From assembly GCF_002943565.1 (NCBI RefSeq), contig NZ_PJCH01000017.1, positions 248,001 to 312,000 on the forward strand: 64,000 nucleotides of DNA, written 5' to 3'. Positions 1 to 64,000 of this stretch are shown piece after piece. Each line of letters starts with the position of its first letter. Positions within the stretch are counted from its first letter, which is position 1. The stretch is from Hyphococcus luteus (lineage in GTDB: Bacteria; Pseudomonadota; Alphaproteobacteria; Caulobacterales; Parvularculaceae). Below the pieces are notes generated by a model. The model worked only from the letters and a program-made list of their open reading frames with translations. It was not told the DNA's origin and made no database searches. Both the position numbers and the translations under genes were made by a program.

Positions 1-591
1 GAGATCGGCGATCTCCTCCGTCGTCGTGTAACCGACCGTGTCGGGGATGTTGATCGTCGTGGCGCCGGCCTCGATCGCCGTATTCACCGCTTCGATCAGA
101 TAATCGCGTTCGGTGCGGATAGCGTCTTCGGGCGAGAACTCGACTTCGTCGCACAGGGGAACCGCAAAGGCGACGAGACGGCCAATCTTCTCGATGATCT
201 CGTCCTTGGTCATCTTCAGCTTGGCGTCGCGATGCAGGGGGCTCGTGCCGATGAAGGTGTGGATGCGCTTATGGCGCGCCGGCTCCAGCGCCTTGGCCGA
301 CGCCTCGATGTCCTTGTCGTTGAGGCGCGAGAGCGAACAGATCGTCGGCCCCTTGATCTCGGACGCAATGGCGGAGATCGCCGCCGCATCGCCGGGCGAG
401 GCCGCGGCGAAGCCCGCCTCGATAATATCCACATTCAGCGCCTCAAGCGCCCGGGCGACGACCATCTTGGCGTCCGTCGCCATGGAAAAGCCCGGCGCCT
501 GTTCGCCGTCGCGCAAGGTGGTGTCGAAAATCTTGACGTGATCGGCGGGTTTCGCCTTTACGTCGCTTTCTTCTGTTTCGGTCCTGGTCAC
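1..591 (-). CDS. leuA: 2-isopropylmalate synthase, N-terminal part (runs off the window)
   Basis: Condenses acetyl-CoA with 2-oxoisovalerate, the first committed step of leucine synthesis. The visible 197 residues carry the DRE-TIM signature IFDTTLRDGEQAPGFSM near residues 21-37, with the metal-binding Asp of DTTLRDGEQ, followed by the TIM-barrel segments VDIIEAGFAAASPGD and HTFIGTSPLHRD typical of LeuA. The catalytic C-terminal half and LeuA dimer domain lie outside. GTG at 591 is chosen because GAAGGGA lies about 10 nt upstream and the DTTLRDGEQ motif sits at the usual distance from the start. It is the last visible gene of the ilvD-C-B-H run, 120 nt after ilvH, so it probably shares the ilv attenuator. 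The gap contains a GC hairpin (636-657) without a T run. Confidence 0.93.
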   Translation of the reverse strand, partial: MTRTETEESDVKAKPADHVKIFDTTLRDGEQAPGFSMATDAKMVVARALEALNVDIIEAGFAAASPGDAAAISAIASEIKGPTICSLSRLNDKDIEASAKALEPARHKRIHTFIGTSPLHRDAKLKMTKDEIIEKIGRLVAFAVPLCDEVEFSPEDAIRTERDYLIEAVNTAIEAGATTINIPDTVGYTTTEEIADL

Positions 592-620
592 TTTTGAATC
601 CCTTCGTTCTGTTCCTTCAT
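588..620 (-). CDS. Possible 10-aa upstream ORF overlapping the leuA start
   Basis: ATG at 620 opens a 10-codon frame (MKEQNEGIQK) whose TGA overlaps the leuA GTG as GTGA, the arrangement seen in translational coupling. There is only a weak upstream GAAG and no Leu codon, so it is not a leucine attenuator peptide. It could be chance; no homology is claimed. Confidence 0.2.
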   Translation of the reverse strand: MKEQNEGIQK

Positions 621-711
621 AACGCCGACTTCTATCGCGCGGAGATTTCACCGCGCGGGGCTAAGGAGCAGGCTCGACAGGCTGTTCAACGAATGACGCA
701 AAAACATGACA

Positions 712-1266
712 TCAGTCCCTTTCAACGCCGCGGCGAATAGAAAGGACGCCAGTGCGGGAAACTTCGGAGAGCCCCAAAGGCTTCATCAGATCGATAAAGG
801 CGTTGATTTTTTCGCGCGCGCCGGTGATCTCGAAGACGAAAGACTGATGCGTCGTATCGAGCGCCTTGGCGCGGAAAATATCAGCCAGGCGCATGGCTTC
901 GACGCGCTGTTCGCCTTCATTGACCACCTTGATAAGCGCCAGCTCGCGTTCGAGCGCATCCGTTTCAGCGGAAACGTCGACGACCCGGCGCACCGGCACC
1001 AGGCGGCCGAGCTGAGCCTTGATCTGCTCGATTTTCGAGGGCGAGCCGCGCGTCACCACGGTGATGCGCGAGGTGTGCTTTTCCATGTCGGTCTCGGCGA
1101 CCGTCAAGCTTTCGATATTGTAGCCGCGCGCGGAGATGAGACCGACGACGCGGGACAAGACGCCCGGCTCGTTGTCGACAATGACCGCGAGAATAACCTC
1201 GCGCTCCGCGCCTTCGTCGCGCGTGACCGGATAGACCGATTGCGATTGAGTGCTAGAGGCGGTCAT
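712..1266 (-). CDS. ilvH: Acetolactate synthase small (regulatory) subunit
   Basis: Regulatory subunit of acetohydroxyacid synthase; it activates the large subunit and confers valine feedback inhibition. 184 aa, the usual length. An N-terminal ACT domain (about residues 23-100) includes ILAVIVDNEPGVLSRVVGLISARGYNIESLTV, given here as ILAVIVDNEPGVLSRV plus GLISARGYNIESLTV, and is followed by the C-terminal ALS_ss_C domain ending GVLSIRRGVERD. The ATG overlaps the ilvB stop by 4 nt, indicating translational coupling and equimolar synthesis with the catalytic subunit. Confidence 0.95.
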   Translation of the reverse strand: MTASSTQSQSVYPVTRDEGAEREVILAVIVDNEPGVLSRVVGLISARGYNIESLTVAETDMEKHTSRITVVTRGSPSKIEQIKAQLGRLVPVRRVVDVSAETDALERELALIKVVNEGEQRVEAMRLADIFRAKALDTTHQSFVFEITGAREKINAFIDLMKPLGLSEVSRTGVLSIRRGVERD

Positions 1267-3059
1267 ACCAGCGTCTTCCCCTGCTCCGAAACGGAATCCT
1301 CTTTCATCTCGCCAAACAGCATCTCGTTATGCGCCGCGCCCGACGGGATCATCGGGAAGACGTTTTCTTCCTGCGTGACGACGCAGTCGAACAGCACGGG
1401 CTTGGGCGATGCGATCATCTCCATGATCTTTTCGTCGAGCTCCGCCGGGTCCGTTGCGCGAATGCCGTGGCCGCCATAAGCCTCGGCGAGCTTCACGAAA
1501 TCCGGCAGGCTGTCGGAATAGGAATGCGAATAACGCCCGCCATGGAGGAGCTCCTGCCACTGGCGCACCATGCCGAGATAGGCGTTGTTCAGGATGAAGA
1601 TCTTGATCGGCAGTTCGTGCTGGATCGCCGCCGACATCTCCTGCATGGTCATCTGCACCGAGGCGTCGCCGGCGATGTCGATGACGAGGGCGTCCGGATG
1701 CGCGGCCTGGACGCCGAGCGCGGCGGGCAATCCGTAGCCCATGGTGCCGAGCCCGCCTGAGGTCATCCAGCGGTTCGGCTCTTCGAAATGGAAGTGCTGC
1801 GCCGCCCACATCTGATGCTGGCCGACTTCCGTCGTCACATAAACGTCCTTGTCGCGGGTCAGGGCGTAAAGCCGCTCGACCGCATATTGCGGTTTGATAA
1901 AGGTCCCGCTGTTCGCATAGGCGAAGGATTTGCGCGCACGCCAGCCGTCGATCTGGCCCCACCAATCTTTAATGCGCGCCTTGTCATGGGCTTCCGACTT
2001 GTCGCGGCGTTTCCATTCATCGAGCATCGCCTGCATCACCGCGCCCGCATCGCCGACAATGCCGATATCGACGGGCACGTTCTTGTTGATGGAGGACGGA
2101 TCGATGTCGATGTGAATCTTGCGCGAATTCGGCGAGAAAGCGTCGAGGCGCCCCGTCACCCGATCGTCGAAACGCGCGCCGATCGCGATCATCAGATCGC
2201 AATCGTGCATGGCGTTGTTGGACTCATAAGACCCATGCATCCCCAGCATGCCGAGCCATTGCGGATCGGAGGCCGGAAAAGCGCCGAGGCCCATCAGGGT
2301 CGAGGTCACCGGAAAGCCGGTCGCTTTCGCCAGGTCGCGCAGGACTTTCGACGCTTCCGGCCCCGCATTGACGACGCCGCCGCCCGTATAAAAAACCGGC
2401 CGACGGGCATAGCGCATCAAGTCGACAACCTGTTCGATCTGGTGGGCGCTGATCTCCGGCGTGACAATGCAATTGCGTTTTTGCGCGTCTTCGCGCGCGG
2501 TGTAGCGATCTTTTTCGAACTGGATGTCTTTCGGTATGTCGATCAGCACCGGCCCGGGGCGGCCGTTGCGGGCGATGTGAAACGCTTCATGCACAATGGT
2601 CGGCAGGCCGTGCGCCGACTTCACGAGATAGTTGTGCTTGGTGCATGAACGCGTGATCCCTGTGGTGTCGCATTCCTGAAAGGCGTCGGTGCCGATCAGC
2701 GGCCGCGCCACCTGCCCGGAGATGCAGACGACCGGAATGGAATCGAGCAGCGCGTCGGCGAGGCCGGTGACGGCGTTGGTGGCGCCGGGGCCCGACGTCA
2801 CCAGCGCGACGCCGACCTTGCCGGTCGAGCGCGCATATCCCTCCGCCGCGTGCAGGGCGCCCTGTTCGTGACGCACCAGAACGTGGCGGATCGTGTCGCG
2901 TTCGTAAAGCGCGTCATAGATCGGCAAGACGGCGCCGCCGGGATAGCCGAAAATCACCTCCACGCCCTGCTCCTCCAGCGCATCAAGGAGAAGTTCGGCG
3001 CCCGATTTCAAAATCTGAGCCGCCGTCTTGGTCTCTTGCTTTGCTTGAGGAGCAGTCAT
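1263..3059 (-). CDS. ilvB: Acetolactate synthase large (catalytic) subunit
   Basis: ThDP- and FAD-dependent acetohydroxyacid synthase making 2-acetolactate or 2-aceto-2-hydroxybutyrate for Val/Leu/Ile. 598 aa. The N-terminal TPP-binding domain carries the catalytic Glu in VRHEQGALHAAEGYAR. A central FAD-associated domain follows, and the C-terminal TPP domain has the GDASVQMTMQEM...LNNAYLGM metal/ThDP motif (canonical GDG written here as GDA). The ATG at 3059 has CTGAGG upstream, 8 nt after the ilvC stop. It lies second-last among the ilv genes and is coupled to ilvH. Confidence 0.96.
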   Translation of the reverse strand: MTAPQAKQETKTAAQILKSGAELLLDALEEQGVEVIFGYPGGAVLPIYDALYERDTIRHVLVRHEQGALHAAEGYARSTGKVGVALVTSGPGATNAVTGLADALLDSIPVVCISGQVARPLIGTDAFQECDTTGITRSCTKHNYLVKSAHGLPTIVHEAFHIARNGRPGPVLIDIPKDIQFEKDRYTAREDAQKRNCIVTPEISAHQIEQVVDLMRYARRPVFYTGGGVVNAGPEASKVLRDLAKATGFPVTSTLMGLGAFPASDPQWLGMLGMHGSYESNNAMHDCDLMIAIGARFDDRVTGRLDAFSPNSRKIHIDIDPSSINKNVPVDIGIVGDAGAVMQAMLDEWKRRDKSEAHDKARIKDWWGQIDGWRARKSFAYANSGTFIKPQYAVERLYALTRDKDVYVTTEVGQHQMWAAQHFHFEEPNRWMTSGGLGTMGYGLPAALGVQAAHPDALVIDIAGDASVQMTMQEMSAAIQHELPIKIFILNNAYLGMVRQWQELLHGGRYSHSYSDSLPDFVKLAEAYGGHGIRATDPAELDEKIMEMIASPKPVLFDCVVTQEENVFPMIPSGAAHNEMLFGEMKEDSVSEQGKTLV

Positions 3060-3067
3060 GGTTGGCC

Positions 3068-4078
3068 TCAGTTCTCTTTGGTGTTGGCGCCCGGCTTCAA
3101 CCAGGACATGCGCGCGCGCAGCTCCTTGCCGGTCTTTTCGATTGGGTGCTCCAGGTCGGCCCGCAGCATCTGGTTGTAGCGAACCTTGCCGGCCTGGTTT
3201 TCGACGATCCAGTCATGGGCGAAGGAGCCGTTCTGAATGTCTTTGAGGACTTCCTTCATGCGCTGTTTCGTTTCCGCATTGATGACGCGCGGGCCCGAAA
3301 CGAAATCGCCGTATTTCGCAGTCTCGGAGATGAAGTCATGCATGCGGCTGATCCCGCCCTCATAGAAGAGGTCGACGATAAGCTTCAGCTCGTGAAGACA
3401 TTCATAATAGGCGATTTCGGGCTGATAGCCGGCTTCCACCAGCGTCTCGAAGCCGGCGATGACAAGCTCCGAGGCGCCGCCGCAAAGCACAGCCTGCTCG
3501 CCGAAGAGGTCCGTTTCGGTCTCTTCGCGGAAGGTCGTCTCGATGACGCCCGCCGAGGCGCCGCCGATGAGGCTCGCATAAGCGAGCGCTTTTTCCTTGG
3601 CCTTGCCGGTGGCGTCCTGATGGACGGCGAAAAGGCTCGGCACGCCGCGCCCGCGCTCATATTCGGACCGCACCAGCCCGCCGGGGCCTTTCGGCGCCAC
3701 CATAATGACGTCCACATTTTCCGGCGGCGTGACGCGGCCGTAAAGCACCGTAAATCCGTGGGCGAACAAAAGCGCATCGCCGTCTTTCAGGTTCGGCTCG
3801 ATGTCGTCCTTGAAAATCTGTTCATGCGTCATGTCCGGCGTCAGGACGGCGATCAGCTTCGCCTGACGGGCCGCTTCAGCGACCGTCGCGACTTCGAGGC
3901 CGTCTTCGGTCGCGCGTTTCGCGCCCGGGCCGTCGGGACGCACGCCGACCAGCACCTTGCATCCGGAATCATGAAGGTTCAGCGCATGGGCGCGGCCCTG
4001 GCTGCCGTAACCGATGACCGCGACCACATCGTCTTTCACGATCTTCGGATCGGCGTCATCTTCCGTATAAACTCTCAT
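3068..4078 (-). CDS. ilvC: Ketol-acid reductoisomerase (NADP+), class I
   Basis: Isomerises and reduces acetohydroxy acids to dihydroxy acids with NADPH and Mg2+. 336 aa, the short class I form. The N-terminal Rossmann motif is [17 protein letters not shown] with the downstream NADPH-preference loop VGVRPDG, followed by MVAPKGPG, the EQAVLCGG metal-site region and the knotted C-terminal helical domain. It starts 20 nt after ilvD and ends 8 nt before ilvB, clearly one transcription unit. Confidence 0.96.
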
Positions 4079-4098
4079 TTCAAAATTCCTCTTACGGT

Positions 4099-5778
4099 TT
4101 AGTCGTTGAACGATTGAATGGTGACGGCGCCTTTCGACGCCGAAGAAACCAGCACGGCGTATTTGTCGAAAACCCCGCCCATGCGGTGCGGCTTTTTCGG
4201 CTGATAAGCGGCGCGGCGCGCATCCCAGTCGATGTCGGCGTCGATGCGGCGCGCTTCGGCGTCGATGGTGATCTTGTCGCCGTCCTGCAAGAGCGCGATG
4301 GGCCCGCCAAAGGCGGCTTCCGGCGCCACATGACCGATGACGAAGCCGTGGGAGGCGCCGGAGAAGCGCCCGTCGGTGATCAGCGCCACTTTGCCGGCAA
4401 GGCCCTGGCCCGCGACGGCGGCGGTGACCGCCAGCATTTCGCGCATGCCGGGTCCGCCTTTCGGGCCTTCATAACGGATGACGACGACATCGCCTTCCTT
4501 GATCTCGCCGGCGGAAATCGCCTTGAACGCCGCTTCCTCGCCTTCAAAGACGCGCGCGACGCCTTCGAACGGCTTGTCCGCATAGCCGGCGGTTTTCAAG
4601 ACCGCGCCTTCGGGCGCAACCTCGCCGTAAAGAATGCGCAAGCCGCCGGTTTCCTTGAACGGTTCGGCGACGGAGTGCACCACCTGCTGGCCCGGCGTTG
4701 CTTCGGCTTTGCCAAATTCCTCGAACAGCGACGCGCCGGAAACGGTCGGCGCATCTTCGATCTTGCCGCCTTCCATCAACTGTTTGCCGAAGAGGCGCAC
4801 GCCGCCTGCGGCGTAAAGATCTTTCGCGAGAAACTGTCCGCCCGGCTTCAGATTGGAGATCACCGGCGTCGTGCGCGACAGCTCGTCGAAAAGATCGATG
4901 GAAAATGGCACGCCCGCTTCCGTCGCAATCGCCGTCAGGTGCAACACCGCATTGGTGGAGCCGCCCGAAGCGACAACCGAGGTCGCGGCGTTGCGCATGG
5001 ATTTTTCAGTGATGAACTGCCGGGCCGTCTTGCCTTCATTGGCCAATTGCGCGGCCAGCTTGCCGCATCTGACGCCCTCGGCGGCTTTTTCTTCGGCGAT
5101 CGCCGGCGGGTCGCCTGCGCCGATGGGCGCGAGGCCAAGAAAGGCCAGCGCCATGGCCATGGTGTTCGCCGTGAACTGGCCGCCGCAGGCGCCGGCGCCC
5201 GGACAGGCGGCGCGTTCGATCTGGTCGAGCTCCTGGTCGGAATAATCGCCTTTCGAATGGGCGCCGACCGCTTCGAACACGTCCTGGATGGAAATGTCTT
5301 TTTCTTCGCCGCGGAATTTGCAGTGACCCGGCATGATGGTGCCGCCATAGAAAATGACGCCGGGAATATCCATGCGCGCCAGCGCCATCGCGGCGGCCGG
5401 CAGGGTCTTGTCGCAGCCGACGAGAATGACCGCCGCGTCGAGCGAATGGCCGCGCACGGCGAGTTCGATGGAATCGGCGATCACCTCGCGCGAGATCAGC
5501 GAGGCGCGCATCCCCTCGCCGCCCATGGTGATGCCGTCGGAAACGACGATGGTGTTGAAGTCGACCGGGGTCGCGCCGCCCGCGCGCACGCCCTCGCGCA
5601 CCGGCTCGGCCAGCTTGTCGAGATGCATGTTGCAGGGGGTCACCGTCGACCAGGTGTTGACCACGGCGATGATCGGCTGGTCGAGCTCCTTGTCGCCCAG
5701 CCCCGTCGCGCGCAGCATCGCCCGCGCCGGCGCCTTGGCGGCTCCCTTGGTGATGGCGTCTGATCTTTTACTCGTCAT
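4099..5778 (-). CDS. ilvD: Dihydroxy-acid dehydratase
   Basis: Dehydrates dihydroxy acids to the 2-keto acids of Val and Ile using an Fe-S cluster. 559 aa. Cluster-ligand cysteines are visible in [10 protein letters not shown] and in [18 protein letters not shown]; the C-terminal domain contains [21 protein letters not shown]. First structural gene of the ilv/leu run, preceded by the leader peptide and terminator at 5820-5952. A second inverted repeat (GTCCGTTC...GAACGGAC) sits just before the ATG and may influence initiation. Confidence 0.96.
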
Positions 5779-5819
5779 TATCGTCCGTTCGTTCTTTGTT
5801 GAACGGACCGCCGGACATG

Positions 5820-5846
5820 AAAAAACCCGCTCCTTTCGGGAGCGGG
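5820..5846 (-). terminator. Attenuator terminator ahead of ilvD
   Basis: On the minus strand an 8-bp stem CCCGCTCC / GGAGCGGG with a 5-nt CGAAA loop is followed by six T, a textbook intrinsic terminator. It lies between the leader peptide stop and the ilvD ATG, so it can only act to stop leader transcripts. The 5' arm is also complementary over 8 nt (GGGAGCGG with CCGCTCCC) to leader coding sequence at 5892-5899, giving a mutually exclusive antiterminator. Confidence 0.88.
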
Positions 5847-5871
5847 CTATCCGGAGGTCCGTGCTGCTAAG

Positions 5872-5952
5872 TTAGCGCGCGGGCTCCATGGCCGCTCCCC
5901 GGATGGGGCTAATAAGGAGTACGAGTACGAGCGGAAGGAGGCTTACAGCCAT
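5872..5952 (-). CDS. ilvL: ilv operon leader peptide (attenuation)
   Basis: 26-aa peptide with the run SLLPLVLVLLISPI: six Leu, two Val and two Ile among residues 5-17. This is the hallmark of a leader peptide sensing charged branched-chain tRNAs, functionally equivalent to the enterobacterial ilvGMEDA leader. The start at 5952 has GGAG about 9 nt upstream. An in-frame ATG at 6018 would give 48 aa and also has a purine-rich upstream stretch. It lies directly before the terminator at 5820-5846. Stalling at the Leu/Val/Ile codons would leave 5892-5899 free to pair with the terminator 5' arm and allow transcription of ilvDCBH-leuA. Confidence 0.85.
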   Translation of the reverse strand: MAVSLLPLVLVLLISPIRGAAMEPAR

Positions 5953-6079
5953 AAGCAGAGGCTCCGCGACAAACGCCACGCCCTCTCCCTTGATGCCGAT
6001 ATCCGCCAAAGCCCGCATTTCACTACCTTTTGCGCCGTTTTGCAGCGCCGAACCCCGCTTACAACCCGCCCCGTTAACA

Positions 6080-6108
6080 AACAAGCAAAAAATGCCCGGA
6101 TGCGTCAA
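6080..6108 (-). promoter_or_regulatory. Candidate promoter for the ilv leader
   Basis: A -35-like TTGACG (6103-6108) is followed after 17-18 nt by a weak -10 (CTTGTT or TTGTTT). Placed 60-130 nt upstream of either leader start. The -35 is good, the -10 poor, so the call is tentative. Confidence 0.35.
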
Positions 6109-6178
6109 TTTTTTCCCGATGGGCGCTGGGTGCGCGCAAAGGCTTAGCAGATTCTGCTCCCTCGGGAATCGGATCGTC

Positions 6179-7450
6179 TTAGGGCCGCGTCTGCCCCGTG
6201 CCGCGCACCAAATTCTTGTAGGTGGTGAGCTCCTCGACGCCCGCCGGCCCCCTTGCATGAAGGCGGCCTGTGGCGATGCCGATTTCCGCGCCGAGACCGA
6301 ATTCGCCGCCGTCCGCGAACTGGGTCGAGGCGTTGTGCATGACGATGGCGCTGTCGACTTCCGTCAGGAAGCGCCGGGCCGTCTCCTCATTTTCGGTGAC
6401 GATGGAGTCCGTGTGGCCGGACCCGTATTTTGCGATGTGGTCAATCGCCCCGGCGACGCCGTCGACAACCGCAACCGACAAAACAGGGGCCAGATATTCC
6501 GTATAAAAATCTTCCTCCGCAGCGGGAACGACCGTCGGGTCGATCTTGCGCAGCGCATTGTCGCCCCGGATCTCGCAGCCCTTTTTACGCAAAGCGTCCA
6601 CAATCGGCGGCCAGGCTTTTTTCGCAACCGCCTCGTCGATGAGCAGCGTCTCCATGGCGCCGCAGACGCCGGTGCGCCGCATCTTCGAATTGACGGCGAT
6701 CTCCACCGCCTTCTCCAGGTCCGCATCGCGGTCCACATAGACATGGCAGACGCCGTCGAGATGGGAGAGCACGGGCGCGCGCGCTTCCTTTTGCACCCGC
6801 GCCACCAGCGACTTGCCGCCGCGGGGAATGAGGAGGTCGATGCGCCCGCCCATCCCCGACAGCAAGGCGCCTACCGCGGCGCGGTCTGTCGTCTCGATGA
6901 AGAGCGCCGCGTCTTCAGGCAGGCCCGCGACGCCGAGCGCGTCATGGAAGCAGTCGTAAAGCGCCTTCGAGGTTTTGATGCATTCCGATCCGCCGCGCAG
7001 GATGACGGCGTTGCCGGCCTTCACCGCAATCGCCGCCGCATCGACGGTCACGTTGGGACGGCTTTCATAGATCATGGCGATGACGCCGATGGGCGTTCTC
7101 ACCCGCTCGATCTCCAGCCCGTTGGGCCGCGGCCATTTCGAGATCGATTTGCCCACGGGATCATCGAGCGCGGCGATGTCTTCGAGCGCCTTGGCGATGC
7201 TTTCGATCCGTTCGGGATTGAGCGTCATGCGGTCGAGAAAGGCTTCTTCCGTCCCGCGCGCTTTGGCGGCGGAAATCTCGGCGGCGTTGATTTCAAGAAT
7301 CTCGCCGGCGCGTTCGCGAACCAGTTCCGCAGCCTTTGTCAGCGCCGCGTTCTTGCGCTCCGTCGGGGCAGAGGCCATGAGGCGCGCGGCGGCCCGCGCC
7401 TTCGCCGCAAGGCCTTCCATGTAATCGTCAAGCGACCCGGCATCGGTCAT
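6179..7450 (-). CDS. proA: Gamma-glutamyl phosphate reductase
   Basis: Reduces gamma-glutamyl phosphate to glutamate semialdehyde with NADPH, the second step of proline synthesis. 423 aa, normal length. An aldehyde-dehydrogenase fold with the catalytic Cys in TGVCGAMETLLIDEAV; other ProA hallmarks are MIYESRPNVTVDAAAIAVKAGN (shown as two adjoining pieces MIYESRPNVTVDAA and AIAVKAGN), LLIPRGGKSLV and HNASTQFADGGEFGLGAEIG. The ATG overlaps the proB stop by one base (TAATG), so translation is coupled. Last gene of the metX-metB-hom-proB-proA run. Confidence 0.96.
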   Translation of the reverse strand: MTDAGSLDDYMEGLAAKARAAARLMASAPTERKNAALTKAAELVRERAGEILEINAAEISAAKARGTEEAFLDRMTLNPERIESIAKALEDIAALDDPVGKSISKWPRPNGLEIERVRTPIGVIAMIYESRPNVTVDAAAIAVKAGNAVILRGGSECIKTSKALYDCFHDALGVAGLPEDAALFIETTDRAAVGALLSGMGGRIDLLIPRGGKSLVARVQKEARAPVLSHLDGVCHVYVDRDADLEKAVEIAVNSKMRRTGVCGAMETLLIDEAVAKKAWPPIVDALRKKGCEIRGDNALRKIDPTVVPAAEEDFYTEYLAPVLSVAVVDGVAGAIDHIAKYGSGHTDSIVTENEETARRFLTEVDSAIVMHNASTQFADGGEFGLGAEIGIATGRLHARGPAGVEELTTYKNLVRGTGQTRP

Positions 7451-8607
7451 TACTCGCTCCTCAAAATGAGATCGTCTTTTTCGACCATGGCCGGGCGGCG
7501 GCGATAGCCGAGCAGCGCCTCGATCCGGTCCGATTTGGCGCCGGCGATTTTGCGCGCGTCGCCCGCATCGAAGGCGATGAGCCCCTGGCCGATAGACTGG
7601 CCGTCAAGCGTGACGATTTCCACCGCATCGCCGCGGGCGAAAGCGCCTTCGACGTCTTTGACGCCTGCAGGAAGCAGACTGGCGCCGTTTTCGAGGGCTT
7701 TCGCGGCGCCGTCGTCGATGACGATGCGGCCCGACGGCTTCAACCGTCCGGCGATCCATTGCCGCCTCGCCCCTTCATGGGTGATCGAGGCGCGGAACAG
7801 CGTCGCCGGCCCGCCGTCGAGCACTGCTTTCAGGGGATGGTCCACGAGCCCCGGCGCGATCACCGTATCGCAGCCCGCGCCGCCGGCGATCTTCGCCGCC
7901 GCCACTTTCGAGGCCATGCCGCCGGAGCCGACGCCGGCGCTCTGATTGACGCCGCCCGCGGCGCGTTCGATCTCGGGCGTGATCGCTTCCACCAGCGGAA
8001 TATGTTTCGCCGACCCGTCTTTTCTCGGATCGGCCGTGTAAAGACCGTCTATGTCCGACAGGATGACGAGGAGATCGCTTTCCACGAGCTGCGCGGCGTG
8101 GGCCGCCAGCCGGTCATTGTCGCCATAGCGGATTTCGCTTGTCGCAATGGTGTCGTTTTCATTGACCAGCGGCAGGGCGCCCAATCCAAGCAGCGTGCGC
8201 AAGGTCGCGCGCGCATTGAGATAACGCCGCCGGTTTTCCGTGTCCTCGAGCGTCAACAGGACCTGCGCGATGGCGATGTCATGGGGCGTGAAGGCCGCCT
8301 GCCAGCCCTGCGCCAGCGCCGCCTGTCCCGCCGCCGAGGCCGCCTGTTTTTCGTCGAGCCGAAGCGCGCCCTTGAGGCCAAGGCGGTTTCGCCCGATCGC
8401 AATGGCGCCGGAGGTCACCACCACAATCTCGACGCCGCCGGCGCGCAATTCCACGATGTCCGCGGCGAGCGTTGAAAGCCAGGCCTCGCGCACGCCGTCG
8501 GGCCCGCACAAAATCGCCGAGCCCACCTTGATGACAAGGCGTTTTGCGGCATGCGCGGCTGCAGACGCGGCGCCCTGCGCCGCGTTCCGGTTCAAATTCG
8601 AAGACAT
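7450..8607 (-). CDS. proB: Glutamate 5-kinase with PUA domain
   Basis: Phosphorylates glutamate with ATP, the feedback-inhibited first step of proline synthesis. 385 aa: amino-acid kinase domain (about residues 22-275; VIKVGSAILC, VVTSGAIAIGRNRLG, LVNENDTIAT, LSDIDGLYTADPR, VGSGGMASKVAAAKIA) followed by a C-terminal PUA domain (about 290-370), the common long bacterial form. It starts 11 nt after hom ends, which places proline synthesis in the same transcription unit as the methionine genes and therefore downstream of the SAM riboswitch. Confidence 0.95.
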   Translation of the reverse strand: MSSNLNRNAAQGAASAAAHAAKRLVIKVGSAILCGPDGVREAWLSTLAADIVELRAGGVEIVVVTSGAIAIGRNRLGLKGALRLDEKQAASAAGQAALAQGWQAAFTPHDIAIAQVLLTLEDTENRRRYLNARATLRTLLGLGALPLVNENDTIATSEIRYGDNDRLAAHAAQLVESDLLVILSDIDGLYTADPRKDGSAKHIPLVEAITPEIERAAGGVNQSAGVGSGGMASKVAAAKIAGGAGCDTVIAPGLVDHPLKAVLDGGPATLFRASITHEGARRQWIAGRLKPSGRIVIDDGAAKALENGASLLPAGVKDVEGAFARGDAVEIVTLDGQSIGQGLIAFDAGDARKIAGAKSDRIEALLGYRRRPAMVEKDDLILRSE

Positions 8608-8618
8608 GGGACTTGTCT

Positions 8619-9650
8619 TTAGCTGAACGTCTGGATGCGGCGCAAAGTCTTTTCGCTGTCCGGCGGCGGCGTCATGGCGATGCGTTCAAGATCGGAGAAG
8701 ATGCTGGCCACCGTCGGGGCGCGCCCGGCGCCTTTCCCCGTGCAGGTGAACTCCTCGCCATTGGTGTTGATGACGCGGACCGCATTGCCCTCGCCGTCAA
8801 CCCCGGCGAGGAACGCATCGTCGTCGACGCGCTCGAAACGCACCCGGGCGGAAATGCCGCCGTCGGGCGATTTTTTCACCGTGGACAATTGCTTCCAGAC
8901 GCCGCCGAGCTTCACGAATTCGTCGGCCCGTTCGGCCGTTAAGGGTTCGATGCGAATCGAATCCTGCGGGAATTCGCGGCCGAACGCTTCATAAGTGAGG
9001 ATCGAGATTTTCGCGCGCGCGTCCTCGCCGGACAAGTCCGCCGTGGGATCGGGTTCGGCGAAACCGGCCTCCTGTGCGGCTTTGACCGCGCCTTCATAAG
9101 AGGCGCCGTCTTTCATGGCGGAGAGAATATAGTTCACCGTGCCATTGAGGATCGCGGTGATGGAGCGCACGTCGCCCGCTTCGCGCGCGCGGCGCACAGT
9201 TTCGACCATGGGCGCGCCGCCGCCGACAGACGGCGAATAGGCGAGCGTCACATTGTTTTGCTGCGCAAGCTTGTGCAGATCGGCGAGATGGCCGGCGATC
9301 GCCTGTTTGTTGGCGGTCACCACATGAACGCCGCGGGCGAGCGCCGCCGCGATGAGCTTCAGCCCCGCCTCGCCGGAAGGCAGCGCATCGATCACCACAT
9401 CCGGCTGTTCGACCAGAAACACATTGGGATCGGAATAGGTGCGCAGGCCACTGAGCCGTTCATGACGCTCCTTGTCCGGGTTATTCACAAGCCCGGCGCA
9501 CAGCGCATAGGCGCCCGTTTCCTCGGCAAGACGCAACGCCGCGCCCTCGCCGATCACGCCAAGTCCCGCCACCGCCACGCGCAAACGCCGGGGCGCGCTT
9601 AATTTTTCACCAACGCTCACAACAACCTTGTCATCTACATCTACGCACAT
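8619..9650 (-). CDS. hom: Homoserine dehydrogenase, short form without ACT domain
   Basis: Reduces aspartate semialdehyde to homoserine, the branch-point precursor of Met and Thr. 343 aa. N-terminal NAD(P)-binding domain (RVAVAGLGVIGEGAALRL, about residues 24-41), then the catalytic domain with GGGAPMVETVRRAREAGDV, LNGTVNYILSAMKDG, AEPDPTADLSGEDARAK. Typical monofunctional enzymes of about 430 aa carry a C-terminal ACT domain for Thr inhibition; that is absent here. The ATG overlaps metB by 10 nt. The tail after residue 260 binds into the catalytic core and shows no separate regulatory domain. Confidence 0.92.
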   Translation of the reverse strand: MCVDVDDKVVVSVGEKLSAPRRLRVAVAGLGVIGEGAALRLAEETGAYALCAGLVNNPDKERHERLSGLRTYSDPNVFLVEQPDVVIDALPSGEAGLKLIAAALARGVHVVTANKQAIAGHLADLHKLAQQNNVTLAYSPSVGGGAPMVETVRRAREAGDVRSITAILNGTVNYILSAMKDGASYEGAVKAAQEAGFAEPDPTADLSGEDARAKISILTYEAFGREFPQDSIRIEPLTAERADEFVKLGGVWKQLSTVKKSPDGGISARVRFERVDDDAFLAGVDGEGNAVRVINTNGEEFTCTGKGAGRAPTVASIFSDLERIAMTPPPDSEKTLRRIQTFS

Positions 9651-10867
9651 TTGCTTGCCGTCCCCTTCGACAGATACGCCACTTTGCCGGCGCCCGCCTT
9701 CCCTGCAACGTCGAGCGCTTGTTCTATGTCTCGCACAAGATCCTCGGCATGCTCAAGCCCGATGGAAAAGCGGACGAGCCGGTCGGAAATGCCCGCCGTT
9801 TCGCGCGCTTCCGGCGTCATCGCCGCATGGGTCATGGTCGCGGGCGTGCACACAAGGCTCTCAAAGCCGCCGAGGGATTCAGCGATGGTAAACAGGTTCA
9901 ACTGGCGCAGAAGCTCGATGACATCGACGCCTTCAGCGAATTCAATCGAGAACATCGAGCCGAAACCCTTTTGCTGCGCTTTCGCGGTCTCGTGACCCGG
10001 ATGGGATTTGAGACCGGGGAAATAAATGTTTTCGATGCGCGCATCGTTCTCGAGATGCGTCACGATTTCACCCGCCGTCGCCTGCTGGCGCTCGATGCGC
10101 GGGAACAAGGTCCTGAGGCCGCGCAGGGTCATAAAGGAATCGAAGGGCGCGCCGGAAACGCCGGTGCAGTTCGCCCACCAGGCGAGATCGTCGCCGAGCG
10201 CCTGATCCCTGGCGACAACGGCGCCGCCGACAACGTCGGAATGGCCGTTGATGAATTTCGTCGTCGAATGCACGACGATGTCGCAGCCGAGATCGAGCGG
10301 ACGCTGCAGCGCCGGCGACAGGAAGGTGTTGTCGGCGGCGACGATGGCGCCGCATTCCTTCGCCAGTTCGACCACCGCGCGAATGTCGGTGATGCGCAGG
10401 AGCGGGTTGGAGGGCGTTTCAACGAGCACCAGTTTCGGTTTGCGCGCAAAAGCTTTTGCGAGCTCTTCCGGATCGGTCTGGTTTGCGTAGACAAGCTCGA
10501 ACTGGCTGCGCTTGGCGCGCGCCGTCAGAAGCCGGTGCGTGCCGCCGTAACAATCGTGCGGCGCGATCACCACTTCGCCCGGATCGACAAGATTCAGGAG
10601 AAGGTCGAGCGCCGCCATGCCGGAGGAGACGACAACGCCGCGGGCGCCGCCTTCGAGCTGCGCGAGCGCGTCTTCAAGCTGCGTGCGCGACGGGTTGCCG
10701 GAGCGCGCATAGTCGTATTGCGGCTTTTCCAACGGGTCGCGCCAGGCGTAGTTCGCCGATAGATGGATCGGCGGCGACACCGAGTTGAACGCCGGATCAT
10801 CGGCGACGCCCGCCGTCGCGATCAGAGTTTCAGGGCGCAGGGCGTCAGTGTGCTGAGCGTCGCTCAT
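9641..10867 (-). CDS. metB: Cystathionine gamma-synthase
   Basis: PLP enzyme that replaces the acyl group of O-acylhomoserine with cysteine to give cystathionine. 408 aa. Family features resembling enterobacterial MetB: APHDCYGGTHRLL, ETPSNPLLRITDI, VAADNTFLSPALQRPLDLG and the PLP-lysine motif VVHSTTKFINGHSDVVGG, then AWWANCTGVSGAPFDS. The ATG overlaps the metX stop by 4 nt. It could act partly as an O-acylhomoserine sulfhydrylase, but the AWWAN/PFDS segment favours MetB. Confidence 0.88.
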   Translation of the reverse strand: MSDAQHTDALRPETLIATAGVADDPAFNSVSPPIHLSANYAWRDPLEKPQYDYARSGNPSRTQLEDALAQLEGGARGVVVSSGMAALDLLLNLVDPGEVVIAPHDCYGGTHRLLTARAKRSQFELVYANQTDPEELAKAFARKPKLVLVETPSNPLLRITDIRAVVELAKECGAIVAADNTFLSPALQRPLDLGCDIVVHSTTKFINGHSDVVGGAVVARDQALGDDLAWWANCTGVSGAPFDSFMTLRGLRTLFPRIERQQATAGEIVTHLENDARIENIYFPGLKSHPGHETAKAQQKGFGSMFSIEFAEGVDVIELLRQLNLFTIAESLGGFESLVCTPATMTHAAMTPEARETAGISDRLVRFSIGLEHAEDLVRDIEQALDVAGKAGAGKVAYLSKGTASKCA

Positions 10868-11856
10868 GATGTTTTCTCCTCGAGGAATTCTTTGATGTGC
10901 GGGCCGATGACAGCCGTTTCCTTCAAAAACGCGTCATGGCCGTAAAGAGACGGAACCTTGATCAAGCGTGCGCCGTCGACGGCGCCGGCGAGACGCTCCA
11001 GATCGGCGAGCGGCGCCAGCCGGTCGGTTTCCGCGGCGATGATGAGGCTGTCGGCGGAAATCTTCGCCGGGTCGGCGCGATGACGGTCGATGGAGTCCGA
11101 CAACGTCACATAGCGGCGCGCATCCATGCCGTAGGCGTCGCCGCGCGCGATCAGATAGTCGCAGATGTCGTAAGGGTCGCCCGCCGCGGCGCCGGGGGCG
11201 CTTTCAAAGCGCGCCCCGAATTCCTCGGGCGTTCTGTAGGTGATCATGCCGATCTGGCGGGCGAGCGCGACGCCGCCTTCGCCGTCGCCGTGCTTCAGGG
11301 CGAAATCGATGATCCGCCGCTGCACGCCGCGCAGGGCCGTGGCGGAAGGGTGCGGCCGGTCGGGCGCGGAAATCGCGCACAGCTTTTCGATGCGGTCCGG
11401 GAAAAGTTCGGCGAAGACGAGACCGATCATCCCGCCATAGGAGGCGCCCACAAAGCCGTGGAGTTTTTCGATATTGAGGGTGTCGAGAGCGTCGGCGAGC
11501 GCGCGGGCGTGATCGCGCGTCGTCACCGTTTTCGCCGCCTCGCCGGCGTTCGGCAGAAAGTCGAACCCGATGACGCAGTACCGGTCGAGATCGATGAAGC
11601 CGCCGGGCGAAACCATGTCGCGCCACCAGCCCTCGCCGTCCTTGCAAGTCGCAACGACGCGGCCCGCGGAAATGCCGCCGGCGACGGCGATGGCCGGCTT
11701 TTCAAGATCGCCGTAAACGCGGACTTTCAGCTCCGGGCGGCTCAAGCTTTCGCCGCTGTCCAGAATGAAATCCGAAGGCAGAAACACGGTGACGTCACAG
11801 AAAGGCTGAGACTTCAGCCCCTCTTTGCCGGTCCGTTCTTCTGTCGCTGCTGACAT
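10864..11856 (-). CDS. metX: Homoserine O-acyltransferase (MetX family)
   Basis: Alpha/beta-hydrolase-fold enzyme that acylates homoserine. 330 aa from the ATG at 11856, selected over an upstream in-frame TTG (11886) because GGAGAGAC lies at proper spacing. The nucleophile elbow is GFVGASYGGMIGLVFAELFP with Ser in GASYGG; the His of the triad is in SLYGHDAFLKE and Asp in AAETDRLAPL. The elbow departs from the common GGSMGGMQ of acetyltransferases, so the acyl donor (acetyl- or succinyl-CoA) cannot be assigned from sequence. First gene of the met/pro unit and the direct target of the SAM-I switch. Confidence 0.87.
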   Translation of the reverse strand: MSAATEERTGKEGLKSQPFCDVTVFLPSDFILDSGESLSRPELKVRVYGDLEKPAIAVAGGISAGRVVATCKDGEGWWRDMVSPGGFIDLDRYCVIGFDFLPNAGEAAKTVTTRDHARALADALDTLNIEKLHGFVGASYGGMIGLVFAELFPDRIEKLCAISAPDRPHPSATALRGVQRRIIDFALKHGDGEGGVALARQIGMITYRTPEEFGARFESAPGAAAGDPYDICDYLIARGDAYGMDARRYVTLSDSIDRHRADPAKISADSLIIAAETDRLAPLADLERLAGAVDGARLIKVPSLYGHDAFLKETAVIGPHIKEFLEEKTS

Positions 11857-11861
11857 GCCTA

Positions 11862-11946
11862 GTCTCTCCGCGTCAAACCCGTTCAACTCGATCAGGAAAT
11901 TCGCTTGAGAGACCTCATCGGACGATCATCGTCGGTCGTCGTCCGA
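11862..11946 (-). promoter_or_regulatory. metX: Expression platform of the SAM riboswitch (anti-SD region)
   Basis: Immediately after the aptamer a perfect 8-bp inverted repeat TCGGACGA / TCGTCCGA (11918-11946) can form. The segment GTCTCTC (11907-11913) is complementary both to GAGAGA at the aptamer 3' edge (11951-11956) and to the metX Shine-Dalgarno GGAGAGAC (11862-11869). No T run is present, so translational rather than termination control is inferred: aptamer folding would release GTCTCTC to mask the SD. Confidence 0.55.
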
Positions 11947-12067
11947 CTCATCTCTCGGGAAGAAAGAAACCTTCCCGCAGGAATTGGCACCTTTCCTAAA
12001 AGCCGGTCAGGCTTTTCGGCGGTTGCCCCAGCGTCAACGGGCCTATCCCTCAGCTGGTCTTGATGAG
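11947..12067 (-). promoter_or_regulatory. SAM-I (S-box) riboswitch aptamer
   Basis: The minus-strand transcript shows the S-box core in order: P1 CTCATC, AAGA, CTGAGGGA, GGCCCGTTGACGC, GGGGCAACC, GGTGCCAATTCCTGC, a short P4 hairpin (GGGAAGG...TTCCC), GAGA and P1' GATGAG. Spacing and conserved blocks fit SAM-I, not SAM-II or SAM-IV. It sits directly upstream of metX and about 3-4 nt after the predicted transcription start, which is the expected place. SAM binding should lower expression of metX-metB-hom and probably proBA. Confidence 0.92.
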
Positions 12068-12076
12068 TTGATCAGG

Positions 12077-12105
12077 GTGATACTTTGCGCCCGCGGCGCC
12101 GTCAA
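12077..12105 (-). promoter_or_regulatory. Sigma70-type promoter of the met operon
   Basis: TTGACG (12100-12105), 17-nt spacer, TATCAC (12077-12082). The predicted start around 12070 lies just before riboswitch P1, which independently supports the call. Confidence 0.7.
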
Positions 12106-12177
12106 CAGGATATCGTAAGCGTTGCCTAATTTTAGCAGAAAAAGCTTCTATGATGAAATAATCGGGCGAAGGCGCCC

Positions 12178-13449
12178 TCACCGCTCCGGCGTCTCCCATT
12201 CGGCGGGCGGGACATGGCGGCGCTGCAGCCGGATGGCGAGGCCGAGCGAGACGCCCACCCCGATGGCGATGGTGAGGTCCGTGGCGACGGTAAGAACCAG
12301 GGTCGTGACCAGAAGCGCGCGGTCCGACAGCCGCCCTTCGAGAAAGTGGGCCTTCCATTTATGCGGCTCGCTCATGTTCCAGGCGGTGATCATCAACAGC
12401 CCGGCGAGCGCCGGCATGGCGAGATAGCCGGCGAGCGGCGCGGCGATGAGCATGACGATCAAAATCGTCAGCGCATGGACGATCCCCGCCATCGGGGTCT
12501 TGCCCCCGGCCCTGATATTCGTCGCCGTGCGCGCAATGGCGCCGGTCGCGGGCAGGCCGCCGAAAAGCGCCGAGCCGACATTGGCCGCGCCCTGCGCCAG
12601 CACCTCCGCATTGGGACGGTGCCTTCCGTCGCCGCTCATCTTGTCGGCGACCATGGCGGAAAGCAGCGATTCAACGCCCGCCAGAAAGGCGATGACGAAA
12701 GCCGACGGCAGGAGCTCGAGCACCCGCTCATAAGACGTAAACGCCGGCAAGGACGGCGCCGGCAAATGGTTCGGCAAGTCGCCGAAGCGCGAGGCGATCG
12801 TATCCACCGGCCCCCCCATGATCGCGGCCGCCGCCGAGGTCGCCGCGACAGCGACGATGAGGCCTGGCAATTTCGGCGCGAGGCGGCGCAACAGGACGAT
12901 GCACGCAATTGTCGCCGCGCCCAGACCGAAAGCCGCGGGACTGAAGCTCGCTCTCGCTTGCCACAGGACAGGCAGTTTCTCGAAAAACGCCGCGGGAAGG
13001 TGATCGGCGGAAAGCCCAAAGAGGTCCTTGACCTGGCTGAAGGCGATCAGGACGGCGATGCCGATAGTGAAGCCGTTGACCACCGCCTCAGGCACGAAGG
13101 CGATCAGCCGGCCGGCGCGCAAAACCCCCGAGACCAGAAGGATGATCCCGGCCATGAAGGTCGCGAGCACCAGCCCGTCATAGCCGTGATTGGCGATGAC
13201 GTCGTAGACGACGACGATGAAGGCGCCGGTCGGTCCGCCGATCTGGAACCGGCTGCCGCCGAGCGCCGAAATCAGAAAGCCGCCGATGATCGCTGTGACG
13301 ATCCCCTTTTCGGGGCTCGCGCCCGACGCAATCGCGATGGCGAGGCTCAGGGGCATCGCCACCATGGCGACGGTGACGCCGGCAAAGAGGTCGCCCCAAA
13401 AAAGCTTCAGCGAGTAGTTTTCAAGGGTCGTCAGTAGTTTGGGCTTCAT
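12178..13449 (-). CDS. SulP-family anion permease lacking a STAS domain
   Basis: Inner-membrane SLC26/SulP transporter, 423 aa, about 10-14 membrane segments. SulP features: DLFAGVTVAMVAMPLSLAIAIASG near residues 20-43 (read as DLFAGVTVAMVAMPLSLAI), GSRFQIGGPTGAFIVVV, VNGFTIGIAVLIAFSQ, AGVESLLSAMVADKMSG and GGLPATGAIARTATNIRAG. The substrate could be sulfate, bicarbonate or another anion; sequence alone does not decide. Most bacterial members continue with a cytoplasmic STAS domain to about 550 aa; here the frame stops after the last membrane helix and nothing STAS-like follows. A small GGGCG/CGCCC hairpin overlaps the stop. It follows an AraC gene by 18 nt. Confidence 0.88.
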   Translation of the reverse strand: MKPKLLTTLENYSLKLFWGDLFAGVTVAMVAMPLSLAIAIASGASPEKGIVTAIIGGFLISALGGSRFQIGGPTGAFIVVVYDVIANHGYDGLVLATFMAGIILLVSGVLRAGRLIAFVPEAVVNGFTIGIAVLIAFSQVKDLFGLSADHLPAAFFEKLPVLWQARASFSPAAFGLGAATIACIVLLRRLAPKLPGLIVAVAATSAAAAIMGGPVDTIASRFGDLPNHLPAPSLPAFTSYERVLELLPSAFVIAFLAGVESLLSAMVADKMSGDGRHRPNAEVLAQGAANVGSALFGGLPATGAIARTATNIRAGGKTPMAGIVHALTILIVMLIAAPLAGYLAMPALAGLLMITAWNMSEPHKWKAHFLEGRLSDRALLVTTLVLTVATDLTIAIGVGVSLGLAIRLQRRHVPPAEWETPER

Positions 13450-13467
13450 GAGCTGGCGTCTTGTCCC

Positions 13468-14310
13468 TCACCCGACCAGGCTGAAGGGCGAGCCGTGATT
13501 GATCTTGAGCCGTTCTTCAAGGGTCATGCGCACGAGGATATGCGGCCCGTTGATGAATTCCTGCGGCGTGCGGCCATTAAACTGTTTGAACTCGCGAATG
13601 AAGTGCGCCTGATCATAATAAGCGGCCCGGGCGATGTCGCGCCAGTCGGAAAGGTTCATCCAGGTGAGCCGGTTCGCCGCATGCAAGGCCCGGAACTTGC
13701 GGTGAAGCCGTTTCGGCCCGGCCCCGAAATAGGCCTTGCACAGCCGCTCGATCTGCCGGTGAGACAGGTCCACATGGTCGAGGAGATGTTCGATCTCGTT
13801 CGGCTCGGGATCGACGATCCAATGCGTCGCCTGCTCAATAAAATCGTCATGAACCAGACGTTTTTCGGATACGAAGGACGAAAACAGAGCGTCCGCCGCC
13901 CGGACGACGGCGTCATTGTCCTTCTGGCCGAAGATTTCCGCGATCAGCGGTTTCGCCGCTGACGGCACATATTCCTGAAGCGGGGCGTGGTCGTCGGCGA
14001 GCTTTTCGGCGCTGACGGAAAACAGGCGCCGCCAGCCGAGCGGCGTGATCGCAGCGCCGAAAATGCGGGTGCCGGCCGCGAACTTGATCCGGCTCCAGCC
14101 ATAGGTCGGCCCGCAAAGCGCCGCGTCGCCCGGCTGGAAATCGGCGTCTTCGCCGCTGAGATTGGACGCCACATGCCCCTGCAGAATGAACCGCACATTA
14201 GCGATCTCCGCGCGCATGATGTCGGAAACCTCAAAGGGGAGCGATACGAAATAATAACTGCTGACGAGCTCCCTCAGGGCCGGCGCGGGTTCATAATACG
14301 AAAATTCCAC
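13468..14310 (-). CDS. AraC-family transcriptional regulator
   Basis: 280 aa. The N-terminal ~150 residues form a cupin-like sensing region (residues about 30-115); the C-terminal AraC HTH spans about 170-265, with the second helix-turn-helix block DIARAAYYDQAHFIREFKQF followed by NGRTPQEF, the classical second HTH signature. GTG at 14310 is chosen because GGAGCGG lies upstream; no suitable ATG exists. It is co-directional with and 18 nt from the SulP gene, so it may regulate that transporter; the ligand is unknown. Confidence 0.85.
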   Translation of the reverse strand: MEFSYYEPAPALRELVSSYYFVSLPFEVSDIMRAEIANVRFILQGHVASNLSGEDADFQPGDAALCGPTYGWSRIKFAAGTRIFGAAITPLGWRRLFSVSAEKLADDHAPLQEYVPSAAKPLIAEIFGQKDNDAVVRAADALFSSFVSEKRLVHDDFIEQATHWIVDPEPNEIEHLLDHVDLSHRQIERLCKAYFGAGPKRLHRKFRALHAANRLTWMNLSDWRDIARAAYYDQAHFIREFKQFNGRTPQEFINGPHILVRMTLEERLKINHGSPFSLVG

Positions 14311-14565
14311 TCAACCGCTCCATGGGCGTCGGCGCGCCAAATTCGTCTTCCCTGCTTTTAAGGGTTGGTGTCGAGAATTTACAATCCTCCGCATGCGATT
14401 GAAGCCATGATCGCCATGGCCGTAAAAATGTCGCGGCGAAAAATTACGATGAGTTGCGTAAAGCAGCTGCGCTTCGCCTTCGAGGCGACGGCGCAATTGG
14501 CTGCGCGCTGCGAATGCGAACAGACAGGTAAGGGTTAGTCCCCCTTGGCGCCTGCGCGGAGCGTT
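14311..14565. other. Intergenic region between alaC and the AraC gene
   Basis: 255 nt. It should hold the promoter of the AraC/SulP pair. No convincing -35/-10 pair, no RNA gene and no terminator with a T run was found. A 43-codon plus-strand frame (14407-14538) lacks supporting features. Confidence 0.5.
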
Positions 14566-15750
14566 TCAGTTTCCCTGAAACACTCTGCGCAGGTTTCTCG
14601 CCGCCTGGCGGATGCGCTGCTGGTTTTCGACAAGCCCGATGCGCACAAACCCTTCGCCATATTCGCCGAAGCCGAGCCCCGGCGCGACGGCGACGTCGGC
14701 GCGCTCGATCAGCATCTTGGAGAACTCGACCGACCCCATGGCCTTGTATTTTTCCGGGATCTCCGCCCAGGCGAACATGGACGCTTCGGGCGTCGGGATG
14801 TCCCAGCCGGCCATGGCGAAAGCGTCGATCAGAACGTCGCGGCGGCGCTTATAAGTCTCGCGGATTTCCTCGACGCACTCCCACGGCCCGTCGAGCGCGG
14901 CGACCGCCGCGACCTGGATCGGCGTGAAGGCGCCGTAGTCGAGATAGGATTTCACCCTTGCGAGCGCATTGATGAGCCGTTCATTGCCGACCGCCATGCC
15001 GACGCGCCAGCCCGCCATGGCGAAGGTTTTCGACAGGGAGTTGATCTCGACGGCGATGTCTCTCGCGCCCTCGACTTCGAGGATCGACGGCGGCGGAACG
15101 TCCCCGAAATAGATCTCGCCATAAGCGAGGTCGGAGAGGATGATGATCTCGTGCTTTTTCGCGAGCGCCACGGCGTCCTTGTAGAAATCGAGGCCGACCG
15201 TCTGCGCCGTGGGGTTCGAGGGATAATTCAACACCATCGCCCGCGGCTTCATATGCGCCTTGCCGATGGCTTCGGACAAGCCGGAAAGATAGTCCTCCGG
15301 CGACGGCGCGGGCACGGGCAGGATCACCCCGCCCGCGATGATGAAACCGAAAGCGTGGATCGGATAGGCCGGGTTCGGCGCGAGGATGACGTCGCCCGGC
15401 CCGGTGATCGCCTGGGCGAGGTTCGCAAAGCCTTCCTTGGAGCCGATGGTGGCGACGATTTCCGTTTCGGGATTGAGCGAGACGTTGAAACGGCGCTCGT
15501 AATAACGGGCCATGGCGCGCCGCAAGCCGACGATCCCGCGCGAGGCGGAATAGCGATGCGCCTTCGGATTGCGCGCGGTCTCGCACAGCTTGTCGACGAT
15601 ATGCGCCGGCGTCGGCATGTCGGGATTGCCCATGCCGAGATCGATGATGTCGTGCTTTTCGGCGCGCAGCTTCGCCTTCAGCTTGTTCACCTCCTCGAAG
15701 ACGTAAGGAGGCAGCTTCTGGATGCGGTAGAATTCTTCTTCTGTCGGCAT
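14566..15750 (-). CDS. alaC: Alanine-forming aminotransferase (AlaC-like, class I/II)
   Basis: PLP transaminase converting pyruvate plus glutamate to alanine plus 2-oxoglutarate. 394 aa. Closely follows the E. coli AlaC pattern: LPPYVFEEVNKLKA, IIDLGMGNPDMPTPAHIV, TIGSKEGFANLAQA, NYPSNPTAQTV, the PLP lysine in NSLSKTFAMAGWRVGMAVG, and FAWAEIPEKYKAMGS. It is the last gene downstream of gltD-gltB on the same strand, 123 nt after gltB, fitting use of newly made glutamate for alanine. A wider role as a branched or aromatic aminotransferase is possible. Confidence 0.87.
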   Translation of the reverse strand: MPTEEEFYRIQKLPPYVFEEVNKLKAKLRAEKHDIIDLGMGNPDMPTPAHIVDKLCETARNPKAHRYSASRGIVGLRRAMARYYERRFNVSLNPETEIVATIGSKEGFANLAQAITGPGDVILAPNPAYPIHAFGFIIAGGVILPVPAPSPEDYLSGLSEAIGKAHMKPRAMVLNYPSNPTAQTVGLDFYKDAVALAKKHEIIILSDLAYGEIYFGDVPPPSILEVEGARDIAVEINSLSKTFAMAGWRVGMAVGNERLINALARVKSYLDYGAFTPIQVAAVAALDGPWECVEEIRETYKRRRDVLIDAFAMAGWDIPTPEASMFAWAEIPEKYKAMGSVEFSKMLIERADVAVAPGLGFGEYGEGFVRIGLVENQQRIRQAARNLRRVFQGN

Positions 15751-15873
15751 GATGGCTGGGCTTGCCCGATCCTGACTACAACAAAGCTTATTGCGGGCGA
15801 ATGGCGCGGTTTCAAGGCGCCGCCGGGGCCTTGCCTTGATTTAAAGAAGGCGCCCGGGGCGTACAAACCATCG

Positions 15874-20388
<4,515 letters not shown>

Positions 20389-20438
20389 CGGCTTGGTCTT
20401 CTTATTTTGTTGTTGCGAGGGCGGGGTTTGGCGGCGGC

Positions 20439-21869
20439 TTACTGGGCGGCGAGAGGACGCGTTCGCGCGTCTTTAAGCCGCTCTGTAATGGCCGCGGCGG
20501 CTTTCCGCCCGTCCACAATCGCCCATACTACGAGCGAGGCGCCGCGGACAATATCGCCCGCCGCATAAACCCCCGGCAGCGCGGTTTCGAGGGTTTCCCC
20601 ATCGACCCGCAACGTGCCATAGGCGGTCGTCTTCAGTTCCGGCGCGTCAAACAGCGCCGGCATGTCTTCCGGCTCGAAACCGAGTGCCTTGACGACGAGG
20701 TCGGCCTCAAGATCGAATTCCGCGCCGTCGATCTCCACCGGCGCGCGCCTTCCGCTCGCGTCCGGCGCGCCAAGCTCCATGCGCGCGACGCGGATGCCGG
20801 CGGCCTTCGCCGCGTCGCCGCGGACCGCTTTCGGCGCGGCGAGCCATTCGAAAATGACGCCCTCTTCTTCGGCGTTGGCGGTTTCCCGGGCCGAGCCCGG
20901 CATGTTCTTGCGGTCGCGCCTGTAAAGACAGGTGACCGACGTCGCGCCCTGGCGCACGGCGGTCCTGACGCAGTCCATGGCGGTGTCGCCGCCGCCGATG
21001 ACGACGACTTTTTTGCCGTCCGCATTGAGTTCGCCCGAATCGAACGCGTCGACCTTGTCGCCCAGGCCTTCGCGGTTCGAGGCGGTGAGATAATCGAGCG
21101 CGGCGACGACGCCTGCGCTGCCCGAGCCGGGGCAGACGAGATCGCGCGCCTTGTAAACGCCTGTGGCGATCAGCACCGCGTCATGCTCGGCGCGGATTTC
21201 GCCGAACGCCATATCCTTGCCGATATCCACATTGCGCACGAACTCGACGCCGCTCTTTTCGAGATGCTCCGTGCGCCGGCCGACGACGTGTTTGTCGAGT
21301 TTGAAATTCGGAATGCCGTAAACGAGGAGCCCGCCGGTGCGGTCGTAACGGTCGTAAACTTTGACCTGGAAGCCTTCCTTGCGCAGCTCTTCGGCGGCGG
21401 CGAGACCGGCGGGGCCGGCGCCGATAATGCCGACGGATTCAGCGCGCTCGACGGCGGGCTTAACCGGCTTGATCCAGCCCTCCTCCCAGGCGGTTTCGGT
21501 GATGAACTGCTCCACCGCGCCGATGGTCACCGTGCCGTGGCCGGACTGTTCGATGACGCAGGAGCCTTCGCAAAGCCGGTCCTGCGGACAGATCCGGCCG
21601 CACACTTCCGGCATGTTGTTGGTGGCGGAGGAGACGGCGTAGGCCTCTTCGAGGCGGCCTTCTGCGACCAGCTTCAGCCAGTCGGGAATGTCGTTGCCGA
21701 GCGGGCAATGGTCCTGACAGAACGGGATCCCGCATTGCGAACAGCGCGCAGCCTGCGCCGCCGCGCGATCCCGGGCGAAAGGCGCATAGATCTCATCAAA
21801 ATCCCGGCGCCTTACGCCGGGATTTCGCTTCGTCGGGGTCTCGCGGTCGCGCGAGACGAATTTCAGCAT
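20439..21869 (-). CDS. gltD: Glutamate synthase (NADPH) small subunit
   Basis: Supplies electrons from NADPH through FAD and two 4Fe-4S clusters to GltB. 476 aa. N-terminal cluster cysteines in CSQCGIPFCQDHCPLGNDIP and CGRICPQDRLCEGSC; FAD-binding IGAGPAGLAAAEELRKEG; NADPH-binding VVVIGGGDTAMDCVRTA; C-terminal FAD closure GVYAAGDIVRGASLVVWAI. It precedes gltB in transcription order and follows amtB by 33 nt, so the GOGAT genes are tied to ammonium uptake. Confidence 0.97.
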   Translation of the reverse strand: MLKFVSRDRETPTKRNPGVRRRDFDEIYAPFARDRAAAQAARCSQCGIPFCQDHCPLGNDIPDWLKLVAEGRLEEAYAVSSATNNMPEVCGRICPQDRLCEGSCVIEQSGHGTVTIGAVEQFITETAWEEGWIKPVKPAVERAESVGIIGAGPAGLAAAEELRKEGFQVKVYDRYDRTGGLLVYGIPNFKLDKHVVGRRTEHLEKSGVEFVRNVDIGKDMAFGEIRAEHDAVLIATGVYKARDLVCPGSGSAGVVAALDYLTASNREGLGDKVDAFDSGELNADGKKVVVIGGGDTAMDCVRTAVRQGATSVTCLYRRDRKNMPGSARETANAEEEGVIFEWLAAPKAVRGDAAKAAGIRVARMELGAPDASGRRAPVEIDGAEFDLEADLVVKALGFEPEDMPALFDAPELKTTAYGTLRVDGETLETALPGVYAAGDIVRGASLVVWAIVDGRKAAAAITERLKDARTRPLAAQ

Positions 21870-21902
21870 GCGCTCAGAAATATGAGCCTCCCAGAGTTCA
21901 AA

Positions 21903-23222
21903 TCACCCTTTAGAGAATTCTGGATAAGCTTCAAGTCCAAGTTCGACTTTGTCGAGCCCCTCACGCTCATGTTCCTCGCTGACACGGATTCCAGTCGTGT
22001 ATTTCAGCGCAAGCCAGCAGATTAAGCTAACAAAGAACACGAAAACACCAATGGCGACGATGCCGAGCAGCTGCACGCCATAGGTCGCTTCGGCGTTCGA
22101 CGCCGGGACAATGAAGGTGCCCCAGATGCCGCACAGAAGGTGCGCCGGGATCGCGCCGACGACATCGTCGATTTTCAGCTTGTCGAGGACCGGCACGGCG
22201 AAGGTGACGATGAGCCCGCCCACAAAGCCGACGAAAATCGCAAAGCCGATGGTCGGCGCCAGCGGCTCCGCCGTGATCGAGACGAGACCGCCGATCGCGC
22301 CGTTGAGCGCGATGGTGAGGTCGACCTTCTTGTAGACCAGCTGGGTCGCGATCATCGCCGTCACCACGCCGGCGCAGGCCGCCGTATTGGTGTTGACGAA
22401 GATCCGGCCCACCGCAACCGCGTCGTCAATGGTGCCGAGCGCAAGCTGCGAACCGCCGTTAAAGCCGAACCAGCCGAGCCACAGAATGAACGTGCCGAGC
22501 GTCGCGAGCGGCAGGTTCGAGCCCGGAAACGGATGCACCTTGCCGCCGACATATTTGCCGACGCGCGGGCCCAGCACGAGCGCGCCTGCAAGCGCCGCCC
22601 AGCCGCCGGTGGAATGCACCAGAGTCGATCCGGCGAAATCGGAAAAGCCCATGGCGTCGAGCCAGCCCGCACCCCATTCCCAGGAGGCCTGGATCGGGTA
22701 GATGAAGCCGGTCAGGAGCGCCGTGAAGATCAGGAAGGGCCACAACTTGATGCGCTCGGCGAGCGTGCCGGAGACGATCGAGGCCGCCGTCGCCACGAAC
22801 ACCATCTGGAAATACCAGTCCGAGTGCGAGCCGTAACCGACGCCCATAGGATCGGAATCGTCAGCCGCCCAGAAGAAGTCGAACGGCGCGATGACGCCGC
22901 CTTCGGCGATCCCGTAAATCAGGTTGTAGCCGATGAAATAGACCATCAGCCCGGCCACGGAATAAAGCGCAATGTTCTTCAGACAGATGGTCGCCGCGTT
23001 TTTCGAGCGAACGAGCCCCGCCTCGAGCATGCAAAAGCCGGCCGCCATGAACATGACGACCATTCCCATGATGAGGAACAAGAGCGTGTTGAAAACAAAC
23101 AAAGAGGTGTCGGACGCGGGCGCGGGGGCCGCTTGCGCGGCTTCCTGCGCGAACGCCATTGCAGGCGCAAACGTCGCCAGGGCTGCGCCGCCGAGCGCGG
23201 CGAGAGACAGTTTCTTTTTCAT
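21903..23222 (-). CDS. amtB: Ammonium transporter
   Basis: Amt/Rh channel for NH4+/NH3, 439 aa. A signal peptide (MKKKLSLAALGGAALATFAP, ending at AFA-QEA) precedes 11 membrane helices. Typical motifs: GLVRSKNAATICLKNI, FVATAASIVSGTLAERIK, STGGWAALAGALVLGPR (pore His in HSTGG), WLGWFGFNGGS and GALL-type C-terminal pore His region AHLLCGIWGTF. It lies 27 nt downstream of glnK, the conserved glnK-amtB pair; GlnK plugs the channel under nitrogen excess. Confidence 0.96.
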   Translation of the reverse strand: MKKKLSLAALGGAALATFAPAMAFAQEAAQAAPAPASDTSLFVFNTLLFLIMGMVVMFMAAGFCMLEAGLVRSKNAATICLKNIALYSVAGLMVYFIGYNLIYGIAEGGVIAPFDFFWAADDSDPMGVGYGSHSDWYFQMVFVATAASIVSGTLAERIKLWPFLIFTALLTGFIYPIQASWEWGAGWLDAMGFSDFAGSTLVHSTGGWAALAGALVLGPRVGKYVGGKVHPFPGSNLPLATLGTFILWLGWFGFNGGSQLALGTIDDAVAVGRIFVNTNTAACAGVVTAMIATQLVYKKVDLTIALNGAIGGLVSITAEPLAPTIGFAIFVGFVGGLIVTFAVPVLDKLKIDDVVGAIPAHLLCGIWGTFIVPASNAEATYGVQLLGIVAIGVFVFFVSLICWLALKYTTGIRVSEEHEREGLDKVELGLEAYPEFSKG

Positions 23223-23249
23223 GATGATTTTCCTGTTCTTGTTCTAAGT

Positions 23250-23588
23250 CTACAGCGCCGCCGCGCCGCTTTCGCCGGTGCGCACGCGCACGGCGTCTTC
23301 CAGAGCGAGAACGAAGATCTTGCCGTCGCCGATCCGGTCGGTCTTGGCCGCGTCCCGAATCGCCTCGACGACCTTCGCCGCCTGGCTCGCCTCCACGGCG
23401 ATCTCAAGCTTCACTTTCGGCACGAAATCAACCTGATACTCCGCACCCCGATAAACTTCGCTATGGCCTTTTTGCCGACCGAAGCCTTTGACCTCCGAGA
23501 CGGTCATGCCCTCGACGCCGATCGAGGTCAGAGCGGTCCTGATCTCGTCCAGACGATGCGGCTTAACTACAGCTATTATATATTTCAT
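23250..23588 (-). CDS. glnK: P-II nitrogen regulatory protein
   Basis: Trimeric signal protein sensing 2-oxoglutarate, ATP/ADP and glutamine. 112 aa from MKYIIAVVKPHRL; an in-frame extension upstream to 23663 is not P-II-like and was rejected. T-loop Tyr51, the uridylylation site, is in YRGAEYQVDFVPK; the ATP-binding segment is DRIGDGKIFVLALEDAVRVRTGE. Paired with amtB. No sigma54 -24/-12 element was found upstream, unusual for a glnK-amtB unit in proteobacteria that use NtrC. Confidence 0.95.
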   Translation of the reverse strand: MKYIIAVVKPHRLDEIRTALTSIGVEGMTVSEVKGFGRQKGHSEVYRGAEYQVDFVPKVKLEIAVEASQAAKVVEAIRDAAKTDRIGDGKIFVLALEDAVRVRTGESGAAAL

Positions 23589-23956
23589 CGTTTTAGCCCC
23601 TTTCCCGCACTCTATTTTTTGCGGCCTCTTTTTTACTTTACGCCGTTCCAACCGCCGCCCCAAGGCCGCCTCGACGGCGCCGATTCGGAAGCAACGCTAA
23701 CAATCATAAATATGTCACGCAACTGAATTTTGCTGCAGGGGCGAAAAAAAACCAATTGAATTGGAATATAATGCTATATTTATAACCATATACTCTAATT
23801 ATAGGTAGATTTCTTGCGTTTTTCGCAGTTCATGGCAGCTGTTGCAAAAATGTTATTGTGCGATGCGGCATTCTTGGACAAGCTTTCTCCGTAAACAAAC
23901 TTATGTGTTCCGTATACCTCGTTTCCCAGAAAACGAGCAAAAAAAAGGAGGAGTCT
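23589..23956. promoter_or_regulatory. Divergent control region, glnK / porin, with AT-rich patch
   Basis: 368 nt. A strongly AT-rich block (about 23745-23815) contains the palindrome CCAATT-G-AATTGG (23752-23764), a plus-strand TATAAT (23767-23772) and a minus-strand TATAAT (23798-23803). Neither box has a good -35. The palindrome is a candidate operator for one or both divergent genes. Confidence 0.4.
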
Positions 23957-24715
23957 ATGCTGCGCTCACTCGCCACTGCACTAGTTCTGTCAACCGTCGC
24001 CCTTCCGGCGGCCGCGGAATCCCTGGAGGTTTCCACCACTGTCGGCTTTGAATCACGTTACCTGTTCCGCGGCGTTCAGTTCGCCGAAACAAGCTTTCAG
24101 CCCGCCATCAACCTCGGCTACGGCAATTTCTATGGAACCGCCTGGCTGAACCTGCCGATCGGCGATGACGACCTCGTTGTGACGCCCGGCGGCGAAGAGC
24201 TCGACCTCGTGGTCGGCTACAGCGCGCCCATAAGCGACGTCGTCTCATTCGATGTGGGCCTGACCTATTACACCTTCCCGGATCTCGCGAGCGGCTTCTT
24301 CGATCTTTACGAAGAAGACGGCGACGGCATGGGCGCCAACACGCTCGAGCCTTACGCCGGCCTCGCCTTCGACATCCCGCTGTCGCCGTCGATCTATGTC
24401 TATCATGACTTCAATTTCGACACGACGACCTTCCAGGCCAACGGGTCATATTCCTTTCCGCTCGCCGAAAAGACCAGCTTCGATGTCGGCGGCTATATCG
24501 GCTACGTGATCGACGACACGGGCGGCACGGACTATGTCTACGGCACGGCGTCCGCCGACATTTCCTACGCGATTTCCGACAACGGCTCGTTCTATGCGGG
24601 CGTGCGGTACGGCGGCTCCGACCTTCCGGGCGGCTCCGTCATCGACGACTCCATCGCCGGCACGACCAAGTCGAGCGCCGTTTGGTGGGGGCTCGGCTTC
24701 AACGCGTCGTTCTAA
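23957..24715 (+). CDS. TorF-like outer-membrane beta-barrel protein
   Basis: 252 aa. Signal peptide MLRSLATALVLSTVALPAAA with cleavage before ESLEV. The mature part starts VSTTVGFESRYLFRGVQFAE, typical of the TIGR02001/TorF putative porin family, alternates amphipathic strands and ends WWGLGFNASF with the C-terminal Phe recognised by the Bam machinery. The start has a strong AAGGAGGAG 4 nt upstream. It lies divergent to glnK-amtB, so a nutrient-related pore is possible, but the substrate is unknown. Confidence 0.8.
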   Translation: MLRSLATALVLSTVALPAAAESLEVSTTVGFESRYLFRGVQFAETSFQPAINLGYGNFYGTAWLNLPIGDDDLVVTPGGEELDLVVGYSAPISDVVSFDVGLTYYTFPDLASGFFDLYEEDGDGMGANTLEPYAGLAFDIPLSPSIYVYHDFNFDTTTFQANGSYSFPLAEKTSFDVGGYIGYVIDDTGGTDYVYGTASADISYAISDNGSFYAGVRYGGSDLPGGSVIDDSIAGTTKSSAVWWGLGFNASF

Positions 24716-24753
24716 AGCTTAAGTCAAGAGTTCGGGCGCATCGGGGGCGTCCG

Positions 24754-24815
24754 GCGCAAGGCAGGAGCATTCCTTGCGCAAACATCATGGCCGGCGGGCG
24801 ACCGCCGGCCATGAT
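24754..24815 (+). repeat. Two adjacent hairpins after the porin gene
   Basis: First GCGCAAGG / CCTTGCGC (24754-24779, 10-nt loop). Then a perfect 14-bp inverted repeat ATCATGGCCGGCGG / CCGCCGGCCATGAT with a 4-nt loop (24784-24815). No T tract follows, so it may be a processing or mRNA-stabilising structure, or a Rho-independent stop of atypical form. Confidence 0.6.
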
Positions 24816-24953
24816 TCCATCCGGTTCATCCGTGCAATGAATTCCCGCCAGCCGCCGTCAACACCGTCGCCGCCGAAAAGTTCCCCGGCAGCGTTTAAAT
24901 AAAACAGCGCGCTTTGTTTGCCATCAACCACGGAATGATTTAGACATTCATCC

Positions 24954-26396
24954 ATGAAGAAGAACGATGCGTTTCAGGGATACGACCCTGACGGCGACTT
25001 TTGCGAGATCTTCGGCCCGGCGGACGGCAAGCAGACCCAAAACCCGCTTGCACAAAGACTTTCCAAATACAACATCCGCACGCTCAACCAGCGCAACAGC
25101 GCCGCCGAGCGCGAATTGCACAATCTCGGAATCACTTTCACCGTCTATTCCGATTCCGGCGCCATCGACCGCATCCTGCCCTTCGACCCGATTCCCCGGC
25201 AGATTTCGCAGGCCGACTGGAAGGTGCTCGAAAAAGGCTGCCGTCAGCGCGTCATGGCGCTCAACGCCTTTCTCGCCGATGTCTACGGCAAACAGAAGAT
25301 CTTCAAAGACAAGATCATCCCGAAGGCCCTCGTCACCGGCAACAAGAATTTCCGCAAGGAAATGGTCGGGGTGAAGCTGCCCCACAGCACCTACACCCAT
25401 ATCAGCGGCGTCGATCTCATCCGCGACGAGCATGGCGAATTTCTCGTCCTCGAAGACAATTGCCGGTCTCCCTCGGGCGTTTCCTATGTGATTGAGAACC
25501 GCCACCTGATGATGCGCTCCTTCCCCGACCTCATGGAAGGCGTGAAAGTCATGCCGGTCTCCGATTACGGCAAGCGGCTGAAAGCCACGCTCACCGAAAC
25601 CACCCCGGCGCGATACCAGAACCCGCAGGTCGTGCTGTTAACGCCGGGCGTCTTCAACTCCGCCTATTTCGAACATGTCTTTCTCGCCCGGGAGATGGGC
25701 GTGCCGCTGGTCGAAGGCCGCGACCTCGTCGTCGACGAGGAAGACCGGGTCTTCATGAAAACCATCTCAGGGCTTGAGCGCGTCCACATGATTTACCGGC
25801 GCATCGACGACGCGTTTCTCGACCCGGAAGTCTTCCGCAAGGATTCGATGCTCGGCGCGCCGGGCCTCATGCGCTCGCTCAAAGCCGGCAAGGTCGCCAT
25901 CGCCAATGCGGTCGGCGCCGGCGTCGCCGACGACAAGGCGGTCTACGCCTATATGCCGCGCATCATCAAATATTATCTCGACGAAGACCCGGTGCTCAAC
26001 AATGTGGAGACCTGGATCTGCCGCGAGAAAGACGCGCTCGCCTATGTGCTCGAGCATCTCGAGGACCTGGTGGTGAAACCCGTGGGCGAGAGCGGCGGCT
26101 ACGGCATCGTCATCGGCCCCATGGCGACCAAGGCCGAACTCGCCGCCGTGCGCCGCGAGCTGAAAAAGAATCCGTCGAATTACATTGCCCAGCCGATGAT
26201 CCGCCTTTCCGTTTCGCCGACCCTGACCAAGGCGGGGCTTCGCCCGCGCCATGTGGATTTGCGTCCTTTCGTGCTCACCGGCGAAGAGCCCTGGGTCCTG
26301 CCCGGCGGGCTCACCCGCGTCGCCATGCGCGAGGGCTCGCTCGTCGTCAATTCTTCGCAAGGCGGCGGCTCCAAAGACACATGGGTGATGCGCTGA
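24954..26396 (+). CDS. Circularly permuted ATP-grasp type 2 family protein
   Basis: 480 aa. The family (DUF404/DUF407 region) is annotated as a circularly permuted ATP-grasp ligase. Visible landmarks: DWKVLEKGCRQRVMALNAFL, HISGVDLIRDEHGEFLVLED with the acidic metal/ATP residues, NCRSPSGVSYVIENR, and late VVKPVGESGGYGIVIGP plus FVLTGEEPWVLPGGLTRVA. It is predicted to form an amide or peptide bond, with no defined substrate. Its stop overlaps the alpha-E gene start (TGATG), and a transglutaminase follows, the usual three-gene context of this family. Confidence 0.88.
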   Translation: MKKNDAFQGYDPDGDFCEIFGPADGKQTQNPLAQRLSKYNIRTLNQRNSAAERELHNLGITFTVYSDSGAIDRILPFDPIPRQISQADWKVLEKGCRQRVMALNAFLADVYGKQKIFKDKIIPKALVTGNKNFRKEMVGVKLPHSTYTHISGVDLIRDEHGEFLVLEDNCRSPSGVSYVIENRHLMMRSFPDLMEGVKVMPVSDYGKRLKATLTETTPARYQNPQVVLLTPGVFNSAYFEHVFLAREMGVPLVEGRDLVVDEEDRVFMKTISGLERVHMIYRRIDDAFLDPEVFRKDSMLGAPGLMRSLKAGKVAIANAVGAGVADDKAVYAYMPRIIKYYLDEDPVLNNVETWICREKDALAYVLEHLEDLVVKPVGESGGYGIVIGPMATKAELAAVRRELKKNPSNYIAQPMIRLSVSPTLTKAGLRPRHVDLRPFVLTGEEPWVLPGGLTRVAMREGSLVVNSSQGGGSKDTWVMR

Positions 26397-27340
26397 TGTT
26401 GCTCTCGCGGTTCGCCGACAGCGCTTTCTGGATGGGCCGCTATTTGGAGCGGGCCGAAAGTCTTGCGCGCCTATTGATGGTGACCGAAAGTTTCGCCGCC
26501 GATCAGGAAAGCGACGAAGCCTGGGCGCCGATTCTTCAGGTCTTCGCAGATACGGACGCTTTCTCCGAACGCGGCAAGCCGCTCACCGCGCTCAATGTCG
26601 CGCGCTTTTATCTCGCCGACCCGAACAATTCGAATTCGGTCATTCTCGCCGCGACCATGATGAAAGAGAATGCGCGGTCCCTGCGTCATCTTCTCAGCAC
26701 CGAAAGCTGGCGCCAGGTCTCGCTTTTCCAAAAAAGCGTCGCCGCCCTGCAAAAGCGCCGTTTCGCCCTCTCCAAGATGAGCGAAATCTGCGCCGACATC
26801 CGCGACGGCTCGTGCACCTTGAGGGGCGTCCTCGACGCCACCTGCTATCGCGATGAGGTCTGGCGCTTCCTGCAGCTCGGCGCGGCGCTCGAGCGGGCGG
26901 ACCAGTCGACCCGCCTCATCGACATCAAATATTTCCGCTTCGACCGCGACGACGACGATGACGAGCCCGCCCCGCCGGACGTCGCCTGGTGGAACACCCT
27001 GTTGCGCTCGGCCTCCGGCTATCACGCCTTCCAGCGCCGGTATTCTTTTAATGCAGACCCTGCGGATGCAGCCCGTTTTCTTATTTGCGACAAGCACTTG
27101 CCGCTGTCTGTGACGAATGCGGTCGAGGCCGCCTGCGAACAGCTCGCCCGCCTCGACGAGGATTTCGGCGCCCGGCCGGGGGCCGCTGTCTCCCGCGCCG
27201 CCAAGGCCCTGCGGGAGCGGCTCGACGCCCCGCCGGCGCGGCTTTCGGGGCGCTCTCTCCACCGGTATCTCGACCAGATCCAGCAGGAGATCATAACCCT
27301 CGCCAACGTCCTCGATGACCGCTATTTTTCGCCGGCCTGA
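26396..27340 (+). CDS. Alpha-E domain protein (DUF403)
   Basis: 314 aa from the ATG at 26396, giving the family's usual start MLLSRFADSAFWMGRYLERAE; an ATG 15 nt upstream is in frame but less likely. All-helical alpha-E domain throughout, with LRGVLDATCYRDEVWRFLQLG and VTNAVEAACEQLARLDEDF. It is translationally coupled to the ATP-grasp gene. Function is unknown; in related genomes it accompanies ATP-grasp and transglutaminase proteins and is assumed to be a partner in peptide tagging or modification. Confidence 0.87.
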   Translation: MLLSRFADSAFWMGRYLERAESLARLLMVTESFAADQESDEAWAPILQVFADTDAFSERGKPLTALNVARFYLADPNNSNSVILAATMMKENARSLRHLLSTESWRQVSLFQKSVAALQKRRFALSKMSEICADIRDGSCTLRGVLDATCYRDEVWRFLQLGAALERADQSTRLIDIKYFRFDRDDDDDEPAPPDVAWWNTLLRSASGYHAFQRRYSFNADPADAARFLICDKHLPLSVTNAVEAACEQLARLDEDFGARPGAAVSRAAKALRERLDAPPARLSGRSLHRYLDQIQQEIITLANVLDDRYFSPA

Positions 27341-27371
27341 GCGCATGCCGGCCGGGCGGTGTTAACCAATC

Positions 27372-27386
27372 GTCAGGGCGCCTGAC
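27372..27386 (+). repeat. Small perfect palindrome between the alpha-E and transglutaminase genes
   Basis: GTCAGG-GCG-CCTGAC, a 6-bp perfect inverted repeat in an 87-nt gap, followed after about 25 nt by a TATAAA-like sequence. Possible operator or short hairpin. Confidence 0.35.
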
Positions 27387-27427
27387 CTTAAATGCCGGCG
27401 CACAAAACAGTAACCGTATAAAAAATT

Positions 27428-28363
27428 GTGTCAGACCCGAACATGAACGCTCCCACACCGAATGTCAGCACCGATATTCTGCAAGTGCGACACACGACGC
27501 GCTATCGCTACAGCGAGCCTGTCGCCTTCGGTCCGCATCGCGCCATGTTCAGGCCGCATGAAAGCAATGACCTGCGCCTGACGGCTTTTGACATCACGAC
27601 GAACCCGCCCGCAAAGCAGCACTGGGTTCATGACGTGTTTTCCAACTCAAAAGTCATCCTCAATTTCGATGCTGCGCCATTGTCTGACACGCTGGAAATA
27701 TTGTGCGTCTTTAATGTCATTCGCACCAGCGTCTATGCGCCGGTCTTTCCGATCGCGCTCAATGCGCAGAACTATCCGTTCGATTATCCGAAAGAACAGA
27801 TCCCCGATCTGATCGCGCTAATCCGGCCCGAATACGATCACCCGGCGGAAGCGGTGAACGAGTGGGCGAACAAGCTGCTGCGCGAAGCCGGCGCCGACAC
27901 CTGGACCATCCTGACCACAATCAACAATACGATACACAAAACATTCGAATACCGGCGACGCGAGGAACCGGGCATTCAGGCGCCGCGTGAAACCATTGAC
28001 CTCGGGCACGGCTCCTGCCGGGATTTCGCGATCCTGATGATAGAGGCTGTGCGCCAGCTCGGTTTCGCGGCGCGCTTCGTCACCGGGTATCTCTACGATC
28101 CGGTCGCCAGCCAGAGCGGCGCCCTTCAAGGCACCGGCGCGACCCACGCCTGGGTGCAGGTGTTCTTGCCCGGCGCCGGCTGGATCGAGTTCGACCCCAC
28201 CAACGGCCTCGTCGCGAGCGGCAATCTGATCCGCACCGGCGTGGCGCGCACGCCAAGTCAGGCCGTGCCGCTGGACGGTTCGTTCCACGGCGCCACGGAC
28301 GCCTTCACCGGCATGGATGTGGACGTGCAGATCCTGGCCCTCGCCCCGACGCTGCACAGCTAA
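27428..28363 (+). CDS. Transglutaminase-like protease-fold protein
   Basis: 311 aa from GTG 27428; ATG 27443 is an alternative and neither has a clear SD. An N-terminal bacterial transglutaminase-like beta domain (residues about 17-100, ILQVRHTTRYRYSEPVAFGP) is followed by the papain-like core with the triad Cys197 (GHGSCRDFAILMIEA), His240 (GATHAWVQVFLPG) and Asp256 (WIEFDPTNG). No signal peptide, so it is cytoplasmic. Likely a peptidase or amidase working with the neighbouring ATP-grasp/alpha-E pair, perhaps reversing the ligation. Confidence 0.88.
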   Translation: MSDPNMNAPTPNVSTDILQVRHTTRYRYSEPVAFGPHRAMFRPHESNDLRLTAFDITTNPPAKQHWVHDVFSNSKVILNFDAAPLSDTLEILCVFNVIRTSVYAPVFPIALNAQNYPFDYPKEQIPDLIALIRPEYDHPAEAVNEWANKLLREAGADTWTILTTINNTIHKTFEYRRREEPGIQAPRETIDLGHGSCRDFAILMIEAVRQLGFAARFVTGYLYDPVASQSGALQGTGATHAWVQVFLPGAGWIEFDPTNGLVASGNLIRTGVARTPSQAVPLDGSFHGATDAFTGMDVDVQILALAPTLHS

Positions 28364-28388
28364 GGGCGGCGCTTAAAGCTGCGCGGCC

Positions 28389-28766
28389 TTAGCGCTGCGG
28401 GTCTTCGTCTTCGCCGGTCACGCCGGTTTCTTCTTCGTCTTCCTCGGCAAGGCCGGATTCGCCCGGCGCGTCCTGAAGCTCGCCGTCGAGCCGGCTTTCG
28501 CCTTCCGGCATGGTCACGTCGAGCGCCTCTGCGTCCGGCTTGTCTTCACCCACGCCGGGCTCAATGGGATCTGTCTCGAGCCTGAGATCGCCTGGCTGCG
28601 GATTGACCTCCATTTCCGTGTCGGCGCCGTCGCTGCTTTCCAGCGCCGCGCCGGGCGCGTCCGCCGCCGGCAGCTCGGTTCTTTCCGAGGGCTCTTCGCC
28701 GGTGAAAAACACGAAAATGAGGATCAGGGCTACGATCGCCGCAAGGGCGGTGATCCAGCGGGTCAT
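28389..28766 (-). CDS. Membrane-anchored acidic hypothetical protein
   Basis: 125 aa. [20 protein letters not shown] forms one N-terminal helix (anchor or uncleaved signal), after which nearly every segment is rich in Asp, Glu, Gly and Pro with few basic residues, suggesting a disordered acidic domain. The start is certain: AAGGAGG lies 6 nt upstream. It is divergent from uvrB and convergent with the transglutaminase gene. Not recognised as a known family. Confidence 0.7.
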
Positions 28767-28862
28767 AACAACCTCCTTTTTCGCAGGAAACACGGCGGCC
28801 GCAAGCCGGTTCCGGGCGCCCGCCCCCCTTCCCTTTCGGCGGGTTCGCATTATGTTCTGCCC

Positions 28863-31268
28863 ATGCCCCCAGACTCGAAAGCCAAATCCAGACACCGCCC
28901 CGGATACGACCCGAAAGCCAAACGGCCCGCGAGCCAGCCCGTCACCGACAGCGCGGCGGTGACGCCCGGCGGCTTTTCCGAAGCCGTCGCCGCCTATCAC
29001 GACCGGCTCGCTGTGCCGCTCGACGAATGGGTCCCGCACCGGCCCGAGCGCCCGGAGAAATCCGGCCTGTCGAAGCCTTTGCGCGTCGTCTCGGACTATG
29101 AGCCCGCCGGCGACCAGCCCCAGGCGATCAAGGAGCTTTCCGAGGGGATCAAGACCCATGAATGGGACCAGGTCCTGCTCGGCGCCACGGGCACGGGCAA
29201 GACCTTCACCATGGCCAAGGTCATCGAGGCGTGCCAGCGCCCGGCGCTGATCCTCGCGCCGAACAAGACCCTCGCGGCGCAGCTCTATGGCGAGTTCAAG
29301 GCGTTCTTCCCCGACAACGCGGTCGAATATTTCGTCTCTTACTACGACTATTACCAGCCGGAAGCCTATGTTCCGCGCACGGACACCTATATCGAGAAGG
29401 AAAGCTCCATCAACGAGCAGATCGACCGCATGCGCCACGCCGCGACGCGGGCGATCCTCGAGCGCGACGACGTGATTATAGTCGCTAGCGTTTCGTGCAT
29501 TTACGGCATCGGCTCGGTGGAGACCTATACGGCCATGACCTTTTCCCTGAAGGTCGGGCAGGAGCTCTCGCGCAAGAAGCTGCTCGCCGATCTCGTGGCC
29601 CTGCAATATAAGCGCAACGACAACGCTTTCGCCCGCGGCGCGTTCCGGGCGCGCGGCGACACCATCGAAGTCTTCCCGGCGCACTATGAAGACCGCGCCT
29701 GGCGCGTCTCCATGTTCGGCGACGAGATCGAGAGCCTCACCGAGTTCGACCCGCTGACGGGCCAGAAGACCGGCGATCTCGAGGAAGTGACGCTCTACGC
29801 CAACTCCCACTATGTGACGCCGCGCCCGACGCTGCAGCAGGCCATCGCCGGCATCAAGAAAGAGCTGAACGAGACCCTGCCGATCATGCGCGAGGAAGGC
29901 CGCCTGCTCGAAGCCCAGCGCCTCGAACAGCGCGTGCAGTTCGACCTCGAGATGATGGCGGCGACCGGCGCCTGCAACGGCATCGAGAACTATTCGCGCT
30001 ATCTCACCGGGCGCCAGCCGGGCGAGCCGCCCCCGACCCTGTTCGAATATCTCCCGGAAAACGCGCTCATCTTCTGCGACGAAAGCCATGTCACCGTGCC
30101 GCAGATCGGCGCCATGTTCCGCGGCGACTTCAACCGCAAGCGAACGCTCGCCGAATACGGCTTTCGCCTGCCCTCCTGCATGGACAACCGGCCGCTGAAA
30201 TTCGAGGAGTGGGAGAAGATGCGCCCGCAGACGGTGCATGTCTCCGCGACGCCCGGCGACTGGGAGCTGAACCGCACGGGCGGCGTCTTCACCGAACAGG
30301 TGATCCGCCCCACCGGCCTCGTCGACCCGGAGGTGGAAATCCGCCCGGTGACGGGAGACAAATCGAACCAGGTCGACGACGTCATCGCCGAGTGCAAGGC
30401 GGTCGCGAAAAAGGGCGGGCGCGTGCTGGTCACGACGCTGACCAAGCGCATGGCCGAAGACCTCACCGAATATATGCACGAACAGGGCGTGCGCGTGCGC
30501 TACATGCATTCCGACATCGACACGCTGGAGCGGATCGAGATCATCCGCGATCTCCGCCTCGGCGCATTTGACGTGCTGGTGGGCATCAACCTGCTGCGCG
30601 AGGGGCTCGATATTCCCGAATGCCAGCTCGTGGCGATCCTCGACGCCGACAAGGAAGGGTTTTTGCGGTCGGAGACCTCGCTGATCCAGACCATCGGGCG
30701 CGCGGCGCGCAATGTCGACGGCCGGGTCATTCTCTATGCGGACAACATCACCGGCTCCATGGAGCGGGCCATGGGCGAGACCGAGCGGCGGCGCGAAAAA
30801 CAGCTCGCCCACAACAAGGCGCACGGGATCACCCCGGCCACGGTGAAGGCGAAAATCGCCGAAATCGCCGAGAGCGACGACGAAGGCGCGAAAGCCGCCA
30901 TGGGCCAGACTTTCGTCGGCCACCGCAATGTCCGCAGCGCCCATGGCGGCGAAATGGCGGCGGGCTTCGCCGAAGACGGCGCCGAGTTCGCCGGCGCGGG
31001 CCACAATTTGAAGGCCGTCCTCTCCCATCTCGAAAAAGAAATGCGCGAGGCCGCCTCCAACCTCGAATTCGAAACCGCCGCCCGCCTAAGGGACGAAATC
31101 AAGCGCCTGCAGGAAGTGGAGCTCGCCGTCGCCGACGATCCATTAGCGCGTCAGTCCACAGTGGAAGCCCGCGTCGAAGAAGCCTCGGAGGGAAGGATCA
31201 AGAAGTCTGAAGGCACGGTGAGCAATGTGCGGAGTAAGCCGCGGGGGGCGAAGAGGAAACGGCGCTAG
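28863..31268 (+). CDS. uvrB: Excinuclease ABC subunit B
   Basis: DNA-damage verification helicase of nucleotide excision repair. 801 aa. A ~75-residue basic N-terminal extension, common in alphaproteobacteria, precedes the core ([21 protein letters not shown] start). Walker [13 protein letters not shown], the damage-probing beta-hairpin region [24 protein letters not shown]-like [12 protein letters not shown], helicase [11 protein letters not shown], and a UVR domain near residues 715-750 ([20 protein letters not shown]) for UvrA/UvrC contact. The C-terminal tail is basic. Confidence 0.97.
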
Positions 31269-31289
31269 ACTTGTAGTCCCGAACACATT

Positions 31290-32879
31290 TTACGTCTCTT
31301 TTGGAACATAAACGAATCTCTTTTTTCTAATTTCATCGTCTCGCGTTTTAGATTTCCAAAAATCGATTATCTCAAAACCCCTCTTTGTTCGGTCACCAGT
31401 ATAAAAACTATAGTCCAGCATAAAAGCGTCATACCGTACTCCTGGCTCAGTCCGAATACTTACTCCAGATCGCACTTGATGGATGATTTTCAAATCCACT
31501 AGTTCTCCAATAACATTCCGCAATTCGGTATTAGCATCCTTCCTTATCAAGACGATATTTGAATTTGATTTTTCAAAGCAAAAGGATCTTAAATTTTCAA
31601 TTTCGCTCTCTATTTGATGCTGATCGTTTTCCGCGGTGTCACGCTCAAGCTCTTGAAGTTTATCGTTATAGTACTGCCCTGACGCGCGATTAACATCTTC
31701 AGCAGTCACCTTTTCGCCACGCGCCACGTCACCAGAATTAAGCCTCTCTCTCGCTTCATAAATCGAATTACGAAACAAGCTCAGAAAATCCCTAGCAACA
31801 CCACCGCTAGCCAGCACTAAACGGTCCCGAGCACCATCTGTAAGAATACTGGCTATCTGAACATCGTGCGTGTTTGCATATCCTGAAAGCACTTCAAATA
31901 GGAATTTTTTTGTGGTTGCGTATTTCTCTAAAGTTAAATCTAGATCAATAGCATCAATATCATCGCTTAACTTCACCCCTACAGGCGGGTTTCCATTGCG
32001 ATAATGGCTCGTTCGATGCCGTACTGTACCTATCTTTAGCCAAAAGCTTCCACCTTTTGCGATCTTATGAAAATAGTCTATAACGTCTGCCTGATCTAAC
32101 CTTATAATATGATATAAATCATCAAATATTAGAAACACTTCAGATGCGGAAACTGACTTAATCTTCGCAAAAAGACTCTGATAGCGTAGTATATTTCGTT
32201 GCAGAATTTGATGTTTCTGCGTCTCATATGATTTCCGTTTCTCTCGAGAAGTAAGACTTCTTCTCCCCGCAGAAGCCGACGCTTCTAGTGAACCGCCCCC
32301 TCCGTTAAGATTTGCCCCCATCTGAACTTCATCAGAGTTTTCGGCTTCATTATGTGCTGTATCTTCTACGGATATTCTCTCTTCTTGTTGTAGAAGCTGA
32401 TTTAAAGTGTCTATCTCTACCCGTAATTCTTCAGAAAGCTCTTTAGCTTTTGCCTTTTCTGCTTTTCTTTTTGTCGGCCCAATCTGCGCTATCTTGCTCC
32501 AAAATGATTTTTTACTGGCTGGAGCTATAGCAGCCTCCTTAAGCCATGCTTCGTAGGCTGTGAATGTCTCAATCAAAATGCTCAGCAAGACATCGGGATA
32601 TATATGCCCCTTGAATTTCTCCAAATCCACAAAAGCTGACGGCGTCCGTTGAATTAAATTTTCAGAGTGAATCTTATTTAGCAAACTAGATTTTCCCGAA
32701 CCCCTTCTGCCAAAGAGAATGTGATGTCGACGTGATTTAGCACGAGAAAGAACACCTGGCGCAGGTTCAACAAAGTACTGTGAGGTAAGGCTACTCGCAC
32801 GCGTGGACTCCTCAATGAGCGTAATCAAATCTTGAACATCATCGTTAAAAAGAGCGCCCGACAAGATTATCCCTCCCAT
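31290..32879 (-). CDS. AT-rich P-loop ATPase, ORC/STAND-like, unknown function
   Basis: 529 aa. Walker A FGRRGSGKSS at residues 56-65, Walker B VFLIFDD at 248-254, a sensor-like strand FWLKIGTVRHR near 280, and a C-terminal region with winged-helix character (LRNVIGELVDLKIIHQVRSG). An unusual ~120-residue charged, coiled insert (about 134-225) separates Walker A from Walker B. Base composition is far more AT-rich than both flanks, with different codon use, pointing to recent transfer. The ATG at 32879 has no SD; a TTG at 32864 has GGGAGGG 6 nt upstream and may be the true start. It sits between uvrB and a RAYT/REP cluster. Defence, partition or replication-linked roles are all possible. Confidence 0.7.
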   Translation of the reverse strand: MGGIILSGALFNDDVQDLITLIEESTRASSLTSQYFVEPAPGVLSRAKSRRHHILFGRRGSGKSSLLNKIHSENLIQRTPSAFVDLEKFKGHIYPDVLLSILIETFTAYEAWLKEAAIAPASKKSFWSKIAQIGPTKRKAEKAKAKELSEELRVEIDTLNQLLQQEERISVEDTAHNEAENSDEVQMGANLNGGGGSLEASASAGRRSLTSREKRKSYETQKHQILQRNILRYQSLFAKIKSVSASEVFLIFDDLYHIIRLDQADVIDYFHKIAKGGSFWLKIGTVRHRTSHYRNGNPPVGVKLSDDIDAIDLDLTLEKYATTKKFLFEVLSGYANTHDVQIASILTDGARDRLVLASGGVARDFLSLFRNSIYEARERLNSGDVARGEKVTAEDVNRASGQYYNDKLQELERDTAENDQHQIESEIENLRSFCFEKSNSNIVLIRKDANTELRNVIGELVDLKIIHQVRSGVSIRTEPGVRYDAFMLDYSFYTGDRTKRGFEIIDFWKSKTRDDEIRKKRFVYVPKET

Positions 32880-32975
32880 AAATAATGCATTTTAATTACT
32901 ATAGACCAGACAAACAGCAAGCAAGTAGATCTGATTTGCTGGGGCTCGCCAGCCGGCAAAGCAAGTAGCAAGTAG

Positions 32976-33002
32976 GGCGGGTTGAGCGCAGCGATACCCG
33001 CC
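32976..33002 (-). repeat. REP element a
   Basis: GGCGGGT...ACCCGCC palindrome with preceding GTAG; orientation is opposite to the other three copies. Part of the cluster around the RAYT gene. Confidence 0.75.
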
Positions 33003-33021
33003 ATTCCCCGCCGCAGCTTAT

Positions 33022-33057
33022 CGGCGGGTTTGCGCCTGCGGCTTCAACCCGCCCTAC
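33022..33057 (+). repeat. REP element b
   Basis: CGGCGGGTT stem, 13-nt loop and AACCCGCC, ending CTAC. Identical over 36 nt to element d on the other side of the RAYT gene. Confidence 0.8.
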
Positions 33058-33101
33058 GCTTTCCCGGCCTCTCCGCCATCTCCCCTCGCCTCACGCGTGA
33101 T

Positions 33102-33137
33102 CGGCGGGTATCGGCCTTTGGCCTCAACCCGCCCTAC
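33102..33137 (+). repeat. REP element c
   Basis: CGGCGGGTA...CAACCCGCCCTAC, same length as b and d with a diverged loop; it ends one base before the RAYT stop codon. Confidence 0.8.
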
Positions 33138-33138
33138 T

Positions 33139-33660
33139 TTACCGTTCGCCGAGATGGCAAGGGCGCCAATCTTCCGGCGGCGTGGTTATGGGGCGCCCGG
33201 TCTCGCGGCGCCATTGTTGAAACGTCGAATGCGGCCAATCCTCCGGGCGCGTCACATATCCATGCTTCACCGGATTGAAATGCACATAATCGACGTGCCG
33301 GTCGAAATCACTTTCGTCACGGATCAGATGCTCCCAGAAGCGACTCTGAAAAACGCCGCGCTCGCCCTTGCGCCCGTCGGACTTTTCACCGGCCGGGAGG
33401 CGGCGCGTAAAGCCCGCCTTGATAAGCCGGATGCGCGTTGAAAAATCGCTGTCGCCCTCCGGAAGACGCCAGATGAAATGCAGATGATCGGGCAGGACGA
33501 CCGCAGCAACGGTTTCAACCGGCCAGGCCGCAGCGGTTTCGCGCCAGGCGGCGCGCATATCCGCAATCCGGTCCACAAGAACCCCGCGCCGCCGATCGCG
33601 CAGATTGACGGTGAAGAAATAGGTTCCGCCTTCGACGAAAACGCGCCGGTAATTGGGCAT
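33139..33660 (-). mobile_element. REP-associated tyrosine transposase (RAYT, Y1/HUH family)
   Basis: 173 aa from ATG 33660 (MPNYRRVFVEGGTYFFTVNL, the usual RAYT opening). The HUH motif is PDHLHFIW with His59 and His61; the catalytic Tyr125 is in RHVDYVHFNPVKHGYV. Single-domain IS200/IS605-type nuclease, intact. RAYTs are domesticated transposases that mobilise or process REP palindromes in trans, and four REPs lie within 640 nt of this gene, so enzyme and substrate sequence are together. It may still be active or recently so. Confidence 0.9.
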
Positions 33661-33741
33661 GGGCAAAGCATGCCGGAGCCGAAAGGGGCGGCAAAGCGGC
33701 TATCGGCGCAGGGCCGTTCCGCCCCGCGGCTGATGCGCCAT

Positions 33742-33777
33742 CGGCGGGTTTGCGCCTGCGGCTTCAACCCGCCCTAC
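33742..33777 (+). repeat. REP element d
   Basis: 36-nt copy identical to element b, about 80 nt upstream of the RAYT start. Confidence 0.8.
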
Positions 33778-34040
33778 GGTTCCGCCCGGCGGGCCCGCCT
33801 CCCCGCGCTTTAAGCGCGAGGGTCCATAGACCGCCGCCGGGCGGGCAAGCCTGTCATCGCTCCTGTTTTCGGCGGTTCCCGCTTTTCCGGCAAACCTTCC
33901 AGGATAAGCCCGAACGCGAAAGCGAGGATGAAATTTAATATATGAAATTCCGTCCCCGGCCTTTCCGGCGGGCGCATAATGCGCGCCGGGCGCTCTGCAT
34001 TTGCGCGGGGCGCAGACAAAAAAGGAGCGCCAGAAGCCCC

Positions 34041-34140
34041 CGTGGAACATTTTGCGCAAATGGCGCCAAACTCTTCCGAAAGCCAGCAAATACGCCGTTT
34101 AAAAACATCGCGCGATGGTTTCACGTCAAAATGTTTCACG
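34041..34140 (+). repeat. 100-bp palindromic MITE-like element, copy 1
   Basis: Terminal inverted repeats CGTGGAACATTTTG / CAAAATGTTTCACG (one mismatch) and an inner inverted repeat AAATGGCG / CGCCGTTT. It aligns without gaps to copy 2 at 39408-39507 (opposite orientation), matching about 55 of the first 64 bases. No target duplication or coding capacity was seen. Confidence 0.75.
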
Positions 34141-34184
34141 CGGATTGTTTCACGGTCCGGCGCGCGTCCGGCGCCCCCCGCAAC

Positions 34185-34208
34185 AAAAAACCCCCGCCGC
34201 AGCGGGGG
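34185..34208 (-). terminator. Intrinsic terminator after the 34.2-kb VPLPA-CTERM gene
   Basis: On the minus strand CCCCCGC / GCGGGGG with a 4-nt loop is followed by TTTTTT. It lies about 30 nt past the stop codon. Confidence 0.85.
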
Positions 34209-34236
34209 TCTTTGTTCAGTGCTGAAGCCGTCCGGT

Positions 34237-34932
34237 TTAAGCGGCGGCCTTGCGCTTGCGCCCGGCGAAGCCGAAGCCGGCGACGCCCGCGAGGAACAAG
34301 GGCAGCGCGGCCGGAAGCGGAACTTCGGAAACGCTGACCGCGTCGAGAAAGCCGCCGAGCGAGTTTTCGATGCCGTCCGCGGCGAAGCCGATGCCGTTGA
34401 AACCGGCCAGCGCCGTATAGCTCACCGTGTAGACCATCCAGTCGGACAGGGTCGACGTGGTTTCGTTGACCTCGAAAAGTTGAACGGCGTTGTCGACATC
34501 CGCCCCGTCATAGGCCAGAGCGTAAAGCTGGATGATATTGTCGTCGGCCACGTCGGTGCGCGGCTTGTAGGCGAAGGAGATGTCGTAAGTCCGGCCCTCG
34601 ACGAAAGGAACCAGCGCGCCCATGCCGGAATTGGTGCCGCTCGCGCCGGCGTCGCCGCCGCGGGCGAAATCGCTGTCGAGCTCGACATATTGTTCGCCGT
34701 CATAGGCGTCGGTGATGCCGAGGCTTTCGTCCTGGATCTCGATGCCCGTGCCGAATTCGGCGGTCCAGTCGCTGCCGTCGCCGGCGACCTGGAACACGGC
34801 CCAGTCGGCGACATCCGGCGCTTCGAAGCTGTCGAAGAAAATCTCGGCGGCGGAGGCGGGGCCCGCTGCCGCGAGAGAAGCCGCGCCAGCGGCGACGGCG
34901 AATTTTAGGCGAGACATCATGGAAACCCCCAT
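34237..34932 (-). CDS. VPLPA-CTERM sorted exported protein
   Basis: 231 aa; a start at 34920 is also possible. Signal peptide ending PASA-AEIF. The body resembles a carbohydrate-binding or lectin-like beta sandwich (WAVFQVAGDGSDWTAEFGTG, YDISFAYKPRTDVADD), similar to PEP-CTERM surface proteins. The C-terminus is VPLPAALPLFLAGVAGFGFA followed by GRKRKAAA: sorting motif, membrane helix and basic tail, the substrate signature of an exosortase. No exosortase gene is in the window. Probably an envelope or matrix protein. Confidence 0.85.
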   Translation of the reverse strand: MGVSMMSRLKFAVAAGAASLAAAGPASAAEIFFDSFEAPDVADWAVFQVAGDGSDWTAEFGTGIEIQDESLGITDAYDGEQYVELDSDFARGGDAGASGTNSGMGALVPFVEGRTYDISFAYKPRTDVADDNIIQLYALAYDGADVDNAVQLFEVNETTSTLSDWMVYTVSYTALAGFNGIGFAADGIENSLGGFLDAVSVSEVPLPAALPLFLAGVAGFGFAGRKRKAAA

Positions 34933-35017
34933 ACACTTGTTTCAAGTTTTATCTTTCGCAAATTCGGCGCCAGCTTACAAGCACGGGCGTCGTTCCGGAG
35001 CCGAAAAAAGATGAAAA

Positions 35018-35049
35018 TTTCCCCCGCCCGTCACAAACATCGGGGGAAA
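35018..35049 (-). terminator. Possible terminator after the 35.1-kb VPLPA-CTERM gene
   Basis: TTTCCCCC / GGGGGAAA stem with a 16-nt loop; on the minus strand it is followed by a T-rich stretch with TTTTTT. The long loop makes it a weaker call. Confidence 0.5.
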
Positions 35050-35096
35050 CCCGGCGGCGGGCGCCCGCATAAGGCGAATTTCCGGGACGCCGGGCC

Positions 35097-35816
35097 TTAC
35101 GCCCTGCGCTTCCTGCGGGCGGCCGCGCCGACAACGCCAACCCCCGCGAGAAACAGCGGCAGCGCGGCCGGCAGCGGAACCTCGCCCACGGGCGTCGTGG
35201 AGATGAGCGTGAGCGAGGTGATGACCCCGCGATCGACCAGGGTCTCCACGTCGTCGTTCAGGTTCTGCGCCAGGGATACGGAAAGAGCCGGCGCTTCCTT
35301 GCCGACGATTTCCGCGATGACGAAATCCGACAGATCGAGGCTCGCCGGAAGGGAATCGTCCGTAAACGCCATTTCATAGGGCGCCTCGAAGCGGAGGCTG
35401 ACCGTCGCATAGTCGCCGAGATCGAAACCGAGCGGAATGACAAGCGAGTCCTCGCCGTCGTCCGGCGGCGCCGGCGGCAGGGCCACACCCCCCGGTTCAT
35501 GGGTCACGATCCCGCCGAAGACCGGGACCGGCCCCAGCGGCAGAAGGGTTCCGTCAACGCCTGCCGACTGGATCGCATACTGGCCGACCGTCGCGTCGCC
35601 GGGTTGCATGTCGGGATTTTCCGGCCCGACCACATAGCTGAAGCTGCCGGAGAACGTATCGCCGATCTCCGTGTCGCCCGGCGCGCCGAACAGGCCGTCG
35701 TCGAGACCGAGCTCGGCGATCTCGCCGGTATAGGCGAAAGTATAGAGAACGCCGGCCTGCGCCGGCGCGGCTGCGAAAGCGGCGAGCGCCGCGAAAAGGA
35801 TGAGACTGTGCTTCAT
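35097..35816 (-). CDS. VPLPA-CTERM sorted exported protein
   Basis: 239 aa from ATG 35816, preferred because GGGGGAG lies upstream; a frame extension to 35843 lacks one. Signal peptide MKHSLILFAALAAFAAAPAQA. The mature chain opens VLYTFAYTGEIAELGLDDGL, common among PEP-CTERM proteins of unknown fold. C-terminus VPLPAALPLFLAGVGVVGAA then ARRKRRA. It is separated by only 164 nt from the other VPLPA-CTERM gene on the same strand, but the two sequences are not obvious duplicates. Confidence 0.85.
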   Translation of the reverse strand: MKHSLILFAALAAFAAAPAQAGVLYTFAYTGEIAELGLDDGLFGAPGDTEIGDTFSGSFSYVVGPENPDMQPGDATVGQYAIQSAGVDGTLLPLGPVPVFGGIVTHEPGGVALPPAPPDDGEDSLVIPLGFDLGDYATVSLRFEAPYEMAFTDDSLPASLDLSDFVIAEIVGKEAPALSVSLAQNLNDDVETLVDRGVITSLTLISTTPVGEVPLPAALPLFLAGVGVVGAAARRKRRA

Positions 35817-35980
35817 TATCAACTCCCCCTGACAACGAAGCATCTATTATGCGCCATCCGGGCGCGCCTGTCGAATGCCGGGCGGCGCGCCCGGATTTCC
35901 GCGTCTTGCGGGAAAACCCGGCGCCGGGAAAGCTGTTCGCCGCCCCAAAAGAGCGCTGGGTGCGCCCGCCCCGCCGGCAT

Positions 35981-36235
35981 ATGGAAAGGAGGCCCGCCAT
36001 CGCCAATTTCATCAAAACCCTCGTCCAGGATTTCGGCTGGATCCACCTCTCCCTCGGTCTTGTGGGCAATTTGGCCTTTTTCATCGGCAGCATTTTCTTC
36101 CTGCCGGCGCTGGAGCCCTATAAAACCGCGGGCGTATGGCTGTTTATCGCCGGCTCCTTCGGCATGCTGATCGGGGCCGCCGGCCAGCTCCTTGTCTCGC
36201 TGTACGAGGACAGGGAAAACGGCCAGAAGGATTGA
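35981..36235 (+). CDS. YrhK-family small membrane protein
   Basis: About 84 aa. Two membrane helices with the YrhK-domain pattern GWIHLSLGLVGNLAFFIGSI and GVWLFIAGSFGMLIGAAGQ, a short cytoplasmic tail. Start is uncertain: the ATG at 35981 has no SD, while a strong AAAGGAGG (35985-35992) is spaced ideally for an ATC at 35999. Translation may start at that ATC or the ATG may be used leaderlessly. Function of the family is unknown. Confidence 0.72.
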   Translation: MERRPAIANFIKTLVQDFGWIHLSLGLVGNLAFFIGSIFFLPALEPYKTAGVWLFIAGSFGMLIGAAGQLLVSLYEDRENGQKD

Positions 36236-36312
36236 TGCAAATCAACTTCCCCTTGTCGCGCCCCGGCTAGTTTCGCTACCATTCCAAAGCGCTTTTTTGA
36301 GGGAGGTCCTCC

Positions 36313-36756
36313 ATGGCCAAATCCGCCAAAACCAAAGCCGCCAAACCCAAGACCGGACATCATGCGACGCCGTTCCCGCTTTTCGATCCGGGCGACTTTA
36401 CAGACACCGGCGCGCGCAATCTCGACTTCGCGACGCGCGCCGCCAGCGCCTGCATTTCCGGCGCGGCGAAACTGAACTGGGAGATGCTGGATTTCATGAG
36501 CAAGCGCTTCCAGAAGGATCTCGCTTGCGCGCAAAATTTCATGACCGCAAAAACCAGCAAAACCGCCTATCATGCGCAGGCGGAGTTTGTTGAAGACGCG
36601 CTGCGCGATTACGCCGACGAAGCCTCGAAGCTTTTGCACATGGCGGCGGACATCACCAACGCCACGCTGGAGCCGGTGGAAGAGCGCGCCGAAGAAGTGC
36701 TCGACGATCTCGACGAACACGCCGCCGAGGCGGACAAAGCCGGCAAAGCCGCCTGA
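36313..36756 (+). CDS. Phasin-family protein
   Basis: 147 aa. Basic N-terminus (MAKSAKTKAAKPKTGHH) then an amphipathic helical phasin domain (about residues 35-140: NLDFATRAASACISGAAKLN, WEMLDFMSKRFQKDLACAQN, and the acidic EPVEERAEEVLDDLDEH). Phasins coat polyhydroxyalkanoate granules; no PHA synthase is in the window. GGGAGG precedes the ATG. Confidence 0.82.
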   Translation: MAKSAKTKAAKPKTGHHATPFPLFDPGDFTDTGARNLDFATRAASACISGAAKLNWEMLDFMSKRFQKDLACAQNFMTAKTSKTAYHAQAEFVEDALRDYADEASKLLHMAADITNATLEPVEERAEEVLDDLDEHAAEADKAGKAA

Positions 36757-36804
36757 ACCGGCCGCCATAGGCTGTTGTAGTGCGGCGCGGGAAAGAGAGG
36801 GCCA

Positions 36805-37320
36805 ATGGGCTATGTGAAACGCACGCTCGCGCCGGGCGAGGACTATCTTTACCGCGCGCATTTCAACTGGACGTATGATTTCCGCAGCTGGGTCTGGCTT
36901 GTCTTTTCGGCGATCCCCACAGGGCTGTGGCTTTACGCCCTGAGGATGGATGCGCTGCGCCACGACTTCCTCAGCGAAAGCCTCGCCTATCTCTCGGGCG
37001 CGTCGCTGACGCTCGGCGCCGTTCTGTGCCTGTCGCGCTTCGTGCGCAAATGGACAACGGTGATCGCCGTCACCTCCGTGCGGCTGATCCTCAAGACCGG
37101 CATGATCGCCCGCGCCAGCCATGAAGTCATGCTGGACGAAATCGAAGAAGTGCTGGTGAAGCAGAGTTTTCTCGGGCGGATCCTCGGTTATGGCGTCCTG
37201 AGAGTGCGCGGCACGGGCGATTCGACGGTCGAGTTTCCGGTCGTCGGAAGCCCCACAAAAGTCCGTAAGGAAATTGAAGCCGCCATCATGCGCGCCCGCG
37301 GCGCGGCAAAGGCCGCCTGA
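36805..37320 (+). CDS. Membrane protein with bacterial PH (bPH2) domain
   Basis: 171 aa. Two helices (SWVWLVFSAIPTGLWLYAL and LSGASLTLGAVLCLSRFV) precede a PH-like domain (about 85-165) with TSVRLILKTGMIARASHEV, LDEIEEVLVKQSFLGRILGY and GVLRVRGTGDSTVEFPVVG. Same layout as YdbS/bPH2 proteins. Role unknown, perhaps envelope stress. GAGAGGG lies upstream of the ATG; it is 48 nt after the phasin gene. Confidence 0.85.
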   Translation: MGYVKRTLAPGEDYLYRAHFNWTYDFRSWVWLVFSAIPTGLWLYALRMDALRHDFLSESLAYLSGASLTLGAVLCLSRFVRKWTTVIAVTSVRLILKTGMIARASHEVMLDEIEEVLVKQSFLGRILGYGVLRVRGTGDSTVEFPVVGSPTKVRKEIEAAIMRARGAAKAA

Positions 37321-37399
37321 CCGTTTTTTCCCCATTTGCCGGGACGGCGGAACCGCGGTAGGTTTTCACGCTACAGCCGGGATTCGGGAAGGACCGGGC

Positions 37400-38218
37400 A
37401 TGGGGCGACTGGCGGAACACTCTCTTGGAGCCGCCGCAGCGGCGGCGTTGTGGCTCGGGGCGTGCACGCCGGCGCCGGACGCCGAGCCGGCGCCGCCTTC
37501 CCTTGACCTTGAGCGCTACCGGATCGTCGATCTCAGTCACGCCTTTGCTCCTGACACGATCTATTGGCCTACGGATAAAAAAGGCTTTTCGAAAAAAACC
37601 GTTTTCGAAGGCGAGCGCGAAGACGGCTGGTACGCCGCTTTCGACATCGCCACGGCCGAGCATGGCGGCACGCATATGGACGCGCCCTATCATTTCGACT
37701 CCGAAGGCGACGATGCGGCGAGCGTCCCCTTGTCGCGGCTGATCGCGCCGGCGGTTGTCATCGACGTGACGGACAGGACCGCCGGGGACCGGCTCTATCG
37801 CGTCAAGCCCGGCGACATTCTCGCCTTCGAAATCATCCATGGCGAAATCGCGCCCGGAACCATCGTCCTTGTCCGCACCGGCTGGTCGCAATACTGGCCG
37901 AATGCAAAAGCCTATCTCGGCGGAACGGATCCGTCCGCCCTCGCCTTTCCGAGTTTCGGCGCGGATGCGGCGCGCTTTCTCATCGAAGAACGCGAAGCGG
38001 CGGCGCTCGGCATAGACACGGCCTCGACCGATTACGGTCCGTCTACGGATTTTCCCGTTCACCGGATCATGGGCGCGGCCAACACGCCCGGCTTCGAAAA
38101 CCTCGCCAATCTCGACCAGCTGCCGCCGACGGGCGCTTATGTCATGGCGCTGCCCATGAAAATCGAGGGCGGATCGGGCGGGCCTTTACGCGCCGTCGCG
38201 CTCGCGCCGAAAGAATAG
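37400..38218 (+). CDS. Cyclase-family (kynurenine formamidase-like) lipoprotein
   Basis: 272 aa from ATG 37400 (GGAAGGA upstream). Signal peptide II with lipobox LGAC (Cys24). The metal-binding motif of the cyclase/KynB family is HGGTHMDAPYHF, and the substrate loop includes GIDTASTDYGPSTDFPVHR. Members hydrolyse formamides or cyclise or open small amides; being an envelope lipoprotein distinguishes this one from cytoplasmic KynB. Substrate not assignable. Confidence 0.86.
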   Translation: MGRLAEHSLGAAAAAALWLGACTPAPDAEPAPPSLDLERYRIVDLSHAFAPDTIYWPTDKKGFSKKTVFEGEREDGWYAAFDIATAEHGGTHMDAPYHFDSEGDDAASVPLSRLIAPAVVIDVTDRTAGDRLYRVKPGDILAFEIIHGEIAPGTIVLVRTGWSQYWPNAKAYLGGTDPSALAFPSFGADAARFLIEEREAAALGIDTASTDYGPSTDFPVHRIMGAANTPGFENLANLDQLPPTGAYVMALPMKIEGGSGGPLRAVALAPKE

Positions 38219-38230
38219 AATTTCAGCGCC

Positions 38231-38989
38231 TTATTTCTTTTTGCGGTCTTCCATTTCCGGCTCGAAGCCAAGCGCGCGCATGGCGGCCGCGACCGCATTG
38301 ATCGCCTTCTTCGCGGTGTCGGCGTCGGGCGAGCGCGCCACCACGGTGACGCCCTTTTCGTCGCCTTCAATGGGGTAGCTGCCGAGCGTGACGTCTTTCA
38401 GCGCCGCCTGAATATCGCGCAGCTGATCGGACAGGGTCGATTCGGGAAGATTGCGGGCCGTCGCCGCAAAGGAATAAAGCCGCACGCCATGCTCGATCTC
38501 GCCCTCGATAGCGTTCAGCATCGCCTGGAAAATCTTCGGCACGCCCGCCATGACGAAAACATTTTCGATCCTGACGCCCGGCGCGCCGGATACGGGATTT
38601 TCAATAAGCTCGGCGCCGTCGGGCGTGCGCGCCATGCGCAGGCGCGCCGGCGTCACTTCGTCTCCCTTGCCTTTGTAATAAGCGCGCACCATGGCGGCCG
38701 CCCGCGGGTGCTCGATGACGGGACGTCCCAGCGCCGCTGCAATGGCGTCGATGGTGATGTCGTCATGGGTGGGCCCGATGCCGCCGCACGTAAAGACGTA
38801 ATCATACCGTTCGCGCAGCGCGTTCAGCGCCTCGCCGATCATCTGCGCATTGTCGGGAACGACCCGCGCCTCCATGAGGTCGACGCCCCGTTCGGTCAGC
38901 CACCCGGCGAGATAATGCATATTCGCATCGCGCGTGCGCCCGGAAAGGATTTCATCGCCGATCGCCAAGATGGCCGCCGTCTTTTGCAT
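38231..38989 (-). CDS. CinA/MoaB-like molybdopterin-binding domain protein
   Basis: 252 aa from ATG 38989, supported by GAGG upstream; a 54-nt in-frame extension is unsupported. MoCF-biosynthesis fold: ILAIGDEILSGRTRDANMHY, CGGIGPTHDDITIDAIAAAL, GAPGVRIENVFVMAGVPKIF, then a small C-terminal domain. It corresponds to the N-terminal part of CinA without the nicotinamide-nucleotide amidase domain; such stand-alone proteins may hydrolyse ADP-ribose-type nucleotides. Convergent with the cyclase gene (12 nt). Confidence 0.85.
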   Translation of the reverse strand: MQKTAAILAIGDEILSGRTRDANMHYLAGWLTERGVDLMEARVVPDNAQMIGEALNALRERYDYVFTCGGIGPTHDDITIDAIAAALGRPVIEHPRAAAMVRAYYKGKGDEVTPARLRMARTPDGAELIENPVSGAPGVRIENVFVMAGVPKIFQAMLNAIEGEIEHGVRLYSFAATARNLPESTLSDQLRDIQAALKDVTLGSYPIEGDEKGVTVVARSPDADTAKKAINAVAAAMRALGFEPEMEDRKKK

Positions 38990-39067
38990 TGCCTGTCCTC
39001 TGTTTTTTTCAATGGTCATAGCCGGTTTTCCCCGCAACGCCAATTGAAAAACATGCGAATCTTTTTC

Positions 39068-39097
39068 TTGAAATTCATCCGTACGCTTCTTTTATAA
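39068..39097 (+). promoter_or_regulatory. Candidate promoter of the Phd antitoxin gene
   Basis: TTGAAA (39068-39073) and TTATAA (39092-39097), 18-nt spacer, 38 nt before the ATG. Fair match only. Confidence 0.4.
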
Positions 39098-39134
39098 AGG
39101 AAGCAGCGCGGCGATAAACATTGAAAGGTCCATC

Positions 39135-39401
39135 ATGAAAACGATCACCGCCCATAAAGCCGTCCGTCATTTCAGCGCTCTTGTCGACGAGGCGCGCGCC
39201 GCGCCGGTCGCCGTCACGCGCCACAAGCGCACCGTCGCGGTCGTCATCTCGCCATCCGATTATCGCGACTTCGCCCGGCTGAAAGACGAAGCCCTGCGCA
39301 GCGAGGTGGCGCAGGCGCTCGCCGATATCGAAAACGCCCCCGCCAATGACGACAAGGCGGTGCGCGTTCTCGCCCGGCTCATGAAGCGCGCCGGGCGCTG
39401 A
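39135..39401 (+). CDS. Orphan Phd/YefM-type antitoxin
   Basis: 88 aa. Phd/YefM fold: MKTITAHKAVRHFSALVDEA, then VAVTRHKRTVAVVISPSDY, followed by a helical tail that would wrap a toxin. Start with GAAAGG upstream. No toxin gene follows; the 100-bp palindromic element begins 6 nt after the stop. Either an orphan regulator or a pair whose toxin was lost. Confidence 0.83.
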   Translation: MKTITAHKAVRHFSALVDEARAAPVAVTRHKRTVAVVISPSDYRDFARLKDEALRSEVAQALADIENAPANDDKAVRVLARLMKRAGR

Positions 39402-39407
39402 CCGCCG

Positions 39408-39507
39408 CGTGGAACAATTTACGTAAACGCGAGTCTCTCTTTCTTTTAAATGGCGTCTTTCCTGGCTTTCAGCGGAGTTTGGCGCCATTTGCGGTAATTG
39501 TTCCACG
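39408..39507 (-). repeat. 100-bp palindromic MITE-like element, copy 2
   Basis: Same length as copy 1. Terminal inverted repeats CGTGGAACAATT / AATTGTTCCACG, inner repeat AAATGGCG / CGCCATTT (perfect here), and the common core CGCAAATGGCGCCAAACTC. Inserted directly after the antitoxin gene. Confidence 0.75.
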
Positions 39508-39882
39508 GCGTGTTTCACGAGATTCTCTTTCTTTCATTTGCCATCCCGAAACGCGCATGCGCGCGATCGGCCCTTCCGCCGGACCGGCCGTCCTTCGAGA
39601 CGCCGCCGTAAGAGCGGCGGCTCCTCAGGATGAAGAGGCCGGTCCGAAGCCATTCCTTCATCCTGAGGACGGCGTGTCAGCGCCGTGTCTCGAAGGACGA
39701 AGGAATGGCTTCGCCGCGTGCGGAATGACACGTGAGAGCGAGCATAACACCGCCGCAAGGTTGGTGGATAACTACGCACCGAAGGCGGGATTCCTTGAAG
39801 AATTCATCGGAAATGATGAATCCGCAAAGCCGCGAATCAACCTTTGCTTGCGCGCTTTGAAATCAGGAGATAGTCATCGCCT
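39508..39882. repeat. Intergenic region with long inverted repeat
   Basis: Arms GTCCTTCGAGAC (39590-39601) and GTCTCGAAGGAC (39687-39698), with inner partial pairing of CTCAGGATGAAG to CTTCATCCTGAG. This is a palindromic intergenic repeat of the kind scattered in alphaproteobacterial genomes. No gene supported. Confidence 0.6.
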
Positions 39883-40599
39883 ATGCGCCTGCCTTCGCCG
39901 CTCGTCGCCGGCCGTCTTGTCAAACGCTATAAACGCTTCCTCGCCGATGTCCTTCTGGATGACGGGCGCGAGGTCACGGCCCATTGCGCCAATCCGGGCT
40001 CCATGCTCGGCGTCGCGGTTGAAGGCGCGAAAGTCTGGCTGTGGGAGCATGGCGACAGGAAACGCAAGCTCGCCTTCTCATGGGAGCTTGTAGAGATCGG
40101 CGGCGTGCTCATTCCCGTCAACACGACGAACCCCAACCGCATCGTCCCCGAAGCCCTCGACAAGGGCGTCATCCCCGAACTCTCCGGCTATGGCGAGATC
40201 GCGCGGGAGGTGAAATATGGCGAAGGCAGCCGGATTGACCTTCTGCTTTCCGGGGGGCGGCGGAAAAAACCCTGCTATGTGGAAATCAAGAATGTGCACC
40301 TGTCGCGCACGCCCGGGCTCGCGGAATTCCCGGACAGCGTCACCAAGCGCGGCGCCAAGCATCTTGAGGAGCTCTCGCGCCTCGCGGACGCGAAGCAAGC
40401 CCGGCCCGTGATGCTGTTCGTCGTCCAGCGCGCCGACTGCCGCCGCTTCGCTCCCGCCGCCGATCTCGACCCCGCCTATGCTAAGGCCTTGAAATCGGCG
40501 GCTTCCGCAGGGGTTGAACTCCTGTGTTATGATTGCGAAGTGACCACATCAGAGGTAGTGCTGCGCAAGGCGCTTGAGATCGATCTGGAGACGACATGA
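39883..40599 (+). CDS. sfsA: SfsA family DNA/RNA nuclease
   Basis: 238 aa. SfsA pattern: LVAGRLVKRYKRFLADVLLD, VTAHCANPGSMLG, NTTNPNRIVPEAL, the nuclease core EGSRIDLLLSG...CYVEIKNVHLSR with the metal-binding Asp/Glu-Lys, FPDSVTKRGAKHLEEL. Historically linked to sugar fermentation; crystal structures suggest a restriction-like nuclease. The stop overlaps the map ATG (ATGA), so the two are co-translated. Confidence 0.93.
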   Translation: MRLPSPLVAGRLVKRYKRFLADVLLDDGREVTAHCANPGSMLGVAVEGAKVWLWEHGDRKRKLAFSWELVEIGGVLIPVNTTNPNRIVPEALDKGVIPELSGYGEIAREVKYGEGSRIDLLLSGGRRKKPCYVEIKNVHLSRTPGLAEFPDSVTKRGAKHLEELSRLADAKQARPVMLFVVQRADCRRFAPAADLDPAYAKALKSAASAGVELLCYDCEVTTSEVVLRKALEIDLETT

Positions 40600-41444
40600 C
40601 CGAGAGCATGCTCGACGACGAAGAACAGGACATCCGCACCGGGTCGATCAAGATCCACGGCGCGGAGGATTTCGAGGGCATGCGCAAGGCCGGGCGGCTC
40701 GCCGCCGAATGCCTCGACATGATCGCCGGCGAGGTGAAGCCGGGCGTCACCACCGGCCATCTCGACAATCTCATCCGCGACTTCGTCATGGATCACGGCG
40801 CCCTTTCCGCAACCATCGGCTATCGCGGCTACCGCCATGCGAGCTGCATCTCGCTCAATCATGTGATCTGTCACGGCATTCCCGGCGACAAACTCTTAAA
40901 GAACGGCGACATCATGAATATCGACGTCACCGTCATCGTCGACGGCTGGCATGGCGACACGAGCCGCATGTTCTACGCCGGCGAACCCAAGGTGAAGGCG
41001 CGCCGCCTTGTGGATACGACCTATGACGCCATGATGGCGGGGATCGAAGCAGTGAAGCCCGGGGCGACCCTGCGCGATATCGGCCGCGCCATCCAAATGA
41101 TCGCCGAGGGTCAGGGCTTTTCCGTGGTGCGCGATTTCTGCGGCCACGGGCTTGGCCGCGTCTTCCACGACGCGCCCAATGTCGTTCATTATGCGGAATA
41201 TAAAGACCGCTGGGGCGGCGTTCACCAGGCGCCGGAAACGGAATTGAAACCTGGCATGTTCTTCACCATCGAGCCGATGATCAACGAAGGCAAGCCGGAC
41301 GTGAAGCTGCTCAAAGACAACTGGACCGCCGTGTCGCGCGACAAGTCCCTCTCCGCCCAGTTCGAACATTCCATCGCCGTCACCGAAACGAGCTTCGAGA
41401 TTTTCACCAAATCGCCGAAGGGCCTCGACAAGCCGCCTTATTGA
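40596..41444 (+). CDS. map: Methionine aminopeptidase, type I
   Basis: Removes the initiator Met. 282 aa with a ~30-aa acidic N-terminal extension. Metal ligands: Asp in NIDVTVIVDGWHGDTSRMF, His in GHGLGRVFHDAPNVVHY, Glu in FTIEPMINEG and Glu in AQFEHSIAVTE. Substrate His in LNHVICHGIP. Coupled to sfsA by a 4-nt overlap. Confidence 0.95.
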   Translation: MTESMLDDEEQDIRTGSIKIHGAEDFEGMRKAGRLAAECLDMIAGEVKPGVTTGHLDNLIRDFVMDHGALSATIGYRGYRHASCISLNHVICHGIPGDKLLKNGDIMNIDVTVIVDGWHGDTSRMFYAGEPKVKARRLVDTTYDAMMAGIEAVKPGATLRDIGRAIQMIAEGQGFSVVRDFCGHGLGRVFHDAPNVVHYAEYKDRWGGVHQAPETELKPGMFFTIEPMINEGKPDVKLLKDNWTAVSRDKSLSAQFEHSIAVTETSFEIFTKSPKGLDKPPY

Positions 41445-41464
41445 TTTCCTGTTGCGTTTTCCAG

Positions 41465-41607
41465 CCGCTCATCCCCGCGAAAGCGGGAATCCAATAAAGC
41501 CTGCATGCTAACGGGAAACGGCACAGAAAATATGGCTGAAACAAGCATGCTTGCGCTTCCTGTAAAACTCCGGGATTCTGGATCCCCGCTTTCGCGGGGA
41601 TGAGCGG
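41465..41607. repeat. Paired inverted repeat, map-radC spacer
   Basis: Arms 41465-41492 and 41580-41607 are inverted copies with 27 of 28 matches (CCGCTCATCCCCGCGAAAGC and the remaining GGGATCC side), each itself a small hairpin around GCGAAAGC. Related arms occur at 44374-44401 and 58735-58806. Confidence 0.7.
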
Positions 41608-41621
41608 ACGGGGATAGCTGC

Positions 41622-42323
41622 GTGAAACCAAACACCCTCCAGAAAGACACGCAAAATCACGCCGCGGGGCATCGCGAGCGGTTGCGCGCACGCTTTAAAA
41701 AAGCCGGCGTCGACGGCGTGCAGGATTACGAGCTTCTGGAGCTCATTTTATTCCGCGCCATTCCCCGCCGGGACGTCAAACCGCTGGCGAAAGACCTGAT
41801 CGCGGCCTTCGGCGGCTTCCCGCAGGTGCTGGCCGCGCCCATGGAGCGCCTCATGGAGATCAAGGGTGTCTCGGAAAATGTCGCGCAGGAGCTCAAGATC
41901 ATCCACGCCTCGGCGATCAAGCTGTCTCAGGCGCGGGTGCTGAAACGGCCGGTCATTTCCTCCTGGGACGCGCTCCTCTCCTATTGCCGCGCGGCCATGG
42001 CCGATGAAAAGACCGAGCTTTTCCGCATTCTCTTTCTCGACAAGAAGAACATCCTCATCGCCGACGAGGTGCAGCAGCGCGGCACCGTGGACCACACGCC
42101 GGTCTATCCGCGCGAAGTCGTCAAGCGCGCCCTCGAACTCGGCGCCTCGGCGATTATTCTCGTGCACAACCACCCCTCGGGCGACCCGACGCCCTCAAAG
42201 GCGGATGTCGACATGACCAATCAGATCGTCAAAGCCGCATCGGCGCTTAATATCCGCGTGCACGATCATCTCGTCATCGGCCATGACCGCCATGCGAGTT
42301 TCAAAACGCTGGGACTTCTTTAG
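41622..42323 (+). CDS. radC: RadC-family JAB-domain protein
   Basis: 233 aa from GTG 41622. N-terminal HhH/UPF0758 part ([35 protein letters not shown]) and C-terminal JAB/MPN domain with zinc motif [15 protein letters not shown] and Glu in the preceding strand. Despite the name, RadC is probably not a repair protein; its biochemical role remains open. The PfkB gene follows 16 nt later. Confidence 0.92.
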
Positions 42324-42339
42324 GATTGGGGCTTCATTC

Positions 42340-43260
42340 ATGACCCGCATCATCACCCTCACCCCGAACCCGGCGCTCGATTACGCCGTCGCCGCCGATT
42401 TCGTCGAGCCGAACCGCAAAATCCGCTGCCGCGATCCGCAAATGCATCCGGGCGGCGGCGGCGTTAATGTGGCCCGTTCCTGCGCCCGGCTCGGCGCCCA
42501 TACGCTGGCGATCTACACCGCCGGCGGGGTCTATGGCGATGCACTGATAAAATCGCTCGCGTCGGAAAACGTTCCCATGCGGATGATCCCCATCGCCGGC
42601 GACACCCGCCTCGCCTTCCATGTGAACAATCGCAAGGAAGGCAATGAATATCGCTTCAATCTGCCCGGCGCGGAAATGAGCGAAGGGGAAATCCGGCGCT
42701 TTTTCAACGCCGTGCGCGAGGAGGCCGAGCCCGGCGATTTCGTCGTTGGCAGCGGGTCGCTGCCCCCGGGGGCGCCGGAGGATTTCTGGGCGGAAGCGGC
42801 GCACCTCGCCAAACAGGAAGGCGCGCGCTTCGTGCTCGATTCCATCAGCGGGCTCGATGCGGCGCTCGATGAAGGCGTCTACATGCTGCGCCAGAACGAA
42901 CATGAATATGCGGCCGTCGCAGGCAAGACCCTGAAATGGCCGGACGGGATCGAAACTTACGCAAAGGACATGGTATCCAAAGGCCGCGTCCAGAACATGG
43001 TGGTGAGCCATGGCGGCGACGGATCGCTCCTGGCGAACGCGGACGGCGTTTTCACCGCCCCCGCCTACAAGGTGCGCGCCTCAAGCGCGGTCGGCGCCGG
43101 GGACAGTTTCGTCGGCGGGCTCGTCACGGCGCTCTGCCGCGGCGAGGCGCCGGAAGACGCGCTCCGTTTCGGTATGGCCGCCGCCGCGGCGACGCGCATG
43201 AGCGAAGGCACGGCGCTGTTCGATCCCGCAGACGTGAAGAAGCTGTTCAGCGGCGGCTGA
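42340..43260 (+). CDS. pfkB: 1-phosphofructokinase/6-phosphofructokinase II-type sugar kinase
   Basis: 306 aa from ATG 42340 (MTRIITLTPNPALDYAVAAD); a longer in-frame form overlaps radC and is unlikely. Ribokinase fold with HPGGGGVNVARSCARLGAHT, GSGSLPPGAPEDFW, and the anion-hole/catalytic base ASSAVGAGDSFVGGLVTAL (Asp in GAGDS). The segment IRCRDPQMHPGGGGVNVAR resembles E. coli Pfk-2. No pts fructose genes nearby. Substrate F6P or F1P is not fixed by sequence. Confidence 0.87.
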   Translation: MTRIITLTPNPALDYAVAADFVEPNRKIRCRDPQMHPGGGGVNVARSCARLGAHTLAIYTAGGVYGDALIKSLASENVPMRMIPIAGDTRLAFHVNNRKEGNEYRFNLPGAEMSEGEIRRFFNAVREEAEPGDFVVGSGSLPPGAPEDFWAEAAHLAKQEGARFVLDSISGLDAALDEGVYMLRQNEHEYAAVAGKTLKWPDGIETYAKDMVSKGRVQNMVVSHGGDGSLLANADGVFTAPAYKVRASSAVGAGDSFVGGLVTALCRGEAPEDALRFGMAAAAATRMSEGTALFDPADVKKLFSGG

Positions 43261-44289
43261 TTATTCTTCCGTTGCTTCGGTTTCGCCGTAGATCGCCACC
43301 ATCTGCGTGTCGGCGTTTTTGACCCCGCGGAACATGCCCTTGGTGTTGAAACTCATCACATAAGACCCGTCGGGGCCGAGGACGATGACGCCGCCGTCGC
43401 CGCCGAGATCCGGCAGGCGATGATGAATGACGTCATCCGCGGCTTCTTCAACGGTCTTGCCGGCGTATTCCACTTGCGCGCAGATGTCCCGCGCAATGGT
43501 GAGGCGGATGAAATACTCGCCCCAGCCGGTCGCCGAGACGGCGCAGGATTTATTGTCGGCGAAGGTCCCGGCGCCGATGATCGGCGAGTCGCCGACCCGG
43601 CCATACCGCTTCATCATCATGCCGCCGGTCGACGTGCCCGCCGCGAGATTGCCGTCGGCGTCGAGCGCGACGGCGCCCACCGTGCCGTATTTGAAGGGAT
43701 GCGGCAGGGCGGCGCCCTTGCCGTCTTTCGCCGCTTCCTTTTCCGCCTTCAGCGCCTTCTTGTACGCGTTCCAGCGGCGTTCGGTGCGGAAATATTCCGG
43801 TTTGACAAGATCGAGGCCCTGTTCTTTTGCAAATTTATCGGCGCCGTCGCGCGCGAACATCACATGCTCGGAGTTTTCCATGATCGCGCGGGCAAGCTTA
43901 ATCGGGTTTTTCACGGTGGTGACGCCCGCCGCCGCGCCGGCGTTCAGGGTCCTGCCGTCCATGATCGAGGTGTCGAGTTCGTTCTTGCCGTCGCGGGTGA
44001 AAACAGCGCCTTTGCCGGCGTTGAACAGCGGCGAGTCCTCCATCGTCACGATCGCCGCCTCGATCGCGTCGAGCGCCGCGCCGCCCTCTTCGAGAACGGC
44101 GTAGCCTGCATCGAGCGCTTCGCCGAGCTTGGCCTTGTAAGCGGCCTCTTCTTCCGGCGTGTAGCGGCCGGGCGCGAGCGCCCCGGCGCCGCCGTGAATG
44201 ACGATAGTGATGGGCGCGGACGCCTCATCCGCTGCAAACGCGGCCCCCGCCGCCCATAACGCCGCCAGAAATCCAAGTACAAACCGCAT
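43261..44289 (-). CDS. Isoaspartyl peptidase / L-asparaginase, Ntn type, exported
   Basis: 342 aa from ATG 44289 (GGAAGGGG upstream). Signal peptide ending AAFA-ADEAS. Precursor cleaved before Thr203 in KYGTVGAVALDADGNLAAGT, creating the nucleophile; other motifs VIHGGAGALAPGR, NAGKGAVFTRDG, STGGMMMKRYGRVGDSPIIG, VSATGWGEYFIR. Hydrolyses isoaspartyl dipeptides or asparagine, likely in the periplasm. Converges tail to tail with pfkB without a spacer. Confidence 0.92.
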   Translation of the reverse strand: MRFVLGFLAALWAAGAAFAADEASAPITIVIHGGAGALAPGRYTPEEEAAYKAKLGEALDAGYAVLEEGGAALDAIEAAIVTMEDSPLFNAGKGAVFTRDGKNELDTSIMDGRTLNAGAAAGVTTVKNPIKLARAIMENSEHVMFARDGADKFAKEQGLDLVKPEYFRTERRWNAYKKALKAEKEAAKDGKGAALPHPFKYGTVGAVALDADGNLAAGTSTGGMMMKRYGRVGDSPIIGAGTFADNKSCAVSATGWGEYFIRLTIARDICAQVEYAGKTVEEAADDVIHHRLPDLGGDGGVIVLGPDGSYVMSFNTKGMFRGVKNADTQMVAIYGETEATEE

Positions 44290-44373
44290 GAATCGCCCCT
44301 TCCGTTTGCGCGCCATTGTGGAAGCGCCGGCGGAAGCGATCAAGGAAAAGCTGCAACGCAATCCGCCGCATGG

Positions 44374-44401
44374 AGATCCCGGCTTTCGCCGGGATGAGCG
44401 G
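44374..44401 (+). repeat. Single GGCTTTCGCC palindromic repeat
   Basis: GATCCCGGCTTTCGCCGGGA followed by TGAGCGG; same family as the arms at 41465-41607 and 58735-58806. Lies in the 117-nt gap between the ATPase and asparaginase genes. Confidence 0.6.
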
Positions 44402-44406
44402 CCAAA

Positions 44407-46122
44407 TCAGTCGATATCCGGCGTCATCATGCGCTGGGCGCGCCATTGCTCGACAATGCGGTCGATGAAGCTGTTGTCTTCGATGTCCACCGACCAGCCA
44501 TCGGTGAAACAGGCCGTCAGGCTCCTTGGCACCGCGTCGGCGGGCAGCGCATCGAAACGGATGCGCGTCGGCATGGGCACGCCCTCGCCGACCGCGATGG
44601 CTTCGCCAAGGCCGAGCGACGGCAGGCAGCTTAAGAGGCTGGTCGACGCATCAGGGACAGCAGCGCGAAGCGCATCTTGGTCCGCCTGGTTCGCAAGGCG
44701 CATGGCGAAGATCGTATTGCACTGGGAAAGGACGGTCGGGTCGAGCTCCGTCGGGCGCTGCGAGGCGATCCACAAGGAAACGCCGGTCTTGCGGCCTTCC
44801 TTGGCGATGCGAATGAGAGACCGGCGGGTCGGCCCGAAGCCTTCCTTCGCGTCCGCCGGCGCGTAACGGTGCGCATCCTCGACAACGAGCGCAATGGGCG
44901 CGGCGCCCTTGCTCCACAAGCCGAATTCGAAGGCGAGGCGCGAAACGACGGAGACAACGACCTGCACCACTTCCGCCGGCAGGCCGCCAAGTTCGATGAC
45001 GCTCACCGGGCGACCGTCCACGGGAATGCGGAAGAGCTCGCTCAGCATGTCTTTCAGCGTGTCCTGAACGGTGAGACTGCCGAACATGAACGCGTAACGC
45101 GCGTCCTGGCTGATGGTGTAAATCCGGCTTCGAAGACGCTTGTAAGGCGCGCCCGAACGCGCGGCGTCGAGCCCACCCAGCGCCTTGTCGATCAGCCCGA
45201 GCAGTTCGGAAATGCGGTAAGGCATGGGCGTGTCCACCGTCACCGCCGAGGTGTCGGCGCGCAGGCGGCTTCCCCGCCCGGCCCCGCCCAGATTCATCTT
45301 TTTCGCGGCCGGCAGAAGATCGGCGAGAATTTCGATTTCTTCGGAATCGCGCGCCCGGCCCGGATAGAGCACTTCGACAAGCTCGTCGAAAGTCAGCATC
45401 CAGTAGGGCAGCGAAAAATTCGTCGGATCGAAAACGACGGCGCCGTCGCCGAAACTGTTCGCATATTCATTATGCGGATCGAGAATGACCATATGCGCAT
45501 GGGGAAAGCGCTGCAGGACCGCACGCAGGAGGAGCGCAATGGCGCAGGACTTGCCCGCGCCCGTCGTCCCGAGGACGGCGCAATGGCGCGAGAAAATCTC
45601 GTCCACATTGACGGTCGCCGGGATTGAAGAGTCCTGCTTGACGACGCCGACGCGCACGCTCGCCGCGCCATTGACGGCGAACAGCGCCGTCAGTTCGTCG
45701 CGGGTCGCCACATGCACATTGTCGCCGAGCGTCGGATAGGCGGAAACGCCGCGGCGGAAACGCGCGGGCGCATTGATCGTCGGTTTCGTAAACTCGCCGA
45801 TGAGCTCAATTTCGATGATCCGCATGTCGAGCCCGCCGGCGTCGAGGCTCGGCGCCGGCATGCTCATGGCGGAAACAAGACCGAGGACGATGGACGAACC
45901 CGCATCGACGCTCATAATGGCGCCGAGCTGCGGGCGCGACGCGCGTTCCGAATCCGCCGTCTCCTCATCCAGCATGACAAGCGCGTGAGAGCCGGTGACG
46001 GAAACCACCGTTCCGACGCGCGGTTTGTCCTGGAAGGCCTGGTCGAACGCCTCGGCTGTCGGCGAGGCGCCCCCTTTACGCGCAAAAGGTGATTTCTTGT
46101 GCGATGATTTATGCGGCGTCAT
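44407..46122 (-). CDS. HerA-like / DUF87 ATP-binding protein
   Basis: 571 aa from ATG 46122. N-terminal HAS-barrel-like beta region (about 35-165), then a HerA/FtsK-type ATPase: Walker A GTTGAGKS (185-192), Walker B region MVILDPHNEYANSF (about 211-224), later VVEDAHRYAP and a sensor IASQRPTELDPTVLSQCNT with an arginine-finger-like RPTELD. HerA proteins form hexameric DNA translocases, in archaea with NurA; no NurA or SIR2 partner is adjacent. The start overlaps the histidine kinase gene by 14 nt, tying both products together. Confidence 0.85.
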   Translation of the reverse strand: MTPHKSSHKKSPFARKGGASPTAEAFDQAFQDKPRVGTVVSVTGSHALVMLDEETADSERASRPQLGAIMSVDAGSSIVLGLVSAMSMPAPSLDAGGLDMRIIEIELIGEFTKPTINAPARFRRGVSAYPTLGDNVHVATRDELTALFAVNGAASVRVGVVKQDSSIPATVNVDEIFSRHCAVLGTTGAGKSCAIALLLRAVLQRFPHAHMVILDPHNEYANSFGDGAVVFDPTNFSLPYWMLTFDELVEVLYPGRARDSEEIEILADLLPAAKKMNLGGAGRGSRLRADTSAVTVDTPMPYRISELLGLIDKALGGLDAARSGAPYKRLRSRIYTISQDARYAFMFGSLTVQDTLKDMLSELFRIPVDGRPVSVIELGGLPAEVVQVVVSVVSRLAFEFGLWSKGAAPIALVVEDAHRYAPADAKEGFGPTRRSLIRIAKEGRKTGVSLWIASQRPTELDPTVLSQCNTIFAMRLANQADQDALRAAVPDASTSLLSCLPSLGLGEAIAVGEGVPMPTRIRFDALPADAVPRSLTACFTDGWSVDIEDNSFIDRIVEQWRAQRMMTPDID

Positions 46123-47020
46123 CGTCCCGTTCCTCGATGCGGTCTTCGTCCGCCTCCGGCGCGTCGTCGTCTTCGCCGCTGTCATGACCGGCTTCCGCCG
46201 GCGGCAATGAAATCGTCGCGCGCGTCCCCTGCCCTGACCGGCTTTCGATGGCGAAGCGGCCGCCTTGCATTTCCACGAAAGTCTTTGCGACCGCATAGCC
46301 GACGCCCGGCCCCAGGAAGGACCGGTCGAGACCGCGATGGATTTCCGTAAAGGCTTCGAGCGCCTCTTCGAGATCTTCCTCGGTGAAGCCGTCGCCCTGG
46401 TCGCGCACCGTGATTTCCGGCCAGCCACTGGCGCCGATCGAGGCGCGCGCGTGAACCCGGGAGCCTTCGTCGCTCAGCTTGATCGCGGTCTGGATCAGAT
46501 GGTCGACCGCCTGCGCGGTGCGTTCCGGATCGCCCCAGCCGACGACCTCGTCATGCTCGCTCTGGCGCCTCACTTCGACGCCGGCCACCTCGGCGCGGAT
46601 CTGCGCGCGTTCAATGGCGTCATCGAGCAGCGCCCGCAAGTCGATGGCGGCGGAATGAATTTCAACGCGGCCGCTTTCGAGCGCCGCCACTTCGAGCAGC
46701 GTGTTGATATGGCCAAGCAACAGATCCGCAGACTGAAGGATATATTCCGAATAGGTGCGGCGCTGCTCCTCGCCGATCTGATAGTCGTCGCTGTCGCGCA
46801 GCATGGTGGCGAAGCCGATGATTGCGTTCAACGGCGTTCTCAATTCGTGATTCATATTGGCCAGAAATTCCGATCGCGCCTTGATGGCGAATTCAGCCTC
46901 CATGCGGGCGGCGCGCGCCTCCAGCTCGGCCCGGCGGCGAATCAACAATTCGCTGACGCGCGCGCCGTAATCGGCGAGCCGCGAGCCCTGTGACGCAGTG
47001 AATGAGCGAAGCGTACGCAT
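46109..47020 (-). CDS. Soluble histidine kinase-like protein with degenerate N-box
   Basis: 303 aa from ATG 47020. N-terminal coiled coil (20-50), HisKA with His58 in NMNHELRTPLNAIIGFATML, HATPase_c with G1 VRDQGDGF and G2 GPGVGYAVAKTFVEMQGG. At the N-box the sequence is DHLIQTAIKLS, so the Mg-ligand Asn is Thr178. No sensor or membrane domain. The acidic tail (about 275-303) is low complexity. A weak AGGGA lies upstream. Probably a reduced-activity or phosphatase-only kinase; co-expressed with the overlapping HerA-like gene. No response regulator adjacent. Confidence 0.82.
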   Translation of the reverse strand: MRTLRSFTASQGSRLADYGARVSELLIRRRAELEARAARMEAEFAIKARSEFLANMNHELRTPLNAIIGFATMLRDSDDYQIGEEQRRTYSEYILQSADLLLGHINTLLEVAALESGRVEIHSAAIDLRALLDDAIERAQIRAEVAGVEVRRQSEHDEVVGWGDPERTAQAVDHLIQTAIKLSDEGSRVHARASIGASGWPEITVRDQGDGFTEEDLEEALEAFTEIHRGLDRSFLGPGVGYAVAKTFVEMQGGRFAIESRSGQGTRATISLPPAEAGHDSGEDDDAPEADEDRIEERDDDAA

Positions 47021-47116
47021 GTGACTGTCCCTGACGGAAAAACTATCCGCCAAGCGCTAATGCGCCGTTAAGCAATCGCCGCTGAAAATCATGGTTAACC
47101 GAAGGTAAAACGGCTT

Positions 47117-49057
47117 TCAGACAACGTCGTCAGCCGGGGGCGCCGGCGGTTCGTCAGCCGGTTTATCCGGCGCCGTTTCCTTGTCCTTTTCCGCCTTCGC
47201 CTCTTTTTCCTTGTCCTGTTTCGCGGGCTTTTCTTTAGGCTCGGAAGGCTTTGGAATATAGGCGAGCGCGATGTCGCCGGTTTCCGGCGTCACCGGGACC
47301 TCGGGCGAAGCGAAATTGATGACGCCTTTGCGGATGACAAGGACGAGTTCGCCTTCGGCGCCCAAATCCTTTTTGTACTGCTCGGGGGGATATTCGTCCG
47401 AGAGCTTGGTGCGCTGGAAGATCCAGCCGGAATAATGGCGGCGCACCAGCTCGTCGAGCGCCGGGCCGGACTGAAGGAAGGTGCGCCCCTGCAGCGTGTA
47501 GGACAGCGCTTTGCGGTCTTCTTCGTCCTTGCCGCGAGCGTTCACCTGAAAGATCGCGGCGCGGCCGAGCTCCGGCGCCAGGTCGGTGGCGACGAGCGCG
47601 TTATGCGCCTCGTTGCCGCCGAGCGCGAGCAGATAGCCGAAGCGGTTGAGGTCGAGATGGTGCTCGGTCACTTCGGAGAGGATTTCGCCGTAATAGGTCT
47701 CCACATTGGCGAGACGCGCGGGCTTCAGCCGCCGCCAGCTCGTATCGGCGACCATGACGGGGATTTCCATCTCCTTCAGCTTGGTCGCAAGTGAGATCGC
47801 GAAAGGCGACGCGCCGATAATGAGGACGCCGGGGCTTTCGCGCGAGGCCAGCCCCAGCGCTTTAGCCAAAGGCGATATCGAAAACCCGTGCAGCGCGACG
47901 GTGGCGAACACCATGGCGAAGGCGAGCGCAATGACCTTGTCGCCGTCGAGATAGCCGGCGTCGGTCATGGACGCGCCGAAAAAGCCCGTCACCGCAACGG
48001 CGACGATGCCGCGCGGCGCGATCCAGCCCACCAGCAGACGCTCCTTCCAGGGAAGTCCCGCGCCGACTGTCGCAATCAACACAGTCAGGGGGCGCACCAC
48101 AAACAGCATGGCGATAATGAACCAGAAGGACCGCCAATCGAGCGCGGCGATGTCGCCCATGGTGAGATTGGCGGTGAGGATGATGAACACCCCCGACACC
48201 AGCATCACCGTGATGTTTTCTTTGAACAGGCGCAAATCATCGATGCTGGCGATGCGCGAATTGGCGAGGGTGACGCCCATGGCCGTCACCGACAAGAGGC
48301 CCGCCTCCTCCTGCATGAGGTTCGCGAGCTCGAAGCAAACAAGCACCAGCGCCAGGAGCACCGGCGGCTTTAAATATTCCGGAACCCAGCCGCGCCGGAA
48401 AGACGTCGCCGTGAACCGCCCGAAGGCGAAACCAAGACCGGCGGAAAGCAGCGCCGCCAAAACAAGCGAGCTGACGATCTCAATCGACGTGCCGCTATGA
48501 TCGCCAATGACGAGAAATTCGTAGACCAGAACAGCGAGCAGCGCGCCGATGGGGTCGTTGACGATGCCTTCCCACTTCAAAAGCGTCGCCGGACGGGCAT
48601 TCAGCCGCGACTGCCTGAGGAGCGGAATAATCACCGTGGGGCCGGTGACGACCATGATCCCGCCGAACAAAAGCGCCGCCTGCCAGGTCAGCCCGGCGAT
48701 CAGGTAGCCGGCGATGGCGGCGAGAAACCAGGCGATGGGAACGCCGGGAAGCACAAGCCGGCGCACGCCGCGGGTCAGCCCGCGCAATTCGGAGAAATTG
48801 AGCTGCAGCCCGCCCTCGAACAAAATGACGGCGACCGCGACGGCGATGATCGGCCGGTAGAAGTCGCCGAAAAGCGCCTCCATGGGCGGCGTTCCCGGCG
48901 GCGCATCGGAAGCGGAGAAAATATTGAAAACCGGCCCGGCGAGAATGCCGGCGACGGCCATCAGCACGATCGCCGGAAGGTTGAAGCGCCAGGCGAGCCA
49001 TTGCGCGCCAATGCCGAGAACGCCGATAATGGCGAAGGCGAGGACGAGATTTTCCAT
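47117..49057 (-). CDS. CPA1 cation:proton antiporter with C-terminal nucleotide-binding-like domain
   Basis: 646 aa. About 12-13 helices (residues 1-400) with VILFEGGLQLNFSELRGLTR, VVTGPTVIIPLLRQSRLNAR, and the transport motif WEGIVNDPIGALLAVLVYEF (key Asp in NDPIG). A Rossmann/TrkA-N-like domain follows (GVLIIGASPFAISLATKLKE, about 410-530), then a TrkA-C-like stretch and a Lys/Glu/Pro-rich tail (600-646). Likely Na+ or K+/H+ exchange for pH and salt control. GGGAG precedes the ATG. Confidence 0.9.
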   Translation of the reverse strand: MENLVLAFAIIGVLGIGAQWLAWRFNLPAIVLMAVAGILAGPVFNIFSASDAPPGTPPMEALFGDFYRPIIAVAVAVILFEGGLQLNFSELRGLTRGVRRLVLPGVPIAWFLAAIAGYLIAGLTWQAALLFGGIMVVTGPTVIIPLLRQSRLNARPATLLKWEGIVNDPIGALLAVLVYEFLVIGDHSGTSIEIVSSLVLAALLSAGLGFAFGRFTATSFRRGWVPEYLKPPVLLALVLVCFELANLMQEEAGLLSVTAMGVTLANSRIASIDDLRLFKENITVMLVSGVFIILTANLTMGDIAALDWRSFWFIIAMLFVVRPLTVLIATVGAGLPWKERLLVGWIAPRGIVAVAVTGFFGASMTDAGYLDGDKVIALAFAMVFATVALHGFSISPLAKALGLASRESPGVLIIGASPFAISLATKLKEMEIPVMVADTSWRRLKPARLANVETYYGEILSEVTEHHLDLNRFGYLLALGGNEAHNALVATDLAPELGRAAIFQVNARGKDEEDRKALSYTLQGRTFLQSGPALDELVRRHYSGWIFQRTKLSDEYPPEQYKKDLGAEGELVLVIRKGVINFASPEVPVTPETGDIALAYIPKPSEPKEKPAKQDKEKEAKAEKDKETAPDKPADEPPAPPADDVV

Positions 49058-49081
49058 TCAGTCTCCCGCGGGGAGCGGCCG

Positions 49082-49858
49082 TTACCGGTTCTTGAACACC
49101 GGTTTGCGCTTTTCCGCAAAGGCGGCCATGCCTTCTTTCTGGTCTTCAAAGGCGAAAACCGAATGGAAGACCCGGCGTTCGAAGCGCACGCCTTCAGCCA
49201 AGGTCGTTTCAAAGGCGCGGTTCACCGATTCCTTGGTCAGGATCGTAATGGGCCGGGAGAAGCCGGCGATCTGCTTGGCGACGCGCATCGCTTCCTCGCG
49301 AAGCTCGCCCTTCGGCACGATGCGGCTCACAAGCCCGCAGCGCTCGGCCTCCTCGGCGTCCATCATCCGGCCCGTCAGGCACATTTCCATGGCTTTGGAC
49401 TTGCCGATAAAGCGCGCGAGGCGCTGCGTGCCGCCGGCGCCCGGCATGGCGCCGATGGAAATTTCCGGCTGGCCGAATTTGGCGTTGTCGCCAGCGATGA
49501 TGAAATCGCACATCAGGGCGAGCTCGCAGCCGCCGCCGAGCGCATAGCCGGCGACCGCCGCAATGATCGGTTTTCGCGCACGGCTCGCCTCTTCCCAGTT
49601 GGCGGTGATGAAATCCTCCTTGAGAACGTCGATATAATCCTTGTCGGCCATTTCCTTGATGTCGGCCCCTGCGGCGAAGGCTTTTTCCGAGCCGGTGACG
49701 ACCATGCAGCCAATGGCGTCATCCGCTTCGAATTTTTTCACCGCATCGGTCAGTTCATCCATGAGCTGCCGGTTGAACGCGTTCAGCGCGTCCGGCCGGT
49801 TCAGCGTGATGACGGCGACCGCGCCGTCGGTTTCGGTAAGGATGCATTCGTAAGGCAT
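49082..49858 (-). CDS. Enoyl-CoA hydratase
   Basis: 258 aa from ATG 49858 (AGGAAA upstream). Crotonase fold: ITLNRPDALNAFN, EKAFAAGADIKEMAD (oxyanion hole), GYALGGGCELALMCD with one catalytic Glu, and GQPEISIGAMPGAGGTQRL with the second. Resembles short-chain ECH/FadB-like paralogues. Context beside prp genes suggests propionyl-CoA-yielding beta-oxidation, not proven. Confidence 0.92.
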   Translation of the reverse strand: MPYECILTETDGAVAVITLNRPDALNAFNRQLMDELTDAVKKFEADDAIGCMVVTGSEKAFAAGADIKEMADKDYIDVLKEDFITANWEEASRARKPIIAAVAGYALGGGCELALMCDFIIAGDNAKFGQPEISIGAMPGAGGTQRLARFIGKSKAMEMCLTGRMMDAEEAERCGLVSRIVPKGELREEAMRVAKQIAGFSRPITILTKESVNRAFETTLAEGVRFERRVFHSVFAFEDQKEGMAAFAEKRKPVFKNR

Positions 49859-49884
49859 GAGGTTTTCCTGACTGCTGCTTCTCG

Positions 49885-50478
49885 TCACTTGATGCCGATG
49901 AGCTTGATCACTTCTTCACGGGCTTTCTGGTCTTCGCGGAAGACGCCCATCATGCGGCTCGTGGTCATGGAGACCCCCGGCGTGTTGACGCCGCGCGCTG
50001 TCATGCAGGCGTGGCTCGCCTCGATGACGACGGCGACCCCTTGCGGCTCCAGCACTTTCTGGATGCAGTCCGCGATCTCCGCCGTCAGCCGCTCCTGCAC
50101 CTGCAGGCGCCGGGCGTAGGCCTGCACCACGCGGGCGAGTTTCGAAATGCCCACCACCTTGTCGGTCGGCAGATAGGCGACATGCGCCTTGCCGATGATC
50201 GGCGCCATGTGATGTTCGCAATGGGAGTGAAACGGAATCTCCTTTAAAAGGACGATCTCGTCATAACCGCCCACCTGCTCGAAGGTGCGGGTGAGATAGT
50301 CTTCCGGCTGCTGATCGTAACCTTGAAAATATTCAAGATAGGCGTCGACGACGCGCCGAGGCGTGTCTTTTAGCCCCTCGCGCGCCGGATTGTCGCCGAT
50401 CCAGCGGATAAGCTCGCGCACCGCTTCAAGCGCGCGTTCGCGCTGTTCCTCGGTGCGTTCTCCAAATTGACCGCTCAT
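49885..50478 (-). CDS. folE: GTP cyclohydrolase I
   Basis: Makes 7,8-dihydroneopterin triphosphate for folate. 197 aa from ATG 50478 (AGGAG upstream); a further in-frame extension runs into prpC and is unsupported. Zinc ligands in [20 protein letters not shown] and [22 protein letters not shown]-terminal [20 protein letters not shown]. Eight nt after prpC. Confidence 0.96.
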
Positions 50479-50486
50479 AAAGTCTC

Positions 50487-51623
50487 CTATCGGGCGGCGA
50501 TCGGCGTCACCTCGCGTTGGCCCTCGCCGACATAGTGCGAAAGGGGCCGGATGAGCTTGTTGTTGGCCAGCTGCTCCATAACATGCGCCGTCCATCCGGT
50601 GATCCGGCTCACGACGAAGATCGGCGTGAACATCGGGATCTCAAAGCCCATGAGATAATAGGCCGGACCGGCCGGGAAATCGAGGTTCGGATAGATGCCT
50701 TTTTCCGCCACCATGGTCTCGTCGAGAATGCGGCTCATCTCCCAATACTTTTTAGCCTCGTCAGTTCCAATAACGTCGACCATTTTCTTGTAGGCCTCGG
50801 TCATGGTCGGCACGCGGCTGTCGCCGGAGCGGTAGACCCGGTGGCCGAAGCCCATGATTTTCTTCTTGGTGGCGAGGGCGTCGAGCATCCAGTCTTTGGC
50901 CTTTTCCGCCGAGCCCACCTCTTTGAGCATATACATCACGGCTTCATTGGCGCCGCCATGCAGAGGGCCTTTCAGCGAGCCGACAGCGCCCGTCACCGCC
51001 GAATAAATGTCCGAGGTCGAGGACGCAATCGTGCGCGCGGTGAAGGTCGAGGCGTTGAAGGAATGTTCGGCGTAAAGCGTCATGGAAATGTCGAAACATT
51101 TGACGATCTCCGGCGCCGGCACTTCGCCGAAGCACATATGGAAGAAGTTTTCCGAAAAGGCGAGGTCCTTCGTCGTCGGGATCGGCTGTTTGCCGTTGCG
51201 CAGGCGATAGGTCGCCGCGACGATTTCCGGGATCTTCGCATACATGCGGATGGATTTTTCCATCAGCGCTTCCGGCGAGGAATCGTCCGCAGTTTCGTCT
51301 TCCTGGCCGAGAAACGAGATCGCGGTCCTCAGCGTGTCCATGGGATGCGCTTTCGGATTGAACAGCCCCATGACCTTGTAAAGATCTCCGGAAAGCCCGC
51401 GCTCTTTTTTCTCCGCCGCGTTAAACGCATCGAGCTGGCTTTGCGTCGGCAATTCGCCGTTCCAGATGAGATAAGCCGTTTCCTCGAACCGGCACTGGGT
51501 TGCAAGGTCCTGCACCTTGTAGCCGCGATAGGTCAGCGAATTGATCTCCGGCATCACCTTGGAGATCGCCGTATCGTCCGCATAAACGCCCGCAAGGCCG
51601 TATTGCACTTCTACTTCGCTCAT
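50487..51623 (-). CDS. prpC: 2-methylcitrate synthase / citrate synthase (short form)
   Basis: 378 aa. Short PrpC-type: [54 protein letters not shown] with the catalytic His in [26 protein letters not shown] and the C-terminal [20 protein letters not shown]. Condenses propionyl-CoA with oxaloacetate; these enzymes also use acetyl-CoA. 56 nt after prpB. Confidence 0.9.
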
Positions 51624-51679
51624 TATCTTTTCTCCTGCCCTGCTCTCCGGCCTCGCGCCGCATTGCTGTTTTGTCGGGG

Positions 51680-52591
51680 TTACTCCGTCGGCGTGTCGCT
51701 GACTTGAAAGTTGTAAATCGACTCATCGAACTTGTTGTATTCGTGATAGCGCAGAAGATCGTAGAGATCGCGCCGGTGCTGCATCTCGTCGAGGATGTTG
51801 TTCTGGTCGCCGTCCTTGAGGATGGCGTCGAGCCCGCGGTCGCAGGCGCCCATGGCGAGGCGCAAGGTCGTCACCGGATAGATGACAACATTGAAGCCGA
51901 GATCTTCGAGCTCTTTCTTGTTCAGAAGACGCGACTTGCCGAACTCGGTCATGTTGGCGAGGATCGGCACGTCGAGGGCTTTCCGAACCGCTTCGAATTC
52001 CTGTTCGGACTTCATGGCTTCCGGGAAGATCATGTCGGCGCCCGCGTCCACATAGGCTTTCATGCGGTCGATGGACGCTTCGAGCCCTTCGACGGCGCGG
52101 GCGTCGGAACGCGCGATGAGAACGAAATTCGGATCGCGCTTGGCCTCCGCCGCGGCCTTGACGCGCTGGACCATCACGTCCGTCGACACGATCTCCTTGC
52201 CGTCGAGATGGCCGCAGCGTTTGGGCATCACCTGGTCTTCGATGTGACAGCCGGAAAGCCCCGCCTCCTCCATCGTGCGCACCGTGCGCGCCGCCGCCAT
52301 GGGCTCGCCGAAGCCGGTGTCGATGTCGATAAAGGACGGCAGGTCTGTGACGCGCGCGATCTGCTGGCCGCGCTCGGCGAATTCCGTCATGGTCGCAAGA
52401 CCGATATCCGGCAGGCAAAGATCGGCGGCCATCACCGCGCCCGAAATGTAAACGCCGTCAAAGCCCTTGCGCTCGATCATCTGCGCGCAGAGCGGATTGA
52501 AGGCGCCCGGAAACTGCAACAGTTTTCCGGAGGCGAGTCCTTTGCGGAAAGCTTCGCGCTTTTCAGCGGCGGATTTTTTCGTAAACAGCAT
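51680..52591 (-). CDS. prpB: 2-methylisocitrate lyase
   Basis: 303 aa. PEP mutase/ICL fold with the signature GCHIEDQVMPKRCGHLDGKE containing catalytic Cys of KRCGH, FIDIDTGFGEPMAAARTVRT and PILANMTEFGKSRLL. Splits 2-methylisocitrate into pyruvate and succinate, last step of the methylcitrate cycle. Transcribed before prpC; 34 nt separate it from the preceding lipoprotein gene. Confidence 0.92.
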   Translation of the reverse strand: MLFTKKSAAEKREAFRKGLASGKLLQFPGAFNPLCAQMIERKGFDGVYISGAVMAADLCLPDIGLATMTEFAERGQQIARVTDLPSFIDIDTGFGEPMAAARTVRTMEEAGLSGCHIEDQVMPKRCGHLDGKEIVSTDVMVQRVKAAAEAKRDPNFVLIARSDARAVEGLEASIDRMKAYVDAGADMIFPEAMKSEQEFEAVRKALDVPILANMTEFGKSRLLNKKELEDLGFNVVIYPVTTLRLAMGACDRGLDAILKDGDQNNILDEMQHRRDLYDLLRYHEYNKFDESIYNFQVSDTPTE

Positions 52592-52625
52592 GTGATTATT
52601 CTTTCATCTTTCAGAAGTCATTGGA

Positions 52626-53117
52626 TCAGTCGGCGGCCGGCCAGCCTTCCGGCGGCTCGCTGGCGCTGGCGACTTCGCGGTGAAGCCGCCATCCCTCTCC
52701 GTCGTTGCGGAAAATCAGGAGATAAGCATCGCGCAAGACGATTTCATCGCCGCTCGCAGGATCGGCATAAGCGACAAGGGACGCGCCGCGCTCAAACGCC
52801 CATGTCGCATTCACGATCTTCGTCTCGAAAGGCGTGATGCGAATTTCGGCGCCCGGCGGAAAAGGCGCGCCGGCGGCAAGCGCCTGCATGGCTTTCCAGT
52901 CCGCAGACCCCGGCTGAAGCATAATCGCCTCCGGCGTGACCAGCGCGCCGAGCGCCGCCATGTCGCCTTCCGCAACGGCCCTTTCGAAGCCGCTGCGCAA
53001 AGCGTCGATCTCCGCAATCGCGGCCTCGTGATCGACGGACGGCTCAGTCGCCGGTTGTTCCGCACAGGCGGCAAGCAAAGCGGCGGCGCCAAGCAGGAAA
53101 AGTCCTTTTCGCTTCAT
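52626..53117 (-). CDS. NTF2/SnoaL-fold lipoprotein
   Basis: 163 aa from ATG 53117 (GGGGGAG upstream). Lipobox LAAC in LLGAAALLAACAEQ, then an NTF2-like domain (DHEAAIAEIDALRSGFERAV, LVTPEAIMLQPGS, DAYLLIFRNDGEGWRLHREV), similar to DUF4440/SnoaL proteins. Located between prpD and prpB; role unknown. Its ATG overlaps the stop of the next NTF2-like gene (TGATG). Confidence 0.8.
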   Translation of the reverse strand: MKRKGLFLLGAAALLAACAEQPATEPSVDHEAAIAEIDALRSGFERAVAEGDMAALGALVTPEAIMLQPGSADWKAMQALAAGAPFPPGAEIRITPFETKIVNATWAFERGASLVAYADPASGDEIVLRDAYLLIFRNDGEGWRLHREVASASEPPEGWPAAD

Positions 53118-53548
53118 CACGCATCTCCCCCTTTGAGAATGTCGAGCTTGCCTTCAAGCTTCGCGCCCATGGCCTGGCCCAGCGCCATCAGGCCGGAGGC
53201 GGGGCGGATCATCACTTCGAATTCCTCGATCATCCCGTCCTCGCCGAACTTGATAAAATCGGCGCCCTTCAATTCTTTGCCGCCCACATGGGCGCTGAAC
53301 TCAAGCGCGACGCTCAGACCGTCTTCCGAAACAAACTGGCGGTGATAGGTGAAGTCTTCAAACACCTTGATCACGGTCGTGAGCACCAGCGTCAGCGCTT
53401 CGCGGCCTTTGTAAGGCTTGTAAACGACCGGCGAACGGAAAATCACATCCTTACGCGCAATCTCGCCGACTTTTGAAAAATCGCCGGAAGCGGCCACCTC
53501 ACGCCAGCGGGCCAAAGCAGTCTGAGCACTGTCTTTTAATTCCGTCAT
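53117..53548 (-). CDS. NTF2-like (SnoaL-family) protein
   Basis: 143 aa from ATG 53548 (GAGGGAGG upstream). Nuclear-transport-factor-2 fold: ARWREVAASGDFSKVGEIAR, DVIFRSPVVYKPYKGREALT, VALEFSAHVGGKELKGADFI, EMIRPASGLMALGQAMGAKL-like end (EVMIRPASGLMALGQAMG). Often seen with hydratase or dehydratase genes; may be a small-molecule-binding or isomerase-type enzyme. Coupled to the following lipoprotein gene. Confidence 0.78.
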   Translation of the reverse strand: MTELKDSAQTALARWREVAASGDFSKVGEIARKDVIFRSPVVYKPYKGREALTLVLTTVIKVFEDFTYHRQFVSEDGLSVALEFSAHVGGKELKGADFIKFGEDGMIEEFEVMIRPASGLMALGQAMGAKLEGKLDILKGGDA

Positions 53549-53568
53549 AAGCCCTCCCTCATCCTGAG

Positions 53569-53755
53569 GAGGATTGAGCATTTACAGAATGTTCAATCCG
53601 TCGCGAAGGATCGCCCCCCTCCGTCTCGCCCGGACGAGGCCCGGGGCCGACACCTCCCTCGCAAGCGGGGGAGAAAAGACGCGCCCCATGCGCCCTGTTC
53701 CCCCATTCACGGGGGGAGCTGTCGCGAAGCGACTGAGGGGGCTGGTTTCCCAAAA
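53569..53755. repeat. Repeat-rich spacer between prpD and the NTF2-like gene
   Basis: About 190 nt of hairpins: GGATTGAGCATT / AATGTTCAATCC (53571-53599), TCCCCC / GGGGGGA, CTCGCAAGCGGGGG-type and GTCGC-GAA-GCGAC. Looks like composite intergenic repeats common in alphaproteobacteria; no gene. Confidence 0.6.
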
Positions 53756-55297
53756 TCAAAATATCCCCTTTGTTTCATTTTCAACGAGATAGCCTTTCGG
53801 CGCCACGGGATTGAGCTGTTTCACCTGCTCGGCGGAAAGGTTCGGCAATTGCTGGACGAGATCGAGGAAACGTTCGCTTTCCGCCTTGTCGAGAATGTCG
53901 TCCGTGAGCGTCTTGAACTTCTTGATATATTCCGGCCGCGCGAACGGCCGCGCGCCGAAGGGGTGGGCGTTAGCGATGCCGAGTTCGTCGACAAGCTCCG
54001 AGCCGTCCTCGAACGTGACAACGACGCGCGCGCCGAAGGCTTTCTCGTTCGGGTCCTGGCTGTGATAACGGCGCGTCCATTCCGGATCTTCCGTCGTCGA
54101 AATCTTATGCCAGAGACGCACCGTGTCTTCGCGCTGGGCGCGTTCGGGCGCATAAGATTTCACATGGTGCCATTCGCCGTCCTGCAGCGCGACGGCGAAG
54201 ATATACATGATGGAGTGGTCGAGGGTTTCGCGCGAGGCGTTCGGGTCCATCTTCTGCGGATCGCCCGAGCCCGTGCCGATCACGTAATGGGTGTGATGCG
54301 ACGTGTGCAGAACGATCGACTTCACCTTGTCGAAGCCGCCGCGCTTTTCGATCTCCTTGCCCATGCGGAAGGCGAGGTCGATCAGCGCCTGGCTCTGATA
54401 TTCAGCCGAATGCTCCTTGGTGTAGGTGTCGAGGATGGCGCGCTTCGCTTCCCCTTTGCCCGGCAGCGGCACATGATAGGCAGGCTCGTAGGGGCTTTCA
54501 CCGCGGTCGCGCGCGGTGCGGCCGTTGAGGATGTAGGCGATCACCGAATCCTCGCCTTCATAAATCGGCGACGGGGCGCCCTCGCCGCGCATGCAGCGGT
54601 CGACGGCCTCGATGGCGAGCTTGCCCGCATAGGCCGGCGCGAAGGCCTTCCATGAAGAGATTTCGCCTTTGCGCGACTGGCGCGTGGTCACCGTCGTGTG
54701 CAGGCCCTGCTGCACCGACTGATAAATAATTTCCGTCGGCAGACCAAGAAGCGTGCCAACGCCTGCAGAGGCCGACGGACCGATATGGGCGATATGGTCG
54801 ATCTTGTGCTCGTGCAGGCAGATCGACTTCACGAGATTGACCTGAATTTCATAGCCGGTCGCGATGCCGCGCACGAGATCGCGCCCGCCACGCCCGCATT
54901 GCTGCGCAACCGCCAGCACCGGCGGGATGTTGTCGCCGGGGTGGGAATATTCGGCGGCCAGAAACGTGTCGTGATAGTCGAGCTCGCGCACCGCCGTGCC
55001 GTTCGCCCAGGCCGCCCATTCGGCGCAGACGGCGTGATCGGCGGGAAGACCGAACAGGCTCGCGCCGCCGGCGCGCAGATGCGCGTTCGCCATGGCGCGG
55101 GCCGATTTGATGGGCCCGCGATTCAAAGAGGCGATGGCCACCGACGCATTGTCGATGATGCGGTTAATGATCATGTCCGTCGCCTCGGCGTCGACCTCCA
55201 CCGGGTCGGCGGCGACTTCGGCGATCTTCCAGGCGAGCTGATCTTCGCGCTTCAGATTGTCCTTGGAGCGATGGGCGCGGACGTCATGGATTTCCAT
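53756..55297 (-). CDS. prpD: 2-methylcitrate dehydratase (MmgE/PrpD)
   Basis: 513 aa from ATG 55297 (AAGAGG upstream); in-frame extension to 55408 is not PrpD-like. Motifs: [80 protein letters not shown]. Dehydrates 2-methylcitrate. With prpB and prpC it completes a prp set; acnD/prpF are not in view. The iron-free PrpD mechanism is expected. Confidence 0.92.
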
Positions 55298-55443
55298 GGG
55301 AGCAAAACCTCTTTTCGGGCCAGTAAACAGGGATGGGCGGGGTTCGGGGGACCGCCCGGATACGTTCGGCGCCCTCCTACTCCCCGCTGCGACAAGCTGT
55401 CCACTCACGGAAAAGGCGTCATAACGCCTCTGGAAAACTTATA

Positions 55444-56187
55444 TCAGAAAAACAATAGCTTAACAGCCATAGCGACAAGCGCGAGGTAAAACACTTTGCG
55501 GATCAGCCCCTCCCCGCGCGAAACAGCGGAATGGGCCCCCAGCCAGCCGCCGAGTGCATAACCGAGCCCGAGAGCCAGACCCAGCTCCCATTCGATTTCG
55601 ACCTGGGCGGCGAAGACCGCAAGCGACACGAAAGAGAAAACCAGCGCGATAAAAACCTTGTGCATATTGGCGCGCACAAGATCGAGCCCCATGACGCGAT
55701 TGAGAATCGGAAGCTGGATAAGGCCAACGCCGATCTGGATGAAGCCGCCCCAGAACCCAGCGCCGACAAACAGCAAATGACCGAGCAGGAGATTTTTCGG
55801 CTTGTCCTCCGGGGAGACGCGTTTCTGCCCGAAGCCGGTCATGGAGATGATCAACACGCCGATCATGATCATGGCGAGCGTGCGCTCGAACCAGGCGCCT
55901 TCGAGGCGCACGCCGGCATTGGCGCCGAAAAAAGCGCCGAGCGACGCGCAGGCGGCGAGGCTCGCGCTCAGTTTGAAATCGGAAAAGCCTTTGCGGAAAA
56001 AGCCCCACACCGCCATCACATTCTGGGCGATAATGCCGATGCGGTTGGTGCCGTTCGCGACCGGCCCCGGCAGGCCGAGAAACACCATCACCGGCACGGA
56101 GATGATCGAGCCCCCGCCGGCCATGACGTTGATCCATCCGGAAACGACGCCGGCGGCGAAGAGCAACAGGGGCTTCCAGAATTCCAT
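55444..56187 (-). CDS. TauE/SafE-family sulfite or organic-anion exporter
   Basis: 247 aa, about eight helices. GWINVMAGGGSIISVPVMVF and the second-half GGFIQIGVGLIQLPILNR match the family's inverted repeat. Substrate unknown; sulfite, sulfoacetate or others are possible. Its location beside the prp cluster gives no direct clue. No strong SD. Confidence 0.85.
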   Translation of the reverse strand: MEFWKPLLLFAAGVVSGWINVMAGGGSIISVPVMVFLGLPGPVANGTNRIGIIAQNVMAVWGFFRKGFSDFKLSASLAACASLGAFFGANAGVRLEGAWFERTLAMIMIGVLIISMTGFGQKRVSPEDKPKNLLLGHLLFVGAGFWGGFIQIGVGLIQLPILNRVMGLDLVRANMHKVFIALVFSFVSLAVFAAQVEIEWELGLALGLGYALGGWLGAHSAVSRGEGLIRKVFYLALVAMAVKLLFF

Positions 56188-56231
56188 ATTGTCAGCAGCG
56201 CGGAGTCACGGGCCGGCGTCAACAAAAAACG

Positions 56232-57266
56232 TCAGTCGGCCGGCGCGCCTTCAGCGACGCCGCGCGCGGAAAACGGCGCCGCGGCGCCGGGCCGGATCTC
56301 GACCAGGGTCGAATCCTGCAGGCCGTAATGAAACCCTTCCGCCGTCACGCCATGATCGCCGGCGGCGTTCAAAACCCAGAGATTGTCAGCCTCATCTCCG
56401 CCAAAGCTTTGCGTCAGCGTAAAGGGCGCCGTGTCGCCGTGAATGAGGAGCGTCGGCCCGCCGAACGTTGCGGCCGCATCCCGCACGGCGGCCCGCAAGG
56501 CGACGAACGCGTCGCAACGCTGTTCGCGCGCCGCCGCCGCGCCGGCGCAAGGCTCGCCAAAGACAGCATTGTCAACATCGGTCATGTCTGCATGCATGGC
56601 GATGACGAGCGCCTTGGCGTTTTCGGTTTTCGCAGCGGCCGAGGCGGCCGTAATCCAGTTGCGCGCGGCGGCTTCCCGCGCATCCGCGCGGCGTCCGGCT
56701 TCGGCTGGATCGTCGCCCGCAACCGCCCGGCGGCCATTGCCCGTGCCGACCACATGGACTGTCGCAAAACGCACGCGCTTATAACGCCACATCACATTCT
56801 CCGGCGCGTCCGGCTGCGCCGTCGCCTGCATCGCCTCCGGCGCCGCAACAAGCTCCTTGAAATACCGCGTGCGGATGATGTCGAGGCGCGCAAGCTCAGA
56901 CTGGGGCTGGCCCGTCGCCGGATCTTCGAAACGGTCGCAATCGGTCCATTCATTGTCGCCGGGCGTATAAAAGACGGGAACCGGCGCGAACTCTTCGATC
57001 AGCGCGGCGAAGGCGTCGTCTTTTTCCGCCGTGCATGGCGCGCCGCCGCTCTTATAGTCGCCGATATGAATGACGAAGGGATAGCCGCCAGCCTTGACGG
57101 CGGGAACGATCTGTTCTTCGAGAACATAGCTGTCTTCATCGCTATACGGAATGTCGCCGATGACCGGAAAGGCTATCGCAGCTGGCGCCCGTCCGCCAAC
57201 CGGCGCTGAGGCGCAGGCCGCTAACGTGAAAATCCCGGCCGCAGCCCACAAGCGCAAAAGTTGCAT
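56232..57266 (-). CDS. Metallophosphoesterase-like lipoprotein
   Basis: 344 aa. Lipobox LAAC (MQLLRLWAAAGIFTLAACAS). Calcineurin-type metal motifs: FPVIGDIPYSDED, VIHIGDYKSGGAPC, FYTPGDNEWTDCDRF, ALVIAMHADMTD and LLIHGDTAPFTLT. Close to a family of exported proteins of unknown substrate. Probably periplasmic, hydrolysing a phosphodiester or monoester. Confidence 0.82.
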   Translation of the reverse strand: MQLLRLWAAAGIFTLAACASAPVGGRAPAAIAFPVIGDIPYSDEDSYVLEEQIVPAVKAGGYPFVIHIGDYKSGGAPCTAEKDDAFAALIEEFAPVPVFYTPGDNEWTDCDRFEDPATGQPQSELARLDIIRTRYFKELVAAPEAMQATAQPDAPENVMWRYKRVRFATVHVVGTGNGRRAVAGDDPAEAGRRADAREAAARNWITAASAAAKTENAKALVIAMHADMTDVDNAVFGEPCAGAAAAREQRCDAFVALRAAVRDAAATFGGPTLLIHGDTAPFTLTQSFGGDEADNLWVLNAAGDHGVTAEGFHYGLQDSTLVEIRPGAAAPFSARGVAEGAPAD

Positions 57267-57351
57267 TTAAAGCCCCGTCTTTGTTGCGGGGAAATGCATA
57301 CGCCCTGTGCTTGATCATGACAATCGCACTGCAGGCCAGAGCGATGCAATT

Positions 57352-57627
57352 CTATCGGGCGCCGCGGTCTTTCTTGCGCGGCGCGCCGAAAACGTAAAAG
57401 GCCAGCCAGCCGAGCCCGAACAGAACCAGCGCGATCTCGATAAAGACCAGCGGCGCGGCGAGAAGGCGCGGCGGCAGGTCGAACAACGGCAGCAGCACCG
57501 GCGCGATCATGTAAAGAAGAAAAACGCCGATCAGCGCGCCGATCCACAGCGCATAAGCGCGGCGGCGGTAATGGCCGGCGGGTTTGTCCGGCGTCGTTCC
57601 CTGCGGATTGTCATTGGCGGAGGTCAT
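57352..57627 (-). CDS. Small two-helix membrane protein
   Basis: 91 aa. Polar N-terminus (MTSANDNPQGTTPDKPAGHY), two hydrophobic helices (YALWIGALIGVFLLYMIAPV; AAPLVFIEIALVLFGLGWLA), basic tail KKDRGAR. GGGAGG upstream. Last in the run GbsR - DUF3429 - membrane protein - this gene. Family not recognised. Confidence 0.72.
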   Translation of the reverse strand: MTSANDNPQGTTPDKPAGHYRRRAYALWIGALIGVFLLYMIAPVLLPLFDLPPRLLAAPLVFIEIALVLFGLGWLAFYVFGAPRKKDRGAR

Positions 57628-57676
57628 GAGCCAAGCCTCCCTGTCATTGCCTCATGAGGAGAACAGGCGCCCGGCG

Positions 57677-58180
57677 CTAAAGTTCCGGCGGGCGGCGCCC
57701 GAAGCTTTTGCGGAAGACAAAGCGCAGGGTGACACTGGCGAGAATGCCGAGAAGGCCCAGCGCAAGGCCGCCGCTTAAACCGTCGCGGCCCATTACGAAC
57801 AACGCCACAAGCCCTGGCGGAACCGGCGCCAGCACGGCGAGGATGTAGCCGAACCGGCCTTCCTTTCCGGAAAAAACAGCGAGGAAAAGCCCCGTCGCCG
57901 CCGCCTGCAGCCCGCCGAACAGATAGCTGAACATGAGCACCAAAGGCGTGAGGGCGAACACGCCAAAAATGGTGTCCCACCCAGAGCCGCTGGAAATTCC
58001 GTCTCCATTCCCGGTAAAGACTGAGGCGCCCGCTGTGAGCAGCGCCCCCGCGATGAGGAAAAGCCCGCCCACCGGCGGACCGAGGACGAGATAGACGCAA
58101 AAAATTGCAAAACGGCGCCCGATCTTTTCACCGGGATCAGCGGCTTCTGGCGTTTTCAACTTTGTCTCCACCTGGGTCAT
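57677..58180 (-). CDS. Hypothetical inner-membrane protein
   Basis: 167 aa from ATG 58180, which overlaps the DUF3429 stop (ATGA). About four helices (FCVYLVLGPPVGGLFLIAGA, TIFGVFALTPLVLMFSYLFG, FGYILAVLAPVPPGLVALFV, GLALGLLGILASVTLRFVF). No known family identified. Coupling suggests it works with the DUF3429 protein. Confidence 0.73.
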   Translation of the reverse strand: MTQVETKLKTPEAADPGEKIGRRFAIFCVYLVLGPPVGGLFLIAGALLTAGASVFTGNGDGISSGSGWDTIFGVFALTPLVLMFSYLFGGLQAAATGLFLAVFSGKEGRFGYILAVLAPVPPGLVALFVMGRDGLSGGLALGLLGILASVTLRFVFRKSFGRRPPEL

Positions 58181-58707
58181 TTCACCGCTCCCGTGATGGC
58201 GATGACAAAGGCAAGCTCGATCAGCACCGTCAGCGGCAGCCGCGTTGCGAGATACCAGGCGGGCGCACCGGAACCGCGGGCCGTGGCCTTCAGGTCGTCC
58301 AGCAAGAGGATCGCAATGACGGCCATAATCACAGGAAATTTCCAGAACACGCCGCCGATCGGCGCGAAGAGCGGCATGGCGGCGGCGAGCGGCAGGACGG
58401 CGCCGAAGAGCGCGCCCATGGTCGGCCCGCCCTCTTTCATCACCGCGACGCCCCATCTGACGCCCCCGAAAAAGACGATCAGCGCCGCGCCGTAAAGGCT
58501 CATGAAATAGATGGATATGCGCGCCGCCTCTTCGCTCCCGGCGACGATCACAAGCGATGCGGCGATGAGCGGCGCGGCCGCGAGATAGGCGAGAAGCTGC
58601 GCGGCGCCGGTTTTAACATCTTCCGATGCGACGACGGAAGGAGCGCGGCGCTTCGTCTCTTTGCGGTTTCCAAAACGGCGAAGCTCAAGAACATCTGCAT
58701 AGCTCAT
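58177..58707 (-). CDS. DUF3429-family membrane protein
   Basis: 176 aa from ATG 58707 (GGAGG upstream). Five hydrophobic segments with the DUF3429 signature ISIYFMSLYGAALIVFFGGV-RWGVAV, AVLPLAAAMPLFAPIGGVFW and AWYLATRLPLTVLIELAFVI. Function unknown. Downstream of the GbsR regulator on the same strand, so a likely regulatory target. Confidence 0.82.
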   Translation of the reverse strand: MSYADVLELRRFGNRKETKRRAPSVVASEDVKTGAAQLLAYLAAAPLIAASLVIVAGSEEAARISIYFMSLYGAALIVFFGGVRWGVAVMKEGGPTMGALFGAVLPLAAAMPLFAPIGGVFWKFPVIMAVIAILLLDDLKATARGSGAPAWYLATRLPLTVLIELAFVIAITGAVK

Positions 58708-58734
58708 TATCGCCTCCATCTTCCCGTCCCTGAT

Positions 58735-58806
58735 CCGCTCATTCCGGCGAAGGCCGGAATCTATTTCCGGGCTGCTCCAGATCCCGGCTTTCGCCGGGAT
58801 GAGCGG
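58735..58806. repeat. Paired inverted repeat, GbsR-DUF3429 spacer
   Basis: CCGCTCATTCCGGCGAAGGC... and its inverted partner ending GGGATGAGCGG (58779-58806), three mismatches over 28. Same family as the 41.5-kb pair. Confidence 0.65.
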
Positions 58807-58840
58807 TTAAAAATTCACGCTTGCCCTCAATGTTTTGGCG

Positions 58841-59410
58841 TCACTCCTTTTTCTTGCCCATAAAAGGCGCCAGCAAATCGACGGCTTTCGTTCCCATACG
58901 GATCAAGGGCAAGAGGCGCGATTTCGGCAGCTTGTTCATCTGCGCGTACCAGCCGTCGAGCAGCCCGATCAGCTCCTGCAAATCGGAAAGGCGCTTGACC
59001 GCCGCCTCGCCCGCCGCCGGGTCTTCCTTCGCATCGGTCAGACACGAGTCGAGAACCTTCGCCGCCGGGTCGAGCTCGCGGGCTTTGCGCATGGCGACGA
59101 TGCGCGAAACCATCTCCCACATGTCGCTTTCCGCCTCGAAATGGTCGCGGCGGTCGCCGGCCACCGGCGCGCGCCGGACGAGGTCCCAGGTCAGAAGCTC
59201 TTTCACCGAGTTCGAGACATTGGAACGCGCAAGGCCGAGCGCCTCGGCGATGTCTTCGGCGTTCATCGGCTTGTCGCTTACCAGGAGCAGCGCATGGATC
59301 TGCGCCACGGAGCGATTGACGCCCCATTGCCCCCCGAGATCGCCCCAGTGAAGAACGAAGCGCTTGATGGCGGGGCTGAGCTCAGCACTATTTACAGTTA
59401 TTTCTGTCAT
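58841..59410 (-). CDS. GbsR/MarR-family transcriptional regulator
   Basis: 189 aa. Winged HTH with WGVNRSVAQIHALLLVSDKP, MNAEDIAEALGLARSNVSNS (recognition helix) and VKELLTWDLVRRAPVAGDRR followed by a helical dimerisation tail. GbsR-type proteins sense osmolytes or small molecules; the ligand is unknown. A perfect 20-bp palindrome covers its own ATG, so autorepression is likely. No SD upstream; a promoter placed so that transcription would begin at the ATG suggests a leaderless mRNA. Confidence 0.86.
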   Translation of the reverse strand: MTEITVNSAELSPAIKRFVLHWGDLGGQWGVNRSVAQIHALLLVSDKPMNAEDIAEALGLARSNVSNSVKELLTWDLVRRAPVAGDRRDHFEAESDMWEMVSRIVAMRKARELDPAAKVLDSCLTDAKEDPAAGEAAVKRLSDLQELIGLLDGWYAQMNKLPKSRLLPLIRMGTKAVDLLAPFMGKKKE

Positions 59411-59419
59411 GACAGAAAT
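59400..59419. promoter_or_regulatory. 20-bp perfect palindrome over the GbsR start (operator)
   Basis: Half-site ATTTCTGTCA and its exact complement, centred on the ATG. Perfect symmetry of 20 bp in a control region is unlikely by chance. Confidence 0.75.
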
Positions 59420-59445
59420 TTAGGAAAAACAGAGAGCCAAGCCAA
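59417..59445 (-). promoter_or_regulatory. Promoter of the GbsR gene
   Basis: TTGGCT (59440-59445), 17-nt spacer, TAAATT (59417-59422). The start site would fall at or next to the A of the ATG, within the palindrome. Confidence 0.55.
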
Positions 59446-59468
59446 TAAAATTCGGAATCGTTGGATTA

Positions 59469-59569
59469 ATCCCACGATTACCGGTTTAATGCGTAAGAAA
59501 CTTGCATATCCCACGATGTTGTGCTGAAAAGGTCGGCAATCTTGTCGCGCAAACGTGGGTAATGTCCCA
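59469..59569 (+). promoter_or_regulatory. cysD upstream region with repeated CCCACGAT motif
   Basis: ATCCCACGAT occurs at 59469-59478 and 59508-59517, 39 bp apart; a related inverted copy (ACGTGGGTAAT) lies at 59553-59563, and TGGG...CCCA straddles it. Candidate regulator sites between the divergent GbsR and cysD genes. No clear -10/-35 for cysD. Confidence 0.45.
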
Positions 59570-60733
59570 ATGTCGGAAATCACCACTCTTCTGAACCAGG
59601 CGAAAGCCGCCGCTGAAAGCACGGGCCTTTCGGTCTCCACCATCAGCCGCAAGCTCTTCAATGACGGCAAGGCGATCGCCCGGCTCGAGGCCGGCGGGCA
59701 ATGCACGCTGAAGACCCTGGAAACGGCGCGGGCGCGCCTCGCCGAGCTGCAATCCGGCGCAAGCCCCAGCGCCGAAAGCGCTGCCCCCGACACCGCCGCC
59801 AGTCCGGCCAATGACGAGACGGGCCTGTTGACGCCCTCAACCATGACCCATCTCGACCGGCTCGAAGCGGAATCGATTCACATCATGCGCGAGGTCGCCT
59901 CGGAAGCGGAAAATCCGGTGATGCTCTATTCCGTCGGCAAGGACTCCGCGGTGATGCTGCATCTCGCCATGAAGGCGTTCTATCCGTCGAAACCGCCCTT
60001 CCCGGTCATGCATGTGGACACCACCTGGAAGTTCCGGGAGATGATCCAGTTCCGCGACGAGATGACGGCGAAGCTCGGCCTCGATCTCATCGTCCACATC
60101 AATCAGGAAGGCGTGGAGCAAGGCGTCGGCCCCTTCACCCACGGCTCGCAGCTTCACACCGACATCATGAAGACGCAAAGCCTGAAACAGGCGCTCGACA
60201 AATACAAGTTCGACGCGGCCTTCGGCGGCGCGCGGCGCGACGAGGAGAAATCCCGCGCGAAAGAACGCATCTTCTCCTTCCGCTCGCGCGAGCATCGCTG
60301 GGACCCGAAAAATCAGCGCCCGGAGCTCTGGAACATCTACAACACGCGCATCAACAAGGGCGAATCGATCCGCGTCTTCCCGCTCTCCAATTGGACCGAG
60401 CTCGATATCTGGCAATATATCTATCGCGAGAGCATCCCCATCGTGCCGCTTTATTTCGCCGCCGAACGCCCGGTGGTGGAGCGCGACGGCGCGCTCATCA
60501 TGGTCGATGACGAGCGCATGCCGCTCGACGGCCAGACGCCCAAGAAGGAAATGGTGCGCTTCCGCACCCTCGGCTGCTATCCGCTGACCGGCGCCGTGCG
60601 CTCGACCGCGACGACCCTGCCCGAAATCATCAAGGAAATGCTGGTCGCCACCACGTCCGAGCGCCAGGGCCGTGTCATCGACCACGACCAGGCGGCGTCC
60701 ATGGAGAAGAAGAAACAGGAAGGGTATTTCTAA
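59570..60733 (+). CDS. cysD: Sulfate adenylyltransferase subunit 2 with N-terminal HTH-like extension
   Basis: Small subunit of ATP sulfurylase, forming APS from sulfate and ATP. 387 aa, against ~300 for the family. The CysD domain begins at Met92 ([20 protein letters not shown]) with the PP-loop [35 protein letters not shown] and [17 protein letters not shown]. Residues 1-62 ([20 protein letters not shown], then [20 protein letters not shown]) look like a small XRE-type HTH, joined by an Ala/Ser/Pro/Asp linker. No stop or internal SD separates them, so a fusion is likely. The stop overlaps cysNC (TAATG). Confidence 0.88.
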
Positions 60734-62637
60734 TGTCCGTTTCGACGCTCAAACCCTCCGACGACGTCATCGAATATCTCGCCGCGCATGAGAAGAAATC
60801 CATGCTGCGCTTCATCACCTGCGGCAGCGTCGACGACGGCAAGTCGACCCTGATCGGGCGCCTGCTCTACGATTCGAAACTGCTTTACGACGACCAGATT
60901 TCAGCGCTTGAAAGCGACACCAAGAAACACGGCACGCAAGGCGAGAAGATCGACTTCGCCCTCCTCGTCGACGGCCTCGCCGCCGAGCGCGAACAGGGCA
61001 TCACCATCGACGTCGCCTATCGTTTCTTCTCAACGGAAAAACGCAAATTCATCGTCGCCGACACGCCGGGCCACGAGCAATACACCCGCAATATGGCGAC
61101 CGGCGCCTCGACCGCGGACCTTGCGGTCATTCTCGTCGACGCGCGCAAGGGCGTCCTGACGCAGACCCGCCGACACTCCTATATCGTCTCGCTCCTCGGC
61201 ATCCGCCATGTGGTCGTCGCCATCAACAAGATGGACCTCGTCGATTATTCCGAAAGCACCTTCGACAGGATAGAAGCCGATTACCGCGCTTTCGCTAAAG
61301 ACCTCGGTTTCGAATCGATCACCTGCATCCCGATGTCGGCGCTCGAAGGCGTCAACATCACCAAACAGAGCAGCGAAACCGGCTGGTATCAGGGCTGCGC
61401 GCTCCTGCCCTATCTGGAAACGGTCAAGGTGCGCGGGCGGCTAGAAGAAAAGCCCTTCCGCCTGCCCGTGCAATGGGTGAACCGGCCCAATCTCGATTTC
61501 CGCGGCTTTTCCGGCACCGTCGCCAGCGGCGTCGTCAAGCCCGGCGATGAGATCGTCGTCCTGCCATCGGCCAAGCGCTCTAAAGTGAAAAGCATTGTCA
61601 CGCATGACGGCGAACTCGCCGAAGCGCGCCCCGACATGGCGGTGACCCTGACGCTGGAAGACGAGATCGACATTTCCCGCGGCGACATCATCTGCGCCGG
61701 CAAGGCGCCGGCGGAACAGACCGACCAGTTCGCCGCACATCTCCTCTGGATGGGCGAAGACGCGCTTTACCCGGGCCGGCAATATCTGTTGAAAACCGCG
61801 AACCGCACTATTCCCGCGACGGTCACGGAGCTGAAACACAAGGTCAACGTCAACACGCTGGAGCATATGTCCGGCAAGACCATGGAGCTCAACGAAGTCG
61901 GCTTCTGCAATTTCAACCTGGCCCAGCCGATCGCCTTCGACCCCTACAAGGACAATCCGAAGACGGGGTCTTTCATCCTCATCGACCGGCGCACCAACGC
62001 CACCATCGGCGTCGGCATGATCGACTTCTCCCTCAGGCGGGCGAAGAACGTCCACTGGCAGGATCTCGACGTCAACAAAACCGTGCGGGCGAGCGCCAAG
62101 CACCAGAAGCCATGCGTCTTGTGGTTCACCGGACTTTCGGGCTCCGGCAAATCGACGGTGGCGAACCTCGTTGAAAAGCGCCTCCATGACATGGGCCGGC
62201 ACACCTACACGCTCGACGGCGACAATGTGCGCCACGGCCTCAACAAGGATCTCGGCTTCACCGACGCCGACCGGGTCGAAAACATCCGCCGCGTCGGGGA
62301 AACCGCGCGGCTCATGGTCGACGCCGGGCTGATCGTGCTCGTTTCCTTCATCTCGCCCTTCCAGAGCGAGCGGCGCATGGCGCGCGACGTGGTGGAAGAC
62401 GGCGAGTTCGTGGAGGTCTATATCTCGACGCCGCTCGAAGTCTGCGAACAGCGCGACGTCAAAGGGCTCTATGCGCGCGCGCGGCGCGGCGAGATCAAGA
62501 ACTTCACCGGCATCGACAGCGACTATGAAGCGCCGGAAAACGCCGAGCTCGATCTCAACACGGCGGAGATGTCGGCGGCGGACGCCGCGACCCGGATTGT
62601 CGATTATCTCGAAAAGAACGGCTATCTGGCGGGGTAA
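60733..62637 (+). CDS. cysN: Bifunctional sulfate adenylyltransferase subunit 1 / APS kinase
   Basis: 634 aa (CysNC). N-terminal EF-Tu-like GTPase: [44 protein letters not shown]; middle beta-barrel domains; C-terminal APS kinase starting about residue 455 with P-loop [40 protein letters not shown]. It produces PAPS in one chain. Translationally coupled to cysD by a 1-nt overlap. Confidence 0.97.
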
Positions 62638-62939
62638 GCAGCGCTTATTTCGCCAGCATCCATAATTTCGCTAGCATCCATAATAACGTCATAGCGATCG
62701 TTAACACGCCAGCCAGCCCTTCGGCGGAGGGATAGATTCGTGCGTAAGGCGCTAGCGCGAATTCAACGTAAAATAACGCACAGCATGCTAAAAACACGTA
62801 AGGGTCGCGGAGAGTTCGCGCTACACACCTAGTTTTTGAAGCCGGCCCCCTATTTTTTGAAAATTCAGGGGGATACGGGTTGCGCTACATTTGTAAATCG
62901 GCAACCCTAACGCCGTATTTACGTTATGTGGGGAGCACT
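62638..62939. other. Intergenic region after cysNC, with tandem 18-mer repeat
   Basis: 302 nt. Two tandem 18-mers (62647-62664, 62665-62682; 17 of 18 match, ATTTCGCCAGCATCCATA). Further on, GGGGAG precedes the next ATG. No ORF, tRNA or clear terminator. A promoter for the downstream gene must lie here but was not identified with confidence. Confidence 0.6.
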
Positions 62940-63695
62940 ATGCGACACAAATTATCAGCCATTGCGGTGGCGTCCGCCCTGTTCGCCGCGCAGGCCCATG
63001 CCGCGCCCGTCGACCTTTCAAGCTGGACCGTCGACGGCAACGGGAACTGGACGCTGGCGGGCGACAACAACAGCGTGTTCCAGTCGCTGAACAGCCCGCC
63101 GACGGTTTTTCACAACGGCGAAAACAGCCAGGGCAAGTCTCTGTCCGGCTCCATCACGGTGGAGACTACGGCCGATAACGACTTTATCGGCTTCGTTCTC
63201 GGCTACACGCAGGGCGACATCGACGGCAACGATGACACGGATTTCATCCTCATCGACTGGAAACAGGGCGACCAAAGCGGCTGGGAAGAAGGCATGTCCA
63301 TTTCGCGCGTCACCGGCCCTATCCAGGCAGGCGGCACGGACGTGACTGCGGACACCTGGACACATACAGGCAATGTCGAGCTTCTCGACAGGGCCAACAA
63401 TCTCGGCGACACGGGCTGGGAAGACAACACGACCTACAAGTTCGATCTTAACTTCACATCCAGCTATATCAGCGTTTATGTCGACGACGTTCTCGAACTT
63501 TACGTGACCGGCTCGTTCTCAGACGGCGCTTTCGGATTTTACAACTTCTCGCAAGAAGATGTCCGTTATGCGGGCATCACGGAAGACGTGGCGCCGCCGC
63601 CGAGCGAAGTGCCGCTGCCTGCGGCCCTGCCATTGCTCCTGTCGGGCGTCGGCGCGCTCGGCTTCTTCGGCCGCAAAAAGCGCAAAGCCGCTTAA
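62940..63695 (+). CDS. VPLPA-CTERM exported protein with thrombospondin-like domain
   Basis: 251 aa from ATG 62940 (GGGGAG upstream). Signal peptide ending AQAHA-APVDL. The body (DLSSWTVDGNGNWTLAGDNN, DFIGFVLGYTQGDIDGNDDT, FILIDWKQGDQSGWEEGMSI) matches the thrombospondin type 3 C-terminal beta-sandwich fold seen in surface proteins. C-terminus VPLPAALPLLLSGVGALGFF then GRKKRKAA, an exosortase sorting signal. Confidence 0.85.
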   Translation: MRHKLSAIAVASALFAAQAHAAPVDLSSWTVDGNGNWTLAGDNNSVFQSLNSPPTVFHNGENSQGKSLSGSITVETTADNDFIGFVLGYTQGDIDGNDDTDFILIDWKQGDQSGWEEGMSISRVTGPIQAGGTDVTADTWTHTGNVELLDRANNLGDTGWEDNTTYKFDLNFTSSYISVYVDDVLELYVTGSFSDGAFGFYNFSQEDVRYAGITEDVAPPPSEVPLPAALPLLLSGVGALGFFGRKKRKAA

Positions 63696-63713
63696 GCCTG
63701 AGCTCATCTGAAC

Positions 63714-63748
63714 AACAAAACGCCGCCTTCGGGCGGCGTTTTTTGTTT
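63714..63748. terminator. Bidirectional intrinsic terminator
   Basis: CGCCGCC / GGCGGCG stem with a TTCG loop; flanking runs of A and T (AACAAAA upstream, TTTTTTG downstream) work on both strands for the two convergent genes. Confidence 0.88.
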
Positions 63749-63754
63749 TTGAAC

Positions 63755-64000
63755 TTAAACGCCGTTTTCAAGAAAGGCGGCGGCGCGCGCCCATATCTCC
63801 CGGCTTCCCGAAACGAGAAGCGGCCGGCCCACGGTGAGCCGGGGCGCGTAAGGGCTTTCATCGTCGAGGTAGGCGGCGCGCCCGCCGATCTCGCGCAACA
63901 GCAAGACGCCGGCGGCGTGATCCCAGGGATTGACCCGCGAATAAACGGCGAAATCCTTCTCCCCGCGCGCAAGATTGATATAGGCGTAGGCGGAGCAGCG
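63755..64000 (-). CDS. Inositol monophosphatase family protein, C-terminal part
   Basis: 81 residues visible; the N-terminus is outside. YSRVNPWDHAAGVLLLREIG contains the WDHAAG metal/substrate motif of the FIG superfamily (inositol monophosphatase, histidinol-phosphatase, CysQ). The end ARAAAFLENGV matches the family's usual C-terminus length. Which member cannot be told from the fragment. Confidence 0.88.
   Translation of the reverse strand, partial: RCSAYAYINLARGEKDFAVYSRVNPWDHAAGVLLLREIGGRAAYLDDESPYAPRLTVGRPLLVSGSREIWARAAAFLENGV

Follow-up and report, generated by a model that had tools for sequence, protein, structure and literature searches.

A SAM-I leader with a predicted translational switch before metX-metB-hom in Hyphococcus luteus, and its likely exchange for SAM-II within the family

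Introduction

Most S box (SAM-I) riboswitches of Firmicutes stop transcription by means of an intrinsic terminator. The leader of metX in Hyphococcus luteus shares with them the aptamer and a competition between strands that is based on P1, but it lacks an intrinsic terminator. In Xanthomonas campestris, control by SAM-I at the level of translation has been proven for an equivalent operon (PMC7270179, PMC6230763), reported there as metA-metB-hom (PMC6230763). The likeness between SAM-I_Xcc and the Hyphococcus luteus locus takes in the aptamer class, the homoserine acyltransferase-metB-hom operon, a similar leader length and a platform that sequesters the Shine-Dalgarno sequence. The Xanthomonas campestris riboswitch, the best-studied relative, keeps its Shine-Dalgarno closed in vitro without SAM; opening by initiator tRNA has been reported (PMC7270179).

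Xanthomonas-like genomes of the sample (family code f196, probably Xanthomonadaceae) have a MetX of the same subfamily, but their platforms differ in sequence and layout. As judged by eye, the 3′ strand of P1 pairs in these leaders with a directly adjacent GAACCAU and the AUG is hidden, whereas the Hyphococcus luteus leader uses a GGUCUCU segment to which P1 is linked by a hairpin. SAM-II (SAM_alpha, RF00521) has the same ligand as SAM-I and, in sister genera of the Hyphococcus luteus family, stands before the same operon, but its fold is unrelated. It was SAM_alpha, not SAM-I, that Leyn et al. treated in Proteobacteria (PMC4239095). The leader described here adds a well-supported translational SAM-I element, with a platform of its own, to a bacterial class in which SAM-I has been described as nearly absent.

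The aptamer and its operon

A preliminary description of this DNA, made from its letters, had proposed a SAM-I aptamer before metX and a covariance search to check it. That search (cmscan) recovered RF00162 (SAM) over its full model length, 1-108, and far above the gathering score of 44.4 bits, which confirms the identity (Table 1). RF00162 is the sole Rfam family above threshold in the window, by which is meant the whole 64-kb stretch analysed. SAM-II as the identity of the metX leader is ruled out, with no match to RF00521 in the window or in the Hyphococcus luteus genome.

The riboswitch lies upstream of the methionine genes metX-metB-hom on the same strand, and metX starts 88 nt downstream of the aptamer. 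On the other side, just upstream and also on the same strand, is a gene for a SulP-family anion transporter (12178-13449; a Sulfate_transp match, without a separate STAS hit). At ~30-40 nt upstream of P1, TTGAC is present in 31/31 homologous leaders. A strict sigma-70 scan did not flag the TTGACG of the window as a −35 element, but its retention in every leader suggests that the transcript starts at the aptamer, probably just upstream of P1 where the −35/−10 pair would place it. At the other end of the operon, proB-proA begin 11 nt after hom and are probably on the metX-metB-hom transcript. Given that short gap, the proline genes of this genome may also fall under SAM control.

Table 1. Features of the metX leader and operon in the window (all on the minus strand)
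Feature	Position	Strand	Basis
SAM-I aptamer, P1-P4, predicted SAM binding	11945..12069	-	RF00162 85.8 bits, E 6.8e-19
P1 5′ strand AACUCAUC	12062..12069	-	cmscan alignment
P1 3′ strand GAUGAGUC, common to antisequestor	11945..11952	-	cmscan alignment; (near-)invariant in 31 leaders
Probable −35 hexamer TTGACG	12100..12105	-	TTGAC at similar distance 5′ of P1, 31/31 leaders
Probable −10 hexamer TATCAC	12077..12082	-	17-nt spacer to −35
Antisequestor 5′ strand CGAGAGAU, foot of P4 and start of P1 3′ strand	11950..11957	-	RNAalifold consensus, 31 leaders
Short hairpin GUCGGACGA...UCGUCCGAU, links P1 3′ strand to switch segment	11917..11947	-	covarying pairs
Switch segment GGUCUCUCAAGCG, anti-SD or antisequestor 3′ strand	11902..11914	-	GGUCU invariant, 31 leaders
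metX Shine-Dalgarno region CGCGGAGAGACU, partner of switch segment	11861..11872	-	GUCUCUC:GAGAGAC + GCG:CGC
metX, homoserine O-succinyltransferase type (PRK08775)	10864..11856	-	NF006449 316.7 bits, cut-off 296
metB, cystathionine gamma-synthase	9641..10867	-	TIGR02080 536.4 bits, cut-off 504.55; 4-nt overlap with metX
hom, homoserine dehydrogenase	8619..9650	-	NF004976 214.2 bits, cut-off 205; overlaps metB
proB (7450-8607) and proA (6179-7450)	6179..8607	-	TIGR01027, NF001221 above cut-off

Alternative pairings in the leader

The Shine-Dalgarno sequence of metX, GGAGAGAC, is at 11869-11862 and the ATG at 11856-11854. The preliminary description had held that a single GUCUCUC can pair either with GAGAGA at the edge of the aptamer or with this Shine-Dalgarno, and the strands it named (GUCUCUC 11913-11907, GAGAGA 11956-11951) are exact in the sequence. 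GUCUCUC is fully complementary to GAGAGAC (11868-11862), and the anti-Shine-Dalgarno/Shine-Dalgarno duplex of the window, at −14.7 kcal/mol, compares with −8.7 +/- 2.4 for shuffled Shine-Dalgarno regions, 2% of which are as good.

Both alternatives are conserved. A MAFFT alignment of 31 homologous leaders, all of this one family, shows in nearly all of them the 3′ strand of P1 followed by a short hairpin and the invariant GGUCU segment, and the segment GGUCUCU..GCG is kept complementary to two alternative partners, the metX Shine-Dalgarno and the 3′ side of P1/P4. RNAalifold, unprompted, pairs CGAGAGAU with GUCUCU (11908-11913 in the window) and with the later GCG. The antisequestor helix is 98.4% paired across the 31 leaders; for the antisequestor structure, 89.9% of cells are paired and there are nine changes on both sides, values reached in 0/500 shuffles, while versions slid along the alignment attain <=50%. 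The linking hairpin covaries too, GGACGA/UCGUCC being replaced by GAACGA/UCGUUC in four leaders.

For the Shine-Dalgarno helix, column-based covariation in the same MAFFT alignment is not above that of shuffles, probably because insertions shift rows out of register. One such insertion, the CAA after GGUCUCU in the window, is matched by an altered Shine-Dalgarno arm when the two are compared by eye (GUCUCUC:GAGAGAC + GCG:CGC). An alignment-free swap test, in which each segment was paired both with the Shine-Dalgarno region of its own leader and with regions swapped in from other species, gave a mean of −15.4 kcal/mol for own pairs vs −13.9 for swapped ones, with 1/20,000 permutations as good. 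The duplex is at or below the 2% level of shuffled Shine-Dalgarnos in 24/31 leaders. Pairing of the Shine-Dalgarno, exclusive of the aptamer-linked pairing, is therefore a conserved feature with exceptions in about 7/31 leaders; in four (L003, L006, L008, L010) the Shine-Dalgarno is closed by a nearer segment and not by the conserved one. The blocking pairing of the preliminary description is kept in most homologous leaders, and its mutually exclusive states stand. Of the two outcomes that it had named as refuting, a poor covariance score and a pairing that is not conserved, neither was observed.

Between the anti-Shine-Dalgarno and the Shine-Dalgarno (11875-11901 in the window, and in its 30 relatives) is a loop, GNGAAUUNCYUGNUGAGCGACG, which is conserved yet unpaired in the model. 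The switch model does not account for it.

Folding and mode of control

Between aptamer and metX there is no terminator-like site, in agreement with the preliminary description; the only two matches precede the leader and lie where the gene before it ends. The absence of a terminator, together with the two conserved and exclusive pairings, makes a translational OFF switch the best model. SAM binding would lock P1, and the 3′ side of P1/P4 could then not hold GGUCUCU(CAA)GCG. Once free, this segment would pair with the metX Shine-Dalgarno and block ribosome loading. If SAM is absent, the nascent RNA would tend to pair CGAGAGAU with GUCUCU as an antisequestor that stacks on the short hairpin, and to do so before the Shine-Dalgarno is transcribed; with the antisequestor formed first, the Shine-Dalgarno would be left free.

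The off-switch of the preliminary description holds up in that its pairings exclude each other and no terminator is present, but at equilibrium the Shine-Dalgarno of most leaders stays closed with or without P1. Folding of the whole leader with and without P1, the check proposed there, gave for the window a mean Shine-Dalgarno openness of 0.13 with P1 forced and also 0.13 with P1 forbidden. Blocking P1 opened the Shine-Dalgarno by >0.1 in only 7/31 leaders. That the state of P1 has so little effect is because the Shine-Dalgarno hairpin is stable by itself, and simple switching at equilibrium is unsupported in most leaders. The closed state in most leaders without P1 suggests instead that the switch acts during RNA synthesis. 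Modelling of nascent RNA that ends after the switch segment has the antisequestor beating P1 in 25/31 leaders, by a mean margin of −1.5 kcal/mol over all leaders and −1.1 in the window; in the full leader of the window the two are equal. Binding of SAM to P1 could therefore tip the balance ahead of transcription of the Shine-Dalgarno. A kinetic, co-transcriptional switching step is thus probable on these folding models. SAM binding, the direction of control and its kinetic character are predictions, and repression of metX-metB-hom translation at high SAM by a SAM-I riboswitch is, with considerable confidence, the preferred reading.

The same closure at equilibrium also bears on other readings. 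Untranslated RNA downstream of a closed Shine-Dalgarno would be exposed to Rho, and a partial transcriptional effect is seen in Xanthomonas as well (PMC6230763), so that SAM-I could act mainly on transcription, for instance through termination by Rho within the untranslated leader, masking of the Shine-Dalgarno being the trigger or a side effect. This is unlikely: the leader is without an intrinsic terminator, and what is conserved is the Shine-Dalgarno pairing itself. Closure without SAM in folding, as in Xanthomonas (PMC7270179), and the conserved unpaired loop would both fit a platform that needs a second signal for opening, by analogy with the binding of uncharged initiator tRNA to the Xanthomonas anti-Shine-Dalgarno. 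However, the platform sequence is unlike that of Xanthomonas-type leaders, and complementarity of the loop to the initiator tRNA of its own genome is not above that of shuffles (mean z −0.46), which rejects simple pairing of the two, although the contact in Xanthomonas is likewise of another kind. Such a second signal is rather more improbable than control of transcription. A decayed or non-functional aptamer retained by descent can practically be dismissed, given the full-length 85.8-bit match, the covarying pairs, and a platform and promoter element conserved in 31 genomes.

Distribution of SAM-I leaders

The element is above cut-off in 31/62 genomes of the family, all within two genera. The closest relatives that have names are three alphaproteobacterial MAGs, among them one called Parvularcula sp. 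The preliminary description had considered SAM-I notable in alphaproteobacteria. It is indeed rare, being found in 8/385 genomes of the class, but it is not unprecedented, having been reported there already in 2007 (PMC2258182).

Among 398 genomes sampled across the phylum, MetX is above the NF006449 cut-off in 12, and in 12/12 of these RF00162 is immediately upstream of metX, vs 83/398 genomes with RF00162 anywhere. The order is metX then metB wherever longer stretches were read, with hom next in the order-mate and gamma-type loci (L116, L114, L115). From its place 5′ of every such metX and the common gene order, the SAM-I leader is part of a shared metX-metB-hom cassette, common to alpha- and gammaproteobacteria.

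In two sister-genus genomes (G001, G006) the operon is split, and its halves, metX-hom and metB, are preceded by separate SAM-I elements (L040 2240-2379, L041 2055-2200; also L042 and L043). In f188, a large family with small genomes, most sampled members have SAM-I, there not linked to the NF006449-type metX subfamily.

SAM-II at the same operon

In other genera of the family, and in G029, a genome from the same genus, orthologous metX genes (38-50% identical) have a SAM-II match upstream. The matches, in eleven genomes, are on the same strand roughly 160-285 nt upstream of metX; 5/11 are above gathering and 6/11 below it, at 26.8-33.9 bits. In a twelfth genome (G051), the position where SAM-II would be expected gives only a trace, of 21.5 bits.

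The MetX tree unites the eleven SAM-II genes in a single clade (100/99), which adjoins the alphaproteobacterial SAM-I genes, and the gammaproteobacterial SAM-I genes are outside this grouping. The SAM-I/SAM-II label requires one change on the tree vs 8-11 in five shuffles, and an AU test rejects the grouping of all SAM-I genes apart from SAM-II genes and outgroup (p 0.0035). The simplest reading is a single exchange of riboswitch in place, most likely SAM-I to SAM-II, on a tree whose root rests on distant outgroups and which has some long branches. In both alpha- and gammaproteobacteria SAM-I is tied to one metX subfamily, and a nested clade has SAM-II at that site. One swap in place of unrelated SAM classes before orthologous metX-metB is, on balance, the favoured account of this family; transfer of the whole operon is a possible alternative.

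The SAM-I switch itself is ordinary, and the replacement of its class is of moderate interest. One operon that has SAM-I or SAM-II depending on the genus, all within one family, is a natural experiment on the replacement of RNA classes, and the contrast bears on whether exchange is driven by affinity for the ligand or by the level at which control is exerted. Open-licence papers yielded no account of SAM-I/SAM-II replacement and nothing on riboswitches in Parvularcula; exchange of riboswitch class on one operon was not found described and appears to be new.

SAM-II also occurs, above cut-off, before what looks by eye to be an aspartokinase-like ORF (L117 95-170, G045:C77). The genome concerned, a MAG, has SAM-I on another contig. 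If this is not contamination, it is a case of one species with both SAM-I and SAM-II, contrary to the 2007 survey.
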